Source of the DNA: Actinomycetota bacterium
GTDB lineage: Bacteria; Actinomycetota; Actinomycetes; Nanopelagicales; Nanopelagicaceae
Direction: 5' to 3'
Length of the DNA: 48,170 nucleotides
Assembly: GCA_947463725.1 (NCBI GenBank)
Contig: CANHRM010000006.1
Coordinates: forward strand, 1-48,170
Numbering within the stretch: position 1 is the stretch's first letter; the number at the start of each line of letters is the position of its first letter. Under the pieces are notes generated by a model that had not been told where the DNA came from, made no database searches, and worked only from the letters and a program-made list of their open reading frames with translations. The position numbers were made by a program, and so were the translations under genes. This document shows positions 1-48,170 of this stretch, one piece after another.

Positions 1-1
1 T

Positions 2-1090
2 GTAGATGTTCCGTTATCTGCTGCCCACTTTTTCTATCACGCTGGCTGGGCTGACAAACTTGAGTACGCCGGTATTGAAACCACTACTGCCCCACATGGT
101 GTGGTTGGTCAAATTATTCCTTGGAATTTTCCGTTGCTTATGTTGGCCTGGAAAGTTGCACCAGCACTTGCTACTGGTAACACGGTAGTTTTAAAGCCGG
201 CCGAAACAACTTCATTAACGGCGTTGCTATTTGCCCAAGTTTGTCAGCAAGCCGGTTTACCTGATGGTGTAGTTAACATTGTCACGGGCGATGGCAGCAC
301 AGGATCTGCAATCGTTAACCATCCTGGTATCGACAAAATAGCATTTACTGGTTCAACTGAAGTAGGCAAGTTAATCGCTCGCGCAGTGGCACCGACAAAT
401 AAGTCTTTAACTCTCGAACTTGGTGGCAAAGGTGCCAATATTGTTTTTGGTGATGCTGCAATAGATGAGACCGTCGAAGGAATTGTTAATGGCATCTTCT
501 TTAATCAAGGCCATGTCTGTTGTGCTGGCTCACGACTGATTCTGCAAGAGAGTATTGCCGATGAAGTTCTTGAAAAGTTAAAGCGCCGTATGGATAAAAT
601 CCGAGTTGGTGATCCGCTCGATAAGAACACTGATTTAGGTGCGATCAATTCAGCTGAACAACTGGCAAAAATTCATGAGTTAACTGCAGCCGGAGAAGCT
701 GAAGGTGCCGGCCGCTGGAGCCCTAATTGCGCACTGCCGGAAAAAGGTTTCTGGTTTGCGCCAACTATTTTCACTGGCGTTACCCAAGCCCACCGCATTG
801 CGCGCGAAGAAATCTTTGGCCCTGTGCTCTCGGTATTAACTTTCCGCACCCCCGCTGAGGCCATTGAAAAGGCAAATAACACGCCATTTGGGCTCTCTGC
901 CGGCATCTGGAGCGAGAAAGGTTCAAACATTCTTTGGGCTAGCCAACAACTGCGCGCCGGTGTGATTTGGGCAAATACCTTTAACAAGTTTGATCCCGCT
1001 AGCCCATTTGGCGGTTACAAAGAATCTGGTTGGGGTCGCGAAGGTGGTCGTCAAGGCCTGAGCGCTTACTTGAAGGGATCAGCAAAATGA
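2..1090 (+). CDS. Aldehyde dehydrogenase family protein, 5' end cut by window edge
   Basis: NAD(P)-dependent oxidation of an aldehyde to an acid; here probably acetaldehyde or a related product of deoxyribose catabolism (inference from the nucleoside genes nearby). The frame is open from base 2, so the N-terminus lies outside the window. Visible motifs run in the normal order: PWNFPL and NTVVLKPAE for cofactor binding, FTGSTEVG, the glutamate in LELGGKG, the catalytic cysteine in GHVCCAGSR, EEIFGPV and the C-terminal PFGGYKESG. All catalytic positions look intact, so the enzyme should be active. The stop overlaps the start of the next aldehyde dehydrogenase-like gene (ATGA), so the two are likely translated together. 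In other actinobacteria such a pair follows deoC, which would lie left of the window; that is not seen here. Confidence 0.93.
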   Translation, partial: VDVPLSAAHFFYHAGWADKLEYAGIETTTAPHGVVGQIIPWNFPLLMLAWKVAPALATGNTVVLKPAETTSLTALLFAQVCQQAGLPDGVVNIVTGDGSTGSAIVNHPGIDKIAFTGSTEVGKLIARAVAPTNKSLTLELGGKGANIVFGDAAIDETVEGIVNGIFFNQGHVCCAGSRLILQESIADEVLEKLKRRMDKIRVGDPLDKNTDLGAINSAEQLAKIHELTAAGEAEGAGRWSPNCALPEKGFWFAPTIFTGVTQAHRIAREEIFGPVLSVLTFRTPAEAIEKANNTPFGLSAGIWSEKGSNILWASQQLRAGVIWANTFNKFDPASPFGGYKESGWGREGGRQGLSAYLKGSAK

Positions 1091-1932
1091 GCGGTCGCCT
1101 AGAAGTTATGAAGACTTACAAGCTATACATCAATGGAGCTTTTCCGCGCACGGAATCTGGCCGCTCTTACGAGATCACCAGCAATAAAGGTGAGTTCTTA
1201 GCCAATGCTTGTTTAGCTTCTCGAAAAGATTTACGCGACGCAGTTGTTGCAGCACGTGCCGCTCAACCTGGCTGGGCAAAGGCGACTGCATTTAATCGTG
1301 GCCAAATTATGTATCGCATTGCTGAAATGCTGGAAGGTCGCAGCGATCAATTCGCTCAAGAAATTTCTTTGCAAACAGGTGCTTCAGCAAAAGAATCGTT
1401 ACAAGAAGTTAGTGACTCCGTTGATTTATTGGTTTGGTATGCCGGCTGGAGCGATAAGTTGCCTTCGCTTGCAGGTTCAACTAATCCAGTTTCTGGTCCG
1501 TACTATAACTTTACAATTCCAGAACCACTTGGCGTGGTAGGAGCGATTGCCACAATTGATAAGCCACTTCTTGGCTTCGTTGCAGCCATTGCGCCAATTT
1601 TAGTTTCAGGTAACACTGCAGTTGCGTTAGCTTCTAATTCTGCTCCCCTATCTGCAATTAGCTTTGCCGAAGTAGTTGCAACAAGCGATTTACCTAATGG
1701 CGTCTTAAATATTCTCTCTGGTCAACAAAGTGAGCTAGCACCATGGTTTGCCTCGCACATGGATATCGATGGTTTAGATATCTCTGGGCTGCCAAGTGAT
1801 CAACATGGTGCAGTCAAAGAAGCTGGTGTAGAGAACTTAAAGCGAATCTCATCGTTTACGAAGATTTCTGAACCTGGTCGTATTTTGGCTTTCTTGGAAG
1901 CCAAGACCATCTGGCATCCAATCGGCAATTAG
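1087..1932 (+). CDS. Half-length aldehyde dehydrogenase-like protein, probable pseudoenzyme
   Basis: 281 residues, matching only the N-terminal cofactor-binding half of an aldehyde dehydrogenase (normally about 480). The start ATG at 1087 overlaps the upstream stop by 4 bases; a second ATG at 1108 is possible. The fold-defining segment PLGVVGAI is kept, but PWNFPL is replaced by TIDKPL, the NAD-contacting lysine of the VLKPAE segment is gone (AVALASNS), and the thiol domain with the catalytic cysteine is absent. The protein ends with KTIWHPIG, which I recall as a conserved tail of similar short actinobacterial proteins, so this is probably a real shortened family rather than a decayed gene. 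It may be a structural partner of the full-length enzyme. Its stop abuts the convergent add stop with no spacer. Confidence 0.8.
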   Translation: MSGRLEVMKTYKLYINGAFPRTESGRSYEITSNKGEFLANACLASRKDLRDAVVAARAAQPGWAKATAFNRGQIMYRIAEMLEGRSDQFAQEISLQTGASAKESLQEVSDSVDLLVWYAGWSDKLPSLAGSTNPVSGPYYNFTIPEPLGVVGAIATIDKPLLGFVAAIAPILVSGNTAVALASNSAPLSAISFAEVVATSDLPNGVLNILSGQQSELAPWFASHMDIDGLDISGLPSDQHGAVKEAGVENLKRISSFTKISEPGRILAFLEAKTIWHPIGN

Positions 1933-3030
1933 CTATTCGGCAGAAACTGCTAAATAGGCTGGTTTAACTACCTTTTCGATGATCGCTAGGCGCTCTTCGA
2001 ATGGAATAAATGCGCTCTTTAGCGCATTAATCGTTACTCGTTGCAGATCTAGGAAATTCCAATCAAAAGCGTTTACTAACTCATTCATTTCGTGAGTCAT
2101 TGAGGTGTCGCTCATCAATCGGTTATCGGTATTTACAGTGACTCTAAATCGTAACTTTGCAAGAGCACCGATCGGATGCTCTTTGATCGATGCCGCTGCA
2201 CCTGTTTGCAAATTAGAAGTTGGGCACATTTCAAGTGGTACGCGACGATCGCGCACGTATGAAGCTAGCCGACCTAGTTTTGCTTCACCGCTACTGAAAT
2301 CAACATCATCAATTATTCGCACACCATGGCCAAGACGTTCAGCTCCGCAAAGTTGAATTGCTTCCCAGATTGATGGAAGTCCGTACGCTTCGCCGGCATG
2401 AATTGTGAAATGAGCATTTTCGCGACGCAAGTATTCAAATGTTTCTAGCTGATCACTTGGTGGGAAACCATCTTCTGGCCCAGCAATATCAAAACCAACC
2501 ACGCCTTGATCGCGATACTTAACAACTAGCTCAGCAACTTCTTGTGATCGCTTATTCTGACGCATTCCACAAAGTAGTGAGACAACTCGAATCTGCAGGC
2601 CTTCAGCTTTCGCATCGGCTTCGCCTAATCGATAACCCTCAAGAGTTGCTTCAATTACTTGCGAGAGCGATAAACCTTTTTCGACGAAAAGTTCTGGTGC
2701 ACCACGAACTTCGGCATAAACAACGCCATCGCGAGCTAAATCGAGAGCGCATTCGCGAGCAACGCGAACAATATCCTCGCGGCGCTGCATCACAGCAATT
2801 GTGTGACCGAAGGTTTCTAGATAACGAACTAGCGAGCCTGAGTCACACGATTCGCGGAACCAAACAGCTAACTCAGCAGCATCCTTAGTAGGTAGGGCTT
2901 CGTAACCAATTTCATTTGCAATATCAATGATTGTTTGTGGGCGTAGGCCGCCATCTAAGTGATCGTGCAGAAGTGCTTTAGGCAGGCGTTTAACTTGCTC
3001 TGGGGTGGGGCGCTTTAACAAGTCGCTCAT
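1933..3030 (-). CDS. add: Adenosine deaminase
   Basis: Hydrolytic deamination of adenosine and deoxyadenosine to inosine and deoxyinosine in purine nucleoside salvage. The 365-residue length fits the family. Metal and catalytic motifs are clear: the N-terminal HDHLDGG (two zinc histidines), HAGEAYG with the catalytic glutamate, [17 protein letters not shown] and [11 protein letters not shown] with the zinc-binding aspartate region. The ATG at 3030 overlaps the deoA stop by four bases, so it is the last gene of the nucleoside operon read leftwards from the ABC transporter. No terminator is visible downstream because the convergent gene starts at the very next base. Confidence 0.96.
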
Positions 3031-4316
3031 GCTTCAATCCGCTCTAGTACTAAAGGCATTCGATCTACGATGCCGCCTTCAACAATTATGACAGCACCTG
3101 CTAGCACCTCTATCGCACGCTCAAAGCGAGCTGGTTCATCGGTGAACAGCGTCATGATTGGTGAACCTTGCTTTACGTAATCTCCTGGCTTGGCATGGAG
3201 TTCAACGCCAGCACCTGCTTGCACCTTTTCACCTTGGCGCGAACGACCAGCACCTAATCGCCATGCAGCAACTCCGACTTTCATGGCATCCATTGCAGTC
3301 ATGGTCCCGCTATTAGTTGCCAGAATTTGATGACTCTCTTTTGCAACAGGTAACGCTGCATCAGGGTTACCGCCTTGCGCGCTAATCATGCGTCGCCAAT
3401 GATCCATCGCGCTGCCATCGCGCAACGCATCAGCCGGATCTTTACCAGCAATGCCAGCTGCATCAATCATTTCACGAGCTAACAAAATTGTAAGTTCGAC
3501 AACATCAGCTGGACCGCCGCCGGCTAATACTTCAACTGATTCGCGAACTTCAAGGGCGTTTCCAGCAGTTAAACCAAGTGGAACATCCATTGCAGTTACA
3601 AGCGCACGAGTTTTGACTCCGGCAGCTGTGCCGAGAGCCACCATGGTGCGGGCAAGTTCTGCCGCTTTAGCAGGATCACTCATAAATGCACCGCTGCCAG
3701 TTTTCACATCTAAAACTAGCGCTGAAGTTCCTTCGGCAATTTTCTTACTCATGATTGATGACGCAATTAACGGAATAGCTTCGACGGTGGCAGTTACATC
3801 GCGCAATGCATAAAGTTTTTTGTCAGCCGGTGCTAAGCCCGCACCAGCTGCACAAATAACGGCGCCACAATCTTGCAATACTTTTAGCATTTCATCATTA
3901 CTTAACTCAGCGCGCCAACCCGGAATTGATTCGAGTTTATCTAGCGTGCCGCCGGTATGACCTAAACCGCGACCGGATAGTTGAGGCACTGCGCCACCGC
4001 ATGCTGCTACTAGTGGGGCCAAAGGCAAGGTAATTTTGTCGCCAACGCCACCAGTTGAATGTTTATCTGCAGTTGGTCGATCTAACTTAGACCAATTCAT
4101 GCGCTCGCCGCTATTAATCATGGCATTTGTCCAGCGCGAGATTTCGCGAGTATTCATGCCATTTAACAAAATCGCCATTAGTAGCGCTGACATTTGCTCA
4201 TCAGCTACTACCCCGCGGGTGTACGCCGAGATAACCCAATCTATTTGGGCATCGGTTAATTCATTTCGATCACGCTTCGCTGAAATAATTTCAACGGCAG
4301 CAAAAGGTTCAATCAA
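3027..4316 (-). CDS. deoA: Thymidine phosphorylase / pyrimidine-nucleoside phosphorylase
   Basis: Phosphorolysis of thymidine or deoxyuridine to the free base and deoxyribose 1-phosphate. Family motifs include the N-terminal [10 protein letters not shown], the helical segment [20 protein letters not shown], the phosphate-binding region [29 protein letters not shown], and the glycine-rich C-terminal biotinyl-like domain ([14 protein letters not shown]). I place the start at a TTG (4316), which gives the usual N-terminus two residues before PFAAVEII and an 8-base overlap with the cdd stop. An ATG at 4367 is in frame but would add 17 residues unlike the family and overlap cdd by 59 bases. It sits between cdd and add in a tight operon; product deoxyribose phosphate would feed the aldehyde dehydrogenase pair after aldolase cleavage. 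Confidence 0.95.
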
Positions 4317-4710
4317 GGCGTTTTTCCATCTCTTCTGGGCCAAATGCCCAAGGTAATAGTTCAGCAAGTGGCTTGATTCCCTGGTCGGTCATCATCGCCA
4401 ATTTACTGCCTCCATGTTCTTGAAGAAGCTGACGACAGCGACCACATGGCATTAAGTAATTCTTGTTTAGATCTACACATAGGAATGCAACTAATCGACC
4501 GCCACCTGAGAGAATCAAATTTGAAACTAACCCACATTCAGCACAAAGAGTTAAGCCGTATGAAGCATTCTCAACGTTACAGCCAGAGATAACGCGACCA
4601 TCATCGACCAGAGCTGCAACACCGACTGGAAATTTAGAATAGGGCGCATAAGCACTCTCCATTGCAGCTATCGCAGTTTTTTCGAGAAGCTGCCAATCGA
4701 TATCAGGCAT
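4309..4710 (-). CDS. cdd: Cytidine deaminase
   Basis: Deaminates cytidine and deoxycytidine to uridine and deoxyuridine. At 133 residues it is the short tetrameric type. Visible motifs: APYSKFPVGVAAL, CNVENASYGLTLCAE with the zinc ligand cysteine and catalytic glutamate, and PCGRCRQ with the other two zinc cysteines. The start ATG at 4710 shares one base with the stop of the upstream permease (TAATG), and its end overlaps the deoA start, so it is translationally coupled on both sides. Its product is a substrate for the next enzyme in the operon. Confidence 0.96.
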   Translation of the reverse strand: MPDIDWQLLEKTAIAAMESAYAPYSKFPVGVAALVDDGRVISGCNVENASYGLTLCAECGLVSNLILSGGGRLVAFLCVDLNKNYLMPCGRCRQLLQEHGGSKLAMMTDQGIKPLAELLPWAFGPEEMEKRLD

Positions 4711-5978
4711 TAGTGAGAACCACCACGTTGATATGGAATTCCATCAGCAGCTGGTGCTCGCACCCTGCCAACGAAACCAGAGACCGCGATGATGGTTGCG
4801 ATGTAAGGAACCATCATCATGAATGCAGATGGAATTGGAGTGCCTGCAATTGAAAGCACGCTTCGTAATTGATCAGCGAAACCAAATACCAGCGCTGCAG
4901 ATAGTGCTCCTAGCGGAGTCCATCGACCAAAGATAAGTGCGGCTAGAGCAATAAAGCCCATACCTGCAGTCATCTCACGACTAAAGGAACCAACTGAACC
5001 AACTGTGAAATAAGCACCACCGAAACCAGCAATTGCGCCTGCAATTAAAACGTTACGGAAACGAACTTTATTGACATCAATGCCCACGCTTTCGGCTGCA
5101 ACTGGAAGTTCGCCGACCGAACGCATGCGAAGTCCCCACTTACTCTTAAAGAGCGCAATTTGGGTCACAACGATAATTACATAGAGCAAATAGATGATGA
5201 TGGTCTGCGAGAAGAACATCGGACCAATAATCGGAAGTTTGGAAAGAATTGGAATATTTATGGGCTGCAGAATCGGCGAGCTATTCCATTTATCTGCATC
5301 TTCACGCAAGAAGCGCTGTGCTGCGAAGCTAGTTAGACCAATAATTAATACATTGATCACGAAACCTAAAATAACTTGATCAATTCGGTATTTAATGGCA
5401 AAGACCGCTAATAACAATGAGATTAGCGCTCCTGCGAATGGCGCAATTAGTAGGCCATACCAAGCGTTCTTGAGCAAGCTACCAGTTATGCCGGCAATGA
5501 ATGCGCTACCAAGTAACTGACCTTCAATGGCAATGTTAATAACACCAGAGCGTTCGCAAACCAAACCAGCAAGTGAACCGTAAATTAACGGCACCGCAAG
5601 AATTAGTCCGCCTTGGAGTAGCCCAGTAAATGGCACGAAATCTCCAGCAGATGCCCAGCAGAGAAATGCCATGAAGAATCCAATAGAAAAACCAAATATG
5701 GCAACGCCGTGCTTTCTACCTTGACGAAATAAATAATATGCCAACGCAGTAAATACGACCGAAAGTGCCGAGAATGCATAAGCACCAACTCGAGAATCAA
5801 TTACCCATTGCTGGATCAGAACCCACTCTTTATCCAAGACAAAGCTAAAAGTTACATCGCCGCTAACTTTTGGCAGAAAAGCGAAAACTACAATTGAGAA
5901 AATACTTGCGATGCCCATGGCAAAAATGCCATTTAGTTTGCGCTTAGATTCGCGGGAAACAGTTAATTGGCTGGTCAT
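4710..5978 (-). CDS. Nucleoside ABC transporter permease (second permease)
   Basis: Inner-membrane permease of the BMP/PnrA-dependent nucleoside transporter, like NupQ of Bacillus (family knowledge). The protein is very hydrophobic with about ten membrane stretches. Recognisable family motifs are GLVCERSGVINIAIEGQ near the middle and GFIALAALIFGRWTPLGA, the coupling-helix region, towards the C-terminus. Start choice: ATG at 5978 overlaps the upstream stop as TAATG, the same junction seen before cdd; an ATG at 5990 would add four residues. About 420 residues is longer than its sister permease because of extra N-terminal membrane segments. It would pair with the 5978-7141 permease and the double ATPase. 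Confidence 0.92.
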   Translation of the reverse strand: MTSQLTVSRESKRKLNGIFAMGIASIFSIVVFAFLPKVSGDVTFSFVLDKEWVLIQQWVIDSRVGAYAFSALSVVFTALAYYLFRQGRKHGVAIFGFSIGFFMAFLCWASAGDFVPFTGLLQGGLILAVPLIYGSLAGLVCERSGVINIAIEGQLLGSAFIAGITGSLLKNAWYGLLIAPFAGALISLLLAVFAIKYRIDQVILGFVINVLIIGLTSFAAQRFLREDADKWNSSPILQPINIPILSKLPIIGPMFFSQTIIIYLLYVIIVVTQIALFKSKWGLRMRSVGELPVAAESVGIDVNKVRFRNVLIAGAIAGFGGAYFTVGSVGSFSREMTAGMGFIALAALIFGRWTPLGALSAALVFGFADQLRSVLSIAGTPIPSAFMMMVPYIATIIAVSGFVGRVRAPAADGIPYQRGGSH

Positions 5979-7141
5979 TACCCGTTCCATCCCTTAGATG
6001 CCATTGCCGAAGTTTCTTGTAAATTTCGCAATCTAAATATGCGCTTCACTAAATCAGGGGCTGCGATAAATAGAACTACCAGCGCTTGAATAACCAGAAC
6101 AATTTCAACCGGAACACCTACATTTGCCTGCATAGTTTGGCCACCAACTCGAAGCCCGGCAAATAAGAATGATGCCAGAACGACGCCAACGGGAGTTCCG
6201 CGACCAAGTAAAGCAACGGTGATCGCATCAAAACCAAATGAAGCAGCCACGGTGTCAGTTAATTCATATTGATTACCTAAGGTATGGATAGCGCCACCCA
6301 AACCAGCCAGTGCACCTGAGATTGCCATCGTTGCAATCATGGCAGTGGAAACAGATATTCCGGCTGTTCGAGCCGCACTTGAATTAGCGCCAACAGCGCG
6401 GAATCTAAAGCCCATAACGCTGCGGTTTAATAACCACCAGATAAATGCGGCAGCAGCTAAAGCGATAAAAATTCCAATATTTACTCGGTAATCAGCACCG
6501 AATAATCCAGGCAACTTAGCACTCTCCTTAACAGGAGGCGCGATTGGATCAAGGCGACCTGGGCGCAAAAACATTTTGGTACCGAGTATGAAAAGAATAA
6601 ATTTAGCTGCTATGTAATTAAGCATGATCGTAACAATTACTTCATGAGCACCAGTTTTGGCTTTAAGTAAACCAACGATGCCACCCCATACCGCTGCCAT
6701 AATTACACCAACCACAACTGCTAGAAGAATGTGAGCGACGATCGGTAATTCATAATGGAAGCCGATGTATGAAGCTCCTATGGCACCAAAAATAAATTGG
6801 CCCTGCGCACCGATATTAAATAGACCTGATTTAAAAGCTAAGGCTACTGAAAGGCCACAAAGAATAAGTGGCGCTGTAGCAACCATCGTTTCACTTAGTG
6901 GATAGAAACCAGCAAAGAAACTCTTACCTTCAGCCAAATTAGGGTCATAGATCGCGCCTTGGAATAGCGCCAAGTAAGCATTTCCAACTGTGCTACCCAG
7001 AATTTTTAGGAATTCAATCGGTGAAGAAATCTTTGCCAGAACCTTATTGTCAGTAAAACCAATTACTAGGCCGCCGACAAAGAGGGCAAGAACAAATGCG
7101 AATAATGGGAGAAGTGTTTTATTCAGAATCCGCTTAATCAT
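5978..7141 (-). CDS. Nucleoside ABC transporter permease (first permease)
   Basis: 387-residue membrane protein of the same family as the next gene, like NupP of Bacillus. It starts with a long hydrophobic segment (LLPLFAFVLALFVGGLVIG) and carries GLFNIGAQGQ and the cytoplasmic EAA-like segment AVTVALLGRGTPVGV (read here as AITVALLGRGTPVG). It forms the pore with the second permease. Its ATG overlaps the ATPase stop by four bases and its stop overlaps the next start by one, so the transporter subunits are made in fixed proportion. Substrate assignment to nucleosides rests on the neighbouring PnrA-type binding protein and the nucleoside-degrading enzymes. Confidence 0.92.
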   Translation of the reverse strand: MIKRILNKTLLPLFAFVLALFVGGLVIGFTDNKVLAKISSPIEFLKILGSTVGNAYLALFQGAIYDPNLAEGKSFFAGFYPLSETMVATAPLILCGLSVALAFKSGLFNIGAQGQFIFGAIGASYIGFHYELPIVAHILLAVVVGVIMAAVWGGIVGLLKAKTGAHEVIVTIMLNYIAAKFILFILGTKMFLRPGRLDPIAPPVKESAKLPGLFGADYRVNIGIFIALAAAAFIWWLLNRSVMGFRFRAVGANSSAARTAGISVSTAMIATMAISGALAGLGGAIHTLGNQYELTDTVAASFGFDAITVALLGRGTPVGVVLASFLFAGLRVGGQTMQANVGVPVEIVLVIQALVVLFIAAPDLVKRIFRLRNLQETSAMASKGWNG

Positions 7142-8655
7142 GCCGCACCACCTTTAGCCGGATGTATGCCAGCCATATATAGACCAACTTCCTCACGTGA
7201 GGCTGTAACTGGAACGATGGCAATAATTTCGCCGCGATACATAATTGCAATGCGATCAGCTAATGCGAAAACTTCGTCGAGCTCTGTGCTAAATAAGAGA
7301 ACAGCCCGACCAGCATCGCGCTCAGAAATTAAGCGTTGGTGGACAAATTCAATCGAGCCAACATCAAGCCCGCGTGTTGGCTGGCAAACCACAACTAGTT
7401 CTACTGGGCGTGAAAGTTCACGAGCCAGAACTACCTTTTGCTTATTTCCACCAGAAAGTGATGATGCTGGATCGCTGGCGCTTTGTGCGCGAATATCAAA
7501 TTCCTTAATACGTTCGAGTGCTACTTGTTGCGCCATAGCTGGCTTATAAAAGATGCCTTTGGAATAAGGTGCCTCGCTATGGGTATCTAGAATCAAATTT
7601 TCGGTAATTGAAAAAGATGAAATCAAACCGTCAAGCTCTCGTGATTCTGGGACATACGCGATACCTGCCTTTAGACACTCATCAACAGAGCGTCCGATGA
7701 GTTCGTTTCCAGAGAGCTTAATTGAGCCGGTTAAATGATCGCGCAAACCAACTATTGCCTCGGCTAATTCACTTTGACCATTACCTTGCACGCCAGCGAC
7801 GGCAACTACTTCGCCAGCTGAGACAGTTAAGTTGATCTGGCTAGCAAGTGCTCGACCAGCTGGATCAAGCACGTTTAGATTAGCCATTTCAAGAATTTTC
7901 TTACCTGGCTTGCTAGCCGCTTTATCAACCGTTAAATCTACGGGACGACCAACCATTAGCGAGGCCATTTCCTCTTGGCTAGCCGTTGGCTCGACAGTTC
8001 CGACAACTTTGCCGCGCCTGATGATTGAAATTCGATCTGCTACAGCTTTTACTTCGCGCAATTTATGGGTAATGAAAACTATGGAACGGCCAGAATCACG
8101 TAGCTTTTTCATATTTGCAAGTAGCTCATCGGTTTCTTGCGGCGTTAACACTGCAGTTGGTTCATCTAAAATCAAAATCTTTGAGTTATAAATTAGAGCA
8201 CGAATTATTTCAACTCGCTGCTGAATACCTACTGGCAAATCTTCAATAAGTGCATCTGGGTCAACTTCAAAGTTAAATTCCTTAGATACTCGAATAATTT
8301 CTTGCCGCGCAGTTGCTAAATCAAGCAAACCTGCGCGATTAGTTTTCTCGTGCCCAAGCACAATATTTTCCGCAACTGTGAAAACTGGAATCAACATGAA
8401 GTGTTGATGAACCATTCCGATACCTGCAGCTAGGGCATCGAGCGGACTCTTAATTTTAATTTCTTGGCCATCAACTAAAATCTGGCCTTTATCTGGTGAG
8501 AGCAGTCCATAAACAATATTCATGAGCGTTGATTTGCCGGCACCATTTTCGCCCAAGATGGCATGAATCTCGCCTGCTTCAACTTTGAAATTTATATCGT
8601 CATTAGCAACTAATGAACCAAATTGCTTGGTTATTCCACGTAGCTCTAAAGACAT
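7138..8655 (-). CDS. Nucleoside ABC transporter ATPase with two nucleotide-binding domains
   Basis: 505-residue tandem ATPase energising the nucleoside transporter, like NupO of Bacillus. Domain 1 (about 1-235) has Walker A GENGAGKSTL, a family-type signature LPVGIQQRVE and Walker B ILILDEPTAVL. Domain 2 (about 250-500) has the usual degenerate P-loop GVQGNGQSEL, signature SLSGGNKQKVV and the family Walker B variant ELVVVCQPTRGLDVGS. This asymmetry is normal for the family. It lies downstream of a terminator that separates it from the binding-protein gene. There is no Shine-Dalgarno sequence; instead TAGATT ends six bases before the ATG, so it could be made from a leaderless transcript. Confidence 0.95.
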   Translation of the reverse strand: MSLELRGITKQFGSLVANDDINFKVEAGEIHAILGENGAGKSTLMNIVYGLLSPDKGQILVDGQEIKIKSPLDALAAGIGMVHQHFMLIPVFTVAENIVLGHEKTNRAGLLDLATARQEIIRVSKEFNFEVDPDALIEDLPVGIQQRVEIIRALIYNSKILILDEPTAVLTPQETDELLANMKKLRDSGRSIVFITHKLREVKAVADRISIIRRGKVVGTVEPTASQEEMASLMVGRPVDLTVDKAASKPGKKILEMANLNVLDPAGRALASQINLTVSAGEVVAVAGVQGNGQSELAEAIVGLRDHLTGSIKLSGNELIGRSVDECLKAGIAYVPESRELDGLISSFSITENLILDTHSEAPYSKGIFYKPAMAQQVALERIKEFDIRAQSASDPASSLSGGNKQKVVLARELSRPVELVVVCQPTRGLDVGSIEFVHQRLISERDAGRAVLLFSTELDEVFALADRIAIMYRGEIIAIVPVTASREEVGLYMAGIHPAKGGAA

Positions 8656-8661
8656 GGCGCA

Positions 8662-8667
8662 AATCTA
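8662..8667 (-). promoter_or_regulatory. Candidate -10 box for a leaderless ATPase transcript
   Basis: On the minus strand TAGATT (4 of 6 to TATAAT, with the conserved T-A-n-n-n-T) is followed by six bases and then the ATG at 8655. No purine-rich ribosome site precedes the ATG. This is the geometry of a leaderless actinobacterial promoter. I see no good -35 box at 17-18 bases. Confidence 0.4.
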
Positions 8668-8725
8668 CTCTATGAGGTACTTAAATAAGAAGTAAAGCTC
8701 TGTCTGAAATCCACATGAAAAGGGC

Positions 8726-8763
8726 ATAAAAATAGCGGCGCAGTGATTTCTCACTGCGCCGCT
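8726..8763 (-). terminator. Intrinsic terminator / attenuator after the binding-protein gene
   Basis: A perfect 13-bp stem (AGCGGCGCAGTGA, loop of four, TCACTGCGCCGCT; 8734-8763) lies just past the binding-protein stop and is followed on the minus strand by a five-T run (8728-8732). The stem and T-run fit a rho-independent terminator. It lies inside the nucleoside operon, so readthrough would set transporter and enzyme levels well below the binding protein. Confidence 0.85.
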
Positions 8764-8780
8764 ACTTACTTTTCTATTGC

Positions 8781-9839
8781 TTATTCAACCTTTAGTGAAC
8801 CAGCAACGATCTTCTTCTGAACTGCAGCAATTTCCTTAGCAAGGGTTGCAGGAACTGCTGATGCTAAGTCGTGGAATGACGCTAGGCGTGTTCCCTTATT
8901 AGCAAGTGTTCCGACGTATGCCTTGTTTGTGAACTTGCCAGCATTAACTTCAGCAATTACTGCAGAAACTGCTTCGCCAAGACCCTTAACAACTGATGTT
9001 AGAAGTACTGACTTGTACTTTGAAGCAGATACATAACCATCAGTATCAACCCAGATGGTTACTGACTTCTTACCATCGATTGAGTTCTGAGCAGTTGCGC
9101 CACCAAGTCCACCAGCAACTGGGAAGATTACATCTGCGCCAGCTTGCTCGAAGTTCTTAGAGATTTGTAGTGCCTTTGAAGTATCAGAGAAGTTACCAAC
9201 GAATTCACCATTCTTGGTGTCGCGGTTCCATCCAAGAACACGAACGCCCTTGTTCTTTACCTGGTTGTAGTAGTAAACGCCTTGTGCGAATCCATCCATG
9301 AATGCTGTAACTGTTGGGTATGGAGCGCCACCGTAGGTAGCAACTACACCCTTAGTTGAGAAAGCAGCTGCTGAATAACCAGCTAGGAATGATGATTCTT
9401 GAGTCTTAAACGTTAGACCCTTTACGTTCTTTACAGGTGCACATACTGAGTAGTCAGCGTTGCAATCAAGTGCTGCATCGTCAACAACTGCGTACTTGAT
9501 TGATGGATTAGCCTTTGCAGATGCGATGATTGCACCTGAAATTGCGAAACCAACACCGATGATCACGTTACATTTTTGATCAACAAACTTCTTGATATTT
9601 GGAGCGTAATCTGCGCCTGAAGCAGCAGGTAAATATGAAACTGTTACGTTCTTGTTTGACTTAGCAATTGCAGTTGCGCCAGCCCATGATGCTGCGTTGA
9701 ATGACTTGTCATCTACGCCACCGGTATCTAGTGCCAAGCATGCTTTGGTCTTTGTTGCTGCAGTTGCTGTAGGAACAAGCGCGAGGCTTGCTGCAACAGT
9801 GGTAGCCGCAAGAATGGCTACTAGCTTTGACTTCTTCAA
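8781..9839 (-). CDS. BMP/PnrA-family nucleoside-binding protein
   Basis: Extracellular substrate-binding component for the ABC transporter that follows. 352 residues with a signal peptide (MKKSK, hydrophobic core, then ATATAATK around residues 24-30). Mature-protein motifs match PnrA/BmpA: ACLALDTGGVDDKSFN, IIGVGFAISGAI, the FLAGYSAAA helix and a late WVDTDGY ligand-side segment. There is no lipobox cysteine at the cleavage site, although binding proteins of monoderm bacteria are usually lipidated. The start is TTG, chosen because a strong GGAGG lies just upstream and no other start fits. Located first in the operon, before a terminator, which suits high expression. Confidence 0.93.
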   Translation of the reverse strand: MKKSKLVAILAATTVAASLALVPTATAATKTKACLALDTGGVDDKSFNAASWAGATAIAKSNKNVTVSYLPAASGADYAPNIKKFVDQKCNVIIGVGFAISGAIIASAKANPSIKYAVVDDAALDCNADYSVCAPVKNVKGLTFKTQESSFLAGYSAAAFSTKGVVATYGGAPYPTVTAFMDGFAQGVYYYNQVKNKGVRVLGWNRDTKNGEFVGNFSDTSKALQISKNFEQAGADVIFPVAGGLGGATAQNSIDGKKSVTIWVDTDGYVSASKYKSVLLTSVVKGLGEAVSAVIAEVNAGKFTNKAYVGTLANKGTRLASFHDLASAVPATLAKEIAAVQKKIVAGSLKVE

Positions 9840-10025
9840 TTTTCCTCCAAGTTGTATCTAACGGGGGTTATCGCAAGTTTTACTATCTAATTAAGTACAT
9901 AAGTACTAGCCAGATAGCTCCTCTTAGTACGGACGAGCCTAGTATTAAAAGGGCATTTATCCCAACGAAATTTCCAAAATTAGGCTAAAAATAGGTAACG
10001 ATTGCGAAAACTCTAGACGCGAACT
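9840..10025 (-). promoter_or_regulatory. Leader of the nucleoside operon with inverted repeat
   Basis: 186-base gap upstream of the binding-protein gene. It contains an inverted repeat AGTAC-ATAA-GTACT (9894-9907), and the octamer TTAAGTAC (9891-9898) that recurs inverted in the ATPase leader (8677-8684). The ribosome site GGAGG is at 9843-9847. I could not pick out a convincing -35/-10 pair. An operator for a nucleoside-responsive repressor is an inference from position only. Confidence 0.4.
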
Positions 10026-11012
10026 TTAAAGTTTGGCAGCTGTGCGAGAGGCTGCGGCAATCGAAGCCTTAAAAGCGGCAAGTTTTGGCGCCCAAATTGA
10101 GAGTTCAATATTGCCCCCAGTTATGCCGTAACTGCGTCCGTAGATTCCTTGGACTGGATCCAAGATATCGGTGATCTGTTGATTCTTAATCGCCGAAGTA
10201 ACCAAATCAAGCATTGCATTATCTACTCGCTTAGTAATGGCACCTAGTAAATATTTCTGATTCGTCGGAGTTACAGTCAGGTATTGATCAGGTTCAATTG
10301 TTATTACTCCGACTTCAGGAGTGTCTTTCTTCTTACTCTCGTTATATTTCACAACAGCGCTAAAGATTTCATTATCTGACCCAGAAGTTGCTACAAAAAT
10401 TACATCATTGCCTTCAGTAATCAGAGTCTTAGTTAATTCGGCAAGTCCGACAGTTGCATTCTTAATCGTAACTTTAATTTTTTTCTTGGCAGCCGTAGCT
10501 CCTAGTATGAAACCACTCTCCAAATTTTGATTTGCTGAATTGGAAAGCAAAACGACTTTGCCACTTTTGGAAACACGGGCTGCAGCTGAACCTGCCAAAT
10601 AGGCAGCTTGAGTATCAGCAAAGATCAGCGAAGTAACATTTAAGCTTGCAACCGTTGCGTCATTTAAAATTGAAAATTGCTGAGTCGGAAATTCGATAGC
10701 CAAACTCTTTAATAACTTGGCATAGCCAGAACCAATTGCCAGAATTGGCGAGCAACCTTTGGCAATCATCGCGCGAATTCTTTTTTCACGATCAACTGCA
10801 CTTCCATCTGTAATGAAACCTTCGTAATTGAAATTTAGCGTCTTCTTCGCTTTAGTTAATCCAGCGAGGACTGCATCGTTATATGAACGATCGCCAGGGC
10901 CGCCTAAATCATAAGCAACGCAGACATTTACTGTGGTTGCGGCATTTGCAGCTATCGGTGCGATTACCGAAGCGGTGATTGCAACGCTTAAAAGTAAGGC
11001 TTTGCGATTCAT
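10026..11012 (-). CDS. Second BMP/PnrA-like binding protein, orphan
   Basis: 328-residue exported protein of the BMP family, divergent from the one at 8781-9839. Signal peptide: MNRK, hydrophobic core, cleavage near ANAATT (residue 24). The opening CVAYDLGGPGDRSYND is the counterpart of the DxGGxxDxSFN ligand-loop motif, and ILAIGSGYAK, a domain-linking AYLAGSAAA helix and a late ITIEPDQYL segment also align. It has no lipobox cysteine. It is coupled to trpS by a 4-base overlap rather than to a permease, so it may share the neighbouring transporter or act as a sensor. Ligand unknown; nucleoside or another small molecule. Confidence 0.82.
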   Translation of the reverse strand: MNRKALLLSVAITASVIAPIAANAATTVNVCVAYDLGGPGDRSYNDAVLAGLTKAKKTLNFNYEGFITDGSAVDREKRIRAMIAKGCSPILAIGSGYAKLLKSLAIEFPTQQFSILNDATVASLNVTSLIFADTQAAYLAGSAAARVSKSGKVVLLSNSANQNLESGFILGATAAKKKIKVTIKNATVGLAELTKTLITEGNDVIFVATSGSDNEIFSAVVKYNESKKKDTPEVGVITIEPDQYLTVTPTNQKYLLGAITKRVDNAMLDLVTSAIKNQQITDILDPVQGIYGRSYGITGGNIELSIWAPKLAAFKASIAAASRTAAKL

Positions 11013-12010
11013 TGGACGATGCCTAGATTTCGGTAAGTAGTTCCGATTGTTTCGGTGGCGACTTCACGAGCTTTACGAGAACCTTCGTGCAAGATCGAAA
11101 GAAGGTGGCCCTCATCTTCAAGTAATTCAAGTGCTTTAGTGCGAATTGGGCGGAAATACTCAACTACTACCTCAGCAACAGCCGCCTTAAAATCTCCATA
11201 ACCTTTATCGGCGAATTCAGCTTCTAGCTCTGTAATTGATTTGCCTGACAAAGTCGAATGGATCGTGAGCAAGTTACTAATGCCTGGTTTGGCTTTCTCA
11301 TCAAATTTAACTTCACGCTCAGCATCCGTCGCAGCACTCTTAATTTTCTTAGCATTTGACTCTGGAGTATCCATGATTTCCAGGACGCCAGAAGTTGAAC
11401 CAGAAGATTTGCTCATTTTGGCTGTCGGATCTTGTAAGTCATAAATCTTGGCGCCAGATTTAAGAATATAGCCTTCGGGAATTCGGAAAGTGTCGCCAAA
11501 GCGGGTATTAAATCTAGTTGCAAGGTCTCGAGTTAACTCAATGTGCTGGCGTTGATCTTCGCCAACTGGTACTTGATGTGCTTGATATAAAAGGATGTCA
11601 GCAGCTTGCAACATTGGATACGTAAATAAACCTACGCGAGCTGAGTCAGCACCGCCTTTAGCCGACTTATCTTTAAATTGCGTCATGCGACTTGCTTCGC
11701 CAAATCCAGCCATGCACTCCATAATCCAACCTAATTGATTATGTTGCGGCACTTGCGATTGCACGAAAAGCGTAGATTTTTCAGGCGAGATTCCCATTGC
11801 GATTAGTTGGGCAGCAGATGCCAGTGTTCGCTTTCGCAATAGTGTTGGATCAATCTCTCCAGACAGCGCATGTAAATCAACAATGCAATAAAAAGCATCA
11901 TTGCCATCTTGTAGTGCTACCCATTGTTTTAAGGCGCCAACGTAATTACCTAAGTGAAATGATTCACTGGTTGGTTGAATCCCCGAAAGAATTCTTTTCT
12001 GCGCGCTCAT
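11009..12010 (-). CDS. trpS: Tryptophanyl-tRNA synthetase
   Basis: Charges tRNA-Trp; cytoplasmic class Ic synthetase. 333 residues, normal for the bacterial form. The HIGH-type motif appears as SFHLGNYVGAL near residue 20, and the KMSKS loop as AKMSKSSGS near residue 198. Additional family segments include YPMLQAADILLY and PVGEDQRQHIELTRD for tryptophan and dimer contacts. Its ATG lies 20 bases after the CNNM-type membrane gene and its stop overlaps the BMP-like gene, so the three are likely one transcription unit. Confidence 0.97.
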   Translation of the reverse strand: MSAQKRILSGIQPTSESFHLGNYVGALKQWVALQDGNDAFYCIVDLHALSGEIDPTLLRKRTLASAAQLIAMGISPEKSTLFVQSQVPQHNQLGWIMECMAGFGEASRMTQFKDKSAKGGADSARVGLFTYPMLQAADILLYQAHQVPVGEDQRQHIELTRDLATRFNTRFGDTFRIPEGYILKSGAKIYDLQDPTAKMSKSSGSTSGVLEIMDTPESNAKKIKSAATDAEREVKFDEKAKPGISNLLTIHSTLSGKSITELEAEFADKGYGDFKAAVAEVVVEYFRPIRTKALELLEDEGHLLSILHEGSRKAREVATETIGTTYRNLGIVQ

Positions 12011-12030
12011 GAGGTTTATTCTCGCATGAA

Positions 12031-13326
12031 TTATGCGTTGCGTGAGATTAAAAGCTGGCCAGCTCGCTTGCCTTCCATGGATAAGACAGTTATTCGCAAG
12101 CCATTTACGCTGACCACATCATTTTCTACTGGAATTCGGCCGAGGAAATGCATGACAAAGCCACTGGCAGTTTCATATGGGCCTTCGGGTATCTCGATCC
12201 CGGCATCATCGAGTAGATCTTCAAGTGAAGTCAGGCCATCGATTTCAAAGTCATTTGTGCGTGCTTCGTGGGCAATCTCTTGCTCATGATCATCATATTC
12301 ATCGCGAATATCACCGATTAAGCATTCAACCAGATCTTCCAAGGTAATGATGCCATCAGTACCACCGTATTCATCAAGCACGATTGCTACATGTTGACCT
12401 TGATTACGCATTTCAGTTAGCGCCGGCAAAATACCTTTAGTACCTGGTAAAAATATGATGTTACGAACTAATTCTTGGATTTTTCCACCAGGAGTTACCA
12501 GTGATGTATCGAGTAAGTCGCGAACATGGATAAAACCAATGACTTCATCGGATGATCCACGCACTACTGGATATCTTGAGTGAGCTTTATCGATGGCCAG
12601 TGCGATTGCCTTGCTAATGGTTAGCGATGCATCCATGAAATCAACTTCGGTGCGCGGCACCATTACTTCGTGAATTTGGCGCTCTGATGCATTAAAGACT
12701 TCTTCAACTATGTCACGTTCTTCATCGCTTAGTGCAGCGTGGCCAGCAACTAGATCTAGTAACTCTTCTTCAGAAATTTGTGTTCGTTGCTCAGCTGGAT
12801 CTAATCCAAACATGCGAACTACAAAGTCAGTTGATTTTGAAAGTAGCCAAATAATTGGGCGGAAGAGCTTTGCTAGCCAATCAATAATTCCGGCTGATGC
12901 CAATGCAATTGCCTCGGTACGAAATAGTGCTAAACGTTTTGGAACTAACTCACCAAAAACAAGTGAGAAATATGCGATCACGATAGTTATTCCAATTAAC
13001 GAAATAGCATTTGCTACCCCATCGCTTAATCCCAACTTAATTAATTCAGGTTCCACATAAACGCCAAGGCGTTCAGCACCAAGGGCGGCAGATAAGAAAC
13101 CGCAAAAAGTAACGCCAACTTGAGCCGCTGCTAAGAACCGATTTGGGTTTTCGGCTAAAGCTGCCACCCGGGCGCCTCGCTTACCTTTTAGAGCTAACTG
13201 CTTGATCTGGCTTTCGCGCAGCGAGATTAGGGCGATTTCGGCCGCCACAAAGAGGGAGCCCAGCAGGATTAAGAGTAAAACGATGGCAATATTGCCCAGA
13301 ATTTGGCTAAGCGAGTGGGACTCCAT
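12031..13326 (-). CDS. CNNM/CorC-type membrane protein (hemolysin family)
   Basis: About 431-residue integral membrane protein: an N-terminal CNNM (DUF21) domain with four hydrophobic segments in roughly residues 5-180, including LLGSLFVAAEIALISLRESQ, then a CBS pair (MVPRTEVDFMDASLT and a second half around VAIVLDEYGGTDGI), and a C-terminal CorC/HlyC domain (DFEIDGLTSLEDL). Related proteins handle magnesium or other divalent metal efflux; the substrate is not proven here. I chose ATG at 13326, which has GGGG a few bases upstream; a GTG at 13350 would add eight residues unlike the family. It is the first gene of the leftward unit with trpS. Confidence 0.9.
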   Translation of the reverse strand: MESHSLSQILGNIAIVLLLILLGSLFVAAEIALISLRESQIKQLALKGKRGARVAALAENPNRFLAAAQVGVTFCGFLSAALGAERLGVYVEPELIKLGLSDGVANAISLIGITIVIAYFSLVFGELVPKRLALFRTEAIALASAGIIDWLAKLFRPIIWLLSKSTDFVVRMFGLDPAEQRTQISEEELLDLVAGHAALSDEERDIVEEVFNASERQIHEVMVPRTEVDFMDASLTISKAIALAIDKAHSRYPVVRGSSDEVIGFIHVRDLLDTSLVTPGGKIQELVRNIIFLPGTKGILPALTEMRNQGQHVAIVLDEYGGTDGIITLEDLVECLIGDIRDEYDDHEQEIAHEARTNDFEIDGLTSLEDLLDDAGIEIPEGPYETASGFVMHFLGRIPVENDVVSVNGLRITVLSMEGKRAGQLLISRNA

Positions 13327-13389
13327 GAGAACCCCAACTATACGCGCCACGAATCGAATTTCGCCTCCGATATTGCTCTATCCCGCGCC

Positions 13390-13487
13390 TGATGGGTAGC
13401 CTTTGCCCACCGATTACGGCATCCGCCGTAGTCACCTCATCCAACGGATCGTCGGGCACGTACCTGCCCGGATAAGGAAGAAATCAA
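13390..13487 (+). promoter_or_regulatory. Structured leader upstream of the sugar-transporter ATPase
   Basis: Two hairpins precede the ribosome site: GATTACGGC-ATCC-GCCGTAGTC (13412-13433, nine pairs with one G-U) and CGGGCA-N6-TGCCCG (13453-13470). A weaker one, TGGGT to GCCCA, may lie just before them. Neither is followed by a T-run, so they are not ordinary terminators. AAGGAAG near 13474-13480 is the ribosome site. It does not match a riboswitch class I can name. Confidence 0.45.
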
Positions 13488-14567
13488 ATGGCAAATGTCG
13501 TATTCGACAAAGCATCACGTATCTACCCAGGCACAACTGTGCCTGCAGTTAATGAACTAGAACTCACTGTTAATGATGGTGAATTTCTTGTACTAGTTGG
13601 TCCTTCAGGTTGCGGTAAATCAACTTCCCTTCGTATGTTGGCCGGACTAGAAGAAATCGATGCCGGTCGTATTTTAATCGGTGATCGTGACGTAACAAAT
13701 GTTGCGCCAAAAGATCGCGATATCGCAATGGTTTTCCAGTCATATGCGCTTTACCCACATATGACAGTTGCTGAGAACATGGGCTTTGCACTAAAGATTG
13801 CGGGCAAGCCAAAAGAAGAGCGCGAACGTCGCGTTAAAGAAGCAGCAAAGTTGCTCGACCTCGAGCCATACCTAGATCGCAAACCAAAGGCACTTTCTGG
13901 CGGACAACGTCAGCGTGTTGCTATGGGTCGTGCGATTGTTCGCGAACCACAAGTTTTCTTAATGGATGAACCACTTTCAAACCTTGATGCCAAGTTGCGT
14001 GTAGCTACACGTACTCAGATTGCTGCATTGCAGCGTCGCCTTGGAATCACAACTGTTTACGTAACTCACGACCAGGTTGAAGCTATGACAATGGGTGATC
14101 GCGTAGCAGTTCTTAAAGATGGATTCCTACAACAAGTAGATACCCCACGTAATCTTTACGATAACCCGGCAAATGCTTTCGTTGCTGGCTTCATTGGTTC
14201 TCCTGCAATGAACTTGCTTAATGCACCTGTTTCAGGTGGGCAAGCAAAGCTAGGCGCACTAAGTCTGGCAGTTCCAGCAAGTGCTGGTGCAAGCATCACA
14301 GTTGGTATTCGTCCAGAAGGCTTCACACCTTCAGCTACTGGCTTTGATGTTCTAGTTGAAGTTGTAGAAGAACTTGGTGCTGATGCATTCGTATACGGAA
14401 CTCCAGTTGACTCTTCAGTTAAATTCGCAAACGTAACTGAAGAAGGCGCCCAAGTAATTGTGCGCTGGGATCCAAAGAACCCACCAAAGCCAGGACAAAC
14501 AATTACTGTTACGGCTAACCCAGCTGTAGTTCACCTATTCAATTCAACAACTGGTGAGCGCATCTAA
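13488..14567 (+). CDS. Lone sugar-ABC-transporter ATPase (MsiK/UgpC/MalK type)
   Basis: 359-residue ATPase of the carbohydrate importer family. Nucleotide-binding domain in about 1-230: Walker A GPSGCGKSTSLRMLAG, Q-loop FQSYALYPHMTV, signature LSGGQRQRVAMGRAI, Walker B VFLMDEPLSNLD and H-loop VYVTHDQVEAM. The C-terminal part (about 235-359) is the regulatory OB/TOBE region (GIRPEGF). No binding protein or permease lies beside it, and a terminator follows immediately. By analogy with Streptomyces MsiK it could energise several sugar transporters encoded elsewhere; that is inference. Good ribosome site (AAGGAAG) and a structured leader upstream. Confidence 0.94.
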   Translation: MANVVFDKASRIYPGTTVPAVNELELTVNDGEFLVLVGPSGCGKSTSLRMLAGLEEIDAGRILIGDRDVTNVAPKDRDIAMVFQSYALYPHMTVAENMGFALKIAGKPKEERERRVKEAAKLLDLEPYLDRKPKALSGGQRQRVAMGRAIVREPQVFLMDEPLSNLDAKLRVATRTQIAALQRRLGITTVYVTHDQVEAMTMGDRVAVLKDGFLQQVDTPRNLYDNPANAFVAGFIGSPAMNLLNAPVSGGQAKLGALSLAVPASAGASITVGIRPEGFTPSATGFDVLVEVVEELGADAFVYGTPVDSSVKFANVTEEGAQVIVRWDPKNPPKPGQTITVTANPAVVHLFNSTTGERI

Positions 14568-14581
14568 TACAGCTTTAAATT

Positions 14582-14615
14582 AAAAACCCCGCCGGTATTA
14601 ATCGGCGGGGTTTTT
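14582..14615. terminator. Bidirectional intrinsic terminator
   Basis: Five A, stem CCCCGCCG (14587-14594), eight-base loop, CGGCGGGG (14603-14610), five T. It lies between the rightward ATPase gene and the leftward icd gene and has a T-run on either strand, so it can end both transcripts. Confidence 0.92.
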
Positions 14616-14641
14616 AATTGCTAATTTTAAGCCAGGCTCTC

Positions 14642-15856
14642 CTAGGCCATTGCCTTCTTTAGATTCTCATCAATTGAAGCCAAGAACTCTTGCGTAGTTT
14701 GATAAGGAGCTGTCTTTGAAATCAAGAGTGACAAGTCCTTAGTCATCTTGCCTTGCTCAACAGTTTCAATACAAACGCGCTCTAGCGTGTCACAGAACTG
14801 AGCTAACTCGGCATTGTTATCAAGCTTTGCGCGGTGGGCTAAGCCACGAGTCCAAGCAAAGATTGATGCAATTGGATTTGTCGATGTCGCCTTGCCCTTT
14901 TGGTGATCACGGTAGTGACGAGTCACAGTGCCGTGAGCAGCTTCAGATTCAACAATTTTTCCATCTGGTGTCATCAAGACTGATGTCATCAAACCAAGTG
15001 AGCCGTAACCCTGTGCGACGGTATCTGATTGCACATCACCGTCGTAGTTCTTACATGCCCAGACGTATCCGCCTTCCATGCGCAATGACATAGCGACCAT
15101 GTCATCAATTAGGCGATGCTCGTACCAAATTTCAGCTGCGTCGAACTTTTCCTTGAATTCTGCTTGGTAGATCTCTTCGAAGATATCTTTAAAGCGACCG
15201 TCGTAAGCTTTCAGAATAGTGTTCTTAGTTGAAAGATAAACTGGGTACTTACGAATCAAGCCGTAATTTAGTGATGCGCGAGCAAAGTCACGAATTGATT
15301 CATCGAGGTTATACATACCCATTGCAACACCGGATGACTTGAAATCATAAACAGTGTGCTCGATTGGAGCAGATCCATCTTCTGGTACGAAAGTCATTGT
15401 TAGCTTGCCAGCGCCGGGAACCTTGAAATCAGTTGCACGGTATTGATCACCGAATGCGTGACGACCAATAACAATTGGCTTAGTCCAGTGTGGAACCAAA
15501 CGTGGCACATTGCTAATAATGATTGGTTCGCGGAAAATTACGCCGCCGAGAATATTGCGGACAGTTCCGTTAGGAGACTTCCACATCTTCTTTAGGCCAA
15601 ATTCTTCAACTCGGGCTTCATCAGGAGTGATAGTTGCGCACTTGATGCCAACGCCATGCTTCTGGATTGCGTGTGCTGAATCGATAGTTACCTGATCATC
15701 AGTTGCGTCACGATTTTCCATACCTAAGTCGTAGTACTCAAGATTCACATCTAGATAAGGCAGGATCAGGGAATCCTTGATGAACTGCCAGATAATGCGA
15801 GTCATTTCATCGCCATCTAATTCGACAACGGTTCCTACTACTTTAATTTTCGACAT
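14642..15856 (-). CDS. icd: Isocitrate dehydrogenase (NADP+)
   Basis: TCA-cycle oxidative decarboxylation of isocitrate to 2-oxoglutarate, generating NADPH. 404 residues, the homodimeric type shared with eukaryotic IDH1 and mycobacterial Icd1 rather than the E. coli type. Visible features: [13 protein letters not shown] at the N-terminus, the isocitrate-binding [12 protein letters not shown] near residue 94, [14 protein letters not shown], the metal and catalytic segment [11 protein letters not shown] and the cofactor-binding [18 protein letters not shown] precedes the ATG at good spacing. It follows mdh by 13 bases on the same strand, forming a TCA-cycle pair. Confidence 0.97.
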
Positions 15857-15869
15857 TTAAAGTGGCTCC

Positions 15870-16820
15870 TTAAAGGGTTTGAACATCAGCTTGTTTTGCA
15901 CGGACAGCTTCAGCTGCAACCTTTAGGGCCGCAACTTCTGATTCAGTTAGATCACTTTCAACAACTTTCTTAATACCGGTGCGACCAATCTCGGCTTCAA
16001 CGCCTAGATAGACACCAGAAATACCGTATTCGCCATCGACCCAGGCACACACTGGCATCACAGCGCCAGAATCTTCGATAACTGCCTTTGCCATACGTGC
16101 AGCAGCAGCTGATGGTGCGTAGTAAGCCGAACCAGTCTTAAGCAGTGCGACAACTTCAGCGCCACCATTACGTGTGCGATCAACTAGTGCATCGATATCA
16201 GCTTGGGAAAGTAAATCGCTAAGTGGCTTGCCATCAACTGTGCAACGACTTGGCACTGGAACCATGGTGTCACCATGAGAACCAAGAGTTAGTGTCTTAA
16301 CAGATGAAACTTTAACGCCAAGTTTTTCGGCAACATTGTCAGTAAATCGCGCAGTATCTAACATGCCAGCTTGGCCGATTACGCGATGCTTTGGAAAACC
16401 AGTTGCTAGTTGAGCAAGGGCAGTCATTTCATCAAGTGGATTTGAAACCACGATGATCACGGCATTTGGAGAATGTTTAGCAATATTTTCAGCAACTCCG
16501 CGAACGATGCCCGCGTTTACACCGATTAAATCCATGCGGCTCATGCCTGGCTTACGCGGTAGGCCAGCAGTAATTACAACTACATCTGAATTCGCAGTTG
16601 CTTCATAGCCAGCTCCATCGGCAGTTGTGGTTGCGCCAATAATTTTTGTTTCGAAACCTTCGATTGAACGAGATTGGTTCATATCAAGTGCCAAACCTTC
16701 TGGCTTACCTTCGAGAATATCGGTGAGAACTACGGTGTCGAAAATGTTGTACTCAGCTAAGCGCATTGCGGTGGTTGAACCATAGAATCCGGCGCCTACT
16801 ACTGTGACTTTGCTACCCAT
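15870..16820 (-). CDS. mdh: Malate dehydrogenase (LDH-like type)
   Basis: Interconverts malate and oxaloacetate with NAD. 316 residues, of the lactate-dehydrogenase-like tetrameric class. Motifs: N-terminal dinucleotide fold VVGAGFYGSTTAMRL, adenine-ribose aspartate in LTDIL, substrate loop RKPGMSRMDLI whose second arginine position favours malate over lactate, VSNPLDEMT, and the catalytic histidine in LGSHGDTMVP. The ATG has an AGGAGAA ribosome site. It lies 47 bases downstream of the DUF3017 gene and just ahead of icd. Confidence 0.95.
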   Translation of the reverse strand: MGSKVTVVGAGFYGSTTAMRLAEYNIFDTVVLTDILEGKPEGLALDMNQSRSIEGFETKIIGATTTADGAGYEATANSDVVVITAGLPRKPGMSRMDLIGVNAGIVRGVAENIAKHSPNAVIIVVSNPLDEMTALAQLATGFPKHRVIGQAGMLDTARFTDNVAEKLGVKVSSVKTLTLGSHGDTMVPVPSRCTVDGKPLSDLLSQADIDALVDRTRNGGAEVVALLKTGSAYYAPSAAAARMAKAVIEDSGAVMPVCAWVDGEYGISGVYLGVEAEIGRTGIKKVVESDLTESEVAALKVAAEAVRAKQADVQTL

Positions 16821-16867
16821 TTGCAGTTCTCCTGAATGTAAGAAATATCTTGAGGTCGAGGTAAATC

Positions 16868-17083
16868 CTATCGTCCACGTGGAAGTGCTATTGCCAGCAC
16901 AAAGAGGCTGATCGAAATAGCTAGCGGTAAATAGAGTTCAATTTTGCGTTGCCCACGCTGCGAAATCGCGAAAAGGCCAGTGCCCACTGCAATTAAAAGT
17001 GATCCAGTTCGCACTAGCCCAAATGCGCCAGCTACTACGCCGGCGGCCACTAATGCGTAGGAAGAATAGGAAATTACTCGCAT
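16868..17083 (-). CDS. DUF3017-type small membrane protein
   Basis: 71 residues with two or three hydrophobic stretches (about 7-24, 27-42 and 50-66) separated by a basic turn SQRGQRKIE. Function unknown. The DUF3017 call rests on size, topology and position: in many actinobacteria a protein of this family sits directly between folD and mdh, as here. Its ATG overlaps the folD stop by ten bases, indicating coupled translation. Confidence 0.8.
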
Positions 17084-17916
17084 GCCTCAACCACGTTGGT
17101 AAGTAACATCGCCCGGGTCATTGGACCAACGCCACCAGGCATCGGGGCAATGTTTGCCGCAACTTCAAAAACATCAGGATGAACATCGCCCAGCAATCCA
17201 GCTTCAGTGCGCGAAATCCCAACATCCAAAACTGTGGCACCTGGCTTAATCATTTGGGCAGTTAAGAAATGTGCTTGACCAATTGCAGCAACCACGATGT
17301 CAGCTTGTTTAACATGCTTAGCTAAATCTTTAGTGCCCGTATGAGTCAATGTAACAGTGGCATTTTCTTCTTTGCGACTTAGCAATAATCCAAGTGGGCG
17401 ACCAACAGTTAGTCCACGACCGATTACACAAACTTCAGCTCCGGCAATTGATACGTCGTAATGACGCAACAAAGCGACGATAGCTCTAGGTGTGCACGGA
17501 AGTGGTGCTGCGTATCCACTTACTAACCGACCAAGGTTCAATGGGTGTAATCCATCGGCATCTTTGGCCGGATTAATTGCTTCGAGAATCTCTTGCGCAT
17601 TTATGCCCTTTGGCATTGGCAACTGCACTATGTAACCGGTGCACTCTTTAGCTGAATTTAAATCTTTGATTGCAGCCATAACATCTGCTTGCGTTGCAGA
17701 TGCTGGAAGATCAACTCGAATTGAGTTGATACCGACTTCTTGGCAATCACGATGCTTACCAGCAACGTAGGAATGCGAACCTGGATCATCGCCAACAAGC
17801 ACGGTACCTAAACCTGGTGTTATGCCACGAGCTTTTAGAGATTCGGCGCGAGTGCGCAGATCAGCTTTAACAATTGTGGCTAAAGCTTTGCCATCGAGTA
17901 TCCGCACTTTATGCAT
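17074..17916 (-). CDS. folD: Methylenetetrahydrofolate dehydrogenase / cyclohydrolase
   Basis: Bifunctional enzyme converting 5,10-methylene-THF to 10-formyl-THF, the formyl donor for the two purine enzymes upstream. About 280 residues. Motifs: [14 protein letters not shown] with the catalytic lysine, [27 protein letters not shown], the cofactor-binding [13 protein letters not shown] and the C-terminal [16 protein letters not shown] start at ATG 17916, which overlaps the purH stop by eight bases (ATGCATAA); GTG at 17907 is an alternative. The longer in-frame start at 17976 would run deep into purH and adds residues unlike the family. Confidence 0.95.
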
Positions 17917-19453
17917 GGGAGAAGTGTCTTGTACTAGTGAAGAACATTGCAACATTGGCCGCTTTTGCTGCAGCAATTACCTCTTCATCGCGCACACTGC
18001 CACCAGGTTGGGCGACTGCAACTACACCCGCATCAAGCAATATCTGTAAGCCATCGGCAAATGGGAAGAAAGCATCACTTGCCGCAACAGATCCAGCTAC
18101 GCGATCACCGGCGCGATCAATAGCTAATTTGGCGGAATCCACTCGGTTTACTTGACCCATTCCAATACCTACGGCGGCACTATCTTTAGCAAGCAAGATA
18201 GCGTTGCTCTTGACCGCACGAACTGATCGCCAAGCAAATTCTAAATCATTTAATATTTGCGCACTGACTGGCTCTCCTGAAACTTGCACCCAATTCGCTG
18301 CACTATCACCAGGGGCGTTAATCAAATCACTTTCTTGCAAAAGCGCTCCGCCAGATACGGGGCGTAGCTCGATTGGGTTAATCTCAGTTAAATCACATTG
18401 CAGAATTCGAATTGACGGTTTCTTCATTAATACTTCAAGTGCATCAGCATCAAAAGCTGGCGCGATTAAAACTTCGGTGAAAATCTTCGAAAGTGGTTCG
18501 GCCATTGCTAAATCAACTTTGCGATTAGCGGCAACAACTCCCCCGAATGCCGATACTGGATCGCACTCATGTGCTTTCAAATATGCAGCGGAAATATTTG
18601 TTCCTGTCGCAATTCCGCAAGGATTCGCATGTTTAATAATTGCAACAGCTGGTTCGCTGTGATCCAGCGCTGCTCGCCAAGCAGCATCGGCATCGGTGTA
18701 ATTATTGAAAGACATCTCTTTACCGTGGAGTTGCTTGGCGCCAACTATTCCGTTCCCAGTGGATTTATAAATTACTGCGCTTTGATGCGGGTTCTCGCCA
18801 TAGCGCAAAGTGTTCTCGCGGCGATAGATAGCACCGAACCAAGATGGCAATTTCTCAGACGTGCCTTGCCCACCTAACCAATTCGCGATCGTTAAATCGT
18901 ATTCGGCAGTTGTTCTAAATACTTCAAGGGCAAGCTGTTGACGTTCTTCATTTGTGAAGCCACCTGCATTTAAAGCACTTAATAACTGGTCATATTGGGA
19001 AGTCTTGCTTAGGACTGCAACTGAGCCATGATTTTTGGCTGCGCCACGCAACATTGAAGGACCACCAATATCAATCTGTTCAATTGCTTCAGCAAAGGTA
19101 GCTCCGGCAGCAATAGTTTCAGCGAATGGATAGAGATTAATAATCACTAAATCAAAAGGTGCAATATCAAGTGCGGCAATTGCAGCTAAATGATCGGGAT
19201 TATTCTGATCGGCCAAGATGCCAGAATGCACTCTTGGGTGCAAAGTCTTAACTCGCCCACCCATGATTTCAGGAAAGCCGGTGTAATCGCTAACTTCAGT
19301 AACAGCAATTCCAGCGGCAGCTAAGTTTGCAGCGGTGGAACCAGTAGAGAGAATTTCAACGCCAGCTTTGCTAAGTGCAGCACCGATTTCAAGTAAACGA
19401 TCTTTATCGTAGACGCTTATTAAAGCGCGACGGATCGGTTTGCGATTGCTCAT
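17909..19453 (-). CDS. purH: AICAR transformylase / IMP cyclohydrolase
   Basis: Last two steps of de novo IMP synthesis. 514 residues. The N-terminal cyclohydrolase domain shows [24 protein letters not shown] and [16 protein letters not shown]; the transformylase domain shows [28 protein letters not shown] and the catalytic [11 protein letters not shown]. It follows purN by 15 bases and overlaps folD, so formyl-folate production and use are in one operon. Confidence 0.97.
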
Positions 19454-19468
19454 TAACTGCGCTGCCTT

Positions 19469-20017
19469 CTACTTTAGCTCGGCCAGAATTTGCGGAATGG
19501 TCGCAACGATGAGACCTCGTTCGATAATCTTAATACGTTCATGTAATGATTCCTCGGTATCAGTTGGTGTGATCTCTATACGTTCTTGTGCGATGACCTG
19601 CCCGGTATCTACACCTTCATCAACCCAATGAATAGTCGTGCCTGTATGTGTGGCGCCAGCTGCCAGCGCATCACGCACAGCATGTGCGCCTGGGAAAAGT
19701 GGCAATAAGGCTGGGTGGCTATTGATCACTTTGAAAGTCTGCACAAATTGTGGAGCCAAGATACGCATAAAGCCAGCGCTGACAACTAAATCTGGTTGAT
19801 ATTTGGATACTAGTGAAAGCAGCTCTTGATCCCAGATTGCTCGGTCACCTACTAGCTCTAGCAATTCAACTTTGATGCCGAATTCATTTGCAATGCCAAT
19901 CACCTTCGCAGTTGGCCGATCACAGATAAGAGCAGTAATTTCGTAATCTTTATCAGCGGCGAAGATTGCCCGAGCCAAAGTGCCCGATCCGCTAGCCAGA
20001 ATTACGACGTTCTTCAT
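19469..20017 (-). CDS. purN: Phosphoribosylglycinamide formyltransferase
   Basis: Folate-dependent transfer of a formyl group to GAR in purine synthesis. 182 residues, typical size. Phosphate-binding glycine loop ILASGSGTLARAIF at the N-terminus; catalytic Asn-His pair in VINSHPALLPLFPG; catalytic aspartate in WVDEGVDTGQVIAQE. The ATG overlaps the upstream membrane-protein stop by four bases. Confidence 0.96.
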   Translation of the reverse strand: MKNVVILASGSGTLARAIFAADKDYEITALICDRPTAKVIGIANEFGIKVELLELVGDRAIWDQELLSLVSKYQPDLVVSAGFMRILAPQFVQTFKVINSHPALLPLFPGAHAVRDALAAGATHTGTTIHWVDEGVDTGQVIAQERIEITPTDTEESLHERIKIIERGLIVATIPQILAELK

Positions 20018-21093
20018 CTGGCTCGATCTAACCTCGGCAAAACTCGCGCCAAACCAATACCTATAGCCATTTCCACGCCGATTGCTAACGTTACTTTCCA
20101 GATAGAAACACCCACGGCACTAAGTGCTTCGGTCATCAGTGATCCGCTGGCAGCCCAGCTAATAAAGGCAATTGCTAATAAAACTAAGGTGAAAGTTTGC
20201 CAAAGAACTTCTGGCCGTTGATTTAAAGTCCAACTAGTTAGCGCGACACCTACTGCTACAAAAAGTAGAACTGCGATTAGCGCCCAGTGAAATTTACCAG
20301 TCGGCAGAGCGCCCAATATCGGCAGGGCTGGAATCTCAGGAACTTGATATGACAATGGTGAGATTATGGTTCCGTTGCCAATTCCAAATCCAACACCGGC
20401 AAAATAACCAATAGTTGCGACCGCAGCATTTGGTAGATAGAGCACATTTAAAATCAGTAGCAAGAATCCACCTAAAATACCCGGCTCAAGAACTTGAGTT
20501 AAATCTTTAACAGTTGCCAAATTAAAAAGTAGAGAGATGCCGAGAACCAAGAATGCAAAACCTAATATGGCAGCAATGATTCTGGTGGCAAAGAAAATTG
20601 GTAGAGATGAAATTTTCCGACGTTCAGCGCTTAACACTGAAAGTGTGGCAATTGGAATTGTCACAAGTGGCGTTAAATACCAAACCGGTTTGACCGCATC
20701 TGTTGTTACAAAGAAAGCAATGGCAGCTGTGATTCCTGCATACAAGGAAACAAATAGCGTGCGAGCTAACGCAATACTTTGATAATCGTTATCTAACCGT
20801 TCGATACTGCGTTTGAAACCACTGCGAATTGCCATAATTGGAAATATCAATGCACCTAGCGGCAAGTAAGTTAACCAACCCGCGGTAGCTCCGGCTGAGA
20901 TGGTTAAGTTAAAAGCTAAATGATGAGCACCCAACCAGAGCCAGACTGCAGCTCGAACTGGATCAGAAGTGTTTCCATTTGTGCTGCCGGCTGTCGCCCA
21001 AGCAATGAGTGAAAGAAAAGCAATCGGTAGTAGTACTACTGAAATACTGCGAACAACTTGAGCCAACGTGACCGCAAGGACTCGCTGGAACAT
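20014..21093 (-). CDS. DUF6350 / PerM-like membrane protein
   Basis: 359-residue protein dominated by about nine membrane helices, with a small loop carrying LPILGALPTGKFHW. The position between sucD and purN is that of the mycobacterial cell-division protein PerM (Rv0955) and of DUF6350 proteins in Streptomyces, so I assign it to that family by context and topology rather than by a catalytic motif. PerM is linked to divisome stability in mycobacteria; whether that role holds here is unknown. It begins five bases after sucD and overlaps purN by four. Confidence 0.75.
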   Translation of the reverse strand: MFQRVLAVTLAQVVRSISVVLLPIAFLSLIAWATAGSTNGNTSDPVRAAVWLWLGAHHLAFNLTISAGATAGWLTYLPLGALIFPIMAIRSGFKRSIERLDNDYQSIALARTLFVSLYAGITAAIAFFVTTDAVKPVWYLTPLVTIPIATLSVLSAERRKISSLPIFFATRIIAAILGFAFLVLGISLLFNLATVKDLTQVLEPGILGGFLLLILNVLYLPNAAVATIGYFAGVGFGIGNGTIISPLSYQVPEIPALPILGALPTGKFHWALIAVLLFVAVGVALTSWTLNQRPEVLWQTFTLVLLAIAFISWAASGSLMTEALSAVGVSIWKVTLAIGVEMAIGIGLARVLPRLDRAR

Positions 21094-21098
21094 TGTTG

Positions 21099-21980
21099 TT
21101 AGCGACCCATAATGGCGCGCAATAAACGCGCCGTTTCGCTTGGGGTTTGACCCACTTTAACGCCGGCTGCCTCGAGGGCATCTTTCTTTCCTTGTGCAGT
21201 TCCGGATGAACCCGAAACGATGGCACCGGCATGACCCATGGTCTTGCCTTCAGGAGCAGTAAAGCCGGCAACATAACCAACTACTGGCTTAGTTACATAT
21301 TCAGCTATGAATGCAGCAGCACGTTCTTCAGCATCGCCGCCAATTTCACCAATCATTACGATCGCTTCAGTTTCTGGATCATCTTGGAATGCACGTAAGC
21401 AATCAATATGTGTAGTGCCAACTACTGGGTCGCCACCAATACCTACAGCGGTACTAAAACCAATATCGCGAAGTTCAAACATCATTTGGTAAGTAAGAGT
21501 TCCGGACTTAGAAACTAAACCAATTGGGCCAGAACCTGTGATATTTGCTGGAATGATTCCAACATTTGATTTACCAGGACTAATTAAACCTGGGCAGTTT
21601 GGCCCGATGATTCGAGTGGTGCCTTTAGTTAGCGAGTAAGCATAGAAACTTGCTGAATCGTGAACTGGAATTCCTTCAGTGATAACAACGACCAGAGGCA
21701 TTGCAGAATCGATCGCATCGATCACAGCTGCTTTTGCAAACTTAGGTGGTACGAAAACAACTGAGACGTTTGCACCAGTTGCTGCCATTGCTTCGCCGAC
21801 CGTATTAAAGACTGGCAAGTTGTGACCATCGATCTCAACAGATTGGCCACCTTTGCCTGGTGTTACGCCACCGACAACTTTGGAACCTGATGCCAACATG
21901 CGGCGAGTGTGCTTAGTTCCTTCAGAACCAGTCATACCTTGAACAATAATTTTTGAATCAGCGTTGATGAAGATCGACAT
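21099..21980 (-). CDS. sucD: Succinyl-CoA synthetase, alpha subunit
   Basis: Alpha subunit of the TCA-cycle enzyme making succinate and a nucleoside triphosphate from succinyl-CoA. 293 residues. CoA-binding region [18 protein letters not shown] and [34 protein letters not shown]; and the phosphorylated histidine in [10 protein letters not shown]. It starts at the base directly after the sucC stop, so the two subunits are coupled. Confidence 0.97.
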
Positions 21981-23144
21981 TTACTTAGCCGCCAATTCTG
22001 CTGCACGATTTGCAGCGCCATCCATAGTGTCTAGCTGTTCAACTAGCGGGTGTGCTGCTGCCGTTAAAATTGCCCGGCCTTCAACCACATTGTTACCGTC
22101 TAGGCGAACCACAATTGGCTTAGTGGCCTGAGCGCCAAGTAATTCAAGGGCTTGCACGATGCCATTAGCTACCGCATCGCAAGCGGTTATGCCGCCAAAA
22201 ACATTTACAAAGACGCTCTTTACATCTTTATCACCCAAGATAATAGAAAGCCCATCGGCCATAACTTGAGCTGATGCACCGCCACCAATATCTAGGAAGT
22301 TAGCTGGGCGAACACCACCGAATTTTTCACCAGCATAGGCAACAACATCTAGCGTGCTCATTACTAAGCCCGCGCCGTTACCGATAATGCCAACTTGGCC
22401 TTCGAGTTTTACATAGTTCAAATTCTTAGCTTTAGCTGCAGCCTCTAGGGCGTTCTCGGCTGCTTGATCAACAAGTGCTTCATGATCAGGGTGGCGGAAG
22501 CCAGCATTGTCATCGAGAGTTACTTTGCCATCTAGGGCGATGATCTTGCCATCAGAAGTTTTAACTAGCGGGTTGACTTCAACAAGTGTGGCATCTTCAG
22601 AAACAAATGTCTCCCAAAGTTTTACCAGAACTGCTGCAACTTGATCGGCAACATCGGCTGGGAATTTTGCAGCTGCAATAATTTCGGTAGCGCGTGCAAG
22701 ATCGATGCCAACATTTGAATCAACTGGAATCTTTGCCAACTTCTCAGGGGCAGTGTGTGCTACTTCTTCAATTTCCATACCGCCGGCAACTGATGCCATA
22801 ACTAAGAAGGTGCGGTTTGAACGATCAAGCAGAATTGCTAAATAATATTCAGATTCAATCGGAGCAGCTGCCGCAATCATTACGGTGCGAACTTCGTGCC
22901 CCTTAATATCCATACCCAAAATTGCACTAGCTTTTTCGCGAGCATCAGCTGGATCAACTGCCAACTTAACGCCACCAGCTTTTCCGCGGCCACCAACTTT
23001 TACCTGAGCTTTAACGACAACTTTGCCGCCAACTTTAATTGCGGCTGCTTCAGCTTCATCAGCAGTCGTTGCGATCGCAGCTGGCAGTACAGGTACGCCA
23101 TGCTTTTCGAATAGATCGCGAGCTTGGTATTCGTATAAATCCAC
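21981..23144 (-). CDS. sucC: Succinyl-CoA synthetase, beta subunit
   Basis: Beta subunit with an ATP-grasp fold. 387 residues, normal length. N-terminal [19 protein letters not shown], nucleotide-binding [26 protein letters not shown] and the C-terminal [16 protein letters not shown] and [13 protein letters not shown] good ribosome site (AAGGAAAG) precedes the ATG. It is the first gene of the long sucCD-perM-purN-purH-folD-DUF3017 run; about 60 bases separate it from pcrA, with no clear terminator. Confidence 0.97.
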
Positions 23145-23204
23145 TAGTTAACCGCTTTCCTTGTTTACTTAAGAGCGTGAACGCCGCGTGAAACCTGCCT
23201 AATA

Positions 23205-25454
23205 CTAGAGCTTCTCGACAGGTGCATAGCGCAACAGCAAACGCTTATCGCCATATTGGCCGAAGTTAATGGTTGCCTCGCTCTTATCGCCCTCGCCAGC
23301 GGTGCCAACAACTGTGCCCAAACCGAATGTGTCATGTGACACACGATCGCCAATTGCCAAAGTTATTCCAGTCGTTGCTTTGCGCCCAGTCGCTCGAGGT
23401 GGTGGCGCAGTTACAACTCTTGGTTTGCGAATCAGTGATGGAGAAATGACGTTGTGATTTCGCCACTCAATTACATCGGCTGGAATCTCATCGAGAAATC
23501 TAGAAGGTGGGTTGTAATTCGGTGCACCCCAAGAAGATCGATATTCAGCACGTGAAATAAAGAGTCGTTCTTGCGCGCGAGTTAAACCAACGTAAGCCAG
23601 TCGACGTTCTTCTTCAATTTCATCTTTCTCGCCCAGAGTTCGAGAATGCGGAAAGATGCCATCTTCCATGCCAGTTAAAAACACGGTTGGAAATTCTAGA
23701 CCTTTAGCGGTGTGTAACGTCATTAAAGTTACTACCCCGCCATGATCTTCACCTTCGGGAATTTGATCAGAATCCGCGACAAGTGAAACTTTCTCAAGGA
23801 AACCAGAAAGCGAAATTTCTTCATCTTCAGTTAGTTCTTCGAACGGACGTTCTTCATATTCCATGGCAACTGCTAAGAGTTCTTTTAGATTCTCAACGCG
23901 CACTTCATCTTGCGGATCAGTGCTATTTGCCAGCTCAGCTAACAAACCAGATTGTTCAAGCACTGCTTCGACAATAACTGATGGGCGGACTTTTGCTTCA
24001 ACTAAAACTGCCAATGCACCAATCATGGCAGTGAATTGGTTAATTGATTGGGCCGCTTTTGGTGGAATCTCGGGTACTTCAGAAGCTGCAATCAGCGCGC
24101 CCCAGAAGGTATAGCTGCGGGATTTGGCATGTGCTTCGAGGATCTCAAGAGCTCGATCACCGATTCCGCGCTTTGGATAATTAATTACTCGGCGCAATGA
24201 AACCTCATCTTCGGGGTTTGCAATAACGCGCAAGTAACTGAGTAAATCTTTTACTTCTTTACGCTCATAGAAGCGCAATCCGCCAACTACTTTGTAAGGC
24301 AGCGCTGCCCGCATAAATACTTCTTCAAATACACGTGACTGCGCATTGGTGCGATAGAAAACGGCAGTTTGGCCAGGCGTTGAAAGACCTTTATCCATAA
24401 GAGAGCGAACTTCATCTTTTACAAATTCAGCTTCGTCGTGTTCGGATTCAGCAACATAGCCAACTAATGGCGCACCTGCACCGGCTTGTGACCAAAGGTT
24501 TTTCTCTTTACGCGACTCATTTTGGGTAATCACCGCATTTGCAGCGTTAAGAATATTTTGAGTAGATCGATAATTCTGTTCGAGCAAAATGGTCGTTGCA
24601 TTTGGGTAATCAAGTTCGAACTGCATAATGTTTCGAATGGTGGCACCACGGAAGGCATAGATCGATTGGTCGGCATCGCCAACCACGCAGAGTTCAGCCG
24701 GTGGCAAGCCTTCAAGGTCGCTACCAACTAGCTCACGCACCAGAATATATTGCGCATGGTTGGTGTCCTGATACTCATCTACTAAAACGTGACGAAACCG
24801 TGAACGGTATCGAGCTTTCGCTTCTGGAAAACGTTGCAGAACTTCAACTGTCTTTAAAATTAGATCATCGAAATCCATAGCATTTGATTGCTGCAAACGA
24901 CGCTGATAGAGCGCATATACATCAGCCACAACTTCTTGGAATTGATTTGTGGCAGCATTTAAGTAATCGGCCGGCCCCAATAGTTCGTTCTTAGCATTAC
25001 TAATAACTGATTGAAATTGGCGAGGCGGATAACGCTTAGAATCGAGATTTAAATCTTTCGAAACAATTGTGATTAAGCGCAAACTATCGGCGGAATCATA
25101 AATTGAGAACGAATTGCTGTAACCCAATCGCGCTGCTTCTTGGCGCAAGATGCGAACGCAAGCTGAGTGAAAAGTTGAAACCCACATAGATTGCGCAATC
25201 GGACCTACTAACTCTTTGACCCGCTCCTTCATTTCACCGGCTGCCTTATTGGTGAAAGTAATCGCCAAAATTGAATAAGGAGTCGCATTACGCCGTGCCA
25301 TCAAATATGCGATGCGCCTGGTTAGAACTCGAGTTTTGCCAGAGCCAGCCCCTGCCACAATAAGAAGTGGCCCACCTGAATGAACTACGGCAGCGGCCTG
25401 TTGCGGATTAAGCCCCGCAATCAAAGGGTCGTTACTGATTTCGGTGCCGCTCAT
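23205..25454 (-). CDS. pcrA: ATP-dependent DNA helicase, UvrD/PcrA family
   Basis: 3'-5' superfamily 1A helicase for repair and removal of transcription or replication blocks. 749 residues with all motifs: Walker A VAGAGSGKTRVLTRR, Ia FTNKAAGEMKERV, II VDEYQDTN, III VGDADQSIYAFRGA, IV LEQNYRST, V MTLHTAKGLEFPTVF and VI RLAYVGLTRAQERL. The C-terminal piece (GDRVSHDTFGLGTVV to LRYAPVEKL) is the Tudor-like domain that binds RNA polymerase in PcrA. No ribosome site is visible; TAGACT seven bases before the ATG suggests a leaderless transcript. Divergent from the PIG-L gene across 52 bases. Confidence 0.97.
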   Translation of the reverse strand: MSGTEISNDPLIAGLNPQQAAAVVHSGGPLLIVAGAGSGKTRVLTRRIAYLMARRNATPYSILAITFTNKAAGEMKERVKELVGPIAQSMWVSTFHSACVRILRQEAARLGYSNSFSIYDSADSLRLITIVSKDLNLDSKRYPPRQFQSVISNAKNELLGPADYLNAATNQFQEVVADVYALYQRRLQQSNAMDFDDLILKTVEVLQRFPEAKARYRSRFRHVLVDEYQDTNHAQYILVRELVGSDLEGLPPAELCVVGDADQSIYAFRGATIRNIMQFELDYPNATTILLEQNYRSTQNILNAANAVITQNESRKEKNLWSQAGAGAPLVGYVAESEHDEAEFVKDEVRSLMDKGLSTPGQTAVFYRTNAQSRVFEEVFMRAALPYKVVGGLRFYERKEVKDLLSYLRVIANPEDEVSLRRVINYPKRGIGDRALEILEAHAKSRSYTFWGALIAASEVPEIPPKAAQSINQFTAMIGALAVLVEAKVRPSVIVEAVLEQSGLLAELANSTDPQDEVRVENLKELLAVAMEYEERPFEELTEDEEISLSGFLEKVSLVADSDQIPEGEDHGGVVTLMTLHTAKGLEFPTVFLTGMEDGIFPHSRTLGEKDEIEEERRLAYVGLTRAQERLFISRAEYRSSWGAPNYNPPSRFLDEIPADVIEWRNHNVISPSLIRKPRVVTAPPPRATGRKATTGITLAIGDRVSHDTFGLGTVVGTAGEGDKSEATINFGQYGDKRLLLRYAPVEKL

Positions 25455-25461
25455 GGCGCGC

Positions 25462-25467
25462 AGTCTA
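25462..25467 (-). promoter_or_regulatory. Candidate -10 box for leaderless pcrA
   Basis: Minus-strand TAGACT ends seven bases before the pcrA ATG, with no purine-rich ribosome site between. Same layout as at 8662 and 36742. A -35 box is not evident. Confidence 0.4.
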
Positions 25468-25506
25468 TTAGGCTACGGCGACAGAATTCTTTAAGGGAGC
25501 AGACAC

Positions 25507-26229
25507 ATGGAACCGATCGCCGATAGTGAGATCAAGCGAGTTCTCGTTGTTAATGCTCACCCAGATGATTCTGATTTCGGTGCATCAGGCACCATCGCGC
25601 AATGGGTAAAAGCTGGCATTGAAGTTGGTTACGTTCTTTGCACAAATGGTGATCAAGGTGGCGAAGAATCCGGAATCCCCATGGAAGAAATGCCACAAGT
25701 ACGTCAACGCGAACAACGCGAAGCTGGCGCAATTATCGGCGTCACCGATATTACATTTTTGAATTATCGCGATGGTTGGCTCGAACCAACAATTGCGCTT
25801 CGTAAAGATATTGTGCGCGAGATTCGCCGCTTTAAACCAGATCGCTTAGTTTGCCAAAGCCCAGAACGTAATTGGGATCGCATCGGAGCCAGCCACCCAG
25901 ATCACCTAGCTGCAGGCGAATCAGCCATTCAAGCGGTTTATCCAGATGCCCGAAATCCCTTTGCATTTACTGATTTAAGGGAAGCTGGCCACGAACCTTG
26001 GCGAGTGAAGGAAGTTTGGGTTATGGGCCATGCGCAACCAGATCATTGGGTTGATATCACTGAATCTTTTCCGCTAAAAGTTAAGGTACTGCAAGCCCAT
26101 GCTTCACAAACTGCGCACAATAAAGAGTTAGAAAATATGTTGCGTGAATGGGGAATGCGCAATGCTGCCAATGGTGGTTTTGCTGATGGAGTTATTGCCG
26201 AATCTTTTAAAATCGTAAATACAAATTAA
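25507..26229 (+). CDS. PIG-L family deacetylase (LmbE-like)
   Basis: Zinc-dependent N-acetyl-sugar deacetylase or amidase superfamily. 240 residues. Metal ligands lie in VVNAHPDDSDFGASG at the N-terminus and in the third-ligand motif ASHPDHLAAGE around residue 137. TNGDQGG is the usual loop after the second strand. Family members include MshB and Mca of mycothiol metabolism and several GlcNAc deacetylases, but the sequence does not tell me the substrate. AAGGGAG precedes the ATG. It is monocistronic; its stop overlaps the convergent cyclophilin stop by three bases. Confidence 0.88.
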   Translation: MEPIADSEIKRVLVVNAHPDDSDFGASGTIAQWVKAGIEVGYVLCTNGDQGGEESGIPMEEMPQVRQREQREAGAIIGVTDITFLNYRDGWLEPTIALRKDIVREIRRFKPDRLVCQSPERNWDRIGASHPDHLAAGESAIQAVYPDARNPFAFTDLREAGHEPWRVKEVWVMGHAQPDHWVDITESFPLKVKVLQAHASQTAHNKELENMLREWGMRNAANGGFADGVIAESFKIVNTN

Positions 26230-26909
26230 CGAACGATGACGCGGCGAATCTCAACATTTTGAATTGGGAAGCCATCACCGTTGTAGTAATACTTACCATC
26301 TTGGCCTTGCTTTGCAGCGCCCACAGCAGCAATAGCGCGCAGAATTTCTAAGCCGCTAGTGATGTGACCCCAAATTGTGTAATAAGGGTTAAGTGCTGAG
26401 TCTTCATAAACAAAGAAGAACTGGCTGCCGTTTGTATTCTTGCCTGAATTAGCCATTGCAATAGTGCCAGCTGGATAAGTAATTGTTTCGCCAACTGGCA
26501 AATTCTCATCAGGAATACCGATCCAGGGTTTGCGATTATAAACAGGTCCACCGCTAGCGGAGGCAGTTGGATCGCCACATTGCAGAACGTATAGTCCTTG
26601 CGTAGTTAAGCGATGACAGAGAGTTGAATTATAAAAACCGCGGCTGGCAAGAGTTGCTAACGCAGTTAAAGTTTGCGGAGCTTTATCGCCAACAGTTTCG
26701 ACCACAATATTTCCGCAATTAGTTACGAAGGTAAATGTATTTGGTAAGGATTTGGCCACAGACTTAGGTTGTAAAACCGAAGGAGATGAATGTGGTTTAG
26801 AAGTTGCCTTGGTACAAATCTTTACTGGCTCTTTTGGAGATGCTGAAACGGCTGGAGCTAGCGAAATAGCCATGCCCAGTGAAAGTGCCAAAACCAAAAT
26901 ACGTTTCAT
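26226..26909 (-). CDS. Exported cyclophilin-type peptidyl-prolyl isomerase
   Basis: 227-residue protein with a signal peptide (MKR, hydrophobic core, cleavage near VSASPKE at about residue 23) followed by a cyclophilin domain from about residue 55. Matches include NCGNIVVETVGDKAPQTL, STLCHRL with the catalytic arginine, GDPTASASGGPVY, GTIAMANSGKNTNGSQFF and the late YYTIWGHITSG. It would assist folding of exported proteins outside the membrane. The mature N-terminus has a short Ser/Lys/Pro-rich linker. It is the last gene after guaA, 27 bases downstream. Confidence 0.92.
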   Translation of the reverse strand: MKRILVLALSLGMAISLAPAVSASPKEPVKICTKATSKPHSSPSVLQPKSVAKSLPNTFTFVTNCGNIVVETVGDKAPQTLTALATLASRGFYNSTLCHRLTTQGLYVLQCGDPTASASGGPVYNRKPWIGIPDENLPVGETITYPAGTIAMANSGKNTNGSQFFFVYEDSALNPYYTIWGHITSGLEILRAIAAVGAAKQGQDGKYYYNGDGFPIQNVEIRRVIVR

Positions 26910-26936
26910 AGGGATAAAGAATACCGACTGCTCGGC

Positions 26937-28481
26937 TTACTCCCACTCGATAGTTGCTGGGGGTTTGCTAGTAATATCCAGAGTAACTCGATTTACTTCG
27001 CGCACCTCATTGGTAATACGCGTAGAAATCTTGGCTAAGACTTCATAAGGCACGCGAGACCAATCAGCGGTCATCGCATCTTCACTTGAAACCGGACGTA
27101 GCACGATTGGGTGGCCATAAGTGCGACCATCGCCCTGCACGCCAACGCTTCGAACGTCAGCAAGTAGCACCACTGGACATTGCCAAATTTCGCGATCAAG
27201 GCCGGCAGCCTTTAACTCTTCGCGAGCGATTGCATCAGCTTCACGCAAAATTTCTAACCGCTCGGCAGTTACTTCACCAATTATGCGAATACCTAATCCC
27301 GGGCCCGGGAAAGGCTGGCGCCAAATTATCAATTCAGGTAAACCTAATTGCAGTCCAACTTGGCGAACTTCATCTTTAAATAAAGTGCGTAACGGTTCGA
27401 TTAATTTAAATTTAAGATCATCTGGCAGGCCGCCTACGTTGTGATGAGACTTTATATTTGCGGTGCCTTCGCCGCCACCGGACTCAACCACATCTGGGTA
27501 AAGCGTTCCTTGTACTAAGAATTCGACATCTCCTCCAGCCGCAATATCGCGTGCTGCTGCTTCGAAAGAGCGGATAAATTCGCGCCCAATAATCTTTCGC
27601 TTAGTTTCTGGATCTGTTACGCCAGCTAGTGCTGATAAGAATTGATCTTTGGCATCGACTACAACTAAAGAAACACCAGTGGCTGCGACAAAATCACGTT
27701 CGACTTGTTCAGATTCGCCTTTACGTAACAAACCATGATCGACGAATACACAAGTTAATTGGTTTCCGACCGCTGCTTGAATAATTGCTGCAGCAACTGC
27801 TGAATCAACACCACCAGATAGCCCACAGATAACTCGCTTATCGCCGATGACTGCTTTTGCTTTGGCGATTTCGGTTGCCGCAATATTTTCTGAAGTCCAA
27901 GTAGGTTCACAACCCGCAATTTCAATTAACCAACGCTTTAAAATAACTTGACCTTGTTCGGAATGCAAAACTTCTGGGTGGAACTGAACGCCAGCTAATT
28001 TTCCATCGCTACTTTCAAAGGCGGCAATTGGGGTATCGGCAGTTACAGCGCAGATTGTGAAACCGGCTGGCGCAGTTGTAACCGCATCACCATGGCTCAT
28101 CCAAACGTTCTGCTTAACTGGCAAATCAGCAAATAATTTCGAACTGGTTGTAGCGGTAATTTCAGTGCGACCAAACTCTGATTTTCCAGTTTGGCTAACT
28201 ACGCCGCCAAGAGCTGCCGCCATTGCTTGAAAGCCATAACAAATGCCGAAGACCGGAATACCTAATTGCAGAATACTTTCATCGAACTTAGGCGCCCCTG
28301 TTTCATAAACGCTAGCTGGGCCGCCAGATAAAATAATCGCACTTGGTGCTTTGGCAGTTATTTCAGCAGCCGTAATTGATGAAGGCACGATCTCAGAGAA
28401 AACATTTGCTTCGCGAACTCGGCGCGCAATTAACTGCGCATACTGCGCACCAAAATCAAGAACTAGTACTGGATTAGCCAC
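26937..28481 (-). CDS. guaA: GMP synthase (glutamine-hydrolysing)
   Basis: Amination of XMP to GMP. 514 residues. The glutamine amidotransferase domain comes first ([17 protein letters not shown]; nucleophile in [18 protein letters not shown]), then the PP-loop domain ([14 protein letters not shown]) and the C-terminal dimer domain ending [12 protein letters not shown] place the start at GTG 28481, which gives a standard N-terminus and an 8-base overlap with the guaB3 stop (GTGGCTAA). The in-frame ATG at 28559 would add 26 residues unlike the family inside guaB3. Confidence 0.97.
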
Positions 28482-29586
28482 GATTGATAAGTACCTCGAC
28501 GCGCTGGAATTCCTTAACATCGGAATATCCGCAAGTAGCCATTGCGCGGCGAAGGGCACCGAATAGATTCATGGAACCATCAGAAGTACTTGAAGGTCCG
28601 AGCAGAATTTCTTCGAGCGTGCCAACTGTGCCAACTGCAACGCGTTCACCACGTGGCAGAACTGCATGATGCGCCTCTGAACCCCAGTGCCAACCTAAAC
28701 CAGGAGCTTCAGTTGCTTTTGCTAATGGTGAGCCCATCATTACGGCATCGGCGCCCATCGCAATTGCTTTTGCGATATCACCGCTGCGACCAACGCCACC
28801 ATCGGCAATTACATGCACGTAACGGCCACCAGATTCATCGAGATATTCGCGACGAGCAGAGGCAACTTCAGCAACCGCAGATGCCATTGGCACTTGAATA
28901 CCTAAAACTTTGCGAGTGGTATGCGCGGCACCGCCACCGAAACCAACTAGAACGCCAGCGGCACCTGCGCGCATTAAGTGCAGCGCACCTGTTGCGGTTG
29001 CAACGCCACCAACAATTACCGGCACATCTAGTTCGTAAATAAATTTCTTTAAGTTAAGGGCATCATCGCGAGTAGCAACATGCTCGGCACTAACTGTGGT
29101 TCCGCGAATAACGAAAATATCAACACCAGCATCAACCACAGCCTTATGAAGTTCAGCAGTTCGTTGTGGTGAAAGCGAGGCTGCAACTGTTACGCCAGCT
29201 TCACGAATTTGCTTAATACGTTCCTTGATCAGAGCTGGTTGGATCGGTGCGCTATAAAGTTCTTGCATACGACGAGTTGCTTGCGCATCTGGCATCGAAG
29301 CAATTTCACCTAGCTGTATGCGTGGATCTTCATATCGAGTCCAAAGACCTTCGAGGTTTAGAACACCTAGGCCGCCTAACTTGCCAATCGCAATTGCAGT
29401 TTGTGGTGAAACCACTGAATCCATTGGCGCTGCCAACATGGGTAAATCAAATTTATAAGCATCGATCTGCCATGCGGTTGAAACAGCTTCGGGGTCGCGA
29501 GTACGACGCGATGGCACAATCGCAATATCGTCGAATGAATAAGCCTGGCGGGCGCGCTTGCCGGGTGCAATTTCAATTTCGAACAT
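28474..29586 (-). CDS. guaB3: GuaB3-family IMP dehydrogenase-related protein
   Basis: 370-residue TIM-barrel protein of the IMPDH/GMP reductase superfamily, the actinobacterial GuaB3 branch. It has the N-terminal [30 protein letters not shown], and [26 protein letters not shown]-like core ([10 protein letters not shown] seen directly). The loop that carries the catalytic cysteine in IMPDH (GPGSICTTR) reads GGGAAHTTR here, with His222 in place of Cys; the only cysteine is at 352. No CBS domain. Its reaction is not established by the sequence. It sits between guaB and guaA in a guanine-nucleotide operon. Confidence 0.92.
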
Positions 29587-29596
29587 TTACTTAGCC

Positions 29597-30739
<1,143 letters not shown>

Positions 30740-30751
30740 CTAACGGCTCTT

Positions 30752-31627
30752 TTAGACCCCGACTGCCTGCGTAATTTCCTCACATGCGCGCTGTAAATCA
30801 GTGGTTACGGTGACTTCGCTACATTGTTTTGGATTCCAGCCCGGCCCACCCAGAATTATTTTGGGAGCAGGGCGGACGGAAGGTAATTCTTCGAAGAATC
30901 GCGGGTCACCATTTTCGGATAACTGTGCCCACAGAAAAAGTGCTGGTGGTGCTGACTTATTAATGATTCCGCATAGCGCAGATAGCGGGGTTCGAGCACC
31001 TAAGAAATTACTGGAAATATCGCGTTCGGCTAAAGCTGCAGCCAGTGCATGTAGCGCTAGTGAATGAAGTTCTTCGCCCACGCATGCAAGTAGAACTGGT
31101 CGTGCATTTACAGCTTCGAATTCTTCAGGAACTGATTCGCGTAGAACTGATTTTATTAATTCAGTCAATAAATGTTCGACCTCAATGCCTTCGCCAGTTT
31201 TTTCCCAACTATTTCCGACATTTATTAGGACCGGCACGATTACGTTCTGCCAGCAGTGAATTACGCCATTTTTCATCAATTCTTGGCGCAGCGCTTGTAG
31301 AACAAATTCGCGATCTAGTGATTCAGCTGCGCGACAAATGGCGGCAACTAATTCTTCAGCAACAACGATTTCGGTTACTAACTCTGGTATTGAAATCTCA
31401 CCTTGATGCGCTTTTGCTCTTTGTGCAGCATCACTTGGCGCTACACCAGTTGTAATCAACCGACGCATCATGATTAATCTGGCGACATCTGCGCGCGAGT
31501 ATCGGCGATGGCTACCTTCGACATGTTCGGTTGGCCCTAAGCCATATCGACGATCCCAGGTCCGCAAAGTTGCCGGCGCTACGCCAATTTGGCGGGCTAA
31601 GGCAGCAACGGTCAGGGGTTGATCCAT
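30752..31627 (-). CDS. MerR-family regulator with B12-binding domain (CarH/LitR-like)
   Basis: 291-residue regulator. N-terminal MerR winged helix, residues 5-70 (TVAALARQIGVAPATLRTWD, GSHRRYSRADVARL). Middle four-helix region, about 85-165, carries W141, nine residues, then E151-H152, which is the Wx9EH cap motif of CarH. C-terminal Rossmann-like part has E186-L-H188 matching ExHxxG for the lower cobalt ligand (last Gly is Ala), FLGARTPLSAL and ILGGPGW. CarH/LitR proteins bind adenosylcobalamin and release DNA in light; that role here is inference. I start at ATG 31627; the TTG at 31720 would place the start inside the dyad and adds an atypical tail. Divergent from whiB3. Confidence 0.85.
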   Translation of the reverse strand: MDQPLTVAALARQIGVAPATLRTWDRRYGLGPTEHVEGSHRRYSRADVARLIMMRRLITTGVAPSDAAQRAKAHQGEISIPELVTEIVVAEELVAAICRAAESLDREFVLQALRQELMKNGVIHCWQNVIVPVLINVGNSWEKTGEGIEVEHLLTELIKSVLRESVPEEFEAVNARPVLLACVGEELHSLALHALAAALAERDISSNFLGARTPLSALCGIINKSAPPALFLWAQLSENGDPRFFEELPSVRPAPKIILGGPGWNPKQCSEVTVTTDLQRACEEITQAVGV

Positions 31628-31712
31628 GACCCAATCTTGGGGGTTAGGTGAGATTCGTGCCACCCGAGCACGCTCAATTTGCTGCCAAATCCAGAAAGGG
31701 GGTATTCGATAC

Positions 31713-31745
31713 TTGAACAACCTATGAAGCGGTTGTATGGTTCAA
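31713..31745 (+). promoter_or_regulatory. whiB3 promoter with embedded dyad operator
   Basis: TTGAAC (31713-31718), 17 bases, TATGGT (31736-31741) makes a good sigma-70-type promoter facing whiB3. A perfect inverted repeat ACAACC-N8-GGTTGT (31717-31736) fills the spacer, and outer arms TTGAAC and GTTCAA (31740-31745) are also inverted. On the minus strand the outer arm gives TTGAAC with TAGGTT 15 bases later, a weaker promoter facing the MerR gene. Position suggests the adjacent MerR protein binds here. Confidence 0.6.
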
Positions 31746-31776
31746 CTCAGTAGAAACAAGTACACAAGGGGTCCAA

Positions 31777-32079
31777 ATGAGCGAAGTATCTAGACTTCCA
31801 AAACCAGTGGTTGAAAACTGGGATTGGCAGCAAGATGGTTCTTGCCGTGATTTGCCCAGTGAGATGTTCTTTCATCCAGATGGCGAGCGCGGCCCACGTC
31901 GACGCAATCGCGAAAATGTTGCCAAAGCTGTTTGCAATACCTGCCCAGTTCTTGAGGCTTGTCGCAAACATGCACTCGCCGTTCAAGAACCTTATGGGAT
32001 CTGGGGCGGTCTCTCTGAAGATGATCGCGTCGCAATTCTAGAACGTGTCGGTGCACTTCCACTTTCGACAGCTAGCTAA
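31777..32079 (+). CDS. whiB3: WhiB3/WhiD-type iron-sulfur transcription regulator
   Basis: 100-residue Wbl protein expected to carry a 4Fe-4S cluster and act with the principal sigma factor. Four cysteines: one in GSCRDLP (about residue 23) and three in CNTCPVLEAC. It also has FFHPDGERG, typical of WhiB3/WhiD, the turn PYGIWGGLSEDDR, and the SRLPxP...WDWQ N-terminus of Streptomyces WhiD. Neighbourhood with groEL and guaB agrees with mycobacterial whiB3. The C-terminus is short and lacks a long basic tail. AAGGGG lies five bases before the ATG. Likely regulated by the dyad promoter upstream; ended by a strong terminator. Confidence 0.92.
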   Translation: MSEVSRLPKPVVENWDWQQDGSCRDLPSEMFFHPDGERGPRRRNRENVAKAVCNTCPVLEACRKHALAVQEPYGIWGGLSEDDRVAILERVGALPLSTAS

Positions 32080-32101
32080 TTATTTATCAAGCCCCGAAAA
32101 T

Positions 32102-32133
32102 AAAAAACCCGCCGAATATTCGGCGGGTTTTTT
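32102..32133. terminator. Bidirectional intrinsic terminator between whiB3 and groEL
   Basis: A-run, perfect palindrome CCCGCCGAAT/ATTCGGCGGG (32108-32127), then a T-run. It lies between convergent whiB3 and groEL and can act in both directions. Confidence 0.92.
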
Positions 32134-32177
32134 ATTCTTAATTATTACTAGTGCCAGACAAATTAATGCCAGACCAC

Positions 32178-34114
<1,937 letters not shown>

Positions 34115-34156
34115 GATTAGAGCTCCTTTTAAAATCGAATTCACTAGAGCCTGCAA

Positions 34157-34183
34157 TTAGCAGACTCGGGTCTTGAGTGCTAA
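34157..34183. promoter_or_regulatory. CIRCE element (HrcA operator)
   Basis: TTAGCAGAC, nine bases, GAGTGCTAA. The right arm is a perfect CIRCE half-site and the left matches 7 of 9 (TTAGCACTC), with the exact 9-base spacer. It overlaps the predicted transcription start of groES-groEL, as expected for HrcA repression. hrcA is not in this window. Confidence 0.88.
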
Positions 34184-34188
34184 CGCCA

Positions 34189-34217
34189 AGCCTATGCTGG
34201 GCTATTCCCGCGATCAA
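34189..34217 (-). promoter_or_regulatory. groES-groEL promoter
   Basis: On the minus strand TTGATC (34212-34217), 17-base spacer, TAGGCT (34189-34194). Start of transcription would fall about 34182, within CIRCE. Boxes match consensus at 4 of 6 (-35) and 3 of 6 (-10), so this is a prediction by spacing and position. Confidence 0.5.
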
Positions 34218-34230
34218 ATCGAGAGCAGCA

Positions 34231-34274
34231 CTGGATCAGAGCTAGATCAAAGCTAGATCAGCGCTAGTTCAAAG
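34231..34274 (-). repeat. Four tandem 11-bp repeats upstream of groES
   Basis: Units CTGGATCAGAG, CTAGATCAAAG, CTAGATCAGCG and CTAGTTCAAAG follow each other without gaps (consensus CTAGATCARAG). The array sits between the tsaD stop (34282) and the predicted groES -35 box. The 11-base period is about one helical turn, so bound proteins would line up on one face of the DNA. Confidence 0.8.
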
Positions 34275-34281
34275 CCAAAAA

Positions 34282-35313
34282 TCAGAGCGAGATGCGAGTA
34301 ACTGGCAGGCTGGATTGAGCGTCAAAAGCGATTGGGCTAGCCGATCTGCCGGCGCTAACCATGAGCGAGCCTAGGGCGGCAACCATGGCGCCATTATCGG
34401 TGCACAGACCGGGGCTCGGGATTCGAAGCGTTATTCCTTGGGCGGCACAGCGTTCAATAGCCACTTGGCGCAATCGTGAATTGGCCGCTACCCCACCGGC
34501 GATAACCAGTGAATTGATGCCAGTTTTCTTAGCTGCCGCTATTGCCTTGAGTAGTAAAACATCGACGATCGCTTCTTGGAATGAGGCAGCCACATCATTT
34601 TTTGCATATGTCGGGGTTGCTTCAAGATATCGAGCAACTGCAGTCTTAAGGCCGGAGAACGAGAATTCGAAAGGTCTAGTTTCCCAATCTTTACTAGTCG
34701 TTAATCCACGTGGAAAATCAATTGCTGTTGCGTTACCAGTTTGGGCAATGCGATCTATTGCGGGGCCACCTGGAAAACCTAGATCCATAATGCGGGCAAT
34801 TTTATCGAAAGCCTCACCTGCGGCGTCATCCATGGTTTCGCCAAGTTTAATAATTTCATTTGTAATGTCATTGACCTGTAATAACGACGAATGGCCACCG
34901 CTAACTAGCAGCGCGATAGTTGGTTCGGCTGGTAGATCATGAGTTAAATAATCAACACTAACGTGGGCAGCTAAATGATTAACTCCATAAATTGGTTTAT
35001 CAATTGCAAGTGCTAAACCTGCAGCTGCCGATGTTCCAACAAGTAGTGCACCAACTAAGCCTGGGCCGGCAGTAACTGCAATGCCATCTAAATCGCTGAG
35101 TGAAATTTTTGCTTGCGTAATTGCTTCTTTCAACGCAGGTTGCATGGCTTCTAGGTGAGCACGTGATGCCACTTCGGGCACGACTCCCCCGAAGCGCGCA
35201 TGCTCTTCGACACTTGATGCAATTACATTGGCCAACAATGTACGACCACGCACAATGCCGATTGCAGTTTCATCGCAAGAGGTTTCAATGCCAAGTACTA
35301 GCGCTTCGCTCAT
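34282..35313 (-). CDS. tsaD: tRNA N6-adenosine threonylcarbamoyltransferase TsaD
   Basis: Transfers the threonylcarbamoyl group to A37 of ANN-decoding tRNAs with TsaB and TsaE. 343 residues. ASKHA-fold motifs: [28 protein letters not shown], the iron-binding [18 protein letters not shown] and CTDNGAMVA. The start overlaps the rimI stop by four bases. Last gene of tsaE-tsaB-rimI-tsaD; groES lies beyond with its own promoter. Confidence 0.97.
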
Positions 35314-35762
35314 TTGAGTTCCTTGCGCATGATCAAAGCGTCAATACCTAGCCCGTAATAATTTGCTCGCGTTGAAATCTCTTCATAGCGGGCGAAGTTA
35401 TATAGGCGAATTGCACTTTCGTTCTTGGTATCAACTTCGAGAATTACCTCAGTAGCACCTTTTGCTTTCGCCCAAATTTCTAGTTCAGCCAGCATCTCTT
35501 GCGCTAGCCCTTGGCCGCGAAAGTCAGGCAAAATCGCAATAGTAAGCAGGTCTGCGGGTACGCCAGCAGCCACCACCATGATTCCGGCGTAGCCAATAAT
35601 CGAGCCATCATTTAACGCCAAGATGAATTGGCGAGTTCCACCGAGGCCAGCAATCTCTTCTTTAAATTGGGCCTGCGACCATGGGTAACTCGGAAACATA
35701 GTTCGTTCTAATGAAGTTAGTACTGGCACATCGAGCACAGTTGGTTGGCGATAAGTAATCAT
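35310..35762 (-). CDS. rimI: Ribosomal-protein-type N-acetyltransferase RimI
   Basis: 150-residue GNAT acetyltransferase, assigned to RimI by length and its place between tsaB and tsaD, which is standard. Acetyl-CoA loop RGQGLAQEM preceded by ILPDF; C-terminal strand [19 protein letters not shown]. In other bacteria RimI acetylates the N-terminus of ribosomal protein S18, sometimes other proteins. Overlaps both neighbours by four bases, so all four genes are translationally coupled. Confidence 0.9.
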
Positions 35763-36298
35763 TTGCGATCCGCCGTTGCTACCGCGTCTGGGCGACGTAA
35801 ATAAATTGGCTCGCTAATCATTTCGAACAACTCCACAAAATACTTTGGATCTGGGTATAGCGAATCAAATACTTTAATTCCGCGAGCTGCTACAACTGCT
35901 GGCAAATCAACTGCAGGTCCTTCGACGCGAACACCATTGGTGTAACGCGCCCAATAAACTTCTTTGCGCCGCGCATCTATCGCCACAATAAAATCTGGTT
36001 CACTTACTTGTGCTGCGATCGCATCGAGTGAACAAAAACCGCGCACTGGGATATTTCGTGCCCAAGCAAAAGATTGGGCAAAGGTAATACCAACTCGCAA
36101 GCCGGTATATGGACCTGGTCCCATGCCGACTAAGACTTCAGAAATTTCACGATTCTTAATCGCTGCCTGTACTAACTCTGGTAAAGCTGGTCCATGTGAC
36201 ATAGCGCCATCACGAAATTCATTGAAGATAACTTTTCCGTTTTCAATTACGACAACTGAGGTACGTGAGGCAGCGGTATCAATAGCCAAGATACTCAT
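35759..36298 (-). CDS. tsaB: t6A biosynthesis protein TsaB
   Basis: 179-residue ASKHA-fold partner that forms a heterodimer with TsaD. N-terminal ILAIDTAASRTSVVVI and the family-defining VGMGPGPYTGLRVGI near residue 63. It is shorter than many TsaB proteins, with a reduced C-terminal region. The ATG at 36298 overlaps the tsaE stop by four bases; an upstream ATG at 36316 is less likely. Confidence 0.94.
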   Translation of the reverse strand: MSILAIDTAASRTSVVVIENGKVIFNEFRDGAMSHGPALPELVQAAIKNREISEVLVGMGPGPYTGLRVGITFAQSFAWARNIPVRGFCSLDAIAAQVSEPDFIVAIDARRKEVYWARYTNGVRVEGPAVDLPAVVAARGIKVFDSLYPDPKYFVELFEMISEPIYLRRPDAVATADRK

Positions 36299-36735
36299 AG
36301 CAAAAACCCAGCCCATCGCGCACCGATACCAGAAGCACTTACTTGCCGAACTTCTTCACTTCGATCAATATTAATTTCTAAGCGCTCATCAGATAGCCGA
36401 GCCGCTTCTTCCCCACCCCACTCAACAACAGTTACTGAGTCAGATACAGCTGAATCAAGATCTAAGTCATCTAGATATAAATTTGCTTGGCCATCAATTA
36501 ACAGTCGATATGCATCAACGTGAATTAGTGGCAGCAAACCAAGGTGTACTCGTGAAATCACAAAGGTTGGTGAAGTAATACCAGTAATTCCTAAAGCGCT
36601 CCCAATGCCTTGAGTAAATAGGGTTTTGCCAGCACCAAGTGGGCCATTTAAAAGGATTAGATCGCCGGCTTTAAGTTGTGCCCCAAGTTTTGCCCCAAGG
36701 GCAAACATTTCAGCGGGAGTTGCAATTGCGATCAC
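36295..36735 (-). CDS. tsaE: t6A biosynthesis ATPase TsaE
   Basis: 146-residue P-loop ATPase required for TsaBD turnover. Walker A GPLGAGKTLFTQGI, switch-like SPTFVISRVH, the HVDAYRL motif and VVEWGGEEA. Start codon is GTG; no ribosome site is visible, but TAAACT lies six bases upstream, giving leaderless geometry. It is the first gene of the t6A operon and starts 75 bases from the hydrolase gene. Confidence 0.94.
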   Translation of the reverse strand: MIAIATPAEMFALGAKLGAQLKAGDLILLNGPLGAGKTLFTQGIGSALGITGITSPTFVISRVHLGLLPLIHVDAYRLLIDGQANLYLDDLDLDSAVSDSVTVVEWGGEEAARLSDERLEINIDRSEEVRQVSASGIGARWAGFLL

Positions 36736-36741
36736 TGAGAA

Positions 36742-36747
36742 AGTTTA
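36742..36747 (-). promoter_or_regulatory. Candidate -10 box for leaderless tsaE
   Basis: Minus-strand TAAACT is followed by six bases and the GTG start of tsaE. The would-be -35 region lies in the terminator hairpin of the upstream operon. Confidence 0.4.
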
Positions 36748-36753
36748 CCGACT

Positions 36754-36796
36754 AAAAAGAATGAAGGGCCCGAGTTGCCCCGGGCCCTTCATTCTT
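36754..36796 (-). terminator. Intrinsic terminator of the Liv transporter / hydrolase operon
   Basis: Perfect 14-bp stem (GAATGAAGGGCCCG, 36759-36772; loop of eight; CGGGCCCTTCATTC, 36781-36794), followed on the minus strand by five T (36754-36758). Lies just past the hydrolase stop. Confidence 0.92.
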
Positions 36797-36810
36797 ACTT
36801 AACTAACTTG

Positions 36811-38445
36811 TTACCAGATGTACTTCAAATCAGCTGGACGGTAATCCAAATCTGAGTTCAAGTATGGTGCTTTCTTGATGTACTGCTGTAGATAGCCAGG
36901 GGTTCCGACTTTTCCAGTATCAGCAGCATGAGCCAATATCTTAATCCAAGCCATCATCTGCTTCAGAGTGAAGCTCTGGTGACCAACACCTGATGGTGAA
37001 GCTACCTTTGGATTATAAATATCAGGCATACCTTGAGCGGTGTAAACCGTGTAGGTCTCAGGTGTCATCGCATAAAGTGAGGCCACATTCCAAACTGGCT
37101 TCAACTTCGCAGCAGCTGCGCGCTCTTCGCTAGTTTTAGCAGCATCACGAGCCGCTTCATACTTAGCAAGTTTTGCCTCATAAACAGCGCGTGCCTTATC
37201 TACATAAAGAGCTCCATTACCAGGCAAAACTAGACGGTCTGCTTCGTTTGAAAGCAGCACAACTGGCTTAGTGGTATCGAACTTGCTGGCATCAAGAGAT
37301 TTCAACTTAGCAACTGCGGCTGGATCACCAGTAACGCGAGGCGCCATTGAGAGCACGCCAAGCATTGCATTGATTGCGCCGTCACCTGAAAGACCCAAGT
37401 TATAGCGACCCGCATCAGCTGGATCTAATAATTTAAACCAGTTGGTCTTAGTGTTGTCATAGAAGCCAGGACCGGTGATTTCAGAGATCGCTTGACCACC
37501 AAATGTTCCGGTTCCGATTGCTTCGCCGAAGTTTTCAAGAATTGCAACAGTTGCATTGATACTCTGTTCAGCTACAACAGCACTAGTTGTAATGCCATCC
37601 ATGTGAGCACTCTTTGCTGGCAAGCCCGCTAAAAGACCAGTAAGCAATAGTGCTGAACGTTGCGGGATACCTGAACCCTTTAACGCTGCCGGATATTCAA
37701 GTCCTGGTGCGCCAAGGTTTCCGCCCCAAGCAGTTAGAAGTGCAACAACTTTGCCGAATTCAGCAGCAGCTGCGTAGTGGCCAGCTAAACCTTTAGTGCC
37801 CATTGCTGCGCAACCCTTAATGGTTGGATCAGCAAAAACACTCAAGATATAGAACATGTCGCAAAGTGATTGAACTTCTTGACCGATTGATGGAGTTATA
37901 CCAGCCATGATGCCAACAGCATCAGCATAAGTTGGGTACTTCTCAATAAATGGTGTCAGGATTGCACCAGCTTGTGATGATCCATACGCGACACCTTTCT
38001 TTACGGTGTACTTAGCGCGCACGATATCGATTAGTTCCTTTAGCATTTCAACGCGAGCAACGGTATTCCAACCACGAACGCCATTTGTTACGCCGTCATA
38101 AGTTGCTAAGCCATAGCCAGCACGCAACATTGATGCTTCTGGCACATTGCTTGGGGTTAACTCTTCAACTCCTGCTGGCACTGTATAGACACCAGGCATT
38201 GGATACGTGAAACGAATTCCGTGGTTCCAGTAGAAGAAAGTTCCGTTGTAACGTGCTGGAACTTTGATCAAGTAACCAGCGCCATTGCTTAGAGTGCCGG
38301 TACAAGTTTCAATGCCAGTTGCACTGGCAGTTGTACAAGTTGGTGCGGCAGCATAAGCGCTAGGTGCGATTGCAACTGCAGCAGTTGATAGAAGAGCTGC
38401 TGCACCTACTGCGGCAAATAATTTGCGCATAGAAATAGTTTTCAT
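36811..38445 (-). CDS. Secreted alpha/beta hydrolase of unknown substrate
   Basis: 544-residue exported protein. Signal peptide: MKTISMRK, long hydrophobic core, cleavage near SAYAAAP (about residue 33). The mature part has alpha/beta-hydrolase marks: FYWNHG (75-76, oxyanion region), nucleophile elbow GSSQAG with Ser157, a likely acid Asp403 in NEADRLVLP and His489 in GVGHQSF. A large lid occupies about 190-370 and a charged, helical insertion 415-450 (Ala/Lys/Glu-rich). No lipobox or wall-sorting signal. It is ten bases after a Liv-type binding-protein gene, so it may release a small acid, amide or peptide that the transporter takes up (inference). Confidence 0.82.
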   Translation of the reverse strand: MKTISMRKLFAAVGAAALLSTAAVAIAPSAYAAAPTCTTASATGIETCTGTLSNGAGYLIKVPARYNGTFFYWNHGIRFTYPMPGVYTVPAGVEELTPSNVPEASMLRAGYGLATYDGVTNGVRGWNTVARVEMLKELIDIVRAKYTVKKGVAYGSSQAGAILTPFIEKYPTYADAVGIMAGITPSIGQEVQSLCDMFYILSVFADPTIKGCAAMGTKGLAGHYAAAAEFGKVVALLTAWGGNLGAPGLEYPAALKGSGIPQRSALLLTGLLAGLPAKSAHMDGITTSAVVAEQSINATVAILENFGEAIGTGTFGGQAISEITGPGFYDNTKTNWFKLLDPADAGRYNLGLSGDGAINAMLGVLSMAPRVTGDPAAVAKLKSLDASKFDTTKPVVLLSNEADRLVLPGNGALYVDKARAVYEAKLAKYEAARDAAKTSEERAAAAKLKPVWNVASLYAMTPETYTVYTAQGMPDIYNPKVASPSGVGHQSFTLKQMMAWIKILAHAADTGKVGTPGYLQQYIKKAPYLNSDLDYRPADLKYIW

Positions 38446-38454
38446 TTTTACCTA

Positions 38455-39861
38455 CTAGTTCTTTGGTAGAGCATCAGCAGCAATTGCTGGACGCTTGTAG
38501 GAGGAAACTGTTACTGGACCATTTCCAGAATCAGTTGTGTATACAACGCGAGTTCCACTTACTGGCTGTAGAACTGTTGCTGCGTCATATGCGCCAATCC
38601 AGAAACCACTAAATGCTTCGTGTGTGGTTGCTGAATATTGCAGCGCTGTGAATGCAGCACTTTCAATATTGCTGCCATTTGACTCGATATAGTCAATAAA
38701 GCAGACGCGAGTCAAAATGTTCTTCTTCGCATTTGCTTGGCAAGTTTTATTGTTCTTGGCTGAGAATGTTGACTTAGGATTCAAAGTGCCCTTAAGAGCA
38801 CCGGTTGCCATATAGCCAATATTCATGCCTTGCATGACGTTGTTATCCCAACGCTTGTCAGCACCCTTGTTGAAGTCATCATTGATCTTCTTGAAAGCTG
38901 TGACATACTCATCGGCTGAATCACCAGGAGCTGGTGCATGTGATGCTGAGATCAAGCCAGTGAGCATTGCTGCACTCATCGAAGCTGGGATGCCCTTTGA
39001 ACCTGCGATGGTTTGGAAGGTAGTTGCATCTGAGCCAACGCTAATTACTGCCCACTTATCTGGCTTGTAGCCAAGTGCGCTTGCAGTTAGAAGAGCTACT
39101 GCAGTTGCTGATGAAACAGCGGCGATAATTACAATTTCAACGCCATTTGCTTTCAGCTGTGTCAACTGACTTGCTAGACCAACAGAACCTTGAGTACCAG
39201 CGATAAAGTCAGCTGAAGTCTTCTTGGCTTCGAAAGTTAAGCCAGCCTTGGCGAAGCCTTCAAGTGAGTTTCTACCGAAGTCATCAGACTGATACAAAAT
39301 ACCAATCTTCTTATCTGCGTACTTCTCCTTTAGATACTTACCCATGATCTTCGCTTCGGTTACATAGGTACCGAGTGCCGCGAAAGTTGTTGGGTAGGTA
39401 GCTGGGTTATAGAAGTCAGAGAATCCAGAGTTAACAAATACATCAGGAATCTTGCGACGGTTAATGTCCTTGATTACTGAGATATGAGTCTGGGTTCCGA
39501 TGCTTCCGATGAAAGCAAAAACTTTTTCCTTATTAATAAGTGATGAGGCAGTAGAAATTGTTAAGCCTGCCTTGTAAGTATCATCTTTAACTTCGAGGCG
39601 AATCTTCTTTCCGCCAATGCCACCCTTTGAATTTACATAATCAAAGTAAGCGCGCATTGCGTCATCAACTTTGTTATAGCCAGGGCTAGCTGGACCTGTT
39701 TCAGGAAGCTGCATACCTAAAACAATTTCGGATGCGCTTACGCCTGGGTCGGCTGCATTTGCCGGAATTTCGGCAAGTGTCATTGATCCCGCGATGAGCA
39801 CGGCGGTTAGGCCGATTAGCTTCTTGCGAGATAGAGATGCACGTATATTCACTGCGTTCAC
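38455..39861 (-). CDS. Liv/Urt-type ABC substrate-binding protein
   Basis: 468-residue exported binding protein of the type I periplasmic fold used for branched-chain amino acids, amides and urea. Signal peptide with cleavage near PANAADP (residue 36), no lipobox cysteine. Mature part starts IVLGMQLPETGPASPGYN, then GIGGKKIRLEVKDDTYKAG and FAFIGSIGTQTH, the usual ligand-loop and hinge regions. It is longer than typical LivK (about 380-410). Start is GTG at 39861 (another GTG at 39852). It follows the permease genes after a 161-base gap rather than leading them. Ligand unknown. Confidence 0.9.
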   Translation of the reverse strand: MNAVNIRASLSRKKLIGLTAVLIAGSMTLAEIPANAADPGVSASEIVLGMQLPETGPASPGYNKVDDAMRAYFDYVNSKGGIGGKKIRLEVKDDTYKAGLTISTASSLINKEKVFAFIGSIGTQTHISVIKDINRRKIPDVFVNSGFSDFYNPATYPTTFAALGTYVTEAKIMGKYLKEKYADKKIGILYQSDDFGRNSLEGFAKAGLTFEAKKTSADFIAGTQGSVGLASQLTQLKANGVEIVIIAAVSSATAVALLTASALGYKPDKWAVISVGSDATTFQTIAGSKGIPASMSAAMLTGLISASHAPAPGDSADEYVTAFKKINDDFNKGADKRWDNNVMQGMNIGYMATGALKGTLNPKSTFSAKNNKTCQANAKKNILTRVCFIDYIESNGSNIESAAFTALQYSATTHEAFSGFWIGAYDAATVLQPVSGTRVVYTTDSGNGPVTVSSYKRPAIAADALPKN

Positions 39862-39913
39862 TCTTTCTACTTCGATGTACCGCCAGGTAGCAATTGCGCT
39901 ATTTGGTCGGAAA

Positions 39914-39974
39914 CTGGACCAGAGGTGATCCAGAACACGCTCAAAGTATCAGAGGGTGAACGGAAAGTGAACAA
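39914..39974 (-). promoter_or_regulatory. Candidate promoter and leader of the binding-protein gene
   Basis: Minus strand: TTGTTC (39969-39974), 18 bases, GATACT (39945-39950). The spacer holds a direct repeat GTTCAC-N5-GTTCAC (39956-39972). About 77 bases of leader follow, including a small hairpin CTGGA-N10-TCCAG (39914-39933). Suggests extra transcription of the binding protein and hydrolase. Moderate matches only. Confidence 0.35.
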
Positions 39975-40022
39975 AATGACCGATACACGCGGCAATCGTT
40001 ACTAGGGCGTTATTTGATCAGG

Positions 40023-41012
40023 CTATTTGTGGCGTGGCTTGCGGTGATGTAGCCCGCCAGCGATACCAGCTGGGTTTAAGACAACTGTCAGGATCAGCAG
40101 GATGCTCGAGACCATGGCAGGGAGGTAGTTACCGATCTGAGGGGCAATTTCCCAAGTGCCACTTAGTGACTCGATTAAATCCGGCAAGAAGACGACCAGC
40201 ACAGCACCGATAAAGGCGCCGCCGATACTTCGCAACCCACCAAGAACAGCTCCTGTTAACAAGGTAAGTGAAAGTGAGATCGGATAAACGCTAGGTCCCA
40301 CAATTCCACGTAAGCCATACATGGCGCCAGCTAAACCAGCAAAACCTGAGGCAACTACAAAAGTAAAAATCTTCATGCGCTGCACATTGATGCCAGCAAG
40401 GGAAGCTGCAATTTCGTGATCACGAACGGCGCGCCAACTTCGACCGGTACGTGACTTAAACAAATTAAGAGCAAAAAATAAAGCTATTGAAGCAAACGGC
40501 AAGGTGGCAAATAGTTGCCACTGTTCGAATCCAATTTCACCGATGAGATTAACAAACCACTGAGGTGGGGCGCCAAATTCAACATTTAAGCCAACATCGC
40601 CGCCGAATACAGATTCAAAGCGATTTGCTAGTGATGGGATTGCAAGCGCAATAACTAAAGTCGTTCCCGCTAGATACGGACCAGATAGTCGAGCTGCTGT
40701 TATTCCCAAAATCCAACCAGCAATTAGGGATGCAAGAACTGAGAAGATAATTGATTGCCAATAATTTAATCCCAGATTTAAAATTCCAAGGGCACAGGTG
40801 TATCCACCAACTGCCATCAATGCGCCTTGGCCAAGTGAAATCTGGCCAGATAACCCGGTCAAGAAAGTGATCGACAAAATTCCAATGAAGTACATCAAGA
40901 CCACTGAAAGTTGACCTTGGTTATAGGGATCAAAAACTTTGCCTAAGTAGAAAATTACCGCAAAGAAAATAAAAGTCTTAACCAGGTTGCCAGTTTGGAT
41001 GCGCTTAAACAC
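40023..41012 (-). CDS. Liv-type ABC transporter permease (LivM-like)
   Basis: 329-residue polytopic membrane protein of the LivM branch. Features: FLTGLSGQISLGQGALMAVGG, GPYLAGTTLVIALAIP, the cytoplasmic GRSWRAVRDHEIAASLAGIN and GLAGAMYGL. The GTG start overlaps the livH-like stop by eight bases (GTGTTTAA). It pairs with the 41005-41916 permease. Confidence 0.92.
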   Translation of the reverse strand: MFKRIQTGNLVKTFIFFAVIFYLGKVFDPYNQGQLSVVLMYFIGILSITFLTGLSGQISLGQGALMAVGGYTCALGILNLGLNYWQSIIFSVLASLIAGWILGITAARLSGPYLAGTTLVIALAIPSLANRFESVFGGDVGLNVEFGAPPQWFVNLIGEIGFEQWQLFATLPFASIALFFALNLFKSRTGRSWRAVRDHEIAASLAGINVQRMKIFTFVVASGFAGLAGAMYGLRGIVGPSVYPISLSLTLLTGAVLGGLRSIGGAFIGAVLVVFLPDLIESLSGTWEIAPQIGNYLPAMVSSILLILTVVLNPAGIAGGLHHRKPRHK

Positions 41013-41916
41013 GGCGCACCTCCTTGCTGCCTAACAAGCCTTGTGGGCGAACCAGTAAGACAATTAGCAGAAGTACCAAAATTGCTAAGAAGATATCCGA
41101 TGGTGATCGATATACATTTACAAATGAGATTACGAGACCCAGAATAAATCCACCGATTACGCCACCCGGAAGGCTATCTAAGCCGCCAATTACAGTTGCG
41201 GTGAAGCCAATGATGAGAATTAGATCAAGGGTATTTGGCGATAAGTTCGCACTCGGTGTTACCAATAAGCCAGCCAGAGATGAAGCAGCACCTGATATTG
41301 CCCAACTTAAGGTGCGCACCGAACTAGTTCTGATTCCGCTTAAACGCGCCACTTCTGGATTAAGTGCACTGGCACGCATTGCCAATCCCATGCCGGTTTT
41401 CTGAAAGAAAATAGTTGTAATAAGTAAAACAACCATAACAATGCCAATTACGAATAAATCAAAGGCGGTAAATGGCATCACATTGCCACCAATAGTTAAA
41501 CCTAATGAATTAACTGGAGTTGGGAAACCACGCTCTTCGGCAGCCCAAATCATGCCGGCCGCTGCTTGTAAAATTCCTACGATGCCAAGGGATGCAATTA
41601 CTGGAATTGTGCCGCGCATTGCCGGGCTAGCCAACATAGCTGAACTTCGTTTGCCAGATAACGGACGCATGACCAGTAGATCAACGACTGCGCCAAGTAT
41701 GGTGCCAACAATTAGCGCGACGAAAAAAGCAATCCAGTAGGAATACTCATTCATAATCATGGTTGATGCAACATAAGTACTAAACATGGCTTGACCCATT
41801 TGGGCAAAATTAATTACGCCGGCACCGCGCCAAACGAGTACCAAACCAAGAGCAACAAGTGCATAGATCGCGCCACGAGAAGTGCCCGCAAAGACTGCTG
41901 ATAAGAATTGATCCAT
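41005..41916 (-). CDS. Liv-type ABC transporter permease (LivH-like)
   Basis: 303-residue polytopic protein of the LivH branch. GAIYALVALGLVLVWRGAGV and NFAQMGQAMF near the N-terminus, then GMGLAMRASALNPEVARLSGI, the loop that contacts the ATPase, and GGLDSLPGGVIGGF. AGGAGG lies six bases before the ATG. Downstream of livF by 11 bases. Confidence 0.92.
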   Translation of the reverse strand: MDQFLSAVFAGTSRGAIYALVALGLVLVWRGAGVINFAQMGQAMFSTYVASTMIMNEYSYWIAFFVALIVGTILGAVVDLLVMRPLSGKRSSAMLASPAMRGTIPVIASLGIVGILQAAAGMIWAAEERGFPTPVNSLGLTIGGNVMPFTAFDLFVIGIVMVVLLITTIFFQKTGMGLAMRASALNPEVARLSGIRTSSVRTLSWAISGAASSLAGLLVTPSANLSPNTLDLILIIGFTATVIGGLDSLPGGVIGGFILGLVISFVNVYRSPSDIFLAILVLLLIVLLVRPQGLLGSKEVRRV

Positions 41917-41927
41917 GGCGCTACCTC

Positions 41928-42641
41928 CTAATATCCCAAGTAAGCAGCGCGCAAAGATGCATCTGCTTTAAGTTCGGCGGCCGGTAAATTTGCCACAACT
42001 TTTCCAAGTGAAAGCAGCACTCCATAATCAGCAACCGCCAAAGCAGTGTTGGCATTTTGTTCAACTAACAAAACTGTTAAACCACTTTTGCGACAAAGGT
42101 CGTCAACGGTTTGAATAATTTGTTCAACCACTAGAGGCGCGAGGCCAAGTGATGGTTCATCGAGCAGAAGTAACTTTGGTCTTGAAACCAAGGCACGACT
42201 AATTGCCAACATCTGACGTTCACCACCTGAAAGCGTGCCAGCCAACTGCTTACTGCGCTCAGCTAAACGTGGAAATAGCGCGTACGCCTCTTCAATTGCT
42301 AACTTCACATCGCTGCGATTTTTGCGACGGCGAAAGAGAGCGCCCATTTCAATATTTTCAGAAACCGTTAATTGGGAAATAACTGCATGACCTTCAGGCA
42401 CATGGGCGATACCTGATCGCACAATTGATTCGGGCGCTTTACCAATTAATGATTTATCTGCCCAAGTTATCTGACCGCTCTTGGCGCGCTCTAGCCCAGA
42501 AATTGTGCGTAGCAGGGTGCTCTTGCCAGCACCATTAGCTCCAATAACAGTAGTTATTTTTCCCTCGGCGGCAGTGAATGAAATACCATCAAGAGCGCGA
42601 ACTGCTCCGTATTCGGTAACTAAGTTTTCAATCTTAAGCAT
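41928..42641 (-). CDS. Liv-type ABC transporter ATPase (LivF-like)
   Basis: 237-residue ATPase. Walker A GANGAGKSTLLRTISG, signature LSGGERQMLAISRAL, Walker B LLLLDEPSLGL, H-loop VLLVEQNANTAL. These are intact. Start at ATG 42641 gives LKIENLVTEYGAV, overlapping the livG stop by eight bases (ATGCTTAA); the ORF could extend to 42692 but not convincingly. It would form a heterodimer with LivG. Confidence 0.94.
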   Translation of the reverse strand: MLKIENLVTEYGAVRALDGISFTAAEGKITTVIGANGAGKSTLLRTISGLERAKSGQITWADKSLIGKAPESIVRSGIAHVPEGHAVISQLTVSENIEMGALFRRRKNRSDVKLAIEEAYALFPRLAERSKQLAGTLSGGERQMLAISRALVSRPKLLLLDEPSLGLAPLVVEQIIQTVDDLCRKSGLTVLLVEQNANTALAVADYGVLLSLGKVVANLPAAELKADASLRAAYLGY

Positions 42642-43428
42642 GAGATCCGCCGATTTCTTGCCCATCAACATTCGTGCCGAGGTATGCAGCAACTACCGCA
42701 GGATCTCGTTTTACAGTATTGAAATCACCGCTAGCAATTACTTTGCCAAAGTTAAGAACATAAACTTGGTCAGAAATTTCACTAACAAAATCAACATGGT
42801 GCTCCACAATCAAAATTGCGCATTGGCGCTTTAATTGCTTGATCAGAGCCGCTAACTGATCAATCTCATCTTGACCCAGACCAGCAGCTGGTTCATCAAG
42901 TAATAGAAGTTTTGGTTTCATAACTAAAGCGCGCGCTATCGCCACTCGCTTTGAATCCGGATAAGTGAGTTCGGTTGGTTCGAGGAACGCAGCATGCGCA
43001 GCACCGGCCCAAGCCAAAGCTTCATGAGCACGATCTTCTAATTGCTTTTCAAATTTTGGCGAGAAGCCCAACATGTCACGAATGAAATTAGATTTGTTAT
43101 GTGAGTCAGCGCCCATCATGACATTTTCTAAAACACTTAACCCACTAAATAAACCAACGCCTTGTAAAGTGCGCGCGATTCCTAACTTCGCTAACTCGTC
43201 AGGTTTTGGCCAATCTATATTCTTGCCCTCAAATGAAACCGAGCCTTTTTCTGGCTCTACTAGCCCTGAGATTGCATTAAAGATTGTGGTCTTGCCAGCA
43301 CCATTTGGGCCGATTAATCCAACTACTGAATTGGGAGCAACTTTTAAAAAAACATCATCGAGCGCCGTTAATCCACCAAACTTAACGGTCAGACCAGCGA
43401 TAGCGATTAGGTCAGTTTGATCACTCAT
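42634..43428 (-). CDS. Liv-type ABC transporter ATPase (LivG-like) with degenerate signature
   Basis: 264-residue ATPase. Walker A GPNGAGKTTIFNAISG, Walker B LLLLDEPAAGL and H-loop LIVEHHVDFV are intact. The signature, normally LSYGQ in LivG, reads LTYPD in ELTYPDSKRVAIARAL, losing both Gly and Gln. Start at ATG 43428 (MSDQTDL) overlaps the alr stop by eight bases; the longer ORF start at 43458 lies within alr. It leads the Liv transporter genes but is coupled to alr, so it shares the cell-wall operon transcript. Confidence 0.92.
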   Translation of the reverse strand: MSDQTDLIAIAGLTVKFGGLTALDDVFLKVAPNSVVGLIGPNGAGKTTIFNAISGLVEPEKGSVSFEGKNIDWPKPDELAKLGIARTLQGVGLFSGLSVLENVMMGADSHNKSNFIRDMLGFSPKFEKQLEDRAHEALAWAGAAHAAFLEPTELTYPDSKRVAIARALVMKPKLLLLDEPAAGLGQDEIDQLAALIKQLKRQCAILIVEHHVDFVSEISDQVYVLNFGKVIASGDFNTVKRDPAVVAAYLGTNVDGQEIGGSHA

Positions 43429-44518
43429 GAGAATAGATTCTAGGTACTCGCGGCCCAATTCTGGTGGTCATTTCATAGTTAATGCTGCTACTTGCTGTAC
43501 CCCAATCTTCGGCCGTGAATTCACCTGCAGCGCCGTTATTAAAGATAACTACATAATCACCAGCTTTTGCTCTGGTTTCAGGCCCTAGATCAACTACAAA
43601 TTGATCCATGGAAACGCGACCAATAATTGGGCAACGTTTTCCGGCGAAAAATACGCCAGCGGCTTTTGCAACGCGTGGAATTCCATCGGCATATCCCATC
43701 GCAACGACGCCTAGAACAGTGTCGCGCGAAGTTGATTCAGTCGCACCATAGCCAACCGGTGAATTTGCTGGGACTTTCTTAACTAAATGCAATTTCGCAC
43801 GAACTTCCATGGCAGCTAGCAAACCAAGTGACTCGCTGCTTCCCAAATGTTCAAGATCAGGCGTTAACCCATACATTGCAATTCCAGTTCGAACTAAATC
43901 AAAGGCTGCACTGTGATTTGTAAGTGCTGCTGCTGAATTTGCTAAATGCTTTATCTGAGGAACAACTCCCACCGCTGCTAGATCAGCAATTGCTTTATTA
44001 AAATTAGCTAGCTGGTCTTGGTTCTGTTTTTCACGAACTTCATCTGCCCGAGCAAAATGAGAGAAAATTCCAACCACTTCAACTTTACTGAAATCTGATT
44101 TTAGAAACTCTGTCCACTCATCTAGAAATCCACCGCGAGTCATTCCGGTATCTACTTCGATATGAATTCGAGCGCGCTTGCCAGTTGCCACAATCTCTTT
44201 GAAAATATCTAACGATGGAACTGCTAAATCAATTTGCGCATCGATGACAGCTGCATAATCTGAACCAGGTGGAACTAGCCAAGCTAGAATCGGCGCTGTA
44301 ATTCCGGCAACTCGCAGTGCATGTGCTTCTTCAACAAGTGCCACACCGAGCCAAGTAGCACCCGCGCTGATTGCGGCATTAGCTACTGGGACTAAGCCGT
44401 GACCATAAGCATCTGCTTTAACTACTGCCATTAATTCGGTGCCTGAAGCCGTTTTCAACTTCTTAACATTTGCCGCAATAGCAGTTAAATCAATGCGAGC
44501 TTCGGCGCGATTGCTCAT
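43421..44518 (-). CDS. alr: Alanine racemase
   Basis: PLP-dependent L- to D-alanine conversion for peptidoglycan. 365 residues. The PLP lysine is Lys34 in AVVKADAYGHG; the catalytic tyrosine region is GVVAMGYADG; GRVSMDQFVVDLG and the C-terminal NYEMTTRIGPRVPRIY are typical. Start shares a base with the acpS stop (TAATG). Confidence 0.97.
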   Translation of the reverse strand: MSNRAEARIDLTAIAANVKKLKTASGTELMAVVKADAYGHGLVPVANAAISAGATWLGVALVEEAHALRVAGITAPILAWLVPPGSDYAAVIDAQIDLAVPSLDIFKEIVATGKRARIHIEVDTGMTRGGFLDEWTEFLKSDFSKVEVVGIFSHFARADEVREKQNQDQLANFNKAIADLAAVGVVPQIKHLANSAAALTNHSAAFDLVRTGIAMYGLTPDLEHLGSSESLGLLAAMEVRAKLHLVKKVPANSPVGYGATESTSRDTVLGVVAMGYADGIPRVAKAAGVFFAGKRCPIIGRVSMDQFVVDLGPETRAKAGDYVVIFNNGAAGEFTAEDWGTASSSINYEMTTRIGPRVPRIYSHE

Positions 44519-44859
44519 TAGCGCTCCACGATCACAAAGGCAGAAGCGATACCAGCATCGTGGGAAAGTGAGAGATGCACAGCAGCGCCATCAACTAAAT
44601 CAGCGATCTCACCGCGAAATAAGAAGGCTGGTTTGCCGCTTTCCAAATTAATCACTTCGGCATCATGCCACGGTAAACCTTTGCCAGCGCTAAGAGCTTT
44701 AGCTAGCGCCTCTTTGGCGGCAAAGCGAGCTGCTAAGGAATGAATTGGCTTGGCTTGTTCGGCAACTGTAAATAGTCGTTCTTTAAGACCCGAGGTGCGC
44801 TCTAGCGCTTCAGAAAATCTAGCAATATCAACTACATCGATTCCTACGCCGTCAATCAT
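44518..44859 (-). CDS. acpS: Holo-[acyl-carrier-protein] synthase
   Basis: Transfers 4'-phosphopantetheine to acyl carrier protein. 113 residues. Magnesium and substrate motifs: [12 protein letters not shown] at the N-terminus and [12 protein letters not shown] near residue 45. [16 protein letters not shown] near the end. Overlaps the PAP2 gene by four bases and alr by one. Confidence 0.95.
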
Positions 44860-45524
44860 GCTTGATCCTTGCGCGATGGAATGATTCGGTCAAGAGCGGT
44901 AACTGAAATTAAGAGCGCTCCCCCTAGGAAAATGCCACCCAGTAAGTCTGAGAACCAATGGGTATTTCGGTAGAGCGATACAAACATAATTGCCGTAGTA
45001 ACAGATGAAACTATTGTGATCAGATGCTTGGCACTGTTCGGCTGATCCCATAAATATCGGTAAACCAAATAAGCAAAGAGCCCCCAAATTAAAACTGCAT
45101 TTGAAATATGGCCGCTTGGAAATGACATTCCACCTGAATTCAAGAGATCCATATTTAGGCGGGGTTTAGTACGCCCAATGTATAACTTAAAAATACCTAC
45201 AACCCCATTGAGAGCCAGTAACGCGATTAGCGAAAGTAGTAGTGGCCGATAAGTATTAAATCTGCGCCACAAATATGCCGATAACAACAAGATAGCTATC
45301 GCACTTAGTCCGCGAAGCCCTAAATCATCGATGCGGCGCAAAATAAAATAGACCCACTTTGGAAAAAGATATCTATCAAAAGTGGCTATCTTGTCATCGA
45401 TCGTAATCAACCAACCTGCAGTTACTACTTGATAGGTAACAAACAAAAACCCTGAAGTAGCAAACGCTGCCCAAGAGAATGAGCGACTTAACTCTTCGCG
45501 TTGGTGCGCTTTCAATTTGAGCAT
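44856..45524 (-). CDS. PAP2-family membrane phosphatase
   Basis: 222-residue membrane protein with about six hydrophobic segments. The three phosphatase motifs are in order: a KxxxxxxRP-like [20 protein letters not shown] and [15 protein letters not shown], which hold the nucleophilic and acid histidines. Likely dephosphorylates a lipid phosphate such as undecaprenyl diphosphate or phosphatidate; the substrate is not identifiable. Its place among glmS, acpS and alr fits envelope synthesis. Start overlaps the glmS stop by one base. Confidence 0.9.
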
Positions 45525-47362
45525 TATTCGACCGTTACCGACTTAGCTAAATTGCGAGGCTGGTCTACATCATTGCCACGCGCAATCGCCATTTCGTAAG
45601 CGAATACCTGCAGCGGAACGGTGGCTAAGACTGGCTGGAAAAGTGCCGGTGCTACGGGAATTCGGATCACGTGTGTGGCACCAGTGACTTCGGCACCTTC
45701 TTCAGCAATAACAATTACTTGTGCGCCACGTGCTTTAACTTCTTGAATATTGCTCAACATCTTTTCATCGAGAGAATGTTCGTGACCGGCAGGAACGATT
45801 GCAATTACTGGAGTTCCTTCTTCAATTAACGCAATTGGGCCATGCTTTAGTTCGCCGCCCGCGAAACCTTCGGCATGCATGTAAGCAAGTTCTTTAAGTT
45901 TTAACGCACCTTCAAGAGCTGCTGGAAAACCGACGTTGCGACCTAAGAACAAAACCGATGAACTCTTGGCAAAGGTGCGAGTTAGAGCTCGTAGCGGTTC
46001 TACCGTTTCCAGAATTGCCTCAATTTTTGCTGGTAGTGCGAGCAGTTCGTTATAAAGATCAGCTACTTCGGAATCAGTTAGTTCTTTACGAACTTGCGCT
46101 AAATGCAGACCAATTAAATAAACTGCAACAACTTGAGTTAAGAAGGCTTTAGTTGAGGCCACCGCAATTTCGGGCCCCGCGTGGGTATAGAGAACCGCAT
46201 CTGACTCACGTGGAATCGTTGAGCTATTAGTATTACAAATTGCTAGAACTCGAGCACCCGCAGCTTTGGCATGACGCAGCGCCATCAAGGTGTCCATCGT
46301 TTCACCTGATTGCGAGATGGCAATTACTAAAGTTTGGGCATCAATGATCGGATCGCGATAGCGGTACTCACTTGCGATTTCGACTTCAACCGAAATCTGG
46401 GCCCATTTTTCAATGGCATATTTTGCGATCATGCCAGCGTGATAGGCAGTGCCACATGCAATAACCACAATCTTCTTAAGCGAGCGAATTTCTTCATCGC
46501 TCATCTTTAACTCATCTAGTTCGATCTGATTGTTATCAGTTAAGCGGCCAATCAAAGTATCGGCGACAGCTTTGGGTTGTTCAAAGATTTCTTTCAACAT
46601 GAAATGGCTAAAGCCACCTTTTTGCGCAGCTTCGGCATCCCAAGTCACTTGGTACTCGCGCGGAGTTTGCGCGTTGCCATCAAGGTCGGTGATCTCAAAA
46701 CCAGTCGGCGTTATGACCACAATTTCGTCTTGACCAAGTTCAACTGCACGCTTGGTGTATTCAATAAATGCTGCTACATCTGATGCCAAGAAATATTCGC
46801 TATCGCCCACACCTAATACCAATGGTGAGTTACGGCGAACGCCAACAATTACCCCTGGGTTATCTGCGTGCACTGCCAGTAGCGTGAAAGAGCCACGCAA
46901 GGTTTTAACTGCCTCACGCATTGCAGCTGGCAAGTCACCATTGAATTCTTTACGCAGATCACTTAATAAGTGAGCCACAGATTCGGTATCTGTATCAGAG
47001 TGAAACTTATGCCCCTTGGCTTGCAGCTCTGCTTTTAATTGATTGTAATTTTCGATGATGCCGTTGTGAATAACCGCAAGCTTGCCTTCGTTATCTACAT
47101 GAGGGTGGGCGTTGTTATCTGTCGGCCCGCCATGGGTTGCCCAACGCGTGTGACCAATACCAGAAGTTGCTGATGGAAGTTGATCGCCGAGTGAGCTTTC
47201 TAAATTGCCTAACTTGCCAGCGCGTTTTTCAATAAACAATTTGCCGCTTGTACCGAGAGCAATACCGGCTGAGTCGTAGCCACGATATTCCAGGCGACGC
47301 AAACCTTCAATCAGCGGAGTTATGGCCGAATTTTTACCGGTGTAACCAACGATTCCGCACAC
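45524..47362 (-). CDS. glmS: Glucosamine-6-phosphate synthase (isomerizing)
   Basis: Converts fructose 6-phosphate and glutamine to glucosamine 6-phosphate, first step to UDP-GlcNAc. 612 residues. Glutaminase domain begins with the nucleophile Cys2 (MCGIVGYTG), RRLEYRGYDSAGIA, HTRWATHGGPT and NHNGI-type loop (VIHNGIIENY). Two SIS domains follow (ACGTAYHAGMIAKY, ISQSGETMDTL, then the second one with FLGRNVGFPAALEGALKLKE). Ends with PRNLAKSVTVE, normal. No ribozyme-like leader is possible because glmM ends four bases upstream. Confidence 0.97.
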   Translation of the reverse strand: MCGIVGYTGKNSAITPLIEGLRRLEYRGYDSAGIALGTSGKLFIEKRAGKLGNLESSLGDQLPSATSGIGHTRWATHGGPTDNNAHPHVDNEGKLAVIHNGIIENYNQLKAELQAKGHKFHSDTDTESVAHLLSDLRKEFNGDLPAAMREAVKTLRGSFTLLAVHADNPGVIVGVRRNSPLVLGVGDSEYFLASDVAAFIEYTKRAVELGQDEIVVITPTGFEITDLDGNAQTPREYQVTWDAEAAQKGGFSHFMLKEIFEQPKAVADTLIGRLTDNNQIELDELKMSDEEIRSLKKIVVIACGTAYHAGMIAKYAIEKWAQISVEVEIASEYRYRDPIIDAQTLVIAISQSGETMDTLMALRHAKAAGARVLAICNTNSSTIPRESDAVLYTHAGPEIAVASTKAFLTQVVAVYLIGLHLAQVRKELTDSEVADLYNELLALPAKIEAILETVEPLRALTRTFAKSSSVLFLGRNVGFPAALEGALKLKELAYMHAEGFAGGELKHGPIALIEEGTPVIAIVPAGHEHSLDEKMLSNIQEVKARGAQVIVIAEEGAEVTGATHVIRIPVAPALFQPVLATVPLQVFAYEMAIARGNDVDQPRNLAKSVTVE

Positions 47363-47366
47363 AGAA

Positions 47367-48170
47367 TTACTTCAATTCAGTTTCAACTACTTGCGCTAAT
47401 TTAGTAGCCACACCTTGCGCAACCGCGTCGCTCTGCGCCTCAACCATCACGCGCACAAGTGGCTCAGTGCCAGATGCACGAAGTAATACTCGACCATTTG
47501 AACCAAGTTCAGTTTCAGCAGTCTTGACCGCAGCGGCAATCACAGTAGAGCTAGCAAGACGTTCTTTAGCCACATTCTTAACATTAATTAATATCTGCGG
47601 GAAACGAACCATTACGCGCGAAAGCTCTTGCAAGGTTTGGCCTGAGCGCTTTACTTCAGCCAATAGTTGTAGCGCAGTTAGTAAGCCGTCGCCAGTATTT
47701 GCGTGATCGCGCATGATTACGTGGCCAGATTGCTCGCCACCTAAATTAAAGTCTGATTGCAGCATTGCCTCAAGCACATAGCGATCGCCAACTGCAGTTG
47801 TAACAACTTCAATTCCGGCTTCAGCCATGGCATGCATGAAACCTAAATTGCTCATGACGGTGCCGACAATGGTGTTTGCTTTCAACTTTCCTTGTGCTTT
47901 AAATCCTTTAGCTAAAATTGCCATAATTACATCGCCATCGATTTCAGCACCTGTGGCATCTATCGCTAAACAACGATCGGCATCGCCATCGTGTGCGATA
48001 CCAACATCGGCGCCATTTTTTAGTACGGCGCTACGCAAGAAATCTAAATGAGTTGAACCAACACCATCATTAATGTTCCAGCCATCAGGAGTATTGGCTA
48101 TTGCAATCACTTCGGCGCCAGCTCGCGAGAGTGCAACTGGTGCAGTAAAGGATGAAGCACCATTTGCACA
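47367..48170 (-). CDS. glmM: Phosphoglucosamine mutase, N-terminus beyond the window
   Basis: Interconverts glucosamine 6- and 1-phosphate, the step after GlmS. The frame is open to the last base of the window, so the active-site serine region is missing from view. Present are [31 protein letters not shown], the metal loop [13 protein letters not shown], the sugar-binding [10 protein letters not shown] and the phosphate loop [16 protein letters not shown]. Clustered with glmS, four bases apart. Confidence 0.97.

Follow-up and report, generated by a model that had tools for sequence, protein, structure and literature searches.

How is whiB3 controlled where it lies back to back with a MerR-family gene? 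We addressed this question in a 48,170-nucleotide stretch of DNA from a member of the Nanopelagicaceae (the window). The merR gene, which encodes P0001, and whiB3, which encodes P0002, start on opposite strands (31627, minus; 31777, plus), and the gap of 149 bp between them holds both a dyad and a promoter (Table 1). P0002 is identified as WhiB3 by its WhiB fold, its four conserved cysteines, its closest relative (the top match among solved structures is WhiB3 of Mycobacterium tuberculosis, E = 2e-32), and the position of its gene, which adjoins groEL and groES as the WhiB3/WhiD orthologs of other actinobacteria do. CIRCE- or HspR-type sites for the groEL neighbor were considered and set aside, as no match was seen by eye.

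The genus includes many small genomes (0.6 to 1.8 Mb), and its named relatives are the acI freshwater actinobacteria (Candidatus Planktophila, Nanopelagicaceae). Throughout the genus, merR and whiB3 are neighbors wherever the contigs permit. One genome from the same family, which is 99% complete and consists of a single contig of 1.2 Mb, contains neither gene (a joint absence). Two other genomes each contain two divergent merR-whiB3 pairs (loci L174 and L175 in one, L199 and L200 in the other), which looks like a duplication of the module; in L174 and L199, TGAACAA repeats are spaced 22 bp.

As explained below, we think that P0001 is probably a divergent, adenosylcobalamin (AdoCbl)-dependent repressor of the CarH family and that it blocks whiB3 through direct repeats.

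Table 1. Coordinates of genes and sites at the merR-whiB3 locus of the window
Feature	Position	Strand	Remark
merR gene (P0001)	30752-31627	-	291 amino acids; CarH-like domains; divergent from whiB3
CarH-type 11-bp repeat TACTTGAACAA	31710-31720	+	Fits nAnnTnnACAn perfectly; covers the -35 box
-35 box TTGAAC of whiB3 promoter	31713-31718	+	Invariant in 94 regions
Dyad ACAACC-N8-GGTTGT	31717-31736		Sequence conserved, symmetry not
Degenerate second 11-bp repeat CCTATGAAGCG	31721-31731	+	In the spacer; register T kept, ACA not (departs from TnnACA)
Possible third repeat (weak)	31732-31742	+	Covers the -10 box; matches at the register T alone
-10 box TATGGT	31736-31741	+	17 bp after TTGAAC
Outer right arm GTTCAA	31740-31745	-	Supposed opposing -35 box; incidental
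Probable ribosome-binding site AAGGGG of whiB3	31766-31771	+	From sequence and inference; window species leadered
whiB3 ortholog (P0002)	31777-32079	+	100 amino acids; four conserved Cys

A conserved promoter with candidate direct repeats at its -35 box

We extracted 95 distinct merR-whiB3 intergenic regions from acI and close kin and scored 94 of them; the 95th is cut off within the site by the end of its contig. All 94 retain the block TTGAACAAC[CT]TATGnnnCG[GA]TTGTAnnnT with few changes, and at most positions the information content is near 2 bits per base. TAnnnT follows TTGAAC at a spacing of 17 bp in 91 of the 94 regions, and the remaining three look displaced by a single base. Exactly 6 nt separate the last T of the -10 box from the start codon of whiB3 in 54 regions; the distance is 7 nt in one region and 23 to 48 nt in the rest, with none at 8 to 22 nt (a region that lacks a whiB3 start was omitted). 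TAnnnT at about 10 to 12 bp ahead of the start codon is a known mark of leaderless genes in the Actinobacteria (PMC3160421), so the 54 regions with the 6-nt distance should produce leaderless whiB3 mRNAs, and the spacing pins the position of the promoter. From this comparison, the stretch, about 27 bases long, is a real and deeply conserved whiB3 promoter of the sigma-A type (-35 TTGAAC, 17-bp spacer, -10 TAnnnT). A generic consensus scan, which was tuned to TTGACA/TATAAT, did not call the whiB3 promoter and found nothing. In the window, transcription of whiB3 is predicted to start at about 31747 to 31749.

The conservation of the spacer far exceeds the needs of a promoter: the information is near 2 bits at AACAAC, T-TG, and CG-TTG. 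In the literature, CarH operators consist of 11-bp repeats in tandem, nAnnTnnACAn, one of which lies over the -35 box (PMC9304148, PMC8156234). The window has one perfect repeat in this position and one degenerate repeat after it, and clear pairs at 11 bp are found in some other families. In 56 of the 94 acI regions, a second same-strand unit of two repeats, TGAACAAnnTnTGnnnCG, lies upstream, always at an offset of 26 or 27 bp; it is missing from the window and its own clade, so that the window has just the one perfect repeat and the degenerate one. We also examined 37 merR-whiB3 loci from outside the genus. TGNACA is enriched at these loci (41 occurrences versus 14.6 expected and a shuffle maximum of 24), and pairs of TGNACA lie 11 bp apart in four cases and 22 bp apart in two, with 0.03 expected of each. 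One of the 11-bp pairs is TGCACAACTTT-TGAACAAGTTC, in L181.

Judging by exact matches, the direct-repeat unit occurs in the genus essentially only at the merR-whiB3 locus, single strays aside. One such stray, an exact copy of the unit (TGAACAACNTNTGRNNCG), lies elsewhere in the window's genome (G000:C4:71039-71056). We also considered a regulon, as the dyad pattern has a recurring second match ([GC]ACAACCTATGTCKCWGTTGT), but this seems to be a coding artifact: the match falls inside a coding ORF, where the codons read TTYVSVV (checked in one genome, L080, 3394-3804). A looser dyad pattern was found near the rate of chance, with similar counts in real and control sequences.

Beyond the genus, the site tracks the merR-whiB3 gene pair, as judged from sequence comparison. 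The promoter motif was found (p <= 0.03 versus Markov shuffles) in 29 of the 37 loci from other genera and families in which whiB3 has a CarH-like merR neighbor, and was not significant in the other 8, versus none of 20 whiB3 loci without such a neighbor; the shared ancestry of these genomes means that the loci cannot be counted as independent cases. The motif was also not found at the merR loci that we fetched beside groEL without whiB3. These results agree with the first-pass annotation, which had linked the site to the adjacent B12-type MerR gene; the protein encoded there is the likeliest reader of the site. In one family (f9; L205, L206, L207, L209, and L211), a CarH-like merR lies beside groEL with no match to whiB3 between them. 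Since merR persists there without whiB3, the regulator must serve another use in that family.

On the merR side of the gap (about 31640 to 31680 in the window), a second conserved block, TTTCAAGTGGTGAGTTgggCCACTTCACGCCACGAT on the minus strand, is present in L007-L033 and from L095 onward. This block is noncoding (its in-frame stops differ between species), differs in the window's own clade, and may represent either a further operator or the promoter of merR. Consensus folding of the merR leader and of this block identified no conserved RNA hairpin. An N-terminal extension of merR was considered as an explanation for the conservation near its start and rejected by eye: the frame is broken by stops in many species. 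Also near the merR side, the loci with long intergenic regions (L026-L031) share the motif AATGTCCGA[AT]TTT on the minus strand of the gap.

The CarH-like protein and its possible signal

P0001 has the domain order of CarH (MerR helix-turn-helix, B12-binding_2, and B12-binding, although the last scores under the Pfam cutoff, at 22.6 of 32.1 bits), and CarH is its best match by both sequence and structure, which places it in the CarH fold. It is not a CarH equivalog as defined by NCBIfam: it scores just 98.3 of 400 bits, far under the cutoff. The AdoCbl contacts W141, E151, H152, and H188, which are equivalent to Trp131, Glu141-His142, and His177 of CarH, are invariant across 98 of 98 homologs. 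A gene for cob(I)alamin adenosyltransferase is present in 20 of 26 genomes, including the window's.

With CarH and the class I LitR proteins of Thermus, Bacillus megaterium, and Myxococcus, P0001 shares the MerR DNA-binding domain and the two-part cobalamin domain, and the candidate operator resembles theirs, in which TnnACA repeats of 11 bp follow one another on the same strand and one of them covers the -35 box (PMC9304148, PMC8156234). Those proteins target carotenoid genes, whereas the target here would be whiB3. The window also differs from those systems in having just one perfect repeat, and P0001 differs from those proteins in two features of the light response. First, the position of His132 of CarH, which is the upper ligand in the light state, is occupied by E, A, Q, or K in all 98 homologs and never by histidine. 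Second, the light signature consists of GxxW, EH, GxxH, and GxxxP (PMC11796333); P0001 contains GxxW, EH, and GxxxP, but its GxxH reads GxxxH.

We propose that an AdoCbl-loaded, CarH-like oligomer would sit on the repeats over the -35 box and spacer and block RNA polymerase at whiB3. Upon loss of the adenosyl group, due to light or low AdoCbl, the protein would be released and whiB3 would be turned on. Known CarH members with this operator design are repressors (PMC9304148), which suggests the sign of the regulation.

In CarH, a tetramer binds DNA in the dark and light sets it free. Because His132 is absent and one motif of the light signature is out of register, release of P0001 by light is uncertain. 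It is possible, if rather less likely, that the same protein acts at the same operator but responds to the supply of AdoCbl (or to redox) instead of light, so that the apo-protein would leave and whiB3 would be expressed when B12 is scarce. The H132A variant of CarH remains mostly tetrameric in the light (PMC10442372), which is consistent with a signal other than light, as are the two departures in P0001. However, the Trp and Glu residues that contact the adenosyl group do not vary, and CtMerR (8JBS, PMC11796333), a CarH-like cobalamin protein of the MerR family that is a PDB match of P0001 (8jbs), has arginine at the His132 position and still falls apart in the light. CtMerR, unlike P0001, retains the full light signature.

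Other readings of the site

Alternatively, the reader of the block could be WhiB3, or a general factor together with sigma-A, in which case whiB3 would be autoregulated and the adjacency of merR would be mere synteny. WhiB proteins act with sigma-A at the -35 box, which the block overlaps, and the downstream gene is always whiB3. We consider this unlikely: the motif is missing from the 20 whiB3 loci that lack a merR neighbor, and the unit repeats at 11 bp, like CarH sites. It is less likely still that the MerR-like protein uses the repeats to activate whiB3 rather than to repress it. The -35 box differs from TTGACA, and the upstream unit, where present, would suit an activator, but the sole universal unit covers the -35 box and the spacer, where binding should block the polymerase. 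Also, the window's clade has no upstream unit, and the known CarH members with this design repress (PMC9304148).

The first-pass annotation had interpreted the site as an inverted-repeat MerR operator that lies in the spacer of a well-spaced promoter, with opposing -35 boxes forming two overlapping, face-to-face promoters that would act as a toggle. The letters had been placed correctly (the inner arms ACAACC and GGTTGT are at 31717-31722 and 31731-31736, and the outer arms are as in Table 1), and there is a real promoter with a candidate operator on its -35 box and spacer, but the inverted repeat was not borne out. The dyad by itself is not special, as the window contains 15 perfect 6-bp inverted repeats with 8-nt gaps. 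Conservation of the dyad in relatives had been named beforehand as one test, and the symmetry is perfect in only 57 of 94 regions, with no compensatory pair: C changes to T at 31722 in 24 regions and G changes to A at 31732 in 21, and the partner base never changes alongside. The two arms vary independently, and the right inner arm is missing from most related families. What repeats is a same-strand, direct unit, at 11 bp within units and 26 or 27 bp between them. On our preferred reading, with a CarH-like repressor on direct repeats, the dyad is formed by the tails of two same-strand repeats and was read as a palindrome.

Classical MerR activators (of the MerR and SoxR type) do share the helix-turn-helix with P0001, and here too the letters between the -35 and -10 boxes can be read as an inverted repeat. 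However, their spacers are 19 to 20 bp, and the ordinary 17-bp spacer of the whiB3 promoter, along with direct repeats and symmetry that is not maintained, does not fit the untwisting of a MerR-type spacer. As for the opposing promoter, GTTCAA is present in just 3 of the 94 regions, its spacer to the nearest TAnnnT on the minus strand is 15 bp, and no sigma-A-type merR promoter that is conserved across species was recognized in the intergenic regions. Thus, although the letters of the toggle do occur in the window, the lost symmetry, the rare outer arm, the two spacers, and the missing right arm make it very improbable.

Implications for WhiB3

More broadly, and more tentatively, a divergent CarH-like cobalamin protein that lacks the canonical His132 may directly control whiB3 via direct-repeat operators in many families of actinobacteria. 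In a literature search with partial coverage, we found no paper that joins CarH or LitR with WhiB genes, which does not prove priority. The candidate operator would be an unusually small one of the CarH type, and it could be tested in vitro.

Actinobacteria rely on WhiB proteins as central Fe-S regulators. If our proposal is correct, the gene for a WhiB redox regulator would be responsive to B12 or light, and cobalamin photoreception would extend from pigment genes to a regulator of redox and stress. Through a conserved link between an AdoCbl-dependent repressor and whiB3 at a single locus, a redox regulator would come under the influence of vitamin status or light.
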